64,000 nt of DNA from Favolaschia claudopus (lineage: Eukaryota; Basidiomycota; Agaricomycetes; Agaricales; Mycenaceae), in contig JAWWNJ010000048.1 of assembly GCA_037176885.1 (NCBI GenBank), positions 992,001-1,056,000 of the forward strand, written 5' to 3'. Below, one piece after another: positions 1-64,000 of this stretch. A program made the translations under genes and the position numbers. A model generated the notes under the pieces. That model made no database searches. It was not told the origin of the DNA and saw only the letters and a program-made list of their open reading frames with translations. Numbering within the stretch: the first letter of the stretch is position 1; each line of letters begins with the position of its first letter.

Positions 1-1701
1 TGTTTAGGAGACAAAGGATCTGGCGTAACGCGATCTGTACTAGAAGAGCGAGCAGTAGAACGAGGTGGAGGCTTGAGAGACTCCGCAGCTGAAGCGGCTG
101 GACGCTTAGACGGCCTATCACTATCTATAAAAGAAGAAGACCCAGCACTAGAGGGAGGTTCAAGAGACTCAGAGACTGGAGGCATATTAACCTCGGGCGA
201 ATTCTCGCAATCTGTAAAAGAAGAAGACCGAGCGCTAGAACTAGACAGAGGCTCAAGAGACCCAGGAGGAGGCAAAGCAAGCTCAGAAGACGCAACAGGA
301 CCTGTAAAAGAAGAAGAAGATCTAGATGACTGTGTTTGAAGAGAATCTGTAAAGGTAGAAGCTGGCATTTCTGCACGAGAGAGGGGCGGAGCGCTTGAAG
401 TCCCCTGACAAAAATCCTGTGAAGCGGAAGGCATTGGAGATGGAGCCCCCTGATCTCCATGGACGCTGGGGGAACGTGGAATAGAACCGAGTTCCACAAA
501 TGGAAAATCAAAGACGTTGGCGGTACGAGAGGCATTGGTTTGAACGCCTGTAGGTCCGGGCTCCAAGCCACCAAAGGCAAGAACATTGTTTTCATAGCCA
601 TTGAGCTCCATCATGTCCCACTCGAAGCGGGAAACACAAAGCGGCATGATTAACCGGTAGAGTTGGTGCAGGATCTGGAGCAACTCTTTGATGCGTGCCG
701 CTGCCTGCGGAGTCGCAGTCTGCGACGCAGGAGCAAAGTGCCCATGACCCTCACCCTCACCGTGAGTTGAAGCCAGGTTGAAGGAGCCGTCACCCTTCTG
801 TCTCCCCCCCTCCTTCTCCAATCTCTTGGACCGGAGATTGAGCTTCATACCGTCAAGCAAGAAGATTGCCGGAGCACCCGGACTAGAGTCAGATGGCTCC
901 TCCCCCCACGTCAGCTCAAGAAGCCGTGGCATGAGCGCTTGGACCTCACGACCTTCGCTGTACTGCTGTAGCGAATCGAGGCTATGCGCGCATACGACAG
1001 TGACTGCCGTGTTGGGATTTCCATTGATTAGGTTAACGATAGGGATTCCATGGGACTCTGCACTCGTTCCGTCAAATACAATCGAGGTAGAAATAGCGCA
1101 CAGCTTACGGCTCGTCATCTCCTCAGAGACGGTGATGGCAGGCACAAATGTTGGCAGCCTGGAGCTTGAGGTCATGGTAGCCTCAGACAAATGCATGGAA
1201 TATGTAGATGAGCAGAGAACGACTGACGTTGTTGATATGAGAGAGGGAGCAGCGTCACTAGATTGAGCAGAAGCAGAGTGTACAGAGTCTAGTAAAGGTG
1301 CTTTGTGAATATTGCAATCAAGGGTTGAGAGTAATGGCTTTGACTTACCTGGATGACGGTCTTCAATTGAAGGTAAATCTATTTTACCAGGCAATAAATG
1401 GCCTTGCACTGAAAATCAACAGAGTCAGCCTGGATGCACAGAAAGACTGTACAGTAGACACACCAGACAAGGCCTGATCACCTCTGAGGTGTTGTAACAA
1501 CTCTCCCCCTCCCAAAGAGCCGGCTTTTTGCTTATCTAGATGGGCTTGGGTTTGTGCTGAGGCAGCCAGCAGGGCTTGCTTGAGTTCAGGGGGAGCATCT
1601 TGCAGGTTCAAGGCTTGAATCTGGGCCAGCAGCCCTTGTAAATCCCCCACAGAGTCAGCCTGGCCCCCTTCCATGGAGGCAGAAATGAGGAGCGGAGGCA
1701 A
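1..1701 (-). CDS. Hypothetical serine-rich protein, 3' end outside the window
   Basis: Not recognised. Three exons are supported on the minus strand: 1701-1464, 1408-1349 and 1300 to the window edge. The first intron has a GTGTGT donor and a TTTTCAG acceptor. The second is 48 nt with a perfect AG/GTAAGT donor and a CACAAAG acceptor. Phases agree across both, and the last exon stays open for 1300 nt to position 1. The N-terminus (ATG at 1701, or in-frame ATG at 1674) is leucine/alanine/glutamine-rich and probably helical. The middle has no recognisable domain. The last 150 residues before the edge repeat a serine-rich motif of the type SSSFTD separated by Pro/Glu runs, resembling a disordered linker. 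It lies upstream of an integrase element and could be element-borne. The reading frame is well supported; the function is unknown. Confidence 0.6.
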
Positions 1702-2318
1702 AAGTCAATGACAGCACATGAGATGTGGCAGTGTTGATTGACAGGTGGCTATGACGGCGAGCACTTTTACCATCATTCAATGATGGTAAAGTTGCTCAGC
1801 GTCGTCTTCTACTTGCTCCCCCCTGAGCATTTCAGCTCTATTTGAGTAGATCAATGGGAACAGGACTTGAATAGAAGGCTTTCTGTAGAGGTAGAATATT
1901 TATTTCAATGCAAATTAGGCTGTAATTGAATATATAAATTGAAACTGGTTTTCATTGTGGCAGCTTCAAAAAAAATCAGAGCAGAGCCATATTCAGGCTG
2001 GGACAACCTTTCAGTAATCCCAACACTCATATATGGTGTTTGGCCCAGGAAATGATGTAACAAAACAAGAGGAACAAAATTCGCATTTTGCCAGTATAAA
2101 ATTTATCTATAGGTAAAGAAGACGAAAGCAGGCAAGGGATGTCTGCCAGACTACTTTGTCTATATGTAGGCACTGCGTAGCTAGCCCAATTACATATGCC
2201 AATAAATTGTAGTAGCGCAGGAAATGAAATAAATTCAAAAATTCAAAATGGCCTGACAGAATCTTGTCAACAACGATCGAGTCGCTTGGTGAGGAGAGGC
2301 GGAGTAGGTATACATACA
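1702..2318. other. Gene-free stretch
   Basis: AT-rich intergenic sequence upstream of the minus-strand gene starting at 1701 and downstream of the gene ending at 2319. I see short poly-T and A-rich tracts but no supported ORF, RNA gene or repeat. Confidence 0.5.
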
Positions 2319-3058
2319 TTAATGTGCCCGTGCTCCTCCTACAGCTGGCTGAACTTCCCGACGAAGCTCGCTCAGCTTCCAGCAAAGGGACTGCACTGTA
2401 GATTTCATCGCCGGATTGGGGTCGGTTGCGAGCGCAGTGAGGTTATCTAGTAGGCGCTGCTGGCTGACTGACCGGACTTCAAGGCGTGAGAGCTGCTCTC
2501 GTCGAGACTCTGCGGCAGCTATAACACTCTTGTTATTTGCGAATGTGCCTGACTTCAGGCGAGCCCAGCGAAACAGATCCTCGTATGTTATGGAGATACC
2601 AGCAACGTTGGCAGTCTGGGATGGTTTGTGGATATCCAAGCCAATGCCAGCTGCCACTCGAGCAAGCACACGATAGCGAGTGTACAACAAGTAGGCAGGT
2701 CCGTATCCGCCGTCCAGGAGATTGTTCAAAACAGCGAAGTCTGCCGAGTATCGCATATTAAGCAATTCTTCTGCAGACTGGGGCTAAAATAAAAGCGGCA
2801 TGAGTGAAAGTTAGGGCCTATAAATACGGTGGCGTATACTTGTGAGGGTGCCGCGCATTGCGTTTGTGCATAGAGTGAACTTGGCCAGCATAGACGGCGG
2901 TGCAGCTCTTGACTCGGTGGAGAACGCAGCAGATGCTCGAAGAGAGCAGGGAGCCATGCTGGAGATTGATAGGATTCTGGGATAGACTCCGTGGGCGGTG
3001 GCCCGCCAGGCTCTGTAGTGAATTGGCCGCTTTCGAGGTCAGCAGCAAGTTGATTCAC
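2319..3058 (-). CDS. C-terminal exons, probably of the integrase gene
   Basis: Two coding blocks on the minus strand join cleanly. The upstream block (3058 down to about 2843) ends at a GTATAC donor; the second begins after a TTTTAG acceptor near 2785 and runs 150 residues to a stop at 2319. The second block starts with the residues PQSAEELLNMRYSADF and is rich in Arg, Leu and Ala, so probably helical. No family is recognised. The open frame of the integrase gene (3564-5481) can be continued by plausible splice sites into this block, so I favour one long gene. I could not fix every junction between 3060 and 3500, and one candidate intron there would be implausibly short (22 nt). It could instead be a separate small gene downstream of the integrase. 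Confidence 0.45.
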
Positions 3059-3563
3059 ATTGACAAACTGAGTTGGGTCAGATTCGGTGTCGGGCTGAGA
3101 ACTGAGCTCCGGGGCTTTGAGATTACAGTTCTATGAGAGGAGCTCATGCGGAGGCAGTTACGAGCGCATACTTGGATCTTCCTGATCTGCAGGTAGCAGG
3201 CTGCTCTCCTCCTCCGCAAGCTCGGTTAAGGCTAGGAATCTTCAGCGATTAACCTTTGTTGAGAAACTAGATTCGTACGCGAAGACAGTGGGGCTGGAAA
3301 TCGGACAGTTTGAACAGTTTCGGCACTATAGCGGAAACAACCGACCTTCGCCATTGTCTTGCTGATTGTCTAGAGTGTGAGATGGAAGCAACAAAGGCTG
3401 CTGTTGCCCGCGCCGCCTTGGGATTGTCGTAAGCCGGGGCACCTGGCGAGCTCGGAGTGACAAGACTCCCTCAGCGCTCATGAGAAAGAGGGGCAAGACC
3501 TCTTAGACAAACATCGAAAAACAGAGTGCAAGCATGATTTCATTCGTAAAAACTTCTACATAC

Positions 3564-5481
3564 TGCCAAAGCATCAACCCAAACTGCACGGCGGCTATTC
3601 ATGTTGCGAGAAAGACAATGCGGGTTGATCGCCAAATGTTCATCAAGCTGTGCTACGTGCTCAGCAGAAAAAGGACACAGCGGCTCGACCACTTCGACAT
3701 GCGAGAGGGTGTGCGGGCCTTCGTTAGAAAACGGATTCGATACTGCTTCAAGATCGACATCCTCGTCCGCATTGTGCTCTGTATAGTGAGCCATAAGATC
3801 AGCGTCGTGAAGCTCCTCCCAGTCAATGCCATATGCGTCAAGGTCGTCTATATCGTTGTCATCGTCCAGTGCCTCAGGGTAGCCTTCAAATCCTCGAAGG
3901 CCGTTCTCGATCATACCAAAGAAGAAGAGGTCCCGAGGACTGCGTGTCCTGTCATTGTCAAATCGGATCTTGTGCTCATTCCACGCACGCGCCCACTCTG
4001 CGGCATCCTGGTTTATTGCTGGAAGGAAAAGGTGGTGGAGAAGCCAGATGTGGGCGTCGAGATCAGGACGAAGTCCGCCGCTGTATTCAAGGCTGAGGAA
4101 GAAGTTGCTCCACTTGCGTCCAAACCCGCGAGTAACATCACACCAGAGGCGCTCAATGCGTATATTGTGAACGCTCCTACACAGCAGCATATAAGAACAG
4201 GAGCTCAAGGTACTGAAGAAAGGCAGAGGATTCTGGGAATGAAACCCTCCAATTGTGCAAACCACCCCAGTTGCGTGATCTCGAATACCGAGATCAAATT
4301 GGAGGAATAAGAATTAAGAAGTCGACTCACCGGCCCCAGATGTAGGCACCGTGGTCAGGCCCATGGTGCTCCTCCATCCACTCCGCAACTCGAACATTTT
4401 CAGTGCCATGATCACCACGGACGCGGCGCGGGATCCCGTGCTGCGAGACCACGTCCTCAAGGAAAACCTGCAGCACTGTCGTTGCGCGGTTGTTGTCACT
4501 AGCGCGAATGCCGGTCACGTATCGTGAGTATCCTTCAATGAAGGCATGGATGACAATGCGCCAGCGGCGGAGCCCTGGATATAGTCCGTCAGCAAAAGGA
4601 GGTGTATATACTTCCAGAGCCATTTACCATGTTGCCCGTCATGGTGAGCAAGTGAGTTGGGTCCGGCCACACGGTAGGGCTGACGACCAGTGGCTGTATT
4701 GGAGTAGGAGACAGCAGGCCCGTGTACTCGATTGTAGGAGTCACGGATCCGCGAGGTCGGGACACGAAAGCCAAGCTCGCGAAGATGCCCTGCTATCATA
4801 CGACGGCCAAACGTCGGAAAGATCTCGAGGGTGTGGTGCATTAGCTCGTCGAGCTCATCATCCGTGATGTTGGAGACAGGTCCCGTAGAAGAGGTGTAGG
4901 TGCGAATGATGTCCCCAGTAGTATTATCAACCTGCTCAGTATACACAGGAACAGCGGCCTCCACTAAGCCGTAGTCTAGAGCGCGCCGTCGGATGGAGCG
5001 AGCTGAAACACCGGCCACAGGCGCAAGTCCGGTTGGGCCGCGAAGCTCGAGTCCAACGGCGAGGAAGTTGTAGTCTATCTCGATGCGTGGCCGTCCACGT
5101 CGTCCAGTATGTTCGCGGCGGGCAACTGGAATAGATTGGCGAGGCGCAGGATCCTCAGATTGAATGGTGGCCGTAGCGAGGGCTTGAGTCATGGCATCGA
5201 TGCTCGTTTCCATGACCTGGCGCTCAGCAGCTGGAAGGACATCGGTGTGCTGAGAAGAATCAGTTTGTGGGTGAAGAGACGAGGGGGAGTAAAAGAGACT
5301 GAACCTGCTGTATGGCCTCCAGAAGACGCGATACCCCACTTTGCTGTTCCTGGAGCCGCAGACGGTCTCCAATCTGGGTGCGTAGAGCAGCGTTGACACG
5401 GTCACCGAGTTGGATGTAGGCAATGCGTATGCTTTCAAGTCTGAGAGGAACAAGCTGTGGTTCGTCTGTGTTGTTTGCCAT
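3564..5481 (-). CDS. rve-type integrase of an agaricomycete mobile element
   Basis: Four exons are supported: 5481-5305, 5216-4628, 4574-4331 and 4176-3564, giving 541 residues in phase. Residues 1-60 are helical. They are followed by a short Arg/Gly-rich stretch (GRRGRPRIEIDY) and a helix-turn-helix-like region. The catalytic core shows the three acidic residues expected of a DDE integrase: Asp in AHHDGQHG, Asp in RGDHGTENV and Glu in IRIERLW. The core ends with the conserved stretch RSPRDLFFFGM. Proteins of this kind are multicopy in Agaricomycetes and are annotated as integrase core domain proteins; their mobility mechanism is inferred from the fold. The third intron is 154 nt, three times the local norm. 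The C-terminus probably continues after 3564 through a GTATGT donor. All catalytic residues are present and I see no frameshift, so the copy may be young or domesticated. No long terminal repeats were recognised. Confidence 0.8.
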
Positions 5482-5654
5482 GGTACGTAGTATGTAGAGG
5501 GCAAAGAAGGAGGCCTGGTTGGCAAAGCAATATGATTCGATTGACGCGTGGGTGGTGTGCGCTCACTGTTGGCATGATCATAGACGAGAACTAGAAAGGG
5601 GGACTGAAGTGAAATTCAGCAAGGTGACCCCGCACCAAGAAACCCGAGAAAACA

Positions 5655-5800
5655 GCCTAGCAAAATGAAAATGAAATCTGGTGAAACGAAGATGAAAACC
5701 CTTGAAACGAAAACGAGATTTGTTGGAACGAAAACGAAAGTATGTTTGGCGAAAACCAAACTGCCGCCGATTTCTCATTTTCATTTTAGACAGTTTCACT
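5655..5800. repeat. Degenerate purine-strand repeat, GAAAACGAAA-like
   Basis: About 110 bp of near-pure A/G on the plus strand built from variants of AAAATGAAA and GAAACGAAAACGA (5663-5755). It is followed at 5772-5815 by a stretch reading as its reverse complement (TTTCTCATTTTCATTTTAG). The two parts could form an imperfect hairpin of about 30 bp arms. It may be a terminal part of a transposon or a microsatellite-derived tract. Confidence 0.55.
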
Positions 5801-8465
5801 TTCGCGGGGCTGTCTTGCGCTCCGGAGCGATTGATTTTGGGTTTCGTTTGTCATTGCTCTCGTTTGAGCCCGCTGTTGAGAAGTTTTGGCGTTGAGGCAT
5901 TATCACGGTGATCACGGATGAAAACGAGTTGCTAGCCCATCAAAATCAAAACCTGATTATTGTCCGGCCAGGACACCTATACCTATCCCCGGACCCCGGT
6001 TCTGGACCTCACGCGTCCGCGTCTGTCCGTGTCGATGTTCACGTGGTCGCGTTTCCCGCGGCAGATGAAAGCCGATGACCTGCGGTACGGTTGTCCATTG
6101 AAGCCACGGTCTATTTTGGCAGGTGATGATCAACAATCGTTGTTGGGGTCCCTTCTGCCGTGGTGTCACACAGTTACTGAGTGCTTTGGGTCATCTTATC
6201 GGACTCATCATCCCGCCCTCGTCCTACGCGCCGTCGGGAACGCCCTCACGTGACCTCGTTCAGCCGTCTCGCGTCACGATAATGAGCTTGAGGCGAGGTA
6301 ATTTCGAGGATTAGTTAGAATCCCGTGCCGGGTAAATTAAACTCAGAACAGGCTGCGAGTTTCGGCGCCGAGCCCATTGGCAGTTTACCGTACGCGTGAA
6401 ATTCAATTGGGTCAAAATTGGATGAGTCGATGGCACCAATATAGCTCGCTGGCCTACCTTATACTACATGGTGGAAGGAACCTGTAATCAACCGAAGTTA
6501 CTGACCTCACTTGTGTCCCAATTTAGGTTCTTTCTTTGATCGAAATTGATTCTATTATATCGTACTTACTATTTGTTCCTTGACCTTCTCAATGAATTTC
6601 TGGGATCTTGTCATATTCTGATGTGCAAGTGTGTTTCCTACTATAATTTCGTTCCCCTTCTAATGCAGTTCCAGACGTAATAGAGCACTTTGGCAATCTT
6701 ATTTCAAGGTACTACTATTCACACTGCTCCGGCATCCAATTTAAATGTCAATTCTTCAAGTTCTCCAAGTTTTCCCTGTCAAACCTCGACTGTACTCAGC
6801 TCAGCCAGCTTAGCATGAGCACAGCCGTTTATGTGTGATCACTGTCTGGATAGCGGCGCACCCTGTGTTGGATCTCGCTCAATTTACTTACTTTTTCAAA
6901 GCATTACATATTCCCCGACTTGATCCTCTTTATCGATTGCAGTGGGTTTTTCTTTCTGCTGAGCATATTTAGAGGCAGGAGAGGTAGAGAGCATTCCAAT
7001 GAAGAAGGTATGTTACGTTCATTCCTTCGCCTTTCCCATTCCGTCTCGGATACTTCAACTGCCTGATCAGCTGTATTATTTTCCTTAAAATCAGTTGCTC
7101 TCCTTATTCTATCCCCCTCGAACTTTGCATCCAGCGCCCTGGCACATCAGTTCCTCCCCTGTTGTTCGGTCAACGGAAAACTGCCAGAATCAATGTCTAT
7201 GCCAGAGATTTCAATTCACTCGTATCTGCGTCAGGTTGCCAACCTGTATCTCAACTAACCGACTTTGTTCCTGTGAAGGTCAAGTGAAGGTCAGGACAGT
7301 TAAATTCTTCATAAGTATGTCTACCCAAGTCTTCGAAACTGTAGGTCATGTGTTACTCCAATGAAGATGTAGTTCATCGAACTCCCCAGATCCAGATACT
7401 TGATTTTAAGTTTGCACACCGTTGCGGCACGAATTCTCCCGATTCCGATGGACCTATCGAGATCCAATATCTCATTCCATTTCCCTCAGAACGTTAGCTA
7501 ATACCCCAATATTTGACTGAAATATATGGCCTCAAGATGGGAAGCTGCGCGGAGAATACAACTTGTCAGCGAATAAGTAGACGGTGTCCGCACAGAGGGT
7601 TTCAGTTTCGCAAAGTAGATCAGGAGTATAAAAGCCCAGAAGCAATAATCAATTGGATACTGTCTAGAAAGATCCTACAAAACCACCACCGAATTGAACT
7701 TATTTCATTCATCTTGGGGGTTACCTACACCGGCCTGACAATACTCTCAGTTTCTGGTCTATAGACTGAGATTCGTGACCTAGCTGTCTAAAACCTGTAT
7801 GGTAAGGGGTCCTACGCGTATAACATCTTAGAGACGCGTTCCTATCGCAGTTTTGACGTAGAAAAACGCGAGAAAATGAGGTGAACGTGCAGTCACGTGA
7901 CATTGCGATCAAATATCGATGGACCCCTTCTGGATTCTCCCGCGCTCTGATGGCGGTACGGACGTCAGCGCTATGTGCTGCCCGTCACGCAGTTCCGGGA
8001 CCCCAGCTCACCGGTTGATCTCATCACAAAATTTCCTTATTCAGACCGTGGCTTCAATGGACAACCGTACTGCGGCCTCTTGCGGCATCCGGTTCCTTCC
8101 ATCCCGGTTGTCGAATCCCCTGATTCATCTCAAATTTTGACTGCTTCCACACTCGGCAACCACTGACCGCGTTTCGTCCGGTTTGGTCCAGAAAAGCAGC
8201 GACGACTCCCAATTGATTCGTACTCCTTTTGCCCCTTGATCGAATGAAGGTACAGAACTCTTCTATCGAGCCTCGATGCAGCAAAAAGCCGCAAGAGCAG
8301 CAAGAGAATAACTTGTTTCCTCCAACCTCGCAGCAAAACTTCTCCGGATGCCAAGAGAACTTCTGGATTCGCGGCGAAACCCCGCCGCTAAAATAGAAGG
8401 CGGAGATCTGCGTTCAGGGGCAACAAATTAAAATGACATCTGTGCGGACTGCACGTGGCTCGACA
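5801..8465. other. Gene-free stretch with possible element debris
   Basis: No supported gene in about 2.7 kb. The GC-rich part at 5965-6300 and the AT-rich part at 6400-7900 differ in composition. Short ORFs at 7095-7364 and 7513-7764 lack any recognisable domain and codon pattern. The last 500 bp (from about 7960) should contain the promoter of the downstream secreted glycoprotein gene. A CACGTGAC-like motif occurs near 7892. Confidence 0.5.
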
Positions 8466-8473
8466 TATAAAAA
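8466..8473 (+). promoter_or_regulatory. TATA box of the secreted glycoprotein gene
   Basis: TATAAAAA 117 bp upstream of the start codon at 8590, a usual distance for a strongly expressed fungal secreted protein. Confidence 0.6.
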
Positions 8474-8589
8474 CTCACCGTCGCGGGATCCGTTTCTTTT
8501 CGTCCGCCCTCTTTGCGTTCACAAGCAAAGTATTCACGGTCAACATCTCTATAATCAAAGTAATCCCCCACACTCGTTTTCTACACGCA

Positions 8590-10545
8590 ATGTCCTACTC
8601 CCGTCGTCTCGCCGTCGTACCGGCTCTCTCACTCCTTTTCTCCCTCGTCAATGCACAGACCCCTGCGTATGTTGCTTTCCGCCAACTCGCTCAGAGCAAA
8701 ACGCGCTGAATGAATGCTCTTTGCAGATACCAAGGCCAACTCCTCATTGAACCCGGTCTCAACGCTGGTACGTTCGTTACGCGTGAATTTCTTGAAAACG
8801 CGTTGATTGAATCTCGCTGTGTGTTCCAATAGGAATGTGCCTGAACGCTGCTTCCAATGCGGACGGCGCCATCGTCACCATCCAGGCCTGCACCGGTGCT
8901 GACAATCAACGTTGGACTTTCAATGGCGGCAGTGTCAAGGCATTTAGCAACAAGTGTCTCGATGTTGTCGACGGCAAGAATGCCAACGGCGTGAAGCTCC
9001 AGGTCCGTTTCAATTACCGTTCACATATAATGATTGTCCCTGACGTCGCGTTGTATAGATCTGGACCTGCGGATGTAATTATTTTGTTTTCCTCCCCTCT
9101 CCGGCAGAGGCTGACGCGTTTTCTCGCAGCGGGCAACGCCAACCAGCAATGGTACTACACCGGCGACAACCACCTCTCATGGACCAACCACGGAAAATGT
9201 GTGGATCTCACCGACGGAAAGCTCACCGCTGGAACTCGTCCTCAGGTGCGCATTTTCACTCCGTTTCTGTTCCCTTCCTCGTTGACGCCAATCGCGCATG
9301 CAGCTCTGGGACTGCAGCAACAGCAACTCGAACCAAGTCTGGAATGTCGGCTACATGGCCAACCAGCCCCCCAATACCTCTGAGAAGGGTCAAACCGGTA
9401 CCAACAACTGCGGTACTGGGTCTAGCCAGAGCTCGAAGTGTCAGACTGCTTGGATCAAGTGCGTCCCCTCCGCCCTTTCTATCTTCGTAATCTTACATCG
9501 AAACTACCTCTCAGCTCCGCCGACGACTTCTGCCTCTGGGCACCCCCGAACGGCGGCACTATCGGCGACACCGAGCGCGAGGAGGTTGCATGGTGCACCA
9601 AGTCTGGCCGCGGCTCTCGTACCATCCCCAACGGCGCTTTGAAGGGTGTCCACTTCGTCAAGACCCCCGATTATGTGCAGGTTACCGGTGTTGGTGATTT
9701 CACCAAGATCAACATTCCCAAGGGCGATTCGTGAGTGGTTTTTTTTTGTTTTCCGTGGGATGTACGTGTTCTGATTTGAGGTTTATAGTGGAGGCGAGCT
9801 CGGTTCGTGGTGGTCTCGTTTTGGCGAGCGGTGAATGGTATTGACTTGTCGTTGTAGATCCCCATGGTGCGGACGGTAACGGTAACCCCAGTACGTCCCT
9901 TGTCTTTCTCATATTCCGCTCGTACTGACTAACAACCCCCAGTTGGCGGCCTCGTCTACGGCAACACCTTCGGCAACGCTCAACAGTACCACGAATGGAC
10001 TTCCTTCATCTCCGACACCGAGTTCTGCTTCCGCGCGTGCGTTGGCAAGAATGCGGCGAAGAACTGCCAGCACATCTATGATGTTATGGGATGCTACTGG
10101 GTGAGTTTCTCGCGTTCTTGTATCCGACGTACCCCTCCTTCCTCCCTCCTCGCTGCCTTCTCCTCCTCTCCTCTCCCCTCTGTTCCTCGCTATACTACCT
10201 CGTCACCCTCCCCTCTTTCCTTTCGTCTTCCCTCTCATCTCACATGTATGCCGAACGAGACTAATACGCTTCATTCCTCAGAACATGCCCGCTAACTACG
10301 ATGCCGGCAAATTCGAAAACTGCGACGCGGACGATGATGAGCCCATGGGCGTCTACGGCACCTCGACCTGGTACCAAGGCCAGAAGCCCACCCCCGCCGC
10401 ACACCCCGCCGCCAAGTCGTCCAACTGCGTCAGCTTGCCCACCGTCAGCGTTTCGCCTGCTAAGCGTCGCCGCGAGTTGGGTCTCGGGTTTGATGTTGAG
10501 CGGAGGGCGCCGATGCCTGAGATGACCCCTGCGCCTTTGGCCTAA
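8590..10545 (+). CDS. Macrofage activating glycoprotein-like secreted protein, ricin-B fold
   Basis: Eleven exons: 8590-8666, 8727-8767, 8833-9002, 9059-9074, 9130-9245, 9304-9458, 9515-9730, 9789-9802, 9858-9890, 9943-10100 and 10282-10545, summing to 1260 nt (419 residues). A signal peptide ends near VNAQT. Residues 35-165 carry three QxW-type motifs (DNQRWTF, ANQQWYY, SNQVWNV), the hallmark of a ricin-type beta-trefoil carbohydrate-binding module. The second half (about residues 185-370) is cysteine-rich and matches the agaricomycete macrofage activating glycoprotein family, with the stretches DFCLWAPP, KTPDYVQVTG and YDVMGCYWNMPANYD. The family is secreted and probably wall- or glycan-associated; its biochemical activity is not established. 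Exons 4 and 8 are only 16 and 14 nt. The C-terminus has a basic KRRRE stretch. Confidence 0.9.
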
Positions 10546-11093
10546 GTTATTCTCTCCGAGTTTTTGGTCAGACAGTGGTTTGGTATACAGACTATAGTCT
10601 AACTTTTATGTGCACACACGACGAACGGACTTTTTGAAGTACAGTATTGTACCGTAGCCTAGTATCTTGTAATCTGGATGGCAATGCGAATCGTGTTTGC
10701 TTCCTGAGGCTGTGGTTTTCGGTGAATTCGGTCTCTTTCATAAATTTGGTGAGAGATCCTCTATTCCTTTCAAATGTTCGCCTCGACGGACGATGATCCT
10801 TTCTTCCTTCCTGACTACCGAGCACAGGACCAGGACACTCCACCGAGATGTCTGGATGTCCGCACTGTGGGACCCCTAATAAGCGTTGTCCACATGAATT
10901 TCAATTCTATCGCATCAGCGTTGCCCCATGATGCAGCCAATTAAATTCACGGCGTCGGCTCGTTACCAGTTATAGTGGGTTTCTCCTTCTTTCATTCCTC
11001 TTCATCCCACACGCCAGGCGCGCGCGCCTCTGTTTTCTTTTTCTTGTATAACTTATATTCGTTCACGAAACGAAACAACGAAACAACTCAAAC
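10546..11093. other. Intergenic region
   Basis: 3' flank of the glycoprotein gene and promoter of the next plus-strand gene. A TATAACTTATATTC stretch at 11046-11059 lies about 35-50 bp before the start codon. No gene seen. Confidence 0.5.
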
Positions 11094-12158
11094 ATGCTCA
11101 AGAAACTATTCACCAAGGAGAAACGCATGCCATGGAACCTCCACGATATCTTCCCCACCTCGTCTACCATGCGTAACGACCTCGATGTGTACCTTTGGCT
11201 CGTGCGGGAGACAGCGGAGCGGCCGTGGGCGGGGGATGCGCATCCTGCGGCGACGCAGCTCGAGTCAATGAAGCTGTACCGGACGGCAATCGGGGGGTAC
11301 GCGTATATCATTTGTCGTTTGCGACACCCCGCGTGCCCGCACTTCCCCATCACCCTTATGTTTTCGCGCTTCCGGGAGGGCGGGACGAGGGGCGAAATCG
11401 CGTCGGAGTATTCGCCTGCGTCGGGGCTTGCGCTCGACCGTGTCGCTGTTACCACCACGCGATCCGAGGCGGAGCATCTCGTCAAGAAGAACCATTCGTT
11501 GTATTGGACTTTGACTTTCCCAACTGCGACGAAGCCGACGCTGTTTGATTTGTTGGCGCTGGTGGAGTTGGTTAGCGCGAAGAACAAGACGTATGGGTCT
11601 GGGACTCCGGGCTCTTCCGTTCCCCAGACACCTCTGGAGGGCGGCCCCAGTGGGGTGTTTTATGGCACCGCGATTTATTGTGCAATGCAGAGATTGTTTG
11701 ACGGAAAGTCGGTGGAGAATCCAGCTTGTCGGTCGGACCTCGCGGCGTTCCTTGCGTTGGTGGATACGTACGATAGGAAAATACAGGATGTGACTTTTAC
11801 ATTCCCTATTGCAAGGAGGGAGTTCGACACAAAGGTCGGTGCTTTTATGTATTATTTTGTTTCAAATATCCAGGGCTCATGGTTTTCGAAGGGCGCAAAT
11901 GCACGGCTGGCTGCCATGGGCGACCGCATCCTCAAAGCAGAACTATCAGCCGGGTTCCTGCGTCAATTGGAAAGCAAGATAGTCCTCTTGAAGAATCAGA
12001 AGGACGCCGAAATGACACGGCGGCGCGCCAGTTTGAAGGAAAAGACAGACGCGCACCTCGAGCGGGATAAACATCTCAAGAAAAAAGAAGTGCGCATCTC
12101 CTTCCAAGTCGGGGGAGAGAAGGAGCGCGAGGAGATTCTGCGCCGTATACGAGTTTGA
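11094..12158 (+). CDS. Hypothetical intronless protein, 354 aa
   Basis: A single uninterrupted frame of 354 codons, unusual here because its neighbours carry many introns. The start is the first ATG after a TATA-like stretch and is followed by a basic N-terminus (LKKLFTKEKR). The centre is a mixed alpha/beta sequence with no family I recognise. Residues 290-350 are strongly charged (Lys/Arg/Glu) and predicted to be helical, possibly coiled-coil. There is no signal peptide or membrane segment. Codon use is GC-rich at third positions like the surrounding host genes, so I take it as a real host gene of unknown function rather than an insertion. Confidence 0.7.
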   Translation: MLKKLFTKEKRMPWNLHDIFPTSSTMRNDLDVYLWLVRETAERPWAGDAHPAATQLESMKLYRTAIGGYAYIICRLRHPACPHFPITLMFSRFREGGTRGEIASEYSPASGLALDRVAVTTTRSEAEHLVKKNHSLYWTLTFPTATKPTLFDLLALVELVSAKNKTYGSGTPGSSVPQTPLEGGPSGVFYGTAIYCAMQRLFDGKSVENPACRSDLAAFLALVDTYDRKIQDVTFTFPIARREFDTKVGAFMYYFVSNIQGSWFSKGANARLAAMGDRILKAELSAGFLRQLESKIVLLKNQKDAEMTRRRASLKEKTDAHLERDKHLKKKEVRISFQVGGEKEREEILRRIRV

Positions 12159-12473
12159 CGACGTTTTTGACTCCGCTCCACGAGCAATGAGCAGTGCCAC
12201 ATGTACATTCGTTTGGTCTTCGGTATTCTTATAATTCGACTACTCGCGGCAAAGGCCCGTAGAGAATAATTTCTTTCGTTACGAGTAATTCGCACTGGAA
12301 CATACTTTATACTCCTTATAACATTTGTCTTGAATTGGAATCTCTTACCATCCGTTCGATCCGTCCACTGGGTCTGAGCATGATATGCCAGCGAACGAAT
12401 GAGTAAATGCAATGAATTAGTGGTGGTACTTGGAGATTCTCTAAAGGATATGATGCGTAAATTACAACTCGTG

Positions 12474-15400
12474 CTACATAGCCATCAGCTGCTTCAGTGC
12501 TGTAACGTGCGTTTCGCACCTCTCTACAATGTCCGTGTGTACAATAGACGTCCGCAGTTCTAGCTCCAACTACACAAATAAACAATGAGCGTACGGACAT
12601 ACATGAAGAAAACGACGAAACACACCTGTAATAACTTATCCGCCTGCCACATCCGCGTCGGGAGATTTTCGAGCGCAACATAAACCGCGGGGATCGACTC
12701 GCATCGAAGAAGCTCTGCCTCGTTGCTTCGCAGGATGGCAAGGGCAACTCGGAAGAGCACGTCCAGACCGTCGACAAGGAAGACGTCCCAGACACGGAAG
12801 AGAGTCTGTAATCAGAACGTCAGTAACTCCATCATGAATGGTTCACAATAGTCACCTCGACCGGTAAGCAGTCCGTGAAGAGCGACAGAAACCAGGAGAA
12901 ACAGATGGCTGGTAGGTCGACACCGAGGTCGGCGAGGTGGGCGTGGAGCTTTGGCGTGTACTCTTTGACGTAGTCCTGGAGAACCAACGGACACGCTCGG
13001 GACGGAAGGAGGGAAGGCGAAAAGAAGTCTTCTGGCAAGATCTTCTCTATTATCGCGGCAAGAGCCCAGAACGCATCTTCCTCGTCGGCATGGACGAGCA
13101 ACAGCGTCGAGGTGACTAGATTCATGCCTTGACAATACCCAACGCTCGGATTGCGTCTGGAATTAATGTCAACTGTGAACGGACAGGTGGGAATGAAGAA
13201 AGACCAACCGGCTGTAAGCCGTCAAGACTCTCCGCAACTTCACAACCCCAGCACCATCCCCGCCGAAGAACACATTCAACGGCATAGTCCTCCCAACATC
13301 CTTCTCAATCTCCACCAAAACCTGCCCCGGCCCCTCCGCACCAAGCAAATCCCTAAACAACCCCGGCTCCATCATCTCCAAGCCCCCACTACACTCCGAC
13401 CACACTTTCGACCGATATACCAACGGGATCCCGCTCCTCACCAACCGATCCAACTCCCTCCGCTCGTCCTTATTCGCAAGCTGTGCGAATCCGATCAGGC
13501 CCTCGCTGTGTTCGAGCTCGTCCTCGGGCGAAGCTGTTCCTAACCCCAGAATCGCTGCAGCTCCTCCAGCAACAGATGCCATAGCAGCTGCAGCTTTGGA
13601 CGCACTTCCTCCGCCTCCTCCGCCGCCGCCCTTGCCTTTATTCCGCTGCCGGACAAAGACATCCCACTCCTTCAGTTGAGCCGCCTGCCGCTGATCGTGT
13701 ATCGCGGTCAATTCGTCCAGAAGCCCTCGAACCGTCCTCGCACAGGCATGTCGAGGCGTATCCGGCGTAACCAACAACACCGCCGTGCTGGGTGCAGGTG
13801 AAGACGAACTAGCCGCCGCCGCAAACGACAGTCGCTTAGATGCCACCGTCGAGGGATTGGACTTGTGCGACTTGACGCTCGGTGCATGCGACTTGGCTGA
13901 TTTGACACTCGAGGCACTCGGCGACGCGCTTCCCCCGTCCTCCGCGCCATCAGCATCGCAATACTCGCACTCAGCCGTCTTGATGATATCAACAGCCGGC
14001 CTCGTCGTCCCTTCCCCACCATCCTCCGGCCACCCATCGTCCTCCTCCCGATCGGCGATCTTCACGCCGGTCAAACACGCAGGCGCAGTATTCCCGCATT
14101 CCTTCGCCCGTAACAGCAGAAGAAAATCATACTGTGCAACATCGTACACGAACCCATACCGATCCGTCAGCGGGGCGCCTGCGGTTGGACTCACAACGCG
14201 CGCAGCAGCGGCGCTGGGCATAGGGAGCGGTATCGAGAAACGGAAGTCGCGTGCGGTGAGAGGCGTGTAGGTTCGTGAAAGGTATTGCGTTGGTGGTTTT
14301 GCGGTTGCCGGGATAATCGACTCTAGCGGGACAGATGGGGCTTTGCGGATAATCACTGCAGCAGCAGCATCGGTAGCGCCCACCTCCCCGTTACCTCCTC
14401 CAGCTTGTTTCTGCTGTGCATGAGCATCAGCAGAAGCAGCTGCCTTCCGCGGTTCCTTCGGCCCACCCATGAATCCGGCAAAGAGTGGCCCTGGAGATGT
14501 TATAAGAGACGCCGCCCTCAAGCCCTTCTTCTTGCCCTTGCCGCTGCGGAATCCATCTTGCGACGCAACACCGGCACTGCCCAAAGCGCGGCTCAGAGTC
14601 TGAATTGTCTCGTCCGGAGTTGTGAGGGGGGGACTGAGGACAGCTAATGGCCCTGAAGCCGATCCCGCACTGACATAATCACCACTGGTCTCCACAGCCA
14701 ACCCGGCACCACGACGGTCTCCCTTGCGATTTTTGGATGGCTCGCGGAATACAAGCCCCTCGTCGCGTGCATTCCCGACAAGTTCGAGCGCCAACCGTTT
14801 GATCAACGGACCAGTTTCGTGTCCCTGATCGGCGAGGATGCTCGCAGGATCTGAAGTCATCACCCTTGTCGCGTTGCAAATCGCCCTCAATGAAGCGCCC
14901 TGTATCAGCGGCACAGCCGGAGGCTCGTCATCTCGAGTCCACAGCGTCGACGGCGCGCCACCTGTCGTTCTAGCAGAGGTCGAGTCCGCGTCGGAGCTGT
15001 CGTTGTGAATGATGGTCGTGAGGTGCGGGGCTGCCGCGATGACGGGGGAAAACGCCGTCTGCACGGGCGAGGTGAGAGCTGATGAGAGAGACACGGCGCG
15101 TGCGTGTTGCGAGCCGGTCGTATGAGCTGAGTGCACAGACGCAGTGTCGGGAGCGTCCTCTTCAGCTAGACTGACGCTTTGCCGGCTCGCATTAAGCATA
15201 GAGATATTGAGGGTGCCGAAGATGCTACGTGTTGTTCGGCGGCGGTTGCTGGTATTGGCACGAGGAAGGGCAGGTGCTGGGGTTTCGGCTGCAGGTGACG
15301 TTGAGTCTGAGCTGGTCGGTATAGAGCTGGCTGAGGTCTTGGATATGGAGGGAGTGCGGCCCTTGGTCCACCACGTCCCAACCCATTCTCCCATGGACGG

Positions 15401-16398
15401 GCGTTCGGGACGCGGGCGGATGGTGTCGTCGGGGCTGGAGTCAGCGCTCACACCAGAGCCCGGAAACTGGACGTCATTTGTCGTTGGAGTCTGCACACCG
15501 TTGATCGTCGGGGTTGGCAGATCTTCACGAGGAAGACTGCGTGGAACGACGACCTCGTCCTCAATGGCTTCAGTTAGAGACTCGGTGAGAGACTGGAACA
15601 GATTTAGCTAGATAGTTTCTCGAGAGATTGACCGCCTACCATCAAACTCTGTTGCCTACGGACATGATGGTCTTCTTCATTGTCGTCGGTAAATATGGAT
15701 TGTATCACGCGTCGTGCAATTTCGCGCTCAGAAACAAGCTGTAATTCGTTCATGAGCGCCTCCGCACGCGTACGACGCGCAGCCTCCTTCTCCTGCAAAG
15801 CTTGCCGACCAAGTTCGAGCTCCATCCGCGCCTGCGCCAGATTGTGCAGCGCCTGGGATAGAACTCGAAGTGCAGAGTGATAAGGATGCCCAGGAGCTTC
15901 AGCCGGAGACTGCGGGACACCAAGGCCAGAAATAGCAGACTGTATATCGTCGTCGGAGCATTCGTGCCATTTGGTGTCAAGAATCTGGGCCTTCAGCGCG
16001 GGGTCGCACTGATACTGCTCCGTTTGCGACGAGTCGGTCAGAAAGATGTTCGGCTGCGAGCCAGGAGACTCTCCACCGCCCACAAGGAAAAGAGGCGCTG
16101 GTCGTGTGTCACGATCCCAAAGCACCGAGAGTGAGTTAGACGACGCTTTTGTTTTGGGTTTGTGCACAGAAGCTGGCGCCGAAGACCTCTGTTTGGCGTA
16201 TCCGCGCACACTGCCATCCCAGCCGGGCTCTGGAGAGTTGTTCTGCTCTAACTGAGCTTTGAGAGTGAAATAATTGGTTGTCGGGCGAGACGCTGGTGAA
16301 TCGTGATTACCGCGACTCCTGCGCGTTCTTCCGGATGAAGCTTCCTCGTGTAATAAAGGGTGCTCGTGTACTGGCGTCTTGAGGTGGTTTGAGGCCAT
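12474..16398 (-). CDS. TBC domain Rab GTPase-activating protein
   Basis: Five exons, 16398-15640, 15592-13209, 13156-12856, 12805-12626 and 12569-12474, total 3720 nt (1239 residues). The first 950 residues are low complexity, rich in Ser, Thr, Pro and Ala, with a short coiled-coil at about 190-235. They include a predicted phospho-rich region and a poly-Gly run. The TBC domain occupies about 970-1215. It shows motif A (IPLVYRSKVW), motif B with its arginine finger (IEKDVGR) and motif C with its glutamine finger (VGYCQGMN). Both catalytic fingers are present, so it should stimulate GTP hydrolysis by a Rab and act in membrane traffic. The TBC core is split by three introns while the long disordered part has one. 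The Rab partner cannot be told from sequence. Confidence 0.9.
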
Positions 16399-16635
16399 CT
16401 ACATCGCCAGTCGGTAGCCTCGAGGATAACGACGGCGGTGAGCAAGGCAATTTGGTGTCGTCACGCGTGACGCGGCCAATTAGAATTGACTCCTACCACC
16501 ACCATCTACGTCGTTTATAATCGCTATGAAACGACTAGAGCAGCGTAACAAGGTCCAAATGCACGCAAAACTCAGCGACAGTCGGTATCATTAGCAGAAC
16601 TACCCCGAAATTGTGCAAAAAATCGATCAAAATCA

Positions 16636-17230
16636 TTGATAGTCTGGCAACCATTCTACGACCGTAAGCTGCTCAACGCGGTTAAGGACGGCGCCTCTCA
16701 AAGTCCTGTCTGCGAGGTACTTACTCAATTGCCAATCATCTCGAAGAATTGCAATATTTTTAAAGGAATTGCAAGTGGAGCAATATCTACTAGAGTATGC
16801 TGTAGGGTCAAGAATCCTTCCTTTGCAAAACAAATTGGTATCGTTGAAAGCCCGAGAGCACGCAGAGTCTACGTCGATGCTCGACCTAGGAAGACAAAAC
16901 CAAACGCAAACAAAAATTGGATCGGAATCATCGGTACTCTGGCAACCATTCTAGCGGCCGGGCTACTTAACGTGGTCAAGCACGGCGCCTGTGTGCAAGG
17001 AACTTACTCAACTGCCAATCATCTTCAAGAATTGCAATATTTTCAAAGGCAGGATAAGTGGATCGATATTAGTATCCTGCCCTATGGTCAAGATTCAGAA
17101 TCGTTCCTCTGCAATGCAAATCGGTATCGTCGAAAGCGGAGCACGCAGAGCTCACGTCAATGCTCGTCTTAGACGATACGCGAGAAATCTGGAGCCAAAA
17201 CCAAACGCAAATTTGTGCTTCGACATCTGA
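16636..17230. repeat. Imperfect tandem duplication, about 295 bp period
   Basis: Two copies: about 16636-16930 and 16931-17225. Both contain, in the same order, TCTGGCAACCATTCTA, GGCGCCT, ACTCAA(T/C)TGCCAATCATCT, AGAATTGCAATATTTT, GGTCAAGA, GGTATCGT(T/C)GAAAGC and AAAACCAAACGCAAA. Similarity is interrupted by small indels. It sits upstream of the TBC gene start (16398) with no supported ORF inside it. Confidence 0.8.
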
Positions 17231-17383
17231 CTTCTGATTCTGCTCAGACGCTGGTTCTTCTTTCTTCCTCGTTCAACTCAGGAATCTTGGAAGCCGACGA
17301 TCGCAACCTATTCCTGACCGTTTTCTGGATGAGCAAATAGCGTTTGCATGATCGCCGCTGCTAACTCTCCTTCGTTCCTGAGG

Positions 17384-18100
17384 TATATATATACTTCGCC
17401 AACATGAAGCTACTTGGTTGGCTCGTCACTAATTCGTCAGCGCCTCGTCAAGATCCGACTAGTCTCCCAGAGTTTCTCATACTCGACTCACGAGGTCGCC
17501 ATGGGTTTTACTTGGAGGTGTATTCGCTCTTCGACAAAGTCCAATGCGCAAATACATCACGCAATACCCTGCTTTTCGGAATTCCGGCCACTGGAATACC
17601 CGCGATTACGGTTTCTCTTCTACCTGAAACGCTAGAGTCAGCGTCTATGTGCAAGATTCGTATGCGAGTACGGACCTTAGCAGCTATTCGAGGACACGGA
17701 TCGCATGGCCCGCATACTATTCCGCCAAGCTCGCATTTAAGATCTCCGGCGCCATGTTGTTTCCTGCGATCTTACAGAATTAACAGCGGCTTTCTTCACG
17801 ACCGGCTGTGCAGAGGTGCCTGTACCATCCGACCATATGTTCATGCCGCAAGTCCTCAATATTCAATGGATTCCCCCCAAATTATTGGCGGTTCGAAATC
17901 TTTCTGATGCTGTCTGGCAATTTTATGGCCACAATCTTGTGGTATCTCATTGTCGCGGTCGCCGCGACCTCAAATGCTCGAACTCAAAGTTTGCGACACT
18001 ACCAGCGGTCTTCTTTCCAACCAATTGACATGGTCCAGAGGTTCGCCGAATCACTTCCTCATCATCTTCTATGTTAAGAGGCCTAAAATAAAAATTGTGG
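17384..18100 (+). other. Possible decayed gene behind a TATA box
   Basis: A TATATATATA stretch at 17384-17393 is followed by an ATG at 17404 opening a 167-codon frame. Other frames of the same strand show further open stretches (17816-18028). I could not join these with credible introns and recognise no family. It is either an unresolved fast-evolving gene or a relic. Confidence 0.25.
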
Positions 18101-18324
18101 TTAACTTCAAACAATCGCTCCTTCAGAATCTTGATGCAGGGAGAGTCATTACTATATCACATACTCATCTATCCGTACCTTTTCATTTCTCGTATCACAC
18201 CCTATACCTATTACCTGCTAAGTCCTCTGAAAACGATCCATTTTGGTAATTCAGCGTGACAAGGTCACTTGTGACTGCCTCGTATTTCTCTTCCGCCGCA
18301 GCGTCGACTCCGTTATTTTAGCTC

Positions 18325-18665
18325 ATGGGTTGGTGGCCGTTCGGTGGCTCAGCGTCGACAGAACCTAGTCCCCCAACCAGAGAAGAGCGTCAAAAATGCT
18401 GGGAATCTAGAGATGCTTACTTTGTTTGCCTGGACCGAGCTGGAGTGGTTAAACCTGGAACGGAAGGCAAAGCATGCTCAGCCGAGAACCGCTTGTACGA
18501 GAAAACTTGTGCCCAAAGCTGGGTATGTATGCAGTGGCATCTTCTCGTGATCAACAAACTGTTGATTTTCTGTAGGTGACATACTTTAACGAACGCCGAA
18601 GACTTGCGTTTCGGCAAAAAGATATGCTTGCCCAGATGGAGGCACAAAACGTCGCGAAGCGATGA
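18325..18665 (+). CDS. COA6: Cytochrome c oxidase assembly factor 6
   Basis: Two exons, 18325-18522 and 18576-18665, give 95 residues. The protein has the twin-cysteine pattern of COA6: CX9C (CWESRDAYFVC) and CX10C (CSAENRLYEKTC), followed by the conserved SWVTYFNERR. The family works in the mitochondrial intermembrane space, helping metallate the CuA site of Cox2 during complex IV assembly. Import there would depend on the disulphide relay, consistent with the lack of a presequence. The N-terminus MGWWPFGG is typical of fungal members. The intron falls exactly at the W/V junction of SWV. Confidence 0.93.
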
Positions 18666-19361
18666 AAGCCAGAAAGAACGGAAGGTGAATTGCTTGTCCG
18701 GGCCTCCTTGCCTTTTGTCGCTGACATCCAGTCAGACGATAATGCCTATCATTAAATTCGACGGGCTTCACCTTCAAGCGTCTCTCCTGTGCCACTATCC
18801 CGTGCCATAATAAACTGTACTATACTTACCTTTCTTCCTGGCTAATCACCGCTCTTCTTGGGAAAAATCTCGTCCATCTGTTTCACGGCCCCTCTTGTAT
18901 CCTTAACGCTTGATTGGGATCTTCCGGCTCACGCCTGCTCTGCTCTCCCTGCTTCCCGCGAAGGAGATCATCAACATACAGCCTCTCTCTCAGGTAAACG
19001 CGCGACGATCAACCGAGGCCAACTTTAATTCGCTCTCCTGGTCTTGAAACTCCACCTTGAAGCCATCCCACCCCTGTCAGTGATTACCAACGCCGGGCAC
19101 CACAGCATGAAATTAAGGTTCCTCTGTATATGCGCCTCCGGTAGCTTCGACGCCTTGCGCAAAGAGTCCGACAGCTAGCTACCAGGTACCGGTCTTAATG
19201 CAGGGGAAGGACACTCCGGACCGGTGTGTCGAGAAGGGACAGGCAAGATGCACAAGCGTTGCGGAAGTAAGGCCCTATCTTGGCGCCACTGAGAACCTTT
19301 CCGTGAATAGAGCCTCCACCCTCCCATGATGCCATCGCGTCATCGCCTATGCTCTTGGTTG
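18666..19361. other. Intergenic region
   Basis: No supported gene. It contains the 3' flank of COA6 and the promoter of the next gene, with a TATAAAAA box at 19362-19369. Confidence 0.5.
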
Positions 19362-19400
19362 TATAAAAACAAGAGGCTCAACCCTTTCCTGAGGCACGCC

Positions 19401-20281
19401 ATGGCGACCCCGTTCAACCGCACCTACTCGGAGTTCTTCGCCAGCGGACTGCGCGCGATTTCGGGCCCGTCGCACAGCAACTCCTCCTCGGGGTACTCTT
19501 CCCCCGCACTCCAATCCTCAGGACGCTATAACATCCTACGCGGACTTTCTCGACGTTCACGAGCCTCCTCGTCTCCCCCTAATGATGACTGCGCATCTTC
19601 CGACGCGATAGTGACGACCACTTCACGACGACGACAAACGCACAGCAGACGCAGCTCCATAGTGGAATTGCCCTCTCGCCTTTTCGGGCGCATGATGAGC
19701 CCCGACACACCTGACAAGGCTCAACGGTCCGAAGACGCGTATATCTATATGCCTCGCAACTCCTCTAGGTTAGTAGTTCACAGATCTTTACTTTTAGCCT
19801 CTCCGATTCTTATCCTATCCCACCATCCAGTCATGAAAAGATCCGACCGGACATTATTGATCCATTCGGCGCTTCCCCCTCCTCCAAATCGTTCTTTCTT
19901 GACCACGATGTTGAGACCACTAAAGCCATCATTAATCCCATCTCGCGGCTGACACCTTTACGACCAAAATCCCAGCGTCCACACTCATTCCTCCACCTCG
20001 GGGAATCACCCACGAAAACAAAACCGAGACCGACGTACCTCAGCTTTGCGCTGCGTCGTCCGCGTCCAATATCCGTCCAATCTATGCCTCTGCCTTCCCA
20101 GTCGCGACGGTCGTCCTTCCAATTTCGGGCTCCGAGCCGAGACCAGTACGATGATAGCTCGTGGGCGCTGGACGAGGAAGAGCTGGAGGCGGAGTGGAGC
20201 ACTGGGGCTGAGAACCCTCACGACCCCGCTGCCTCTATTGACTGGAGACAGTTCCACAACGATTTGCTGCACGACGACTAA
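19401..20281 (+). CDS. Hypothetical Ser/Arg-rich protein
   Basis: Two exons, 19401-19768 and 19831-20281, in phase (819 nt, 272 residues). The intron has a GTTAGT donor and a CCATCCAG acceptor. I prefer the ATG at 19401 (GCCATGGCG context). An in-frame ATG at 19326 lies upstream of the TATAAAAA at 19362-19369, which would leave it outside the transcript; the cost is a very short leader. The protein is rich in Ser, Arg and Pro, probably disordered, with basic clusters (SRRRQTHSRRSS) that are plausible kinase sites. It ends in an acidic tail containing WALDEEELEAEW. No domain is recognised. Confidence 0.65.
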
Positions 20282-20924
20282 AATATGATCGATCTAATGC
20301 CTCTAGCGCTGCTATTTATTGTATCCATATGCGCTTGTATACACCCCCAGTGACGGTTGTATGTATCTAATGTACAATTCATGTATGTCTCCTAGTATGT
20401 ACCCAGCCCCAAAATGTAATACATAGATCTCAAATGCGCTGGCAAACTGCCAAATGCGGTCGCGATCCAAATAAACACGTGATTGGAACGAACATCTCCC
20501 CGGCGGTCCCCGCCAATTTCCAAAGCTCTTACCATTGAAGTTCAATATTCTCACTGTGATAACTTTTCTACGCCAATGGTGTATACACGAGGCCAAGCGC
20601 CTCAGTTGGCAATAAGCGAAGCCAAAACAATATCAAGTAATGGTCTGGTGACCGTGTCTTGGTAATTCCCACCACTTCAGACCACTTCCCACCACCATCT
20701 ATCGCCCTACCAACTTCTATCTGGGCGGATATGCAGGCTTTGGGTCTCCTAAACCGGTCTTGAAGCTGAAAATGACCACCATAAGCATCGCAGGCGGCTT
20801 TGGACTGTTGCAAGCTGTTCCTCCCATTATCCCAAACCGTCGATATAAAAGCGACGCTCGGAGCTTCCCACCTTCAAATTTTTGCCCTCATCCATCGTGG
20901 TAGACGGCAGGTTGAACGTTGTCG
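20282..20924. other. Intergenic region with TATA box at 20844
   Basis: No supported gene before the hydrolase. TATAAAAG at 20844-20851 is 74 bp upstream of the hydrolase start codon. Confidence 0.6.
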
Positions 20925-22199
20925 ATGGCCCCGAACTCGTTATATATCCCTTCTCTCACTCCAGGCTGGAATCTCGATGCTTGGGAGTATCGTCCTGCAG
21001 GAAGCGGGCCGCATCCGGTCATCGTAATGTACATTGAAGTTTTGTGCTTGTCTCATGTATTGAATTTTGCTCCAGGGCTAATGGGCTGGGCTGCAACAAG
21101 CTTCTAGGCTTGGCTTCGTATGCGGAGGAATTCTGCAAAGCAGGCTATGCGTGCTTGGTATTCGACTATCGCCGTTGGGGTGCTTCGGGTATGTACACAT
21201 CTTCCAGGATCTGACCGCTATTGCTCATGAAAGAATGAACGGTGCAGATGGCTCTCGAAGGAATTGCATCTATGTTTCGGAGCAGCAGGATGACTACCGA
21301 ACGGTCGTCAAATATGCGCGGCAGCAGCCTCAATACGACCCTCAACGCGTCGTCATCTGGGGGTTCAGTTTCTCTGGCACGTATACGCATTCCATGGCTC
21401 TCGATAGCTTTACCAATTCGTCAGTTATTTAGGGGGACATGTCCTCACTCTCGCGTCCGATGTAAGCTCTTGCAGCAATTCATCAGCAACACCTCGAATG
21501 ACATTGCACAGCCAGCCCTCAACGTGGCCGCAAGCATGGCACAGAACCCGTACTGCGGTCGCCCGCTTCCGCCTTTCCAATTCAATCGTCGATACATATC
21601 GCTCTACGTGCTCGGGCTCCTCGACCTTCTGGCCGACTTCCTGCATCTGTTGCCTGTCTACATACCGACGGTCGCTCCGCCTGGAGTCCTTGCCTCTCTG
21701 AGTGCCCCCGGTGCCGTCGAAGGTTTCCGCAGCGTCACGAAGGATCCCAGGTACCTCGTCGCCTTGTTTGGCCATAAGCAGCACTAACACATTACAGCGA
21801 TTTCCCGAATCAAGTTTGTGATCCAATCTACCGTGACCCGGCGTCGCTTGACTATATCGCAGATCTCTGCCTCCATATTCTTCCGCGCGCCTCTTCACCA
21901 CCGCCCGCGCGACGCCCTCCACCTCATCCGCAGCCCCATCCTCCTCACCGCCGCCAAAGGAGACCGCATCTGCCCGCACGCGCCGATAGTGCAGACGAGT
22001 CGTCTGATCCCGACCGCAGAGCTCGTTGAGGTGTCCGGAGGTTCGTACTTCTTTGCGTTATTACTTACTTCGGAGCTCTAGACGGGTATTGAGCTGACGC
22101 ATCCACACAGACCATTTCGACATCTTCCAAGGGAATGCCGACTGGGAGCAGGCTATTGAGTCGCAGCTGGCGTTCTTGCTGAAATACGTTCCTGTTTGA
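20925..22199 (+). CDS. Alpha/beta hydrolase
   Basis: Eight exons: 20925-21028, 21076-21188, 21248-21380, 21425-21461, 21512-21750, 21798-21813, 21863-22040 and 22111-22199, total 909 nt (302 residues). An early strand leads to MANGLGCNK (oxyanion loop region). YACLVFDYRRWGASDG follows, then the nucleophile elbow IWGFSFSG with the presumed catalytic Ser, a late Asp region (LLTAAKGDRICPHAP) and the catalytic His in SGDHFDIF. It is probably a cytosolic esterase or peptidase-like hydrolase of the polyketide-transferase/Xaa-Pro type; the substrate is unknown. The intron after the elbow is ambiguous. A GT-AG choice inserts TYL, while a GC-AG choice gives the more usual SGGHV. Exon 6 is only 16 nt. 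Confidence 0.85.
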
Positions 22200-23131
22200 C
22201 GACGGGTTTGCATGAACTGCTCGCAGAAAGATACAAACTATTTGATATTTCTGAATCACGGTTCTTCCATCCATCTTGGACACGGCATCCTTTTGCCATT
22301 CGGTCACGGTGATTGCTTGGAATCATTCAGCGATCGATGGGTCGGCAATTTCGACAGATTACGCCCTGTGCGCTGTCTCGCACAAGTGCCTCGCCGACAC
22401 CGTCAACCTTGCGAATGCCGCCAACTTTCTGGGTCTCGAGCACTTCCAGCCTGACGCCTTTAATTGACATGCAAAATCTACAAAATAAATCTTGACCTCT
22501 GCAGGCTGAGACTGCAACCCTAATCACCATCTTTTGCAGGTTTCCCGCTGGTTTCCCAGCGTCTCGACCTTCGAGTCTTTCTGCCCGTCGTCGCCGCGAG
22601 CAAGGAACAGATGTCTTGGTCGCCAAGCGACAATCTATTTTTTCCATCGACGCACCCAATAAAAACCACCGAGTACTAAAAATAGACTGAGCATTGCTCG
22701 CGATGTCCCACTGATGTCCCTCGACTCAATAGTCGTGAAGCAGCGAAGGAAGGAGGAGGTAAAAAAGGCACCGGTTATGAGATTTGTTGGCATGGTTCCG
22801 GGCTTTGATCTGAGTATATAGCTGCCTATGAGGTCTGGTGCTGATTCTTCCTCTGCTCGACGCTTTCTTCCCTTGTTTCTTCCACTCACTCCCTTCGCGG
22901 TGCGTTGGATAGTACCTTCCGGCCGTGAGTGTCCTTTTCCTGCTCTGTCTCTTTCTGTATGCAAGCACCGTTAACCTGACATTCGTTCCTAGAGTCCGTG
23001 CAAGTTTCTCTCGTTCTCTACCCTTCGACCTTCGTTCACACACACCCTTGACACTATTCAAGTGAGCCGCGCTGCATGAAAGTGTAACGGATCTAGATCT
23101 CATCGCTTGCCCCAGGTCCCCTGGTCCCATT
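22200..23131. other. Long promoter and 5' UTR region
   Basis: No supported coding gene. A TATATAG motif at 22815-22821 is the likely core promoter of the secreted protein gene. It is far from the start codon (23132), so the leader probably contains an intron (GTGAGT near 22927). Confidence 0.5.
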
Positions 23132-23926
23132 ATGAAGTTCCTCGCCACCCTCTTCGCCTTGATGGCCATCGCCTCCGTCACCGCTGCCCCCACCAAAATC
23201 GACTCAGGCAAAGCTAGCGTGAAGGGTCTCGCCGCCTCCAAAGCCGCCAAAGCCAAAGCGGCAAAAGGCAAAGGTTCCAAGGCCTCCTCCTCTGTCAACA
23301 ACGCAAACTCCACCGCGACTGTCGACAACTCAGCAGCGAACAATGCTTCATCGACCTCCACCGCCGCCTCGGCGACACGCACCCGCGTTTGCGACCAAGG
23401 CGACCAATCCCTCGCGGCGGGTCTGCAAGCCGCTGTGATCATCGGCCTGGGCCAGCAAGCCGCCGTGCAAACGTTGCAGAACGCGACCGCCGCTGCGGAT
23501 TTTGCTGACGGGCAGACGCGGCTGCAGCAGTTCGTTGACAGTGCGTCTTGTCTCTTTACCAATCCAGTTATATTCTAACGCATTGTTGTGTAGCCATGGC
23601 CCTGCAACTACAAATGGCCACGACGATTGCCGACGACGGTAGCTTCGCGCAGACTCAGCTCAAACTCGTATGCATCCAACTCTTTTCTTTATTGAATTCT
23701 TCAACTCACCTCGTGGTCATTCTCTCTCCTTCCTCTGTAGCTCGCTACTTCCCAGACGGCACAAACAACCCTCGTGAAAGGGCTCGCTGGCGGTGATGTC
23801 AAGACGTCCGCAAACACACTTACGCAGCTCGCCCAGAGCTTCTTGGATAGCACTAACAATGCTCAAGATGGGGCATCCCAGGCGTTGATTGACTGCTTCT
23901 TGCCTCTGAACGTGGTCTCTGGTTGA
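23132..23926 (+). CDS. Small secreted alanine-rich protein
   Basis: Three exons, 23132-23540, 23594-23667 and 23741-23926, give 222 residues. A clear signal peptide (MKFLATLFALMAIASVTAAP) is followed by a Lys/Ala-rich then Ser/Asn/Thr-rich low-complexity segment up to about residue 88. The remaining 130 residues are predicted helical, bounded by the only two cysteines (RVCDQG and ALIDCF), which could form one disulphide. This architecture is seen in basidiomycete small secreted proteins of unknown function. The long leader and strong TATA suggest high, regulated expression. Confidence 0.85.
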
Positions 23927-24281
23927 TTTCGTTGCGCGAGACAGACTAGGATCCTCCAATTTTCGTCGGACTTTTTCGTATTTTCAAGGACCGATTTTTT
24001 TCGAATGTGATGGTAGTATACCCGAGAGAATTACATGTACGCGTCTGGCTCGGAACGTATGAGATGGTTGAACTACATCGTCGCATCTTTTCCGACGATT
24101 CCTGGAAAGGAAACTTGAAAAAAGCTGTCAACACCTGTGCACCGCTTTATGACTCATCTTGCGCTCAGTGTGGACCCAACACCCATCGGATCCGGTTGCG
24201 ACTCACGCAGCAGCCGCTGTAAAAACGTATAAAGCTGCGTTCCCCTTACTTGCCCTCCACTCTTGCTCCACTCACTACAGT
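23927..24281. other. Intergenic region with TATA box at 24228
   Basis: 3' flank of the secreted protein and promoter of the DUF4139 gene. TATAAAG at 24228-24234 is 54 bp upstream of the next start codon. Confidence 0.55.
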
Positions 24282-26479
24282 ATGCCCGCCTCGTTGAAAT
24301 TCTCCGCTCGCGAAAACCGTGTGTTCAACGTATTCAATTCTGTACAAGACTTCCTGACCATCTACTGTAATAGCTATCAAGTCTGTGACTGTTTACAAGT
24401 CGCGCAAAGCAGAGGTTGTTCGTATCTTTTCGCTCGACCTGAAGGTAGCTTGTTCAATATTTTTCTTTACCTCACTGTATTCAATCTACATCCTTGAATC
24501 GAGTCCGGGAATACCAAAATCGAGATAACTGAGCTGCCAAGCTGCATTGACACTCAATCTGTCCGAGTTTCTGGACTCGGTGACGCTAGGCTCTATGATG
24601 TTGTGTGCAAGACTCACGACACACCCGAATCCAAATTCACCACCAAGTATTCTGAGGCAATGCGGTTGTTGAAAGCTCAGAAAGTTGCCTTGGAGGGAGA
24701 GAAGCGTGTCAGAGATCACGAATCTGACCTTCTTGTGAGTTACGCGAAGACGCTCAAGGGCGAGCATGTCTCCCCCACTCAGATGGGCGAATTTCTTGCG
24801 AGCTTTGTTGAGCAAGGGCGCAAGAATCTGGAGGCTGTCGCAGAACTTGACGAGAAGATTGTCGTGCTTGACCGCAAGATTGAAGCTGAGCAGCGCAAGG
24901 AAGCTTCAAAGAAGGGAGAATCTAGTGGAGAGGTCTCTATCGTTGTAGGAACGGACTCGGCTGCGCATGTCGACATCAAGCTCACATACAGTGCGTATCA
25001 GATTTCATCCTATCTTGTGAATGCTTACATCAACATTACAGTCGTCACCAACGCGTCCTGGGAGAGCACCTACGAACTCCATGCCGCCACAGAGAACGGA
25101 AAGCCATCCTCGTCAGTTGCTCTTCAATATCGTGCGCGCATCATGCAAAGCACCGGTGAGGACTGGACCGATACAGCGCTGACACTGAGCACTGTCGCCG
25201 CCTCCACGATCGCAAAGAGTATTCCCTGGCTCAATGCCATCAAGATCAAGCCCCAGAGCCATGTTATTCGCCCCCAAGGCGGAGCTTTATTCGGCCAGAA
25301 GGGCGCCCCCCTCAATAACAACACCAACATGTTCAACGGCAACAATGTCTTTGGACAACATATGCAGTTGCAACAGCATCAAATGCAACAGCAGCAGGGG
25401 GCCGTGCCTTTTGGCAGCGCCTCCCAGCCTCAGGCTAGCACCTTTGGTGCTTTCTTCGGCAGCTCCTCCCAGCCCCAGCAGGCCCCGCAGCAGTCGATTT
25501 TCGGGGCCTCAGCCCAAACTCAAGCACCGCGTTTCGGTTTCTCCGCGCCTGCGCCAGCTGCCGGAACTGGGCTTTTCGGCGCCCCTCCTGCCCAGCCCGT
25601 CACGACCGACGCCCTCGCTCCTGGCGCTGAGGCGCCAGAACTAGACTCCGAAGATTTCGAGGACATTGCCGTTCCCAATGCCATGGCTGGGCCCACCACC
25701 ATCGTCACCGAGACACCCCTCGCCATCTCGTACGCCGTCGAAGGAGCTACAACTGTCCCAAGCGACGGTACTGTCCATCAAGTGTCCATCGCGGTTTTAC
25801 CCTTCGAAGCCAAGATCTCGCACATCTGCACCCCGCGCGTGGACCCGCGTGTCTATCTTCAGTGCCACGTCAAGAACACGAGCGAGTACCGACTGCTCCC
25901 CGGCCCCGTCAGCGTCGTGCTCAACGACAGCTTCGTTTCGAAGACCTCGATCAACGTACGTCTTTACGCATCTCTCACTTCTTTTGCTCACCGGCAGATT
26001 ACCAGGAAATCAACACCGGCGACACCTTCACCTGCACCCTCGGTGACGACGTCGCCACTAAAGTCACCTACGCCCGCTCCTCTAAAACCGTCACCTCCCA
26101 AGGCGGCTCCTTCCAAGAAGTCTTCAACACCACCACGTACAACACCAAAATCACCATCCACAATAAACATCCCTTCGCCCTTACGGATCTCGTCGTGCGC
26201 GATATCATACCGACGTGTGACGACAAGCGCGCGAAGGTGTTGTTGCGCAAGCCTGAGGGGCTGGCGGATGCCAAGGATGGGCAGGTAGTGAAGGTCGGGC
26301 AGGCGGGGTTGAAGGTCATGTGGGGCAAGACGGCAGATGGACGGTCGGGAGAGAAAGATGGGAGGTTTGAGTGGGCTTGGAATGTCGAGGGCGGGGCGAA
26401 GGCTGTGCTGGAAGCTGAATGGGAGCTCAAGGCGCCCACGGACGTTGCTTGGGTCGAGTCGGTGCCCGTCGTCGTCTAA
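24282..26479 (+). CDS. DUF4139/DUF4140 family protein with FG-rich insert
   Basis: Five exons: 24282-24318, 24374-24444, 24504-24990, 25042-25955 and 26006-26479, total 1983 nt (660 residues). The N-terminal part (1-100) has the DUF4140 pattern SVTVYKSRKAEVVR and VSGLGDARLYDV. A coiled-coil follows at about 110-185. The DUF4139 part begins with YIVTNASWESTYEL and ends in a beta-rich domain (TGDTFTCTLG, HNKHPFALTDLVVRD). The family is related to bacterial MuiA-like proteins; its function in fungi is unknown. Between the two halves of DUF4139 (about residues 325-440) sits a Gln-rich insert with five or six FG motifs (LFG, TFGAFFG, IFG, RFGF, GLFG), resembling FG-nucleoporin sequence. The first donor (GTGTGT at 24319) was chosen because it alone restores phase. 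Confidence 0.85.
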
Positions 26480-26574
26480 GGGTTTCGCATCATCGTATCA
26501 TTTGCTGGGGACGTTTACTGTTACACCTAGTTGTACATCATATTGTATGGAGAAGGGGTTCTGACAATGTAACA

Positions 26575-29010
26575 TCATACAATACCATCGCTTCGAATAG
26601 CGCATTGACCGAAATCCTAGTCGAATAAGTTCAGCGAGAGGAAAGGTAGGACGGTGATCTTTGTTTACCTGCTTGGTGAATCCCTCAGGTTTGGGTAAGA
26701 TGTCCTAGCGGACTGGTGTCAACACGAGAAGCTGAGATGACAGTGTCGACATACATGAGTGAAGATTCCTGTAGGAATTGCCAGAGTCACGCAGGCGTTG
26801 GGGGAGTCCTGATGACAGCGTCAGAGTCGCGAATGGAAGGTCAAAAAGTTCGACCTACCACCAAAGCTCCGACATGGCTTTCAATAGGGGCCGCCGAAAG
26901 TAGGAGATCTGCCAAAACATCAACGAACGTATATATGGAAGCAAGACAAAACTAACAAGCCTGCTCTCGAGCTGATAGCGCAGGGTCAGGAAACAGTGGC
27001 GAGATGTATGAGTCACGACATACTGTAACCAATCTATTTCACTTGCGAGTCAATATAGGAAGACGCTGTGGAATATGGGCTATACTTTACGGAGGTACGA
27101 AATTGCATTCAACGCAGCCTGCTTGTAAGCTACTGTTCTGCAAGGCAAGTGAATGATCTGAAACGGCGGGACAAAGATTCGCGTACGCATCCATATTGTA
27201 TTGCTTGCCATCTCCGTCTACGGATCGTCAAGAACAAGGTACGCTGAGGCACACCGTACGCACGATAGTCAACACTAATTCCTTCGAAGATGACCTGGAA
27301 GGGCTCAGCATCCATTGAGAGCTTTTATACCGCAATCAGATTCACTTTGGCCGAGTAAAGAGGGTCGATAGGCGAAGGCAAGAAGATCGGCTGCTTCAAC
27401 GCGAACTTCTCGATGCCGTCTTTGATGATGCTGGTACTGAAGGTGATTATTCCGGCCTACAATTGATTCTCAGGTTAGGCGAAAAGGTACTCTGGAGCAT
27501 ACAGACCATTTCGATGGCGCCACAGAACGAAAGCTACAAAGGGGGTCAGCGTCAGAACAGAAGAACGCAAGGCACCTCTACCTCTCCCTGACATACAATC
27601 AGTAAACAGTTTAGGCCATAGCAACATTAGACGCACATCTCCTTGCGAGAAATGAAGGTCCCCAACAGACAGATTCGCGCCCTTGACAAAAACAGGGAAG
27701 TAGCAACGCGAGCCCTTCGATAGGTTCTTGATCTACGACGAGAATCAGAAGGGGTGAACCATCTATACTAACCATACGTACATCACAGTTTCCGCCATGC
27801 TCACGCCCAGGAATCGTGCGCGCCCCCTCTTCAGCGATCTTCTGCTTGATTGAGGCGTCGAGCTCTTGTCCAACGTAGGCGCCAACCGGGTTCGGCGCAA
27901 AGGCCACCGCTGGAACAGCGTCAGGGTGTTGGGCAATCAACTCGCCCTCGCGCTTGTTCCACGTTGCGAGAAGTTCGGGGGATGGTGCTGTACCAATCAG
28001 CCCCGGATGCGAGACACCGGCGAAGCGGACGCCCGGGATATGGCGGGACGTAGCATAAATTCCTATACGACAAGTCAGTATTGACCGTCGGAATGGATCA
28101 ATCCGGACGTGGAACCTTGAAGGTCCCAGATCGCTTTCGCCGCCTTGCTGTCGAATTCCCGAGCTGCGGATGTGTCAGGTTATGAAGTCTGACCCAGGTA
28201 GGAACGAGTCTCGCCAAAAAGACCGCCACCGTTGGTCAGCTCGAAAATGCCCTGTATATTGTTCTGAATTGGCGATAATATCCGAGACAGGAACAACAGC
28301 GCACAGTGTATCCCCAAGGCATTTTCTCAAACGGGATCACGTCGAGAATGTCTACAACGAGACAATCCCCAGGTTCTGCACCCTCCACGGCAATAGGCCC
28401 AGAAAGGTTATGCACTTTCGACAGGTCGACATTCTTGATGTCATCGCTCGCTGTGCACTTGCATTGGCGTCAATACGGGGCATAGGAGCACACAACCCAC
28501 TGTCGTTGTTGCCAATTTGTGCACCGGTCCAATCTTTTCCCGAACATTACGTGGAAGGGGATGGATTCGATCGAATATGCGTACCAACGCATTCGATCTT
28601 GAATACCTGAAAAAGAAGTGGCTTGTGATGAGTAGAGCCCCGTTGATAAGATCAGTTCTTGCCTGCCCAGGTTTGACCGTAGCGAAGGCTGGGATGTCGG
28701 GGCTAGGAATGATTTGTCGCGTGCTCGAACCAACGGCCTTATACTCACTGCCAACGATTGTGGATTCCCTGGAAACGTCTTCGTCGACATTTGTTGAGGC
28801 ATGAATTGCGCGAATCTTACTTACCTTTTGTTGGTCCGCAGGACTTGGCCCATTTTGTGAGATAAGCACTCATACTCGATCCACACAAACAGCGGCTCAC
28901 ACGAAAGGATCGACCTAGGTTTCAGCATCAGAGAACGAACAAAGATTGAAACACAAAATACACACCTGAATCAGAGTAGGATGAGGAACACTATTAGCCT
29001 GCGTCGCCAT
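26575..29010 (-). CDS. Formamidase/acetamidase family amidohydrolase in 24 exons
   Basis: Reconstructed as 24 exons of 1257 nt in total (418 residues). Exon starts are 29010, 28914, 28843, 28768, 28702, 28606, 28533, 28450, 28251, 28163, 28062, 27732, 27587, 27533, 27456, 27294, 27217, 27137, 27033, 26971, 26908, 26808, 26704 and 26616. Every junction preserves phase and family sequence: HNRWHPDIP, VDWTGAQIGNND, GVSHPGLIGTAPS, PGREHGGNCDIKNL, GDLHFSQGDGELSFCGAIEM and LSAAPIESHVG. The enzyme hydrolyses formamide or short amides to ammonia and the acid, usually in the cytosol for nitrogen scavenging. Micro-exons are 6 nt (27587-27582), 10, 14 and 15 nt. One intron (28662-28607) is GC-AG with an AG/GCAAGA donor. 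The start exon and last exon are less certain. It converges with the DUF4139 gene, stops 95 bp apart. Confidence 0.9.
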
Positions 29011-29404
29011 GAAGTCCAAGAGAGAGTTCCGAACGCCTGAGAAAGTAAACGTTACCGTAGATAAGAAGAACGGGTGCGAGCAACACTTGAATGATAAACG
29101 TCCTTCTTCTAGGCTGGATAATTCCCAAGCTCTGAAAGTTAGTGCGTCACGGGTTCGTGCTATACCACTCAAATCGGTGAGAAACTTCGCGCGCAGCAAT
29201 CTATGAGCCGTATTAAGTCCCAGACCCACATGCATATAGCAGGAGCAGGGAGCGAATATCCATATGTCTGTTAGTACAACGAGCATAGCGGTACAAACAT
29301 CACAAGAAAGAATCGCAGCCGCATCCGCGTCTTTCTGCCCGCTCGTCCCTCGTCCCTCATCTCCCCCAATAAAAATTATAAAAGCTTTGTCGTCAATCTA
29401 AGGT
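29011..29404. other. Intergenic region
   Basis: Promoter of the minus-strand formamidase and 3' flank of the TPR gene. No gene or TATA box clearly seen. Confidence 0.45.
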
Positions 29405-31495
29405 TTAACATGACTCGGCCCGCTTGACGACATAGCGGTCCCAGCTCGGCAGCATCACCGAAAACGCGCCTCCAGCAGCACCAGTGTCAAGCCGCATCGC
29501 CTCGAGCATCTTGAGCATCTCCGCCTCAAGCGCCTGCTCCTTTTCACGGCGCGTGGCTGCAGCAATGCCCAACTCCGCTGCGTTGCTTGTGCCCTTTCCT
29601 TTGCCCTTGCTGCTGCTGCTGCCGTCGTGATGGTGGTGATGGTGATGGTGCCCGTTACAAGCATGCCCATGCGAATGCGAATGTGTTGTGTGCTGGTGGC
29701 CGTGGCCGTGGTGGTGATGACACACTTGCGCGCTGTCGCCTGGAGCGGGGGCTGGTACGATCACGATTCGCAGCTTGCGGTCGTCTGCACGTGTGCGCGG
29801 AAAGGGGAGTGGTTTTGGTAATTTGGGTTTTCCTATTCCGAGGCGTTCATGTAGTAGCTCTTGTCGTGATTTAGAGGCGTCGGCTCCGGTATTGGACGAA
29901 GACGATGTGGAGGAGGCAAAGGTGGTGGCGGAGGAAGTAGGGCTTGGCGGAAGGAGGGTAAGTAATTCTTGAATCGCTTCTGCGTTGGTGGGCTGAAGTT
30001 TGAGAACGGCGCGAAGATCTATAGTCATGGAGGCATTAATGATGAGCGAATACAAAGGGTGGAAAAGGTACCCCGAATGGCCTCGTCGTTGCGACCAAGC
30101 ATCTTTCGGGCTCGCGCACGGCGGAAGTAGCCTTTCCCGCTACGATGTTGGGCGAGAGCTTTGGTACAGGCAGCTTCAGCTTCCATCCAGCTATATTAGG
30201 GGACATGATCAGATACAAAAAGTAGCGGCTATATACAACATACCTGCTGAGCTTGAGATACGCTGCGGCCAGATTAAGCTGATAATGAGGGAGTTCAGGC
30301 TCAATCTGGTGGGCTGCCTCATAGTGCTTCACGGCCTCCGGGTAATCTCCTTTGCGAAATGCGACGTTGCCCTAGCGAACAGTCAATCGCTTGTCACGAA
30401 GACAATGCACCACACACCTCCTCTTTTTCTCGCTCAGCCCGTATGAACCGCCATTCCATGAGCTCCCCAATCGTCATCTCGTTCTCGGCACCTTCTTCGG
30501 GTTCCTCTGGATCCATACCCCCAAAATCGAGGCCAATTTCCCAGATGTCTTCTTCCTCCTCGGTCTCCCATCCATAAATGCCGCTACCACGACCATCCCA
30601 CTCTCTCTGCTTCCCAAGCCGCACGCCGCTCTCCTCCTCGTCCTCGCGCACTGTCCGCTCACACACCTCGCCCAGGTGATCCGTAGAGCACCCGCAATCA
30701 CACCACTTGGTCGTCAGCTTCTCGCGAAGCACCATCCCGTACCCGCGAACATCAAACTCGCGTGCGACGCGCCACAGCGTCTGCGAGAGCTTCTCGTAGC
30801 CGAGGCGCACCTTCGCGTGCCAATCCGGTCCCCACTCCGCCGTGCGCGAAGCCGCGTACTTGAGCTCGCACGCCTCCTCCAAAGCGTCCTGCCCCTCCTG
30901 CAGCGACCCTAAATGCGGGGGCTTCGCAAACGCTGCAGGCGGCAGCGCTTCGAGCGTGTCAAGGTGCGTCCTGAGGGCATCATAGTGGGGCAAAAGCCGC
31001 ATAGAGTGCAGACCGCGCTTTTTGCAGATGGTGATGTTGTTCGAGAGGGCCTGCCGGTGGCAGGCATCAGCACACGTCGCAACGCGGCGGAGGGCAACAT
31101 ACAAAGTGTCTGAGAGCGGTGTAGGACCAGAGAACACTCTTGGTCGCGACGCGCTCGCCGGCTTGGCGCATGTCCATGCTGATTGCGGAGCGGAAGAAGT
31201 CCTTGATTTCGTCGGCGTCGGCGTTGTAGGCTATCCAGCCTGGGCCGGCTAACGCGGCGCAGCGCATGACGAAGGTTGGGAGGTGGACGAGGGCTATGCT
31301 GTAGAGGCGCGTGGAAAACAGCCGAGCAATATCTTGCTCGTAGCGAAGAAGTAAAAGCCGAGCAATAGCGCGTTCGAGCTGTGAGACGGCTGTCATTGCT
31401 TGAGATATACCTCGGTCTGCGTGTGGGTTGGGTGACCGAGACTGATGCGAGTTCTTCCCGTTCGGAGACTTCTTGAGAGCACCAGCAGCCGACAT
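29405..31495 (-). CDS. TPR protein with histidine-rich tail
   Basis: Supported exons at the 3' side are 30371-30244, 30190-30072 and 30018-29405. They encode tandem TPR units (GNVAFRKGDYPEAVKHYEAA, KGYFRRARARKMLG, DLRAVLKLQPTNAEAI) of the kind that bind chaperones or partner peptides. The 5' part runs 31495-30418 and includes a Cys-containing segment (KWCDCGCSTDH) and an acidic stretch. Within it two frames meet near 31110-31140. The frame from MSAAGALKK must shift to the frame of YVALRRVATCAD. A 28-nt intron (GTGTTC...CTCTCAG) would restore phase, or there is an indel. After the TPRs comes a segment of about 35 residues, over half histidine with Gly, Ser and Thr, a possible metal-binding tail. 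Overall function is unknown. Confidence 0.7.
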
Positions 31496-32435
31496 TTTTT
31501 TAACATGAGAATATTTGGCGGGCATGGCGGTTTTATGCAAGTAATTTAGATACTTTGGACACGTTATGCGCCGCACTTTTTGAAGTCCACGTCACCCCAG
31601 TACAGAACCTCGGCCGTGCTTGCGATAGAACGCGTAGGGAACGTCGCCTAGACCTCGACGCAAGACCAGATCGCTCTACAGCAGTCGTGTCACAGTCTCA
31701 CAAGGATTTTTGACCAATTGTGATGAGTTTTTCGGCAGGCGTGTGTTGGGTAGAAGTGAAGATCCAAGTGAGCCCCAGTCAGAGCCTGCGAAGCGACGAA
31801 ACTCACTAGCTTCCAGCGAAAGAGTTGCGATTCTGCGAAGGGGTGGGCCAAGCGAGGAGGACTTTGATCCAGGTCCAACCAAACACGACCCTCAATCTAA
31901 ACCTTAACCTTACGGTAACCTTCATGTTGCACGCAGCAAGCACGCAGGCTTAATGCTCGTTGTTTTCGTGCGGCCACTCATACTCGAAGAATCAAGCGCT
32001 CTGGCTGTTCGAGGAAATCCTTACAATCTCTCTGGCAGTAGAAAATTCAAGTCAAAGCAAAAGTCAAATTACGTGCAAATCACAAAGAATCATGATCGCA
32101 ATTCACCAAGTTTCCACGCTGGTGTCGCGTGGAAGGCCCGGGAGACTCACTGCTGCTCTTTACGACTCTCGAATGCATATGAGGGCGTGCATTGCATATT
32201 CAAAGGTCCTCGATGAAAGCATACCACGGTCTGATAGTAACGGGACTCTGACTTGGCAGTCCAAAACTCCAACCGCTTCGAATGGACGAGTTTCCCTACA
32301 AGAAACAATACTCCGAGCCCCTGCAAGTCTGTTTTGAAGCATTAAACGAATGTGTGGGTGTATTATTCTAATCAAAACAACAATCTCAGAACGCGAACCA
32401 ACAATCCAAATACCCAACTTTTTTGCTTTGCGTGT
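31496..32435. other. Gene-free stretch
   Basis: About 940 bp with only short unsupported ORFs in either strand (for example 31710-31907). It includes the promoter of the TPR gene and 3' flank of the secreted protein gene. Confidence 0.5.
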
Positions 32436-32884
32436 TCAAAGATAATAATTGACGGACACGACGCCGTCGTCGAGAGGCGCAAGAACCTTGAACGCCCCAG
32501 AAGTCAAGTCGATTTGGTTGGAATCGCATCCCGGGCAGAGGTCCGCGACCTCCACGACAATACCCTCGCCGTTGTCTGCACCGGAAGTCAAGACGTTGAA
32601 TGGAAGAGATCGTACAGCTGGAAAAACATACGTTCGACCGTGAACGTCTTTCCGCAATGTTCACCGTTTCCATATTGCGCAGACGACAACGCGACTTTGT
32701 GGTCCGAATTTTGGATGCGCTGTCCACATGCGCCGTACCCGTTGTTGGGCTCAAAGTACGTCGCTGAAAGCATTCAATCGACCATATTCCTGAAAAACAG
32801 AATTCTCAGCCCACCTTTGCCCTTGGTCGCAACAACAGTTGCGACAAAAACAGCAACAGCAGCAATTGACTTGACGAAATGCAT
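32436..32884 (-). CDS. Secreted RlpA-like double-psi beta-barrel protein
   Basis: Three exons, 32884-32815, 32763-32632 and 32575-32436, total 342 nt (113 residues). A signal peptide (MHFVKSIAAVAVFVATVVA) precedes a compact domain. The domain starts ATYFEPNNGYGACG and has the paired elements NGEHCGKTF and VVEVADLCPGC, ending in DLTSGAFKVLA. This is the double-psi beta-barrel layout shared by RlpA-like, barwin and expansin domain-5-like proteins. Such small secreted fungal proteins are thought to act at cell walls or in plant interaction; no catalytic activity is implied. Four cysteines fit two disulphides. Confidence 0.88.
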
Positions 32885-32996
32885 TTTTGTTAACAGAAAA
32901 AAGAACGTGGGTGGGTGGAAAAGAATGTAAGATAGAGGAGAGAGTAGATGTTGTGCCAACGAGTGGGACTGACCCTCCACATTCCCTCTAGACGGG

Positions 32997-33004
32997 CTTT
33001 TATA
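32997..33004 (-). promoter_or_regulatory. TATA box of the double-psi-barrel gene
   Basis: TATAAAAG on the minus strand, 113 bp upstream of the start codon at 32884. Confidence 0.65.
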
Positions 33005-33914
33005 CCGCCTCAGCTATTTTAGGATCAGACCGCCGAACGAGACTTGCTACTCGGCACCGGCCGCCAAGTTCACATCTTCGGGTTTGAAGAATTTTTGGTC
33101 GCAGAATATAGTGGGTGTTTTCCCTCGCTCGGCAGGTAGGAAACGGAGTCAATCCGTCGGGACCAGCAAACGTCCGCGATATAATGGTCGTGGACGGAAA
33201 TTTTCCGCCGCCTGTCTAGACGGATGTTCTCGCCGGGGCATGTACGTTGAGAAATAATTCCGGAAACACCGAATCGCAACACGGGGACTTGGGCTTCGCT
33301 ACGGTTCGACCTTCACACCTATCCCTGTGCTGTTATGAGAGACCAATAAGTAACCTCTTTATATCCAGGCTAGGTGCAGTTTGAGAAAACAATTTGGTGA
33401 CTCTGAATCTAATCGCAAGACTGCTCAATGCGCTCCCACTGCCGCAAAATTCACATCAGCCATTAGCCCCGCATTGAAGTACAAACGATACCTGCGCCAA
33501 TAAATACGTTATGCCATCCTCCAAGGACTCGATGGTGGCTTCCCCATACCTTATACCTTGGTGATCGTTGACAGTTTCGCCGTGCTGTACTGTTCTCACT
33601 AAACCCGTCCGCTACCCTAGATCCATTCCTGTAATTCGCGTTGTACTTCCGTATAATCCATGTTTTTTCATCACCACGCTTAGGGATTGTGGCCTAAGTC
33701 AGATATGACCAGCCGTAGTAACACCTACTGCCTTGCTATGTAATTACGTCCAGCCCGCCGAATGACGACACTGATGGCGGCCAGCTATCGCTGCCATTAC
33801 CTTGTGCATACACATATCACCGCCTAGCGGTACCTGTCTCCTTTTTTACTGCTAACACTCTCTGCTGCTCGATTCATCCGCCAACGTCCACACTACTTCA
33901 CAGTGATATCTCAC
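33005..33914. other. Gene-free stretch up to the left satellite array
   Basis: About 0.9 kb without supported genes. Composition changes near 33690, approaching the 67-bp repeat array. The left boundary of the proposed mobile element should lie in the last 250 bp, but I could not see a clean terminal repeat. Confidence 0.45.
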
Positions 33915-34470
33915 TGCCGGCATCTGTGCAGTCTGATCCTCCCGCCGAAGACCAGCACATAATTTGCAGGCTGATCTACCCGTACGCTCGTCTGGCGGCG
34001 CGATTCCTCTGCTCACACTAAGCAACTGCACTGCGGCTGCATTTGACCGCCCAGCGTCTGCGCAGTCCGATCCTCCCGCCAAGGGCCAGCACATATTTTG
34101 CAGGTTGATCTACCTGCGCGCTCGTCTGGCGGCGCAATTCCTCTGCTCGTACTAAGCAACTGCACTGCGGCTGCATTTGACCGCCCAGCGTCTGCGCAGT
34201 CCGATCCTCCCGCCGAGGGCCAGCACATATTTTGCAGGCTGATCTACCCGTGCACTTGTCTGGCGGCACGATTCCTCTGCTCACCCTAAGCAACTGCACT
34301 GCGGCTGCATTTGACCGCCCAGCGTCTGCGCAGTCCGATCCTCCCGCCGAGGGCCAGCACATATTTTGCAGGTCGATCTACCCGCGCGCTCATCTGGCGA
34401 CTGGATCCTTCCGCTTACGCTTGCCTGCCAACTGCACTGCTCCTGGCACCCAGATCCTCCTGCAAACACG
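33915..34470 (+). repeat. Left array of 67-bp monomers in 134-bp dimers
   Basis: Two alternating 67-bp monomers. One begins AGCACATATTTTGCAGG, the other AGCAACTGCACTGCGG. Three full dimers plus degenerate ends are present. The second monomer carries CAGTCCGATCCTCCCGCC. Copies are over 90 percent alike in the middle. The array ends about 55 bp before the start codon of the Psf1-like gene. Confidence 0.92.
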
Positions 34471-34523
34471 ACTTGGCAAATTCAAGTCTTTTCTTCACGT
34501 GAGTCGCTTGCTTTATCATCGAC

Positions 34524-35141
34524 ATGTCTTTTGACGACTCATTTGCTGAATCTGCACGTCGCCTCATTGAGCAGTCAAAGCTCAGCATGGACCTGCAGCA
34601 ACTATTGCCTTACAATGGCCCTCTTGTGCGTCTCATCATACACGAGCAGCGCCAATTGGACCAGAGAATGAGTCGCATGGAGGTGGAAGGGGTTACAAGT
34701 GCAGACCACCCGCGCTTCCCAACACTCTTGATCCTTGCGCGGGTGGTTCAACAGAACAAACGCTGCCTTCTGGCGTACCACAACCAGCGACTTAAAGTCA
34801 TCCAAACCGAATATTGGGCAGCAGCTGGTTCTGTACCACATGTCCTCGAAAAACTACGTCGTGACATGTCTCAAGACGAAATCTCATTCCTTCGTGGTTA
34901 CCACGACTCAGTGCTCGAATACCGCCAACAGCTTGCAGCGGACGACATCCTCGACTTGGCACTTGGCATGGAAAAACCGCCGCGGGAGTCTGCCTTTGTC
35001 ACGGTGGAGGCAGTGGTCAGTCTCAATGGGCCGGTCTGCACAGAATCGGGTGTGGTGGATTTTTTACCGGGGACACGTTATATTGTGCGCAAGTGTGAAG
35101 TTGAACATCTTATTCTACAAGGCTATCTGCGAGAAATTTGA
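34524..35141 (+). CDS. GINS complex subunit Psf1-like protein
   Basis: One exon of 205 codons starting 55 bp after the left satellite array. The N-terminal A domain is helical and contains the family signature NKRCLLAYHNQRL, then YWAAAGSVPHVL and SQDEISFLRGYHDSVLEYRQQL. The short C-terminal B domain ends RYIVRKCEVEHLILQGYLREI (21 residues from R to I overlap the usual end of Psf1). Psf1 is a subunit of the heterotetrameric GINS complex that, with Cdc45 and Mcm2-7, forms the eukaryotic replicative helicase. Length matches Psf1 (about 200 residues). Several positions look divergent and the gene sits inside a putative transposon, so it may be a captured paralogue rather than the essential host copy. 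It converges on the exonuclease gene with 43 bp between stops. Confidence 0.85.
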   Translation: MSFDDSFAESARRLIEQSKLSMDLQQLLPYNGPLVRLIIHEQRQLDQRMSRMEVEGVTSADHPRFPTLLILARVVQQNKRCLLAYHNQRLKVIQTEYWAAAGSVPHVLEKLRRDMSQDEISFLRGYHDSVLEYRQQLAADDILDLALGMEKPPRESAFVTVEAVVSLNGPVCTESGVVDFLPGTRYIVRKCEVEHLILQGYLREI

Positions 35142-35184
35142 ATACATTGCGCTCAGCTTACTACAAGTACTGCTAGTCCGTACT

Positions 35185-36214
35185 TCATTCTCTCATGAAA
35201 CCTCGGAAGAAACCAGCAGACGACCACCATGGACAGTAAGGAGTCCACAATTGATTGTGTTGCCCCTCCATCACACGCCGACGGTACACAACGTCGAAGC
35301 AGTACCAAGACCTTTCGACTAAAGCCCCACGAGCAGCGACAAACCCTTGCAAAACATTGTATGCAGCCAGAGTTGCATGAGCGTCACATGCAGCATCTAC
35401 CACAAGAAAGAATACATTCAAACACGTCTAGGATCAGAGAAAGAATATGACATACATGTTTTTTGTGATTCGCTTAGGGGAATCGCTTTCCAATCCGATC
35501 TCCGCTCTCCCTTCTCCAACTTGAACCCTAGGGTATGCTCAACAATGTCGCTCAGAGACGGTTCATGGAGGTAAGGGATATTCCCGGCTATTTCTGTTGG
35601 ATATGCTAGTCTCGCAAGCAAGCCGAGAGAAAGAGCGCTGTTGAGATGAACACGAAAGTCATCCCACAGGCGTATCCCATCGGCTGTTACATATGGTTAA
35701 AACAGATGTATTCAATCGGTGCAAACCCGAACTCACAGAATATACCTGCAGAGACTTTAGTGATGGTCGTACTCTGACAGATTCGGCGCAACTCTTCAGG
35801 CATAGCTGTTGGGCTCGTACGTCAGCAAAGACAAATGTAGTATAATTTACGGTGCATACCTTTCATCACATTCAGATTGATGACCAGAACAGTCCCATCC
35901 ACTGATCCAATTTGCACCAGACAGGTCTCGACATCGTCCCAATCGATGGTGAAGTTGTGACTGAGAACATCGCGGACCTGGTTGTTTAGTCGAACCTTCT
36001 TTTCAGACTTGCTCAGTGGTGGGCGATTGACTCGACAACCCTCCATATCGAATGCGATGATAGCACCATCTGTGATTGCGCGAAGACGGTGATTCGTCTC
36101 GCCCAGCTCTTCAAGGTACAGGAAAACAGGGGCTGGATATGGTGAGAGTGCAGGAGCCCCAGGAACAGGCAAATGTGTGGAGGGGATGGCGGGGTGCACA
36201 GATTGAGAGAGCAT
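35185..36214 (-). CDS. DEDDy 3'-5' exonuclease domain protein
   Basis: Four exons, 36214-35860, 35805-35746, 35683-35456 and 35396-35185, total 855 nt (284 residues). The RNase H-like fold of the DNA_pol_A_exo1 family is shown by exo I with Asp and Glu (IIAFDMEG), exo II Asp (ADGIRLWDDF) and exo III YxxxD (YAACDA). The stretch CLVQIGSVDGTVLVIN forms the central strands. All four DEDD acidic residues and the tyrosine are present, predicting active metal-dependent 3'-5' exonuclease on DNA or RNA. There is no helicase or RQC domain, so it resembles stand-alone fungal exonucleases rather than WRN. It is divergent from the gene at 36383 and lies inside the proposed mobile element. Confidence 0.87.
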
Positions 36215-36382
36215 TGGCGACGGTGAAAAGAGGAAGGTAATCGATCTTGCGGTTTTGAAGTCACTTGACTGCTTCGTTAGGTGAGTTTTTCTGCGGTAGG
36301 ATTCAGCCGCAGATACCTAAACTGGAATTTTGACTTGACAAAGCTTTGGATTCAGCCCGCTGAATTGATACTCTCTGCAACC
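36215..36382. promoter_or_regulatory. Bidirectional promoter of exonuclease and unknown gene
   Basis: 168 bp separate two divergent start codons (36214 minus, 36383 plus), so the two genes probably share regulatory sequence. No canonical TATA box is visible. Confidence 0.5.
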
Positions 36383-38605
36383 ATGTCGTTCAGCAGCTCC
36401 CCCCCGCTGTCGCCCATTCCAGAGGAGAAGCTGGCTTTAGGTAGGTTATTAGTACTTAACAGCGGAAGCTTCTCAATCTGTGAGCAGAAGTCGCTCGTTG
36501 CCAAGAGGAGGTCGCTAGCGCTCAGGCCAATCTCGAGGCTAAAAAATTGGCTAGTCAACGTGCAGTAGCTGGCAGTAAGCTTTATACTGCCTTACATGTC
36601 CAGGAAATAATTACGTTGTGTAGAGAAAAGGACCGCGGCGCAAGCTGTCAAGAAAGCAGAGAAGAAGCACGAACAGACTGTAGCAACTCTATCTGTTGCA
36701 CAGGCGGCTTTGAAAGCCTATGAGGCAGCCGAGGCCCTGCACAAGAAAGAGACAGCACATGTTCCTGAGGGCCAGTTTATGCCCAATGACGCTGACGAGG
36801 CGGCAGTGGAGGCCAAGCGCAAGGCAGCAGCAGCAGCTAAGCCACCGATTGTTGAGGGAGAGGTTGCGCTTGACAATGATGAGGCGACTGCAGAGGTCAA
36901 GCGCAAGGACGCAGCAGCGTCAAAGCCGCTGGTTGTTGAGGGAAAGATTGTGCTCGATGACGGTGAGGCAACTTTGGAGGCCAAGCACAAGGCGGCAATG
37001 GCAGTGGAGCCGCCAGTTGTTGAGGGAGAGGTTGTGCCGCCACGGGATGATAGCGAGGCAGACAGACAGAAGCACAAAGGAAAGTCCTCCAGGGGCAAGG
37101 CGGCAGAGGAGACAGCGACAAGTGAAAAATCTGGGAAGAGAAAGAGGGAGACAAAAGCGAAGGGTCAGTGTTTGCGTATACTATGAGCCATAATCAGCAA
37201 CTCACAGAATTCTCAGCAAAGCCCAAGGAGCGCACACTACAACAGATCAATGACTCTGCTGAATCGGTAGATGAAGACGATGCTGCCCATCGTAAACGCG
37301 TAAAGATTCCAAAATACACTCCAGCAGACGTCGAGCATCTAGAACAATTACTTGATGCCCTCATCAATACCGTCGGCACCACGAAGTTGACTGCGGAGGG
37401 TAAACAAACCATGGATGACCGACGAAGGGAAATCGAGACTCAGCTCATCAGAGTCAGAGCAGAGCTTGCTGACCCAACTTATGGTTAGATCCTCATGTGC
37501 TGTGATCAAGTATTACAAACTCACCGCATCCAGATTATATTTCGCCCGACTCAGACGACTTGAGCTCAGACGATAATAAATCCAGCGATACTGGCGAAGA
37601 CGGGGATACTACTGATGATGGAGAGAAACCCCAAGCGAAAGGCAAGACAACTGGGAAGGGTGCAGGACAGACGGCTGGTGCAAAGAGAGCTGGTGCGAAG
37701 GTCGCTGTTCCCAAGGTGGCTGGTACGAAGGGGAAAGCAAAGGGTGATGCCAAAGACGATGACAAGCCCCGGGGTGACAAGGATGGGAAGGGTTCCGGCA
37801 AGCACGATATTGAGTACACCTGGTGGAACTCCTTCACGCCTGACGCGGAACATGACCAGGACACGTATCCAGATGGTCCCGAAAAATGGAGGGAGGATGT
37901 CACCGGTATATTTTCTTACGTCGTCCGATGCTGCTGCTGATAAATTAAACAGATGCCTGCGAGAAAGCGGTTTTCAAGTACCTAAACAATAACAAGCGCA
38001 AGTCGTACATAATCCCTGCTGTTTATCGCAGGCTCATGCGAAAGGTCGCCGAGGTAGCCCCCGAATGCGCAACCTCAAGCAAGGAGTTGGCAATCCACAT
38101 CCTCACGTTGAAGAGCGGGATGACGACTTGCCGCTTCCATGACGAGAAGGGTGATACAAAGGCAGGGAAAAGTGTTGACGGACCCACAGAATCTAAGTTT
38201 ACGCTCGTTGGCGTGCCATACTCCAAGGGTATCTCAATGCCAGCGGGTTTCTTCGAGTGCGGCTGCGCCGAACAGGATGCACTGTTTGACTTGATGTGGT
38301 TCAAGACCTGGAAGCTCAAGTCAGCCAACCCAGCGCTGACAGAGGTAGAGGACATGAAGAACGATTGCCTTGGATCCCGTCACCGCACATTGTTTGCCCA
38401 AATGCACGAGCATAGCACCTTGCTCGACGTCGAGGACTATTACACAAAGGAGTATGATTTCGCAACGGCGGAACACCAGACTCGTCTTCGTATTCTTCAG
38501 CTTGAGCGCCTCGTTGGAGAGCTGAACAGGTTGGACGGTTCTAATTTTCAATACCGAGCTGTGAGGGAGCGGAAGGTGGCCAAAACCGCACCCATGCAGG
38601 AGTAG
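36383..38605 (+). CDS. Unknown element-borne protein with 41-aa repeats
   Basis: Six exons: 36383-36440, 36488-36574, 36624-37163, 37208-37483, 37534-37905 and 37953-38605, total 1986 nt (661 residues). Residues 10-80 are coiled-coil. About residues 100-200 hold three units of roughly 41 residues, each with an EAKRKAAAA-like segment, a KPPIVEGEV-like segment and an acidic spacer. Then follow a Lys/Arg-rich basic segment, an acidic Ser/Asp stretch and a second Lys/Gly-rich segment (KGKAKGDAK type). The C-terminal 250 residues begin TWWNSFTPDAEHDQDTYPDG and look globular, ending in a helical part. I recognise no family. Charged repeats and basic tracts suggest nucleic-acid or chromatin binding (inference). 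Its position next to the exonuclease suggests a joint role. Confidence 0.75.
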
Positions 38606-40012
38606 CTACGATATGCTGCCTATCCATCGAATAATTAGCCACTGCTAAATCAGATGTCGACTTTTGCTTCATACCTTGTGAAGCTTCCTAGCATAGCTTA
38701 CTGTCTAAGCAGCCACCGAACCACTCACCTCCCTGCCAGCACACACGTTGCGCGAGGGTAAAATGCTTCCGCGGGAACAAGCAGATCGACATGTCAAAAC
38801 TTCGTGGGAAGCAGCTATGACATCATAAATATAATGCACATCGTAACATTTGTACGGACTTTTACTTGCTCAGAGATTCCAGCACCAGCTCTGAGTTACT
38901 ATAGTGTCTCAATATGTTTATAAGGAATAGCTCTATGTACTTTTCACCGTTCAATGCTTTATTATACTTGAAAAATGAGAGCATCAATGGTAGAAATGTC
39001 GACATTATTTACTGCATGTACACCAGCTTTCTAGGAAATTTGGCTCCATGGAATAGCTTGTGTTTTGCTGTAGATTTTACTTCTCAACTCAAATTTTTTT
39101 AAATACTCATGGTTCAAGCTATTCAATTCGCCGTTGTTCACTTTTACCATCAAAAATGTTCGTAAAGTTGCACAACGGCGATTTTATCTCACTCAAGACC
39201 TAAGGTAGGGCCCTCATTTTTGTTTAGTGCCTTTCTACAACAAATGCAAGATAATCTATGAAGCTAGATTATTTTTACAGGGTTTGATTCAAGCTCTAGA
39301 GGATTTTCAAAGGTTCCCATCAATTTCGTTCCAAAAAGGGCAGATCAAGTCACATCGTCAGTAACACTTGCACGTCATCACACATTCCTACCCAGCGACC
39401 CGCAGGTCAATCTCACTGCCAACTCCAGAGGGCACCTTCGGCCCACTCAGTGCTCAAACTTGCGGACTTAACAAGAACGAACACAATTTCTCGAGCAGCT
39501 GGATGTATGTGCAGGTATCAAGGGCAGTCGGATCCTCCCGCTAATTGTACCTGCAGCTGGCTCCTCCCGCACAGAACTGCATGACCGTTGCAGGTGTATC
39601 ATGCCGCTGCGACACCGCTCCCAAGGATCTGACTGCAGGGCTGAGTGGTTTCATGTGTCCCGAACTCGTTGTGGACAAATCACGAACTCGTTGCGCATGC
39701 CATCCAAAATCTTTTGCTCTACTACTTGACTCACCACACATTTTTGAGGATTCTGAATTGTAGGTTGTGTTTCTGTGATGCTTAGTTGCCTTCTAGATTT
39801 TTCCGGTGAATTCAGGTGATATCTAAATTTTATAATCTTCGTCACATTTCATCTCGAGTCCAGGTTAGGATTCACTAGTGATTTCTGTCCTAAACCACTA
39901 TCATCACGGATTCAAAACATTCGACCTATTGAAATTCTGTTATATTTTGATAGGTAATGCTCTTAAGACTCTCTCTAGCTAAGATTCAGGCTCAAATACG
40001 TTCAGGGTCGGT
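38606..40012. other. Gene-free stretch inside the proposed element
   Basis: About 1.4 kb. The part 38880-39340 is AT-rich with no supported ORF. At 39520-39680 there is a GC-rich patch with repeated CTGCAG and TCCTCCCGC motifs, like degenerate monomers of the flanking arrays but not at 67-bp spacing. It could be an internal element boundary. Confidence 0.5.
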
Positions 40013-40622
40013 ATGGAGGTTGACGAAGACGATGAACTTGCACAAATCAAAGCTAGATACGCTGCAGATTCCCATCGTCGAGCGGCCGAGGTCTATCGCT
40101 GGAGGTATGTTCTAAATTGAACATCTAAGCACATGAATGTCATAGCTTTCGAGGAACGAAGATCTAGAAAGGGAGAAGGCTCGGAAACGGATGGCTGCGT
40201 ACATGCATCCAAACTACTTGATTCAAATTACTCACTATATTTCCAGGCGTCGTGAACGGCTACGAGCAACAGACAATGAATGGGAAGTATACCGGGAACG
40301 CTGCAAGGCTTCAGACCGCAAGTATCGAGCCAGGTGAGGGATTTCTAGCGGTAACTATCTAACCTATCTTAATAAATCTTTCAGAAATTCAGCCAAGATT
40401 GCGACGAAGGCAAAATTGCGCCGCATTGAGTATGTTTATACTATCTATCCCTTGGCTACCACGAGCTAACTACTTCTAATTCAAAGGGCAAGCATCGAGA
40501 AGCATGGATTCGCTAAATCGAATGAGTTGTACAATCAAAGGGAAGATGCACGCAGAGGGAAGAAAGAATACATAGCCAAAACGCTCCAAAACTCACACTC
40601 CTCACGAAAGCGGGCCGTTTGA
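40013..40622 (+). CDS. Small basic coiled-coil protein
   Basis: Five exons, 40013-40104, 40154-40198, 40247-40333, 40385-40429 and 40487-40622, total 405 nt (134 residues). An acidic start (MEVDEDDELAQIK) is followed by an Arg/Glu/Lys-rich, almost wholly helical chain, for example EDLEREKARKRM and RRERLRATDNEWEVYRER. No domain is recognised. Exons are as small as 45 nt. Its position between two other element genes suggests it belongs to the mobile unit. Acceptor choice for exon 2 (TTTCGAG) was forced by an in-frame stop at the alternative. Confidence 0.6.
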
Positions 40623-40713
40623 GCTTTCAAATGTTTAGCTAGTAGTAATTCATTGCATAGTGCGGTAGCGAATGAAACATATGTTATCGTCCTATCTGAC
40701 AACCCACACATCT

Positions 40714-41878
40714 CTATGCCACACGAGTCTTCTTCTGAGCGACCCGCAATTGAGCTTTAAGTGCCTGGACCTCCAGCCGCTTGGCTTCCAACTCCTCCGC
40801 TTGAAGCTGCATTGTTTCCTCTGTGGTGTCGGCCCGACGAAGAGCATCACGTTCAGCTTCTTGTGCAGCGACTAGCGCTTCGGTGGCGCGTTTCTTGTCG
40901 TCTTCAGCAGAAAGCAGCCGTTTGTGCATTTCTTTACTGTCTTCGTTGCGTGAGGCGATGAGACTGGCAAAAAGTTTATTGAAGTGGTTTGTGATTTGTT
41001 CGGTGTCTTGCTTTCCCTCTTTCAGCAATCGGGGGGAGGCGTAATGTAAGAATGGGCCTTGAGCAAACAGATGTTGTGCCGTGAAGTGCAGCCAACATCC
41101 AGTTTCGATTGACATGCGCTCACACTGCGATTGATGAGAAACAGCCGCGTTCTATAACAAAGTCGGCACACACCCTTTCAATGATTTCCATCGCACATCG
41201 CAAAAATCGAGCACTTGCTTCTGCTTGAGCGGCGATAGGGTCACGCAGAGCTTTCGAACGTATTATTTCTATTGAAAAAAGACGTTCACTAGCACCAAAT
41301 GAGAATCATAGCCAACATACCAATTTTTTTTCCACCTCGCATGGCCCCTTGCACCTTTCCGTGAATCGCATTTGTCTTGGTAACTCGGATGCGGGCAGGG
41401 CGATTCCCTGAAATGGATGATGTATCCTTTTCGCTGCTACTAGCTACCTCTTCGCCGGCAGTTGAGCTCGAAGACATGACGTCTGGAGCCGTGGTAGCAC
41501 CGGCCAAGGTGTTGGCACTGTTGTGGATGAGTAGAACGGGGTCTATGTGCTGGGCGCTCGGGATTGGCCGGTTGGGCAAAGAGACGGCATAGCGTGGAGT
41601 AGGACTGGTCCACGCAACATAGGGGTGCGCAGGGTTCCCCTGAGGCGTAGTCGGATACATGGGCCAATATTGCAAGGCATTTGCCGCAGATGCCAGCTGA
41701 AATGTGCTGGAGACGCATAGAACGGATTCACTTCAAAAGGACTCACCTCCTGATGAGCATTCCTTTGCTGCTTGAGATACTCTCGACCTTCAGGAGTATG
41801 AGCACATTGTGAGGTTTTTGTTGGTACTGGACATTGGGGGCAATTGCGCTCGACGTCTTGTTCGTCGTGTCGTGGCAT
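40714..41878 (-). CDS. Coiled-coil protein divergent from the KDZ transposase
   Basis: Four exons, 41878-41747, 41696-41321, 41268-41174 and 41124-40714, total 1014 nt (337 residues). The N-terminus has a CPQCPVPTKTSQCAHTPEG cluster of Cys/His that might bind zinc. The middle (about 50-165) is Pro/Ser/Thr-rich. Residues 170-215 include IRSKALRDPIAAQAEASARF. The last 90 residues are a strong coiled-coil (DDKKRATEALVAAQEAERDAL). No known family. Its start codon is 100 bp from that of the KDZ transposase gene on the opposite strand, so it is probably an accessory protein of the same element. Confidence 0.7.
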
Positions 41879-41977
41879 AGGTAGCAGCCCAACTCGGCAT
41901 CTATTGGCAATTGCGTGACATTTGTGAGCGGAGGAGAAGGACTGCAGAGCGCGGCGAGATCTACCTGCACTAGCTTC
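41879..41977. promoter_or_regulatory. Bidirectional promoter of the transposase and accessory gene
   Basis: Only 99 bp separate the divergent start codons at 41878 (minus) and 41978 (plus), implying shared control. Confidence 0.5.
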
Positions 41978-44900
41978 ATGACCATGGACAACGATGACAC
42001 GCCCTATATTACCTTGGAGACCCCGCCTCCATCCCCTCCTGCTCCAATCCACTTGCAAAGCAGCACTCCGCAATCGGCAGTCCCGCTCTCCATTGTAACT
42101 CCGACACGAAAACGGCGCAACAATGAGAATACAACAAGGCGTCAGCGTAAGAAAGTGCCTCAAGTTGAAGAACTGCCTATACATGAGGAGATGCCCGAGT
42201 GGGATTCAGCAGCTGCTGAGTTGGCAGCTGGCAGTGAACCTATGTGGAATAGCCCCGAGCGACGAATACAAAGAGCGGATGACGAGGACAGTGCTGGAGT
42301 GGTCGAAGGTGAAGGATACACAGAATACTGTGAGAGCATCCAGGAAGAAGCCGGTGCATTTTACCAGATTGGAACCGATCTTTTCGTGGTGAATGGTTGG
42401 GATACACAAAGAAAGGTTTCGAAGGCAAGATATATTGATTTATCACATACCGCTTCTTTCTAACTCAATTCTGCGACGCAGACTTCTTGGTACCACCTAC
42501 AACGCTCAACCATCGGGGACGTACTCGTGACTGCCTGCCAATGCCCTCTCAGTCGACCAGATAAACCGTGTGTTCATCAACGGTTTCTGACTGAATACGG
42601 CGAAGAAATGTTTCCATTCGATCCATCTATGGCGAAGTCAAATGGTTAGCCTTCAGCTTGCTATCGTCAATCTATCTAGCATTAAACAATTGTGTGCTTA
42701 CTAGAAGAGAATCGTGCTATATTATTCTCGCGCACGGAGGTGCAAGACGGAGTTTTTCTCAACCACTTCTCCACCCTTTCCCCAAATTCTCGATCACTGG
42801 CAGGGCGGGTGATTGTCGTCCACACAGGGGAAGACATCGGGAGCGGAGAATGGGTCTGTGGGAAGGATACAACCGACCGTGGATGCTCGCATATCAACCA
42901 GAGCCGGAATCTACTGCAACAACTCATTCATGTTGATCCAATGGCTTCACACCAATACGTTGATAACGGGTCTACTATTGATTACCTAGGTATGATTGTT
43001 GCCGACTATAGCTGACGCTTCCTGATTGAACCTGTTCGCAGTGCCTCGACAACGACGTGCTCCAGTCGAACAGAAGTCTGTGTCTTATCTACCTGTCTCT
43101 GCACCACCGTGGGCAGTTCTACCGTCAGACCCGCACCTTTATGAGCGAGCACCAGCATTGGAGGAAGCACCAGACACTCTGCGTCTGGACACGACGTCTT
43201 CTTGTTGTTGCACAGACCCACGACCGCTTTACAATCCAGCTGGCTCTACGGTCAAGATGACTTGCACCGTGTATGGCTTATTCCGTGCCTGGGAGACGCA
43301 AATTGAGCTACAACGATGCTCAAATACTCGCTGCCGCCATCGTTTCATTGGTCCTGATCCCCGGGAGCAGGGTATTTTCAATTACAACAATCGGCAATTA
43401 TTCTCGCATGATCTTTTGGACGAGTATACTGCAGCTTATACATCATCTGAGACTCCTTTCTCTGCGTGGGTCATCGTTGTCTCTAGGCGCTACGCTCTTC
43501 ATCTCGGTGGCACAGAGCATCCATTTGTGACAGCGAATGTCTTCCGCAGCGTGTGGTTTGGCTACGTGAAACTGCAGTACCTGGAGGGAAGCATGAGATG
43601 TCCTCGCTGTGGCCCTTCCCCAGAAAACACAATTTGGGACGGCGTGACGCTGGCGTTTAACCGAAAGCACTTGCTTCCCACTCTTGAACCCCCGACAACG
43701 TTGCAGCAGGACTCCATTGAGCGTACCACAACTCGATATGTCCCCGATCAGCAACTCATCAGTCGAAGCGTTAGGCGCCTTGTTCGCCTTGTCATCACTG
43801 GTACACCGCTGACACTACAAGGCATGAGAAATGCTGTAGCTGCTGCTTCATCGGTTACAGAGGAGGATGAGGAAGAGGATGACGACGATGACGATGCTGG
43901 GGACGATTCAGCAACACCGCGTAGGAGCAGGGCAGAGCGAGCCGCAGCAAAAGTCCAACGAGAAATGGCAGACCGGCTTGACGCGATCCTACCCGCCGTG
44001 GAGGGATTGACTCGTGCATGTTCTTCTCTGGGGGTTCTATTCAACACAAAGTTTGGGGAGGAATCTGTAATGCAAAACTCGCCAGCACCAGATGTGTACC
44101 GGCGCTTCTTTATACAGGTAAACATCGATTTGCCTTTACCGAAACCAGTCCTTACTCGTAATCCAGATATGTGCCGAGGAGTCAGTACTTCAAATGACTA
44201 CTAGACCTGCCCTGAACTCGTTGGAAGCCTTTGTCACCGTCCCAAATGCAAGAACTGCATCAGCTCTAGTCGAAATTCCTGCTTTACATGAACTATTAAC
44301 TCATGAAAGAGCTCATGGAGATAACTTTTCGGATACAACTCTGGGTGTCTGTCGTTGGATGTTGGAACGTGGTAGGGCCGTCTTAAATTCCTTGATTAAA
44401 GGCCCCGAGCCACCTAGGGTTAGCGAATTTGCTGTAGAGAAACCATGGACGGAGGTAAATGCTTGCATCTTCCTTCACTTACATTGATGCGATGAACTTT
44501 TCTCTTGCAGACAGGCTGTTGCTATGGCTTACCGAAAATCAGAGAACGGCCACGATATCCGAAGCTGAAGCATGATATCAACAACGAGGTCGGGGGCAAG
44601 CGAGGGGCCAAGTGCTCTAAATTCTACTCTCAGTACGGTGAACGACGACTCACGGGGGGCATTATGTGTGTTTGGTGCACCCATAGTATCTGCTATGGAT
44701 TCCACTGCATTCCTAAAGGAGAAGGGCGCAACGATGTGTTCTCTGCCTTGTTGACTAGGTGGGAGACAGCACCCAAGCGCGTCATTTACGATTTTGCATG
44801 TGCACTTGGACCATACTGCATGACTCGGGAGCCTGCATTTTTTGCTGATACTCAGTTTCTTATTGACGACTTTCATTCCGTTGGACATACTAAGTGCTCC

Positions 44901-45098
44901 CCTGCTGCATTCCTTAAAACTCACTGCAATGTCGACACTCGTCTCTCCTATATCAACTCAAGTGCGGGGGAATGTGGAAATAGTGGACTGGGTCGCATTC
45001 GGAAGTCTGTAAGTTACATGTCTCAAGAACGAGCTATCCTATATTCCAGAGTTTTTTTGTGTATTTGGAACCGGTTGCGAATGCGAAAAATGGATTGA
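41978..45098 (+). CDS. KDZ-family transposase with SWIM-like and CxC clusters
   Basis: Six exons, 41978-42415, 42482-42644, 42705-42989, 43042-44117, 44167-44454 and 44511-45098, total 2838 nt (945 residues). An acidic/basic N-terminus precedes a SWIM-like CxCx(n)CxH motif (ACQCPLSRPDKPCVHQ). A second Cys/His site follows (WVCGKDTTDRGCSH). Next is a CxC5/CxC6-like cluster (MTCTVYGLF, QRCSNTRCRHRF, GIFNYNNRQLFSH) with CPRCGPSPE. The catalytic part has RVIYDFACALGPYC, the KDZ Y-D-x-A-C signature, and LIDDFHSVGHTKCS. KDZ (Kyakuja-Dileera-Zisupton) DNA transposons are abundant in Basidiomycota. All signature acidic residues I can judge are kept and no stop interrupts the frame. It ends 50 bp before the right satellite array. 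Confidence 0.85.
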
Positions 45099-45149
45099 TG
45101 TGCATGATACCACACCGGCCAACACCTAAGTATTGTACAATGAGAAAGA

Positions 45150-46145
45150 CGATGTAGGGCAGAAAATGTTTGCACATGCCCTCCACACAATTACTGACTG
45201 CAGCGAAAGAAGTCCCCGCACACCCTCTGCATCCATATCCCCCCGCGCAATTACTGACCTCGAGATGCGGCAGAAAAGGGCCGCAGACGCCCTCTGCGGG
45301 AGGATCGCGCTGCGCAATTACTGAGCTCAACGTGCGGCAAGAAAACTCCGCACATACCATCTGAATCCATATCCCCCCGTGCAATTACTGGCCTCGAGAT
45401 GCGGCAGAAAATCTCCGCAGACGCCCTCTGCGGGAGGATCGCGCTGCGCAATTACTGAGCTCAACATGCGGCGGGAAAACTCCGCACATACTGTCTGCAT
45501 CCATATCCCCCCGCGCAATTACTGACCTCGAGATGCGGCAGAAAAGGGCCGCAGACACCATCTGCGGGAAGATCCCCCCGCACAATTGCTGAGCTCAACG
45601 TACGGCAGAAAAGGGCCGCAGACGCCCTCTGCGGGAGGATCGCGCTGCGCAATTACTGAGCTCAACGTGCGGCGAGAAAACTCCGCACATACCGTCTGCA
45701 TCCATATCCCCCCGCGCAATTACTGACCTCGAGATGCGGCAGAAAATCTCCGCAGACACCATCTGCGGGAAGATCCCCCCGCACAATTGCTGAGCTCAAC
45801 GTACGGCAGAAAAGGGCCGCAGACGCCCTCTGCGGGAGGATCGCGCTGCGCAATTACTGAGCTCAACGTGCGGCGAGAAAACTCCGCACATACCGTCTGC
45901 ATCCATATCCCCCCGCGCAATTACTGACCTCGAGATGCGGCAGAAAAGGGCCGCAGACGCCCTCTGCGGGAGGATCGCGCTGCGCAATTACTGAGCTCAA
46001 CATGCGGCGGGAAAACTCCGCACATACCGTCTGCATCCATATCCCCCCGCGCAATTACTGACCTCCCTCTACAGACGGATTCCCCCGCCCGCTCACTGAC
46101 CTCGACCTGCAGCGAGAAGTCACTGCACACAACTTCTGCAGTCGA
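45150..46145 (-). repeat. Right array of 67-bp monomers, inverted relative to the left
   Basis: About 13-14 monomers of 67 bp. Type A contains GACCTCGAGATGCGG and GCGGGAGGATCGCG. Type B contains GAGCTCAACGTGCGG and CATCCATATCCCCCCG. They alternate mainly A-B (134-bp dimers) with some variants such as an AATCTCCGCAG block. Each monomer has a hairpin-forming TGCGG...CCGCA pair. The last two monomers (46063-46145) are degenerate but keep the 67-bp spacing. Confidence 0.93.
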
Positions 46146-46515
46146 AGCTCGCCGCCTCAGCAACCTCGATGCACGTCGAGATACTGCCGCTGATGCTGCT
46201 TGAGGGCGATGACCAAAAAGGAGCATACCTTGGAGCAGTGCGATTGAGCCGCAGCCGGGTAGGTAGCGTAGGAGGACATTACTGTGCAGAGAGATCTTGC
46301 TGCAAAGGCTGGCTAGTGCAGCGGGCGGTGCGTGGTACGGCAGCGGGCTGTATTGATCTAAGTGGGAATGTTGTAGGTGGTTATACAGCGTGACATGTCA
46401 GAGTTATCCGGGGATTGTAACGCTAGAATTTGCTTGGACCATCAATTATCGTGTAATTGCGCTTACGCTAATATATATCAAAGTCTTGTCACGACTGCGC
46501 TTGTCTCTCACTTCC
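46146..46515. other. Intergenic region
   Basis: Right flank of the satellite array and promoter of the MINDY gene. No gene seen. The right boundary of the proposed element should fall here or in the last monomers. Confidence 0.5.
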
Positions 46516-47934
46516 ATGGTCGACGACCCCAGCCTGCACACCTCTGAAGCGGAAGTATGGTATCTCAAGAGAATCAGCTTTGGGTTCACCGACACGAAAC
46601 AAGAGCTCAAAATCATCACACAGAACTTTAACGGGTAAGGGTAAGCGAGTTACATCCTGACCGCCAACCACTCATTTTCTTACATAGTCCTTGCTCATTC
46701 ATTGCAATATGTAGCCTCGTTTGGTTGGTCCTTATTGCGAAATGGGCTGACTCTCAGTAGGTAACATCCTGATATTGCGTGGCGACATCCAAATCTTGCC
46801 TCCGGACCGCGACTCTGTTTCGTATGAATTTTTATCGCAGTTGCTGGGGGAGTACCTCTTGACTCGACAGCGGGATATCGACATCTCGGCTGCTCTATCC
46901 ATTATGCCGTTGACGCAGAGTATGTGTCTAATATTCTTCTTGCCTTAATGTTTTTTATTTAGCATGCTGTCTCACAGAGGGCATGGACCTCAATCCGCTC
47001 TTCACCGGCGCGACATCGTTTAGGCCAGCGGGGGACGGAGGGGCACTGAAGCTGTTTGAGCAAGCCGGGATTGAATTGGTGCATGGCTGGCTCGTCGATC
47101 CTGAGAGCCCTGAAGCCGAAGCCATTGTAAAACGGGCGCAAGACTACGACACGGCGGTGACTTGCATCGTCGACGCGGACCACACTGCCAAGGGTCAGCT
47201 CGTAGTGGATGAGTCGAGCGAGCCTGTTGCGGGCTCGAGCAGCAGTGCCGCCGCACCGTCTTACACTGCGGAGGAGCGTGCGAAGATAGAGGATGGTACG
47301 TTTCCTGGCCATACTCTTCGTATCGAATACTGACGCGTCGCACCTAGCTATGGCCATCCGCCAGTTCCTCGATACCACTCAATCGCAGCTCACATACCAC
47401 GGCCTCTTCCACCTCGCCACCACCCTCCCCCCCGGCGCCCTCGTCGCCCTCTTCCGCAACTCCCACCTCTCCGTCCTCCACAAATCCACCTCCCCCACCG
47501 ACTCGTCCCTCTACTCCCTCGTCACGGACGCGGTCTTCCTCCACGAAGGCTCCGTCGTATGGGAACGCATGGAGGACGTCGACGGCGGCAACTCCACCTG
47601 GGTCGACTCGAATTTCGTGCGGTCCAGTCCCGCGGGCGGCGATTACGCCGGCCAGTCGGCCGAGGACGCTCTCCGCGCGGCGGAGTACGAGGCGGGTCTG
47701 TTTATTCCTCACGATCCGGCAGAGTGCGTCTTCCTCTTGCTCTTCCCTCCACACGCATATACTGACCTGCCGCAAAGTCATTTCCTGGCCCAGCAGATGC
47801 AAGCTGAGGAGGACAACCACGCGCAGATGCTCCGCGATGCAAACCGCGAGCGGCAGCGGCAAAAGCAGCGGGCGCAGGAGGAGGCGGAGGAGCGGCGCAA
47901 GAATAAGAAAAGTAAGAATTGTGTTATCATGTAG
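46516..47934 (+). CDS. MINDY deubiquitinase with C-terminal CaaX box
   Basis: Six exons, 46516-46634, 46688-46710, 46761-46919, 46978-47295, 47348-47723 and 47778-47934, total 1152 nt (383 residues). The catalytic motif QNFNGPCSFIAICN supplies the Gln and Cys; the histidine lies in LFRNSHLSVLHK. Human MINDY-1 uses the same Q-C-H triad and cleaves K48-linked polyubiquitin from the distal end. The C-terminal 50 residues are a Gln/Glu/Arg-rich helix resembling a ubiquitin-interacting region. They end KSKNCVIM, a CaaX box predicted to be prenylated (Met at the end favours farnesyl), so membrane attachment is likely. Exon 2 is 23 nt. It lies just outside the repeat-bounded segment and looks like an ordinary host gene. 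Confidence 0.92.
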
Positions 47935-48362
47935 ATAGATGTGGATCCATGGAGGTTTTCTGTTCTTTTTTTTTTTATTTACTCATGGTATCGAGTTATT
48001 TGTAGAGATGGGGATTGTATACGGATACATGGTATGACTATTTTATAGTGGATATGGCACGGTGTCGAGACAGCTTGAGTAGTGCCTGAGTGTGATGAAT
48101 CACAGATGAGAGAACAGGTGCCAAATTGGGTGGTGTCATTAGAAGCCTGTCAGCCGCACTGCTATCTGTCTTCTTCTGCTTTCTCTGTCGACTTCACTCA
48201 ACTGCCAGTTGTTGGTCCTTACATGGCCTTGACATGCAGTGCTAGTGCCTTGCACTTGAATAAATAGCAGCTGCCACTAGCCAATACCCCAATCGACTAC
48301 GCCGACTACAATTCCACAGCTTCTCGCAGTTTACTTCCGCCTCATCGAGAAAGCCTTCTCGG
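47935..48362. other. Intergenic region
   Basis: 3' flank of MINDY with a long poly-T tract near 47968-47983, then promoter sequence of the next gene. No gene seen. Confidence 0.5.
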
Positions 48363-50415
48363 ATGTCCTCACAGCTTACATTCCCAGCTTCAAGTTCATC
48401 GACCCTGGTAGAACCAGAACACCGTAACGGAGAGGAAGACGACGATGATCATGAAGAGCAAGAGGAATCGGATTCGCATCTCACGCATTCCAAGCGCTAT
48501 CTTGGATTCATTCGAGGTGAGTAGTATCTGATATAGATTCCTGCACTCGCCCGACTTTCCTGACACACACTTGACCTAGAAATCATCGGTTTCGTACGAA
48601 CAAACCATGGTCCGCTCATGCCTCCAGAAGACGCGCGTTTGCTGGACGATTTTGGGAAAGATTTTAGCGGTGCGTCTAATTGTCATTTGGGGCATGACTC
48701 GGAGTGCTTAGGCTAAGCATCATGGACACAGAGAACGCTCAGAGACTTCTGATCTGTCTGTGGTTGCGCAAGGAGATGAAATGGCAACCGATTCGTCGAT
48801 TGAAAAATCTCGGCAGACGCCTCGATTTAGATGACGATGAGATCGAACTCACCATGAACGAGCTTTGCAAGGTCAGCTTCAATTCCTCATCTGTGTATCC
48901 TTCAACATGCGTTTACCTGGACTGTGGTGTATGTAGGATTCTCGTTTTGCCGTGAACCAGATTCAAATCGACGATGCTCTCGAGTGTCTGGTAGTGCCGC
49001 AGCTCCGAACTATCCTCGGGGACACAAAACCCTGTAAAAAGGTTCGTGAGCTAGCACATATCACCGTTGTTTTCTCACACTGACTGTAGTTTCTAGAGGG
49101 TGCTGGTTTCCAGGCTCAGGCTCGCTCCTCAGCTATACCCTCGGGTGTATCAGACACTTGGTACGTCTTCATCACGACCTTATCACAGACCCTACCAATA
49201 TTAATATTCCCCAAGGAAGTTGTATCCGGATCCAGATGGATGTAATTCGGCTGCTTCGCAGACTCATCCTCGTATACTATCGCTGGCGCGTTCGATCTCT
49301 TGTTCCGCTGTGACGGTTGTTGATTATTCCAACAGGAATCCCCCTCCTCGTCAGGGATCAGGTCCCGACTTCGAGGTGACCGAAGGTCTCGGAAAACATT
49401 TCGGAGCCTTCAGACCTCAATTGCTGTGCGAACCCCCATTCACGAGCAGTTATGACGCGCTCGTGAAATTCGAGCTGGAATGCTTCCCGACCCCGCGCCG
49501 CAATTTGACGACCAGCAGGGTCGACAACTACTTGTTGATTTTCGACGGTGAAGAACTCTCCAGCCCTGGAGGTTGTTTGTTTCCTGTGTTAATATTTGAG
49601 TAGATATCTTGGACACCGTAGGCCCTGGCCAAAATCTTCCGGAACCCAGTGCGGCTGTCATCGCCGCCTGCAAGGCGTTGAATGGCGAGTCCCACGGGTA
49701 TATACCCCGGAGCTACTCACCTGTCGTTTCACAGATGCAGCACGTCATGCGTTGGCTGGTCTTGTCCTCGAGCAAGAAACAATAGCCTCGTATTCAAATC
49801 TCGATAAATTGAATTCGGCTGGCAGGTTCAAGGCGGGAGACAACTATACGGACGTTTTGCGCGCTTTTACCGAAAGTGGCGTCCTATTCTCCGATGAAGC
49901 AAACTCAGACTCATTGAACCGAGTCAAATTCAAAGATCTCAAGGTTCTGGCCGAGAAACATAAGGTTTCCGTGCGTAATAGCCCGTCGTGCCATTTGCGA
50001 AGTTTTGATATCATTAATCGTCGTATGTACTGTAGTTGAGGGGAATTACGCTCAAGACAGCCTTGATCACGGCCTTCCAAGATGCATTCAAGCAAAGGAG
50101 GATTGACTTGCGGTGCTCTATCGAGGATGCGGTCATGCGAGACGTTAGAGCTAAACTGGATGAGATGCGAAAACGATGCTTGATATTGAAGCCGGAAGCG
50201 GAGCAAGCATTGGAGGCTTGCGTTACCAAGTATTTCAAGCTGTTCGTTGTTCTTCGTCTACATTGATACCTAGACTGATATTTTATCTCAGCCATCGAAT
50301 ATCCCCGTCCTATATCGCTCGCCGGCCATTCAATGATATTCGAAAACAATTCAAGACTCTTCCTTCTATCATTCCGTACTCCAACCCTATCTCCATTTCC
50401 CGCTCGAGTCAGTGA
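48363..50415 (+). CDS. Hypothetical multi-exon protein
   Basis: Not recognised. Supported exons include 48363-48516, 48580-48673, about 48712-48871, 48937-49041, 49090-49160, 49216-49547, 49622-49697, the open block ending near 49965, and the last exons from 50037 to the stop at 50415. The start codes for a Ser-rich then acidic segment (EEDDDDHEEQEE). The next block, with WLRKEMKWQPIRRLKNLGRRLDLDDDEI, looks like a small helical domain. The central part is Pro-rich, and the 3' part (RGITLKTALITAFQDAFKQRR) is helical. The junction around 49690-49830 is unresolved: two frames are open there and neither splices cleanly. No sign of a transposon. Confidence 0.55.
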
Positions 50416-50644
50416 CTTCAGTGGACGGATGCGCGATGTATCATTGTGTAGAATTACCCTCATTGTTGTATAGGCTATCAATTCGCTGTGTAAATGTTGT
50501 CCACTGTATCAGCGTATTCCATCCATCAGTATTTATTATATTGCTTCTTGAAAGCGGCGGAAAACCGAATGTCAATCATGTTTCTGGTTATGCAGCACTG
50601 AGCACCAATGATGACTTGACGGCGGCCTCCACATTCATGCGATA

Positions 50645-51200
50645 TCCCTGGTAATGGGGAAGCATGGCATTGGGACACCTACAACGGCCCCAAACTCGTT
50701 TTCCACCGCGACGGGACAGGGGTGGGCTAGCGGCTCATTGTACGCCTTTTATGTACGGCTCATACACGTTAGAGTTCGCGACCCGCGAACAGCGTACACT
50801 ATTCCGCACAACCCCCTGGCCCGGACCCTCGGAGTCGGGTTCCTCCATCCGGACACTCACGACGATGCGCCCCACAGAATTCAGCCTTACCCTTACCCCT
50901 GACCCAACGCCGCCCTGACATCATGTACACGAGCTCTCCACAATGGTGACCTCAACGCCGAACACGATCCTTCCATTCCTCCTCCCCACCGTGCATCCCC
51001 CGCATCACAGGCGCTTTGCGGCGTCCTGGGATTGCGGCGGTAGTGTAGTGTGCGGAGGAGGTGGTTTGGGTAGGTCGAGGTTGACATATGATGTTTCGCC
51101 GAGAGATGTGTGTACGGAGCGTAGTAGGGGGATGGTGGATGGATGGTATGGGGCAGGCTTTGTGCGGTACTGCTGCCCTACGAGCTTTAGGCTTTGATAT
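50645..51200 (+). pseudogene. Decayed copy of the HWDTY gene family
   Basis: Starts with a stretch encoding HWDTYNGPKLVFHRDGTG followed directly by a TAG. Related blocks in shifting frames continue to 51197 (RLTYDVSPRDVCTE, MVDGWYGAG). It matches the minus-strand copy at 52757-53452 (HWDTYDGHKLIFYRDGTG, RLTFDVSPYPARE) and is in opposite orientation. Several stops and frame changes show it is not functional. Confidence 0.75.
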
Positions 51201-51396
51201 AGTATATTGAATTATAAAACGGTGGGAATTACAGCGCGAGGATGTTGCCAGTCACAAGAGCGAGTGTGCAAAGTAATTAGACGGAGGTGATGTACGCGAC
51301 GTGGAGCGAAACTGAGACATCGAAGAGTTGAGAGAGATGGGTATGCGACGAAGGATTCTTGCTTGCAGTCCGGCGTGATGCACACCTCCTTCACCC

Positions 51397-52545
51397 TTAA
51401 CGACGACAGCGACGACGACGACGACGTGGTGGGCTAGGCGCAGGTCTGGCGGGGGCCATGGCCATAAGCTCGGCCTTGAAGCTCAGCCGCTCCTCAATGA
51501 AGCGCGAAGTGAGATCGGGGTTGTTAAGAAGGCCGTCGACGAAAGCTGGATGTGAGGCAGACAACGCGTTGAGCATACAGCAGACGATGAAGGTGTCGAG
51601 GTCCAGTGGGTAGATAATGGTGACGAGCTCTGTGATGCGAGCCGACGTCTTGTGCCATGTCGACTTGTCGGGGCCGTAACGCGTGTTGATCGCCTCGAGC
51701 ATGGCGAGGATTTGACGGAGCTGGGTGCCATCGTTTGTAGGGCGGGGCTGCGGAGCCTCCTTGGCGGCCGCCGAATTGTGAGTGGTGGTGGTGTGCTCGG
51801 GGACGTAGGAAGAAGCGGACGGCTGAAAATGTATCGCAGGTACTGGGGGAAGAAAAAGCTGTTGCGGCGGCGGGGCGGTTTGGTATACCGGCGGCGGCAC
51901 AAGGTGAGTCTGCGATTGAGATTTTGTATAGTTCTGTTGCGAGTACGACGACTTCTCAGCAGCCTTCCAGCCTGTCCAGAACGGATTGGTAACCTTGTGC
52001 CAGGTGCGGTGCTCAGGGACGTAGGAGGCAGCGGACGGCTGAAATTGAATCGTAGGTACTGGGTGAGAGAAAAGCTGTTGTGGCGGGGCGGATTGGTATA
52101 CTGGCGGTGGCGCGACGTGAGTCTGAGGTTGCGGTGCACACCAAGGAGTGTGAGGAGGACGGCGAGGAGGGGCGGAAGTGGACCAAGGGAAGTGAGATTG
52201 CGAGTGGGGTGATGGCTGCCAGGATACGTATTCCGGTGTGTGGTGCCAGTGGTACTGCTGCTCCTGCGGGATGTATTGGGCTATAGGAACTTGCTCTTGA
52301 AGAAGGGGAATCGCGGTTGGAGGCGCGGTGGGTTGGACCGGAGTCTCGAAAGAAGGCGAAAACGGGCAAGGAACTTGAAGCGGTTTCTGACTCTCCACGG
52401 CGAAAATGCCAGCAGCGCCAGGGTGCGCAGGTTCGCCTGTATGACCGGGAAGCACAGGTGCACCGAAGAACGGATTGTTGGATCTATAGGATTGAAAGGC
52501 GAGGGCGCCGAGTGCCGCAGCGTGAAGAACGTCTTGGTTCGACAT
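51397..52545 (-). CDS. Pro/Gln-rich intronless protein with duplicated block
   Basis: One frame of 382 codons beginning MSNQDVLHAAALGALAF. Most of the protein is Pro/Gln/His/Tyr-rich. A block of about 40 residues occurs twice, at roughly 140-179 and 213-252, with shared motifs PPPVYQ, PPQQLF, FQPSA and SYVPEH. Residues 275-365 are globular-looking (LRQILAMLEAINTRYG, NALSASHPAFVDGLL) and could be a gag-like or helical domain. The end is a run of arginines (RRRRRRCRR). No family is recognised. It lies between two inverted copies of a decayed gene family, in an area of rearrangement. Confidence 0.6.
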   Translation of the reverse strand: MSNQDVLHAAALGALAFQSYRSNNPFFGAPVLPGHTGEPAHPGAAGIFAVESQKPLQVPCPFSPSFETPVQPTAPPTAIPLLQEQVPIAQYIPQEQQYHWHHTPEYVSWQPSPHSQSHFPWSTSAPPRRPPHTPWCAPQPQTHVAPPPVYQSAPPQQLFSHPVPTIQFQPSAASYVPEHRTWHKVTNPFWTGWKAAEKSSYSQQNYTKSQSQTHLVPPPVYQTAPPPQQLFLPPVPAIHFQPSASSYVPEHTTTTHNSAAAKEAPQPRPTNDGTQLRQILAMLEAINTRYGPDKSTWHKTSARITELVTIIYPLDLDTFIVCCMLNALSASHPAFVDGLLNNPDLTSRFIEERLSFKAELMAMAPARPAPSPPRRRRRRCRR

Positions 52546-52756
52546 GGGGGTGCCAATTCGGTATCACGTGAAGTATAAGACACGGTGAATGGAAAAATAG
52601 AACATCGCGTAGCTACTAGTTGACTTGGAAGCGCATATAAGTAGTAGGCCCAGGGTAAGTAGGTGTAGCACTCAATCAAGGCCCATAACTAACATCTGCA
52701 CCTAAGAGCCTACGAGTTGCATCCAGCGCGCGCCGCGGCCATCCGCAATGACCTCC

Positions 52757-53452
52757 TTAGCTAGCAAGCTTCCCCGCACAAAACTGCTTCATCCCCGGCT
52801 GCCCCATACTATCCACCATCTTAAGACAATGCTCCCTCCACGCCTCCCTCGCCGGATAAGGCGAAACATCGAACGTCAGCCTCGATCGAAACCGCACGCT
52901 CCCCAGTTAGTCCCACGATGTGGGGAAGCGCCCGTTGCGTTCGACGCTGAGGTGGAGGATGCGCGGCTCGAAGGCAATGGGGAGGAGGAAGTACTCGTTG
53001 AGGTTCTCTTTGCTTATTAATGAAGCAGGGTGGGAAGGGAGGCTGGGGCGGCGTTCGGTGAGGGTGAATTCTATGGAGGCACGTAGTTCGGGCGGGGTCG
53101 GGCGGGATTTCGTGAGCAGCTTTCGAAGGATTGATCCCAATGCACAAGGACGCGGGGCCGGTGTAGGGTGCGGGTGCGGGGTATAGTGTACGCTGTTCGC
53201 GGGGTCGTGGACCTTCCAATCGAAAATGGCGTAGATCCAGATGTTGAGCTCCGCGTGCGAGGTTATCTATCCGACCAGGCATTGCAAGTACATACATAAG
53301 ATGAATGAGAGGGTGGGGGGAGCGACGCGCGTACATACCACCCCGGTGCCGTCGCGGTAGAAGATGAGTTTGTGGCCGTCGTAGGTGTCCCAGTGCCATG
53401 CTTCTTCAGCGCAGAGGATGTCACTGCAGACTGTGGCTGCGTTGTCGTCCAT
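52757..53452 (-). pseudogene. HWDTY-family gene with nonsense codon
   Basis: Exon 1 from 53452 (MDDNAATVCSD) reads AWHWDTYDGHKLIFYRDGTG to a GTATGT donor. Exon 2 begins ITSHAELNIWIYAIFDWKV and continues to NGRFPTSWD, where TAA at 52909-52907 stops it. The downstream 48 codons stay in frame and keep family sequence (RLTFDVSPYPARE, MVDSMGQPGMKQFCAGK) up to TAA at 52759-52757. The copy at 61190 has TAC at the matching codon (WDYASGG), so the stop is a recent nonsense change or a genuine truncation. The family is common in Agaricomycetes and has no assigned function. Confidence 0.65.
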
Positions 53453-53799
53453 GGAGTGGATGTAGACGGAGGCTCAGATAGAGATGATGGGGGTAGAAAT
53501 CGCGTACGCGAAAAGCGAGAACAAGAAATGTATTTTTGACCAACACTGCCACAAATTTCCTATGAAGGAATCTACGAAAACATGGGCAGGACGTTCGCGC
53601 CCGAGGTATGATGTACGCACACTATGGACATGGTTCGTACGTGGAACGAGCTATATAGAGGTGCGGTACGGCCTCTCTGTCATACGTATACGTAGAGGCG
53701 CGATGGCTGTGAGACGAAAAAACACATCGTCAGCGACAGCGGGCAAGGAAAAAGAAAGACCACTGACAAGCCAGCATAAAGCATAACCCAGCGGGCGTC

Positions 53800-54565
53800 T
53801 CAGCAAGCACGTCTGCAGAGGTATGGTATCAGCGTAAGAAATAAAGAGGGACGAAGAGAAACAAAAGAAAAGAGGTCAGATTTTCATAAATCTCGACATA
53901 AATGTTAAGACAGGGATAACTGAAAAATATATAGGCTCATCCGTGACGCCAGGAGCTTGCGCTGGCTGGAGATAGATGGTATGAGAAACGATACTCACCG
54001 TTGAAGCTGCAGGTGCGCAACGCACAATTCGTCAGCGCCGCTCTCTCTAACGTCGCATCTTCGAGCTAGTTTCTTATATCCAGCGCGACGATTAAAGAGC
54101 GCAAAGAGAATGGTAAATCTGTTACAGAACGGGTCAGCATGTGTACAAGTCCTTAGCCAGGAAGACGAGAAGTATCAGAATATTTTTAAAAAATACAGCC
54201 ATGGAATTGTCGTCAGCGCCTTGCGGCTCAGGCGGTAATTCCGATGTTTCGTCATACAGAAGAAGAAGAACGAGTATGAAAAGGGTGAAGAACGCACCGT
54301 TATCTTAGTCCTTAGTACTCAGATTTTATCCGGTGTCGTGGAGGGTTGGCAGGCGGAAAGTGAGTGGGAGGCAAAGTCTACCACGGCTACATAGTCAACG
54401 GCAACCGTGACTTTCTGGTCCTTCAACTCGTGTCGTTCACTGGCAGCTGGTTGTGCCTCCGCATTTGCGAGTGGGTAATGGCGGAAGAAGAAAATTTTGT
54501 GTTTATAATTTGTTTGGCACTGATCCGAACTTAAAGCAATACCGTAATGCCGTAAATATTACGAG
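53800..54565 (+). repeat. Left arm of a large inverted repeat
   Basis: Pairs with the reverse complement of 60410-61165. Shared stretches include TATGGTATCAGCGTAAGAAAT, CATAAATCTCGACATAAATG, ACTGAAAAATATATAGGCTC, AATTCCGATGTTTCGTCATA and ATTTGTTTGGCACTGATC. Identity looks near 80 percent with indels. The arm encodes broken fragments also seen in the other arm (GSGGNSDVSSY, RVKNAPLS). Confidence 0.85.
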
Positions 54566-55342
54566 TGCCGATCACGGACAACTCCGAATGCACGCCTCTC
54601 AGGCTTCCCCATTCAATCCCCATTCCCCCAATGTTCAAACTCGAACTCAAGACAAGCCTCAAGAGTCAATGCAAGGTGACTCGAACCACATATACGAGCA
54701 GTTACCCACCAGTGGGATTGAAAAATACCCCGTGTGCCCGTTCCTGGGAGAGTTCTAGTGAGTCATTCAATAGATTCCGAGTCCTCTTTGATTTCTCTCC
54801 TTTGACGCTCAGCAATTAATCGCTCAGGCTTGGCGAGCCTGTTCGAGAATAGTACTATGAAGAGATGCAAGTCAGCGTACTTGTCAGTTCAGCTGTTTTC
54901 CTCATGTTCGAGATGGATATCTTTTTCTACATGATTCAGACCCGTTTGAATTCGATGAATGCACCTCGATACCGGTGTGATTGGTGCGTCAGGCGAGAAA
55001 AATGGGGATCATTTATACAAGGCAATAATCCTTTCTCGAGCCCACCTTTGCAGCTACATGTATACATACGGAGCCAAAAGTTTTAACTCTTGGCGCGGCA
55101 TATGATGCGCGCCCGCCATCCGACAACGTCGGCCATCAAGTCCCGCCCGGGGCGGGGACCATTGGTGTGAACGTTTGTGTGAGAAGGCGCGTAAACTCTC
55201 GCTCAATATTGACTCAACTCAATTGTCTCCTCCGATTAGCCGAAAGTTTCAAGAGGAACCCATCAAAGGGCCAAGGCTCGGTAGGCAGGTAGGGACCGTC
55301 ACGAAGATCATCTTCCCGCGGCATCATTTCGCGACAATCTCG
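54566..55342. other. Gene-free stretch before the PL8 promoter
   Basis: No supported gene. It holds the promoter of the polysaccharide lyase. A GC-rich patch lies at 55095-55160. Confidence 0.5.
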
Positions 55343-55350
55343 TATAAAAG
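55343..55350 (+). promoter_or_regulatory. TATA box of the PL8 gene
   Basis: TATAAAAG 85 bp upstream of the first start codon at 55435. Confidence 0.65.
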
Positions 55351-55434
55351 GTGAGCGCAGTTCAATCGACCTCACAAAATACTTTCCTTGGTTCCAACTT
55401 CTTCTTTCTCATTCAGCTTGTTACCCTCTTTCCG

Positions 55435-58400
55435 ATGATGTTCCGCGCCGCCTTCTTGGTGCCATGTGTCGTGGCACTCGGCGCGCTTCTCGTCGATTCC
55501 AAGTCGCAACGGGCGGAGTCAGAACTTGACGTTGTCCGCGAACGCAGACTTTCTAATATCGTCGGTTCTTCGACCGGCGCGGCAAATATTGCTTTATGGT
55601 GTGTTTCGATTGTCCATTCATTTCGCAACTTGTCTGTAACCTTGACCATGAATCTTCAGGTTATCCACTCAACGCGCAGATGGCACTTGGGACGATGTTA
55701 ATTATGCCGCAGGCTGCGAGGGAAGTCGCAGTAGCTGGCCCGCTCAACAGCATTGGGTTCGCACAAGTAAATTCTTTCCCCCATTTTATTCCAGTATTTA
55801 TTTGAACCACATTTTAATTATTTTGCATTTTACAGACACTTTCGCTTCTGCCTGGCATGGCGGCTTCAAGGGCGCGTTGAACTGGACCGGGAATCCTGAC
55901 CTTCGAGCTTCGATCTCGACTGCGATGGGTTACTGGTTCGACAACGATTTCACGAATCCTGCATGTCTCGACGGAAACGGGACGGCCGTTTGTCCTTGCG
56001 GGACCCCTGGTTTATGGTGAATATAATATTCACATCCAATCAACGTCGTCTCTTCCCGTACTAATGTTTTTTGACTAGGAATACGAACTGGTTCTCCAAC
56101 GTATGATTTAATTCGCACCCTCCTTTTATTTTTTCAACTTTTCACAAAACAGATCATCCTCATCCCCAGCTGGGTCGGCCAAGTCTGCCTCTCACTCGGA
56201 GACACCCTCACCGCTTCCGAGCTTGAAGGCTGCACCCGAATGACCAGCCGAGCATACAACACCCTGCAAACCGGCATCCAAAACATGACCTCTGGCATCA
56301 CCGGCGCGAATCTCCTCGACATTGCCTCCGTCGGCATCGATCTGGGACTCCTCCAGGGCAACTCTTCGCTCGTCAAGGAGGGATACGATGTCGTTCATAG
56401 CGATTTCGTATATCAGACTCAGCCTAAGGCGGATGGGATCCGTCCGGATGGCTCGTTTGGGCAACATGTCGGGCTGTTGTATAACGGGTTAGTGGAAAAT
56501 TCACATGGTCGGAACCGCGTTGAACTTGGCTGAATAATGATGATTACAGTGCCTACGGAAAAGACTAGTACGTGTCGCAGTTTCATGTCCTGCATATTAC
56601 GGACGCTGATAATGCCATTCAAAACTTTCAGTGTCAATGATGTCCTCAACCTCGAGATTTGTTCCGGCGGGACACAGTTCCAGGCGGGCGACGACGCGAA
56701 GAGCGTTTTTACTTCCTTGTTGAAAGCGGTAAGTCTGTGGATCAATGATTCACTCTTCAACATCTTGTCTTGTCAACGTACTAATCGACTACTTATCTAT
56801 TCTAGGATGCGTGGATGATTTTCCGGAACATAATTACGAACATTCCTCACTGGGATTATGTGCGTTTGCCGTTTTCCCGTTTTGTTTTCCGAACGAACTA
56901 GTTCATTGACTTGAACTTTGTAGACTGTGATTGGGCGGAACATTGCTCAGCCGACTACCGACAAAAAGTTCGTTCGTCCCGACTTCTTTGAATATTCGGT
57001 TTGAACTGACGTCTCCGAAGCTCTGCAGCGACTCTCCAGATAAACTTGACGCAAATTCAAGAGCTGGGGCAACTCTGGGATTCGGACGATATCACGCAAG
57101 TGTACAACGGGTTGGCTGGTAATGGATCCACTGTCAACACCGGTTCTATTGTGGGGAATCGGATGTTCTATGCGAATGACTATATGGTGAGTGACATGCT
57201 GCGGTTGAGGGAGGATGTTGAGTCATGGCTAATGACGATTTGTGTAGGTTCACCGTGGGCAAAACTATATGGTTACGCTGAAGATGTTTGGCAAGCGGAC
57301 GTTAAATGCGGAGTGTGTGAATTCGCAGAATAAGCTTGGGTTCCATTTGTCGGATGGAGCGATGTATACGTATAATACCGGTATGACTTCCTTGACTTTT
57401 GCGTACGATCTTCAACTAAAGTTTGATGTTTCATAGGCAACGAGGTATTTAACAACAAGTCGCATTAAACCATATAACTGATTTTTTTTTCAGTACCAAG
57501 ACATCTTTTCCGCATGGGATTGGAATCTAATCCCCGGCACTACGGTGGATTACGGCGCCACACCTCTCAATTGCGAATCTACATCTAAACCAGGAATTCA
57601 ACCGTACGTCGGTGGGGTATCCGACGGCATCGTCGGTATCGCTGCTATGCGCTACGATAACCCCGCAACTCGAGCCCTGACCTGGCGGAAGACGTACTTT
57701 TTCCTCGAAGACGATATCATGTTCGTCATGATCGCGCTCATCACGTCGTCGACTTCCGCACCAGTGTATACCGTCTTGGATCAGCGTGCACATTCCGGAG
57801 ACGTCTTTGTCAACGGCGCCACGAAAGGTTCAGGGAATTACACCAACGTCACCACCCTTTGGCATGGGGGTACTGGGTACACTTTCAACGCTTCCGACCC
57901 GGCAATTTCGTTGTCCGTCCAGGTGGAGGAGAAGACTGGGAATTGGCAGAATATCGGCAGCTCCAAGGCGGCGGCTAACACTGTGGATATGTTCACTGCC
58001 TTCCTATCTCACAAGGACATTTCCGCGCCTACGTCCTATACGATGTACCCCGGCACGACACAGGCTGGATTCGCGAAGAAGGCAGCTGCGGAGCCCAACA
58101 ACTTACACGTCGTGCGCAACGATGGCTCGATTTCTTGCCTTCTCGATAGCGCACACAACACGGCGTACATCGCCTTCTGGACTGCCGCGGGTTCGACTTT
58201 CACGGTTCCGTCGTTGAAGTCTGGCGTTGGCGCGATTCAGGTCAAGGCAAATGGGAACTCGATCCTCATATTGCGGATGGACACCTGGGAGGTTACTGTG
58301 TCGGATCCGACGCAGAGTCTTACGGGGCTTGCGCTCAACTTTACGCTTTTGTCTGGGACGGCCCCGCTAGGGTGGGGGTCCGTTAAAAGCCGGCCAGTTA

Positions 58401-58459
58401 CCGTTGCTCTTCCGACGGATGGAACCGTAGGAGCGGGTGTTACTGTCAAATTGCCTTGA
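55435..58459 (+). CDS. Secreted polysaccharide lyase family 8 protein
   Basis: Thirteen exons: 55435-55598, 55660-55766, 55836-56016, 56079-56100, 56153-56487, 56550-56567, 56632-56728, 56806-56859, 56924-56967, 57021-57186, 57248-57380, 57437-57444 and 57494-58459, total 2295 nt (764 residues). A signal peptide precedes the alpha-toroid domain. It carries the PL8 catalytic Asn region (NTNWFSNIILIPSWVGQ), His in DGSFGQHVGLLYNG and Tyr in GAYGKDY. The beta-sandwich domains follow (MFYANDYMVHRGQNYM, SDGAMYTYNTGNEYQDIF, WDWNLIPGTTVDY). The family cleaves uronic-acid polysaccharides such as hyaluronate, chondroitin or xanthan by beta-elimination; the fungal substrate is not known. Exon 12 is only 8 nt and exon 6 is 18 nt. 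The gene is enclosed by the inverted repeat arms. Confidence 0.92.
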
Positions 58460-58842
58460 TTTAACAAGGAATACTCTCGTTTATATAACTATATCTACTA
58501 CCATCTTTTGTCCGTATACTTAGTCCAAGTTCGGGTCGTTTGACCCCAGAATCGTATATCGTTTGATATCAGCTCGACGCATTAGAATTATGGCCGATTG
58601 AGATTCGTTCGTATATATCGTTTCCTGATCTCTACAGCCATTCCAAAAAAAAAGCCGAATATTAATAAAGGAACGTTCATCCTGCGCTGCTCTTTGAAAT
58701 AGAGTATTCTAATCTTGAGAATGAAGTTCGTGCGTAACTTGAGCTCATGCCAGGCCGACGGAATGTATGTTTGAGAACGTAAGTTCTCCTACATGAGTTG
58801 GTATACAACTCAAGTCCTGATAGATATGAGTTCCATTAGGAA
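58460..58842. other. Intergenic region between convergent genes
   Basis: 3' flanks of the PL8 gene and the minus-strand gene. AT-rich, no gene seen. Confidence 0.5.
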
Positions 58843-60030
58843 CTATTTGTCGAGATCCCACAGCATCTGGAGGCCAACCGCAATAGAGGTATCAGGTTTC
58901 GCATCGATGTCGCACGCCCAGGGCTGTAAGTTTCCCCTGTGCTCGCGACATAACAGCTGTCCTGCTTCTGGCTTCGCAACAGCTTTGGGGGCCCGGTCCT
59001 CGTAGGCAGGAGAAACAGGGTCGATTATGCGCACGACACGCAGATGGACGACCCGTTTTCCTTCATACTGAGGGTCTGTAGATTTTTCAAAACGGGCTAT
59101 GGCCGAGCCTGCGTTCATAATATGTGAGTGTGTAAAAACTTCTGAGTCGATCTACCTACCTGCCCAAGGATACCACCTGACATTGTCCGTCTGGCAATCA
59201 AACAAATGGGGCACGACCAGTCGGTGAATTTTGTCTCTGCCCACGACGACGAGAGAGAGTGCGCGAAAGTTGACGGAGAACTCTTGATTGAGGCGAAAGA
59301 TGAGGTTGTGGGAGAATATCTGGTTGACGTCGCGAAAAAGGTGGCGACATCGCGATATTTGGTATCTAGAGACCAGGGATTCAAGTAGCAGTTGGTCGCG
59401 GAGGTGGTAGTGTTCCCGACAGCTGATCTGAGGGAGGCTGATCTGCCAAGGTAGCCCGTTGGGAGAGATGAGGTCCTGTGCGCTTTCGAAATCCTCGGGG
59501 GATTCTGCCAGGCGAAAACGGAGGCCTCCCTCACATGGCATAGAGTATCGAGGCCGATAGAAGTACAAAAATCCCGAGCTTCCTGGGGGAAATACAGAAA
59601 GATGGGGGCCAGCAGTTTGGCGAAGGTAGTAAAGGTGACGGTCTTGTTTGTAGCGTCGACCGACTAGCGAATGTGAGGGCCTATCGATTGAATGAGGAAA
59701 TCGGACCCTGAATGCTTGCTTATCCGAAAGATTGATTTTGTCCTGTGGAACAAGCGCAGCTGGATTCAAGGTGGAGACGTAGAACATTCCACTGATAGCT
59801 CTGGCTTCTGGGCTTCGAGCGGAGTCGAAACGGCCCGGGGAAGTGTATGCCCAGCGCAACAGGGAAATCGACCTGAGCCGCTGCGACCGAGGAGTCCCGA
59901 TGCAAAGGAGGAGCATTTTGTCAAGGTCGAAGGTCGGGCCCCAGGGGGGAGCAACCCTGTGGGAGAGATATGTGGTACGCTGATGTGCGCAAAGTCCCGT
60001 CCAATCCGAGTCCGAGTTCGAGACTAACAA
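58843..60030 (-). CDS. Basidiomycete-lineage hypothetical protein
   Basis: Two exons join in phase: an open frame from about 60030 to 59160, and 59108-58843, linked by an intron with a GTAGGT donor and an AACGCAG acceptor. The second half of exon 1 (RYSMPCEGGLRFRL, SPEDFESAQDLISPNGLPW, QLLLESLVSRYQISRC, VVVGRDKIHRLVVPHLFD) and exon 2 (GSAIARFEKSTDP, VVHLRVVRIIDPVSP, LQPWACDIDAK) fit a recurring family of agaricomycete proteins of unknown function, usually multicopy. The true start is not fixed: the first in-frame ATG is near 59917, and an upstream exon around 60121 is possible. No signal peptide seen. It lies inside the inverted-repeat segment. 60031-60409 holds no other supported gene. Confidence 0.65.
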
Positions 60031-60409
60031 TATAACTTGTTAGTAGCTTTTCGCTCGGCCGTGGATGATGGGCAGAACGAATATATTCATACCTGAGACA
60101 ATCCAGTCTGGTACTGGTCATGTATTGTAAGTAGAAGTGATAAAAGGATACTGAAGGCGAGGACCTACTTACTACGCTCTTCAAGTTAAATTCGCTCGGT
60201 CCAGCCTAAGAGCGCTGGAAGAGTCAGGACACGTAGAATACGAGGAATTGTCCAGGTCTGCCGCCCGGCGTGCAAATCTAGATCTCCGCACCGACTTGCT
60301 CCCGTCTATTCCGCTAACGCATTCGGGAATCGGTGTTGTCGTGGAGAGAGGTGTTGCTGAGCTGCCTAGTGGCAGTGCATTTGGTTGGTATTCGGATTTC
60401 TCCGGCATT

Positions 60410-61165
60410 TCTGATGCACGGCATTATGGCATTGCTTTCCCAAGATCAGTGCCAAACAAATCGCAAACAATAAAACTTTTTTCTCCGTCACTACAGCCCA
60501 CTCGCGGATGCGGAGCCCCAACGACCAGAAAGCTACGGTTGCCGTCGACTAGGCGTAGTAGATCTTGCCTCTCACCCACTTTCTGCCTCTTTTCCGCCTG
60601 CCAACCATCCACCACAACGGTCGCGGCGGCGTCGCGCGGATAAAATCCGAGTACTAAGGACTGAGATAATGGTGCGTTCTTCACCCTTTCAATACTCGTT
60701 CTTCCGTATGACGAAACATCGGAATTACCGCCTGAGCCGCAAGGCACTGACGACAATTCCATGGCTGTATTTTTTAAAAATATTCTGATCTCTTCAATGC
60801 TTACTTCTCGTCTCTCTTCCTGGCTTGTACACGTGCTGACTCTTCCTCTTCCTCTAACAGATTCATCGCTCCCTTTGCGCTCCCTGATCGTCGCGCTGGA
60901 TACAAGCAAGTCGCTAGCTTGAGGATGCGTCAGAGAGAGCGGCGCTGACGAATTGTGCACCTACCTGCACCTCCAACGGTGAGTATCATTTCTGCTACCA
61001 TCCATCTTCAGCCAGCGCAAGCTCCTGGCGTTTAGGATGAGCCTATATATTTTTCAGTTATCCCTGTCTTAACATTTATGTCGAGATTTATGAAAATCTG
61101 ATCCCTCTTCTTTGCTTCTCTTTGGCCGCTTCATTTCTTACGCTGATACCATACATCCGCAGGTT
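60410..61165 (-). repeat. Right arm of the large inverted repeat
   Basis: Reverse-complement partner of 53800-54565. In this arm a 178-codon minus-strand frame (60960-60424) is open and includes GSGGNSDVSSY, ERVKNAPLSQSLVLGFYPRD and FIVCDLFGTDLGKAMP. In the left arm the same sequence is broken by stops. The arms enclose 5.8 kb with the PL8 lyase and one other gene. Confidence 0.85.
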
Positions 61166-61189
61166 ATTCTCGACGTGGAAGATATGCCG

Positions 61190-61380
61190 GCTTGGTGAGA
61201 CTCCTCGAGCCGCGCATCCTCGACCTCACCGTCGCGCGCAATGGGGGCTTCCTCGTAGCATGGGACTACGCCAGTGGAGGGAGCGTGCGGAGATTACGAG
61301 AGTGGATGGTATGGGGCAGCCGGGGACGACGCGCCTTTGTGCGGCGAAGCTTGCTAACCATAACGTCGTTATTGTGGATC
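61190..61380 (+). pseudogene. Fragment of the HWDTY gene family
   Basis: Encodes LEPRILDLTVARNGGFLVAW, matching the 52960 region of the gene at 52757-53452 (FEPRILHLSVERNGRFPTSW). Matching blocks MGQPG and CAAKLA then follow in another frame. Only the 3' third of the family gene is present, right next to the inverted-repeat arm. Confidence 0.75.
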
Positions 61381-62967
61381 AATCTCTATAGACAGCGTAA
61401 CGGCTGGGGACGATATCTCTACCTTACTTCTCCGCGTCCGCGTAGTCTGTACCCACCGGCGTCTCGACGTGAGTCCTGGACATATGCATATGCATCGAGA
61501 GGTACCTAGGTGATTCCACCCTTTACGACAGAAAAATGGGAGACAATTCTGGAGAGTTCGCAGAGTCCGAGTCTGAGAAGAAAAACCGTGGCACTTGAAG
61601 ATGCAAGAGGAGGGCCAGTTGACGCGTCCCAGTTACGAGGACCCAAGTATGTGCTGTAGTCTGTTTCGACGCGGTGTTGCCTTTTGTTTCCACCGCGTCG
61701 TCGCGTTAGGAAGTAACGTGATTACTGTATCAACTCTTTGTTCCTCACGTCCATCATCATTGGAGTCCATCAAGAGGCCTCAGATCTCTGGATCTGACCC
61801 ACTATCAACAGCACGTGCATCAGAAGGGGGCCCAAATATTGTTATTTGCTTGGCTATTGATCTGAGTCTTGAACAGCCGTAGACGGTACTTTTATAAAAA
61901 AAGAGAGGGAGATTAGACGTAAGACTTCTTTTAAAAAATAGCGGTGATTTAGCGGTGAGCTTTTTAAAAAGACTAGAGGAGAGGTACCCACTACCTGATG
62001 CGGCAGGTTTCGAGCGGCGGCGTCGTTGGCGCGTACCTCGGGGCGCCAAACGAGCGCGTGGCTGTGTCGTCCGCCGTCGTGCCCGCCCCGCACGCGCCCC
62101 GCCAAAACAGGCCTTCCAAATACGGGATTTTTACCGTTATACCGCGGGGTAAAGAGGTATATGTGTTCGAGGGACGTATACGGTGGTGCTGACGAAGACT
62201 TGTTGGGTGTTACGGTGGTTTCAGGCAGGGGTGGGCGGGGACTTTCGTCGAATTGGGGGGGGGGAATGTGGGCGGGATAGGTTGATGGGAATGATGGGTC
62301 AATGGGATCATGACATTGACAGGTGTGGCCGCATGTTATGATCCCAGGCTCTTCCCGCCTTTCCCGCCGCCCTCCGAACCGCCCCGCCGATACTCCTCCT
62401 CACTTTCATTCAATAAATATCATTATTATCTGTGGCTTCCGATGAGCACGCACCTCCTGTCTGACATCCCGCACCCAATCCCGCCCTCCCGCCTCTAATC
62501 CCGCCTCCCCCCTGCCTGCCTTGCAGTGAATTAATGTATATTCAATTGAGGAGAAAAATGAAAAATGGTACCGACAATTCAAGAACGTCTTTAAGTTGTA
62601 ACAGGGAGTGCGCAACTCATTGTGTCTTGTCTAATAACAACAATATCCTTTTCCTTTCACAAACCTCAAAGTTTGGCGGTCCGATTGTTGCGGATTATCT
62701 AAGAAAACCACAAAACGACCAAGTCCGACCAAGTTCACAAAAATTGTTTTTATCAAATTAAATCGTAGCTACGGATATATAGAGCGTCGGATGAGCGACG
62801 TCCAGTGTCATTGTGGTTGAACACAATGTAAATGAACCCCGGTTGAGCGGGAAAGAAGGTATTCGTGGTTGAGCACGACAATGGTAAAAATCACAAAATA
62901 AAGATCACCGCTTGGCGCGTCTGTAAGAGAATCAGAAGCGGTAAGAAATTCGAGCTCGTAGAAGAGC
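61381..62967. other. Gene-free stretch
   Basis: About 1.6 kb with no supported gene. Notable are a poly-A rich patch with TTTTTAAAAA motifs at 61890-61975 and a G-run (GGGGGGGG) near 62258. Confidence 0.5.
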
Positions 62968-64000
62968 TCACTTTGCTTGCTGTGGGTCAGAATTCTCATT
63001 TTTCCGCTTCTTCCCCCCACCCTCTTCGTCCTCCATTCTCTTCTTGGACCTCTCTAACGTCGCCAGCAGCTGTTTATCCGCTTCCGCACTACCGGGAATT
63101 GGTCGCGACGACAACGGAACCGGCATTTCTCGACTCGCTGCGGGCTTGCGAGCGCGCTTTGTCCTTTCGGAGAGGAGGGTTGGCGGTGCGGTGGCGGCTG
63201 GTGGCTTTAGTGGCAAGAGGATGGTAAGCGGCGCTCCCCCCGCAGGGTTATGCAGCCGCCGTGCCTCCGCTGCAGCCTCAGCAGCAGCCCCCTCATCTTT
63301 CTCCTTCTCCCTCCTTGCGTTCTCCCGCATCTGCTGCGACATCGACATGGGTAGGGGGGAGTCCAGGGAGAGCGGGACGGCGTTCCCGTTACCGTCATAC
63401 GTTTGAAAGAACGTATATCCGGCTTCTCTTGCAGTTTGCGGTCGTTTTCCCCCACCCCCTCCTCCCCCTCCCCTACTGCCACTTGGTCCACCATCATCAC
63501 CACCTCCTCCTCCTCCTCCTCTCCCTCGTCCTCCTCGTCCTCCTCGTCCTCCTCGTCCTCCTCGTCCTCCTCTCCCTCCTCCTCGTCCCCCTCCCCCTCC
63601 TCGTCCCCTTCCAAGTCCGCGCTGATCCCCACTGTCACCGCGAGGCGCCGGTGGAGCATTGCAGCGTGTGCGGGAGCTGGGGAATGCGCTCGCCGACAAC
63701 GGGACCGCTTCCGGTATCACAGCCAAACAGTTGGTGGTGTTTGCAGCGATGGAAACGGGTGCGGTGACTGGTGGAGCGGCGGAGGATGAGGTGATGGTGG
63801 TCAGACTTGACATCGGCTGTGAAGGGGATGGAGGAGACGGTTGTGCTGGAGACGAAGTGGCGGTCGACGCCGGGCGAGAGGCCACCGGGGAGTGGGGTAA
63901 AGATGGCGCTGCTGAAGTTATCGAGACGGGCGCAGGCGTGGAGAGCGGAGAGGTCGCTAGCGCCTTTGGGCGGGGTCTTGGTGGTGTCGGCGTAGAGGCA
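62968..64000 (-). CDS. RGG-box protein, 5' end outside the window
   Basis: One frame from the right edge to a stop at 62968, with no start inside the window (the frame is open through 64000). The visible 344 residues are disordered: Ser/Thr/Pro/Ala-rich first, then an RGG/GRG tract of about 40 residues at 63600-63460, then a short more ordered part (REAGYTFFQTYDGNGNAV). A charged Lys/Arg tail ends GGGKKRKNENSDPQQAK. RGG tracts commonly bind RNA or G-quadruplexes and are arginine-methylated. The tract is coded by GGAGGACGA-type nonamers, so its length may vary between strains. Function unknown. Confidence 0.75.
   Translation of the reverse strand, partial: ASTPTPPRPRPKALATSPLSTPAPVSITSAAPSLPHSPVASRPASTATSSPAQPSPPSPSQPMSSLTTITSSSAAPPVTAPVSIAANTTNCLAVIPEAVPLSASAFPSSRTRCNAPPAPRGDSGDQRGLGRGRGGGGGRGGGRGGRGGRGGRGGRGGRGRGGGGGGGDDGGPSGSRGGGGGGGGKRPQTAREAGYTFFQTYDGNGNAVPLSLDSPLPMSMSQQMRENARREKEKDEGAAAEAAAEARRLHNPAGGAPLTILLPLKPPAATAPPTLLSERTKRARKPAASREMPVPLSSRPIPGSAEADKQLLATLERSKKRMEDEEGGGKKRKNENSDPQQAK

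Follow-up and report, generated by a model that had tools for sequence, protein, structure and literature searches.

KDZ transposons have been described in Cryptococcus neoformans, where the passages on KDZ1–KDZ3 give a size of approximately 9–11 kb, target-site duplications (TSDs) of 8 bp in KDZ1 and of 4–8 bp in KDZ2/3, terminal inverted repeats (TIRs) of 139–241 bp and a putative KDZ transposase with CxC1; these passages make no mention of a replisome gene (PMC12810828). Fungal Kyakuja, Zisupton and Dileera elements carry TET/JBP genes and, in the portion of the source used here, the Zisupton and Dileera example has 8-bp TSDs, while Kyakuja lacks TIRs and shows 7-bp TSDs with CA..TG ends (PMC12730594). 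In the Spm/En and CACTA transposons, as far as the relevant part of the source describes them, a short motif is repeated inside both ends and bound by TnpA, which also regulates the activity of its element, and the motifs diverge between families (PMC2613891). Among the matches listed in the open-licence PMC literature, no title or beginning of an abstract reports a transposon bearing GINS or Psf1.

The locus described here lies in the 264.6-Mb genome of Favolaschia claudopus (Mycenaceae), within a stretch of 64,000 nt that is referred to as the window. A unit of 12.7 kb has been inserted there with an 8-bp duplication, and three complete copies in the genome have done the same (the window element, C3 and C51); C25 is a broken copy. 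The unit is delimited as follows:

33691..46410, + strand: complete KDZ transposon of 12,720 bp, bounded by homology to C3 (33691 to 46408), TSDs and an empty site
33683..33690, no strand: left 8-bp TSD GGGATTGT, identical to 46411–46418
46411..46418, no strand: right 8-bp TSD GGGATTGT, matching the left one
33691..33728, + strand: left TIR, 25/38 identical to the right one (shuffles as high, 0/5000)
46373..46410, − strand: right TIR, with matches to this terminus at 8 further genomic locations

Exact 8-bp TSDs flank all three complete copies (GGGATTGT, CCCTGGAG and GAATTGCT), and that of C51 was expected from the right end and then confirmed on inspecting the left flank. Each insertion also has its empty site, two of them in homologous contigs and one in a repeat copy. 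For the window element, contig C5 holds a single target copy, GGAATTGT, with 143 of 152 alignment columns identical. The C51 site is empty on C91 (150/150 over the junction, 892 bp at 99.9%), an identity that points to a recent jump; C23 is also uninterrupted at this site (86%, with 20 gap letters), in an alignment that is not clean at the target. The empty site of C3 is another copy (C30) of the repeat that the element entered (136/140). An observation that would suit a segmental duplication or a plain cluster of host genes is that just four of the 7 Psf1 matches in 264.6 Mb are of the element type, but such a reading is next to impossible, refuted as it is by three TSDs out of three, by the empty sites and by flanks that differ among the copies; ordinary synteny or duplication is ruled out by the TSDs and empty sites. 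The first-pass annotation had proposed a mobile KDZ element with Psf1 and exonuclease genes, which the TSDs, empty sites and conserved termini bear out, within bounds (33915–46145) that proved too narrow.

The 38-bp TIRs are imperfect (25, 23 and 23 of 38 in the three complete copies; 0/5000 shuffles each) and the element ends in GG..CG, with a CAG-side variant in C3. Imperfect TIRs agree with the KDZ superfamily, as does an 8-bp TSD, the length given for Zisupton and Dileera, whereas the 7-bp TSD, CA..TG ends and absence of TIRs of Kyakuja are not found. As far as the passages on Cryptococcus KDZ1–KDZ3 go, the Favolaschia element resembles them in size, in its 8-bp TSD and in a putative KDZ transposase that bears a CxC zinc domain (PMC12810828), and differs from them in its short imperfect TIRs, its CxC4 cluster, its dyad arrays (described below) and its Psf1 and exonuclease genes. 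Six genes are enclosed by the arrays, as had been annotated, although the models of genes 3–5 are approximate:

34524..35141, + strand: Psf1 (GINS subunit), 205 aa, single exon; Pfam PF05916, 1.4e-8
35185..36214, − strand: DEDDy 3'-5' exonuclease, WRN/EXD2-like, 284 aa, 4 exons; PF01612, 1.7e-14
36383..38605, + strand: gene 3, approximate model, with a low-complexity, coiled-coil-like N-terminal part and a conserved C-terminal exon (37949–38605)
40013..40620, + strand: gene 4, small basic protein, spliced; approximate model
40714..41660, − strand: gene 5, approximate model
41978..45098, + strand: KDZ transposase, 945 aa, 6 exons, intact frame, with a finger that we take to be of the SWIM type, CxC4 and a KDZ DDE core

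The CxC4 zinc cluster of the transposase is recognized by Pfam at 8.8e-46 (155 bits, cut-off 26.9). The Pfam KDZ profile is matched below its cut-off (6.1e-4, 20.0 bits vs 26.6), likewise in P0035–P0037, while the relatives P0091, P0104 and P0108 bear the Pfam KDZ domain. The D, D and E of the KDZ superfamily core are conserved: putative D844, D869 and E904, presumably the catalytic three, are kept in 86/87, 80/82 and 79/87 of the rows with a letter there (121 aligned). Comparison of the window with C3 shows that the transposase exons are under purifying selection. No function is assigned to any of the three proteins of genes 3–5. Gene 3 has no Pfam or PDB match, and its C-terminal exon is conserved in C3, C51 and C25 and, distantly, in C5a; the gene 4 region is 72% conserved in C3, and the C-terminal exon of gene 5 is 77% identical in C51, 66% in C25 and 48% in C5b.

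The element Psf1 scores below the cut-off of the PSF1_C profile (17.1 bits vs 27); its family profile, compared with the PDB, finds Psf1 chains in 10/10 matches (E <= 0.01; best 2e-27, positions 7–204 of 204). The similarity thus covers both the A and B domains, over the whole length and to Psf1 chains only, and Foldseek places CMG/GINS entries on top (TM 0.5–0.6). Unlike the host's own Psf1 (P0026), to which it is about 40% identical, the element protein is borne by a transposon and has multicopy relatives in several species. It is intact and under purifying selection: the window and C3 differ by dN 0.14 and by a dS of 1.10 that is near saturation, and the frames are open, with no stops, in the window, C3, C51 and C25. 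Since its sequence has diverged strongly from the host Psf1 with fold and length kept, the protein might be imagined not to work as a CMG subunit but to act on host replication, slowing or retiming it as a decoy or dominant interferer; this is rather unlikely, given that the similarity to Psf1 spans the entire protein.

The neighbouring exonuclease is a gene model whose final codon and stop were taken from the sequence; its frame is intact and it reaches 54.4 bits against the Pfam 3'-5' exonuclease domain (cut-off 23.6). The nearest PDB structures of P0033, its close relative in C3, are WRN and EXD2, and the first exon alone finds only unrelated oxidoreductases in the PDB (best E 0.059). An earlier description of the enzyme as proofreading-type has to be abandoned, as has a polymerase proofreading exonuclease, because WRN and EXD2 are the closest solved relatives of P0033. 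By this C3 relative, the element enzyme shares with WRN and EXD2 the DEDDy-type 3'-5' exonuclease; it differs in being a stand-alone protein of 284 aa without helicase, carried by a transposon. In two of its exons dS is far above dN (window vs C3), which shows purifying selection.

It could be asked whether Psf1 and the exonuclease are hitchhiking fragments of host genes that have no role for the element. Fungal DNA transposons do capture cargo, as the portion of the source on TET/JBP genes describes (PMC12730594), and in C51 the pair of Psf1 and exonuclease genes lies inverted. However, the open Psf1 frames in four copies, dN values well under dS in both genes, the distance from the host Psf1 and the presence of relatives in 10 species make this explanation improbable. 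The element resembles the TET/JBP-carrying KDZ elements, in the same partial account, in having a captured gene that possibly helps it and in the 8-bp TSD of Zisupton and Dileera, and it differs in that their cargo is a DNA-demethylation enzyme (PMC12730594).

Relatives of the element Psf1 amount to 32 matches, 27 of them named, from 10 species of Mycenaceae, with several copies in several species. Eleven of the 27 lie on a contig equal in length to that of a KDZ relative among the matches listed, and such putative sharing of a contig can mislead: the KDZ listed for C25 (P0066) belongs to a neighbouring element, and C25 was for that reason omitted from the distance test. In the remaining 11 pairs (10 of the 11 contig-sharing pairs plus the window), Psf1 and KDZ distances correlate with r 0.74 (0/10,000 permutations), for which shared species history alone could suffice. 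The Psf1 alignment (A1) held 18 of the 32 matches plus the window, the Psf1 tree 22 of the 32 plus the window and three host copies, and the KDZ tree 20 relatives plus the window. The Psf1 of C51 groups with that of C25 (90/85) and its KDZ with the window and C3 (100/100); this discord and the inversion of the pair in C51 imply that cargo and transposase are not always one travelling unit. The Psf1 tree also sorts the proteins of M. epipterygia and M. vulgaris to the side that holds the host copies (98/96, with a long-branch warning) and so does not establish one mobile lineage for all relatives.

Having described the genes, we turn to the arrays at the two ends, where, as the first-pass annotation had it, the KDZ gene adjoins the right array and the Psf1 gene the left. 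Tandem Repeats Finder delimits the left array at 33923–34399, with 3.6 copies of a period of 134, and the right one at 45222–46065 (periods 67, 134 and 201). The unit beneath both is an 18-bp dyad, GCRG-N10-CYGC, spaced by 29/38 bp, which is distributed in the window as follows:

33928..34385, + strand: left dyad array, 12 of the left end's 13 sites (the 13th at 33777), 29/38-bp spacing
45267..46303, + strand: right dyad array of 21 sites, tandem over 45222–46065
36293..36310, + strand: internal site, flanked by the divergently oriented exonuclease and gene 3
39402..39607, + strand: four internal sites (39402, 39524, 39553, 39590), intergenic
41928..41968, + strand: two sites upstream of the transposase gene, beginning 50 and 27 bp from its start codon

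The four ends of the window element and C3 contain 13, 20, 21 and 18 dyads (shuffle means 0.19–0.38), and outside the stretches that defined the motif there are 9 in the left end of C51, 21 in its right end and 11 in the left end of C25 (shuffles 0.09–0.20). A further 12 lie in C51 between Psf1 and gene 3 (shuffles 0.09–0.20), which means that the arrays are not solely terminal. The N10 spacing is kept in the window and C3 and other spacers are near 0, with some exceptions (16 dyads at N7 and 9 at N20 in the right end of the window element; in C3, 4 each at N13 and N14 on the left and 3 each at N6 and N7 on the right). All seven internal dyads of the window are intergenic (on approximate gene models, intergenic DNA amounts to 19% of the element's interior), and in 4/4 copies dyads lie upstream of the KDZ gene, beginning 27–55 bp from the start codon.

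Several earlier descriptions of the arrays are refined by this motif. The 67-bp monomers and 134-bp dimers are real as periods found by Tandem Repeats Finder, but not as the functional unit, since one dyad underlies arrays of 67/134 bp in the window and C3 and of 79, 106 and 66 bp in C51. The TGCGG/CCGCA hairpin assigned to the right array is the dyad itself, and it is present in the left array and internally too. Alignment solely in opposite orientation holds for the window at the level of 9-mers (0 direct and 7 inverted, or 10 with wider bounds; 8-mers, 5 and 21; best inverted arms 28 nt, 89%) but is not general: the arrays of C3 share 15 direct and 20 inverted 9-mers (10-mers, 10 and 9) and those of C51 share 9 and 14, the inverted excess being weak or absent there as expected of a near-palindromic unit. 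Pairing of arrays around other KDZ genes, a test that had been suggested, was positive for C3 and C51. Dispersed satellites were rejected, because in the search of 264.6 Mb of DNA, with a tool that skips very common words, each array matched itself alone.

The same terminus is found at five further insertions, which contain 8, 7, 8, 1 and 5 dyads in ~450 bp; all other spacers of 2–20, pooled, give 3, 3, 3, 6 and 3. Dyads stand beside the terminus in four of the five (C22 is not enriched), and among the matches listed in the Psf1 and CxC4 searches no gene is nearby. In the stretches read, the dyad counts are 0, 1 and 0 for three other CxC4 KDZ genes and 0 for each of three partial CxC4 loci, and twenty loci from a general KDZ search have 0–4 at N10 (4 in L015). 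A separate, post hoc observation is that the array of the C5b element contains a GGTT-N12-AACC dyad, with 8 matches against 0–1 at other spacers; elsewhere this dyad occurs once in C5a and 0 times in the C25 stretch.

The variation of array length and period between copies, and the different arrays that adjoin other CxC4 KDZ genes, would be compatible with passive, functionless satellites expanded near transposon ends. This is very improbable, as the exact N10 dyad is common to the window and C3 even though BLASTN aligns none of their arrays, and the dyads of the interior lie between genes and close to where the KDZ reading frame starts. The proposal that the arrays could be ends with multiple binding sites fits well: the dyad persists where the remainder of the array has changed, and it stands beside the terminus in four of the five further insertions. 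In anatomy, and in anatomy alone, such ends are like those of Spm/En: many copies of a short motif lie inside both, the Favolaschia dyad being a candidate binding site. The differences, within what the source passages cover, are that Spm/En belongs to the CACTA superfamily, whose soybean element makes a 3-bp duplication (PMC2613891), whereas Favolaschia has an 18-bp dyad and a putative binder.

With regard to that binder, the product of gene 3, 4 or 5 or a host factor may take the place of the transposase. GCGG-N10-CCGC resembles the inverted CGG half-sites of fungal zinc-cluster regulators, and this likeness, the dyads in internal intergenic stretches and the C51 array between the divergent Psf1 and gene 3 would all suit arrays that act as enhancers or silencers, bound mainly by one of these three proteins or by a host zinc-cluster factor to regulate transcription, and not as transposase ends. 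Such an arrangement is possible, if on the unlikely side: dense arrays stand beside both termini in the window, C3 and C51, four of the five further insertions retain terminus and dyads with no Psf1 or CxC4 gene nearby among the matches listed, and both roles can coexist, as in TnpA of Spm/En.

The locus is a DNA transposon of the cut-and-paste type, of the KDZ superfamily (CxC4), with TIRs and an 8-bp TSD, and the account of its workings that follows is, taken as a whole, likely. The transposase, by its zinc finger, or else another protein that the element encodes would bind GCRG-N10-CYGC at both ends, and the bound ends would assemble a synaptic complex; binding to the dyads 27–55 bp upstream of its own start codon may provide self-regulation like that of TnpA in Spm/En. 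More tentatively, the element Psf1 might enter GINS or the CMG helicase, or tether it, and together with the WRN-like exonuclease might link replication forks with excision, insertion or the repair of gaps, through which the element could gain copies or tolerate the damage from moving a 12.7-kb body. A bolder version, which we regard as quite unlikely, is that the element assembles or tethers the replicative helicase at itself: Psf1 would sit in GINS, iteron-like arrays would bring transposase and CMG to both ends, and excision, fork passage and re-insertion would be coupled, with over-replication or with movement only behind the fork.

The finding bears on how eukaryotic cut-and-paste transposons maintain their numbers and use replication. 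A core CMG subunit that is mobile and under selection, a WRN-like exonuclease beside it and, for the element family, an empty site of near-complete identity within the one genome render the question directly testable, and the conserved dyad of the arrays is a concrete candidate for the site that KDZ transposases bind. If the helicase-tethering reading were true, this would be a eukaryotic cut-and-paste transposon that owns a part of the replisome.

In the Favolaschia claudopus (Mycenaceae) assembly that contains the window (264.6 Mb in 460 contigs, the window being on C48), the two satellite arrays reported by the first-pass annotation are present at the positions it gave, and the genome-wide DNA search it proposed matched either array to itself only. 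The claim that the arrays are alike solely in opposite orientation holds for the window copy, in which all shared 9-mers are inverted. Between them lie genes for Psf1, an exonuclease, three further proteins (genes 3, 4 and 5) and a KDZ transposase. The element, initially placed at 33915-46145, does exist, but its homology with a second copy on contig C3 extends beyond the arrays, giving ends at 33691 and 46410. This homology breaks off sharply at window positions 33691 and 46408, and the right end is set at 46410 because target-site duplications (TSDs) flank both sides of the window copy (GGGATTGT) and of the C3 copy (CCCTGGAG), the window pair lying about where the earlier annotation had suggested looking. 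The imperfect terminal inverted repeats of 38 bp are identical at 25/38 positions in the window and 23/38 in C3, values reached by 0 of 5000 shuffles.

Genes of the window element, related copies and further insertions
Window, between the arrays, minus strand: exonuclease, 4 exons
Window, between the arrays: genes 3, 4 and 5, function not assigned, approximate models
Window: KDZ transposase, 6 exons, 945 aa, intact frame; finger that we take to be SWIM-type, CxC4 zinc cluster and DDE core
C3:2819394-2831937: second copy, six genes as in the window, order kept; ~70-75% nucleotide identity, matching in stretches
C51:377554-390168: third copy, 12,615 bp
C25: fourth copy; exonuclease, Psf1, genes 3 and 5, left end with GGCCTAAGTCAG
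C62:1398364: further right-terminus insertion, flanks differ
C73:1106905: further right-terminus insertion, flanks differ
C193:30747: further right-terminus insertion, flanks differ
C22:710518: further right-terminus insertion, flanks differ
C1:1331420: further right-terminus insertion, flanks differ

The copy on C3 (a contig of 3,432,889 bp) has its own arrays, with a period of 134 bp on the left and 67/134 bp on the right, which enclose its six genes, so that the predicted pairing of arrays around KDZ genes recurs elsewhere; the frame translation of its Psf1 matches the database protein P0001 exactly. The C51 copy was reached through a Psf1 match. Its right end was located by similarity, the expected TSD GAATTGCT was read there first, and in the left flank, inspected afterwards, GAATTGCT immediately precedes GGCCTAAGTCAGA. 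The five genes sought in it are all present (Psf1, exonuclease, gene 3, gene 5 and transposase), the exonuclease and Psf1 being inverted as a pair relative to the window, and an additional array occupies the interval between Psf1 and gene 3. In the tree, the C51 Psf1 lineage differs from that expected from its transposase, and together with the inversion this makes it likely that cargo modules have been exchanged between elements. On C25, just the first ~60 residues of the transposase were found within the stretch read; CxC4 fragments and a distant right terminus farther along suggest nested insertions across ~39 kb.

Empty sites, which the first-pass annotation recommended comparing in another strain, were found on other contigs of the same genome, and their sequences place two in homologous contigs and one in a paralogous repeat. 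On C5, the left and right flanks of the window element adjoin each other, overlapping by 8 bp; 143/152 alignment columns are identical and the target, GGAATTGT, is in single copy. C91 is the empty counterpart of the C51 site (150/150 across the junction), and the C51 insertion is recent, given the 99.9% identity of its flanks to C91 over 892 bp. C23 is also uninterrupted relative to C51 (86%, 20 gap letters), with an alignment that is not clean at the target position. The C3 copy inserted within a repeat of which a C30 copy is uninterrupted (136/140), and neither locus matching the unique C3 flanks (C8, C10) spans the C3 junction. This repeat (C3:2819022-2819393) is of ~500 bp with partly palindromic halves, and at least 109 matching pieces occur in dozens of places.

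Side by side, the window and C3 ends resolve into a single unit, the 18-bp dyad GCRG-N10-CYGC, whose 10-nt spacer (N10) is often centred on GATC or GAT and whose spacing alternates between 29 and 38 bp (sum 67). The four ends hold 13, 20, 21 and 18 dyads, where shuffled sequence averages 0.19-0.38 (maximum 3). Spacers between 2 and 20 other than N10 give counts close to 0 there, with exceptions ascribed to array repetition: in the window right end N7 has 16 and N20 has 9, in the C3 left end N13 and N14 have 4 apiece, and in the C3 right end N6 and N7 have 3 apiece. The motif was defined from window and C3 only and is conserved in C51 and C25, taken up afterwards, of which four stretches hold 9, 12, 21 and 11 dyads (shuffle means 0.09-0.20; all other spacers summed, 1, 3, 12 and 4). 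The 67-bp monomer, previously taken as the unit, gives way to the dyad, which C51 keeps in arrays with periods of 79, 106 and 66 bp.

Within the elements, internal dyads are intergenic in 7/7 cases in the window, where 19% of the interior is intergenic by approximate gene models, and in 9/10 cases in C3, judged from gene borders transferred by alignment. In each of the four copies, one or more dyads begin no more than 60 bp upstream from the transposase start (-50/-27; -55/-31/-27; -50; and -36, the C25 start being that of a tblastn match). The 51 kb of window outside the element contain 5 N10 matches, within the range of 3-11 given by other spacers. Also in the window, 1744-1803 (60 bp) matches, at 93% identity, a short hairpin-like insert within the C3 element and is probably a small dispersed repeat, and 63503-63606 is a CCTCCT simple repeat.

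The terminal 95-120 bases at the right end occur, with a common last base, at six places beyond C3 and C51, and one of these is assigned to C25 as its right end. In the DNA search the left terminus matched window and C3 only. The other five have 8, 7, 8, 1 and 5 dyads in ~450 bp (all other spacers summed, 3, 3, 3, 6 and 3), an enrichment at four of the five that C22 does not share, and on C62 the dyads number 25 in the ~1 kb leading up to the terminus. None of the genome matches listed for Psf1 (7) or CxC4 (9) is near any of the five, which therefore seem non-autonomous or decayed.

The host Psf1 loci (C4:1992598, C12:1718155 and C22:1198979) adjoin a gene presumably ALG12-like, a label drawn from its frames. 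They share 84-87% nucleotide identity over 3.6 kb, which suggests that several diverged homologous sets coexist in the assembly (heterokaryon, hybrid or polyploid). No N10 dyad occurs at these three loci, and CxC4 KDZ genes without Psf1 have 0 (C5:2404001-2413500), 1 (C5:2612601-2622200) and 0 (search locus L054) and different tandem arrays nearby; from these dyad-poor controls, the dyad therefore marks the subfamily of the window element. The two C5 genes have arrays of 169/337 bp (C5:2405028-2405842) and 116/232 bp (C5:2619313-2619953) beside them, with a relative of either gene 3 or gene 5 in the vicinity. L015 (C183:45022-48804), a KDZ locus of a different type, has 4 N10 dyads, above the other 19 KDZ loci examined.

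As for the cargo, all ten PDB matches of the Psf1 family profile at E <= 0.01 are Psf1 chains (best 2e-27), and the best of five AlphaFold models (pLDDT 81; others 57-71) has CMG/GINS entries as top Foldseek matches (TM 0.5-0.6). Between window and C3, dN and dS are 0.14 and 1.10 for Psf1, 0.028 and 1.47 for the last transposase exon, 0.12 and 1.43 for its CxC4 exon, and 0.14 and 0.64, and 0.17 and 1.25, for two exonuclease exons; selection on these coding sequences appears as clear constraint, though dS is near saturation.

The Psf1 relatives comprise 32 proteins, and the 27 with an organism name all belong to Mycena or Favolaschia (10 species: M. olivaceomarginata 9, M. galopus 7, F. claudopus 3, M. 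albidolilacea 2 and six others 1 each). Eleven of the 27 are on a same-sized contig as a KDZ relative among the best 120 of 134, a lead and not an element count because on C25, one such shared contig, the KDZ belongs to a neighbouring element. In M. epipterygia the Psf1 and KDZ gene-model numbers are consecutive. A single mobile Psf1 lineage is not proved, as the M. epipterygia and M. vulgaris proteins fall on the host side of the tree (with a long-branch warning). The protein search found two exonuclease relatives and is an undercount, since C51 and C25 carry the gene at 40-60%.

KDZ elements of Cryptococcus are described as active, with 8-bp TSDs (PMC12810828), a length shared by the window element. 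Fungal KDZ elements also carry TET/JBP genes (PMC12730594), and 'GINS', 'exonuclease' and 'tandem repeat' are absent from the main text of that report; searches of open-licence PMC papers turned up none describing a transposon that carries a GINS gene. The sequence comparisons establish the insertion of the element, its TSD and ends, the conservation of its dyads and the selection on its genes. The dyad arrays can be likened to the subterminal repeats of Spm/En, which are bound by TnpA, a protein that regulates its own activity (PMC2613891); here, the transposase or a partner protein would be the binder. More tentatively, Psf1 and the WRN-like exonuclease would couple movement of the element to replication forks.
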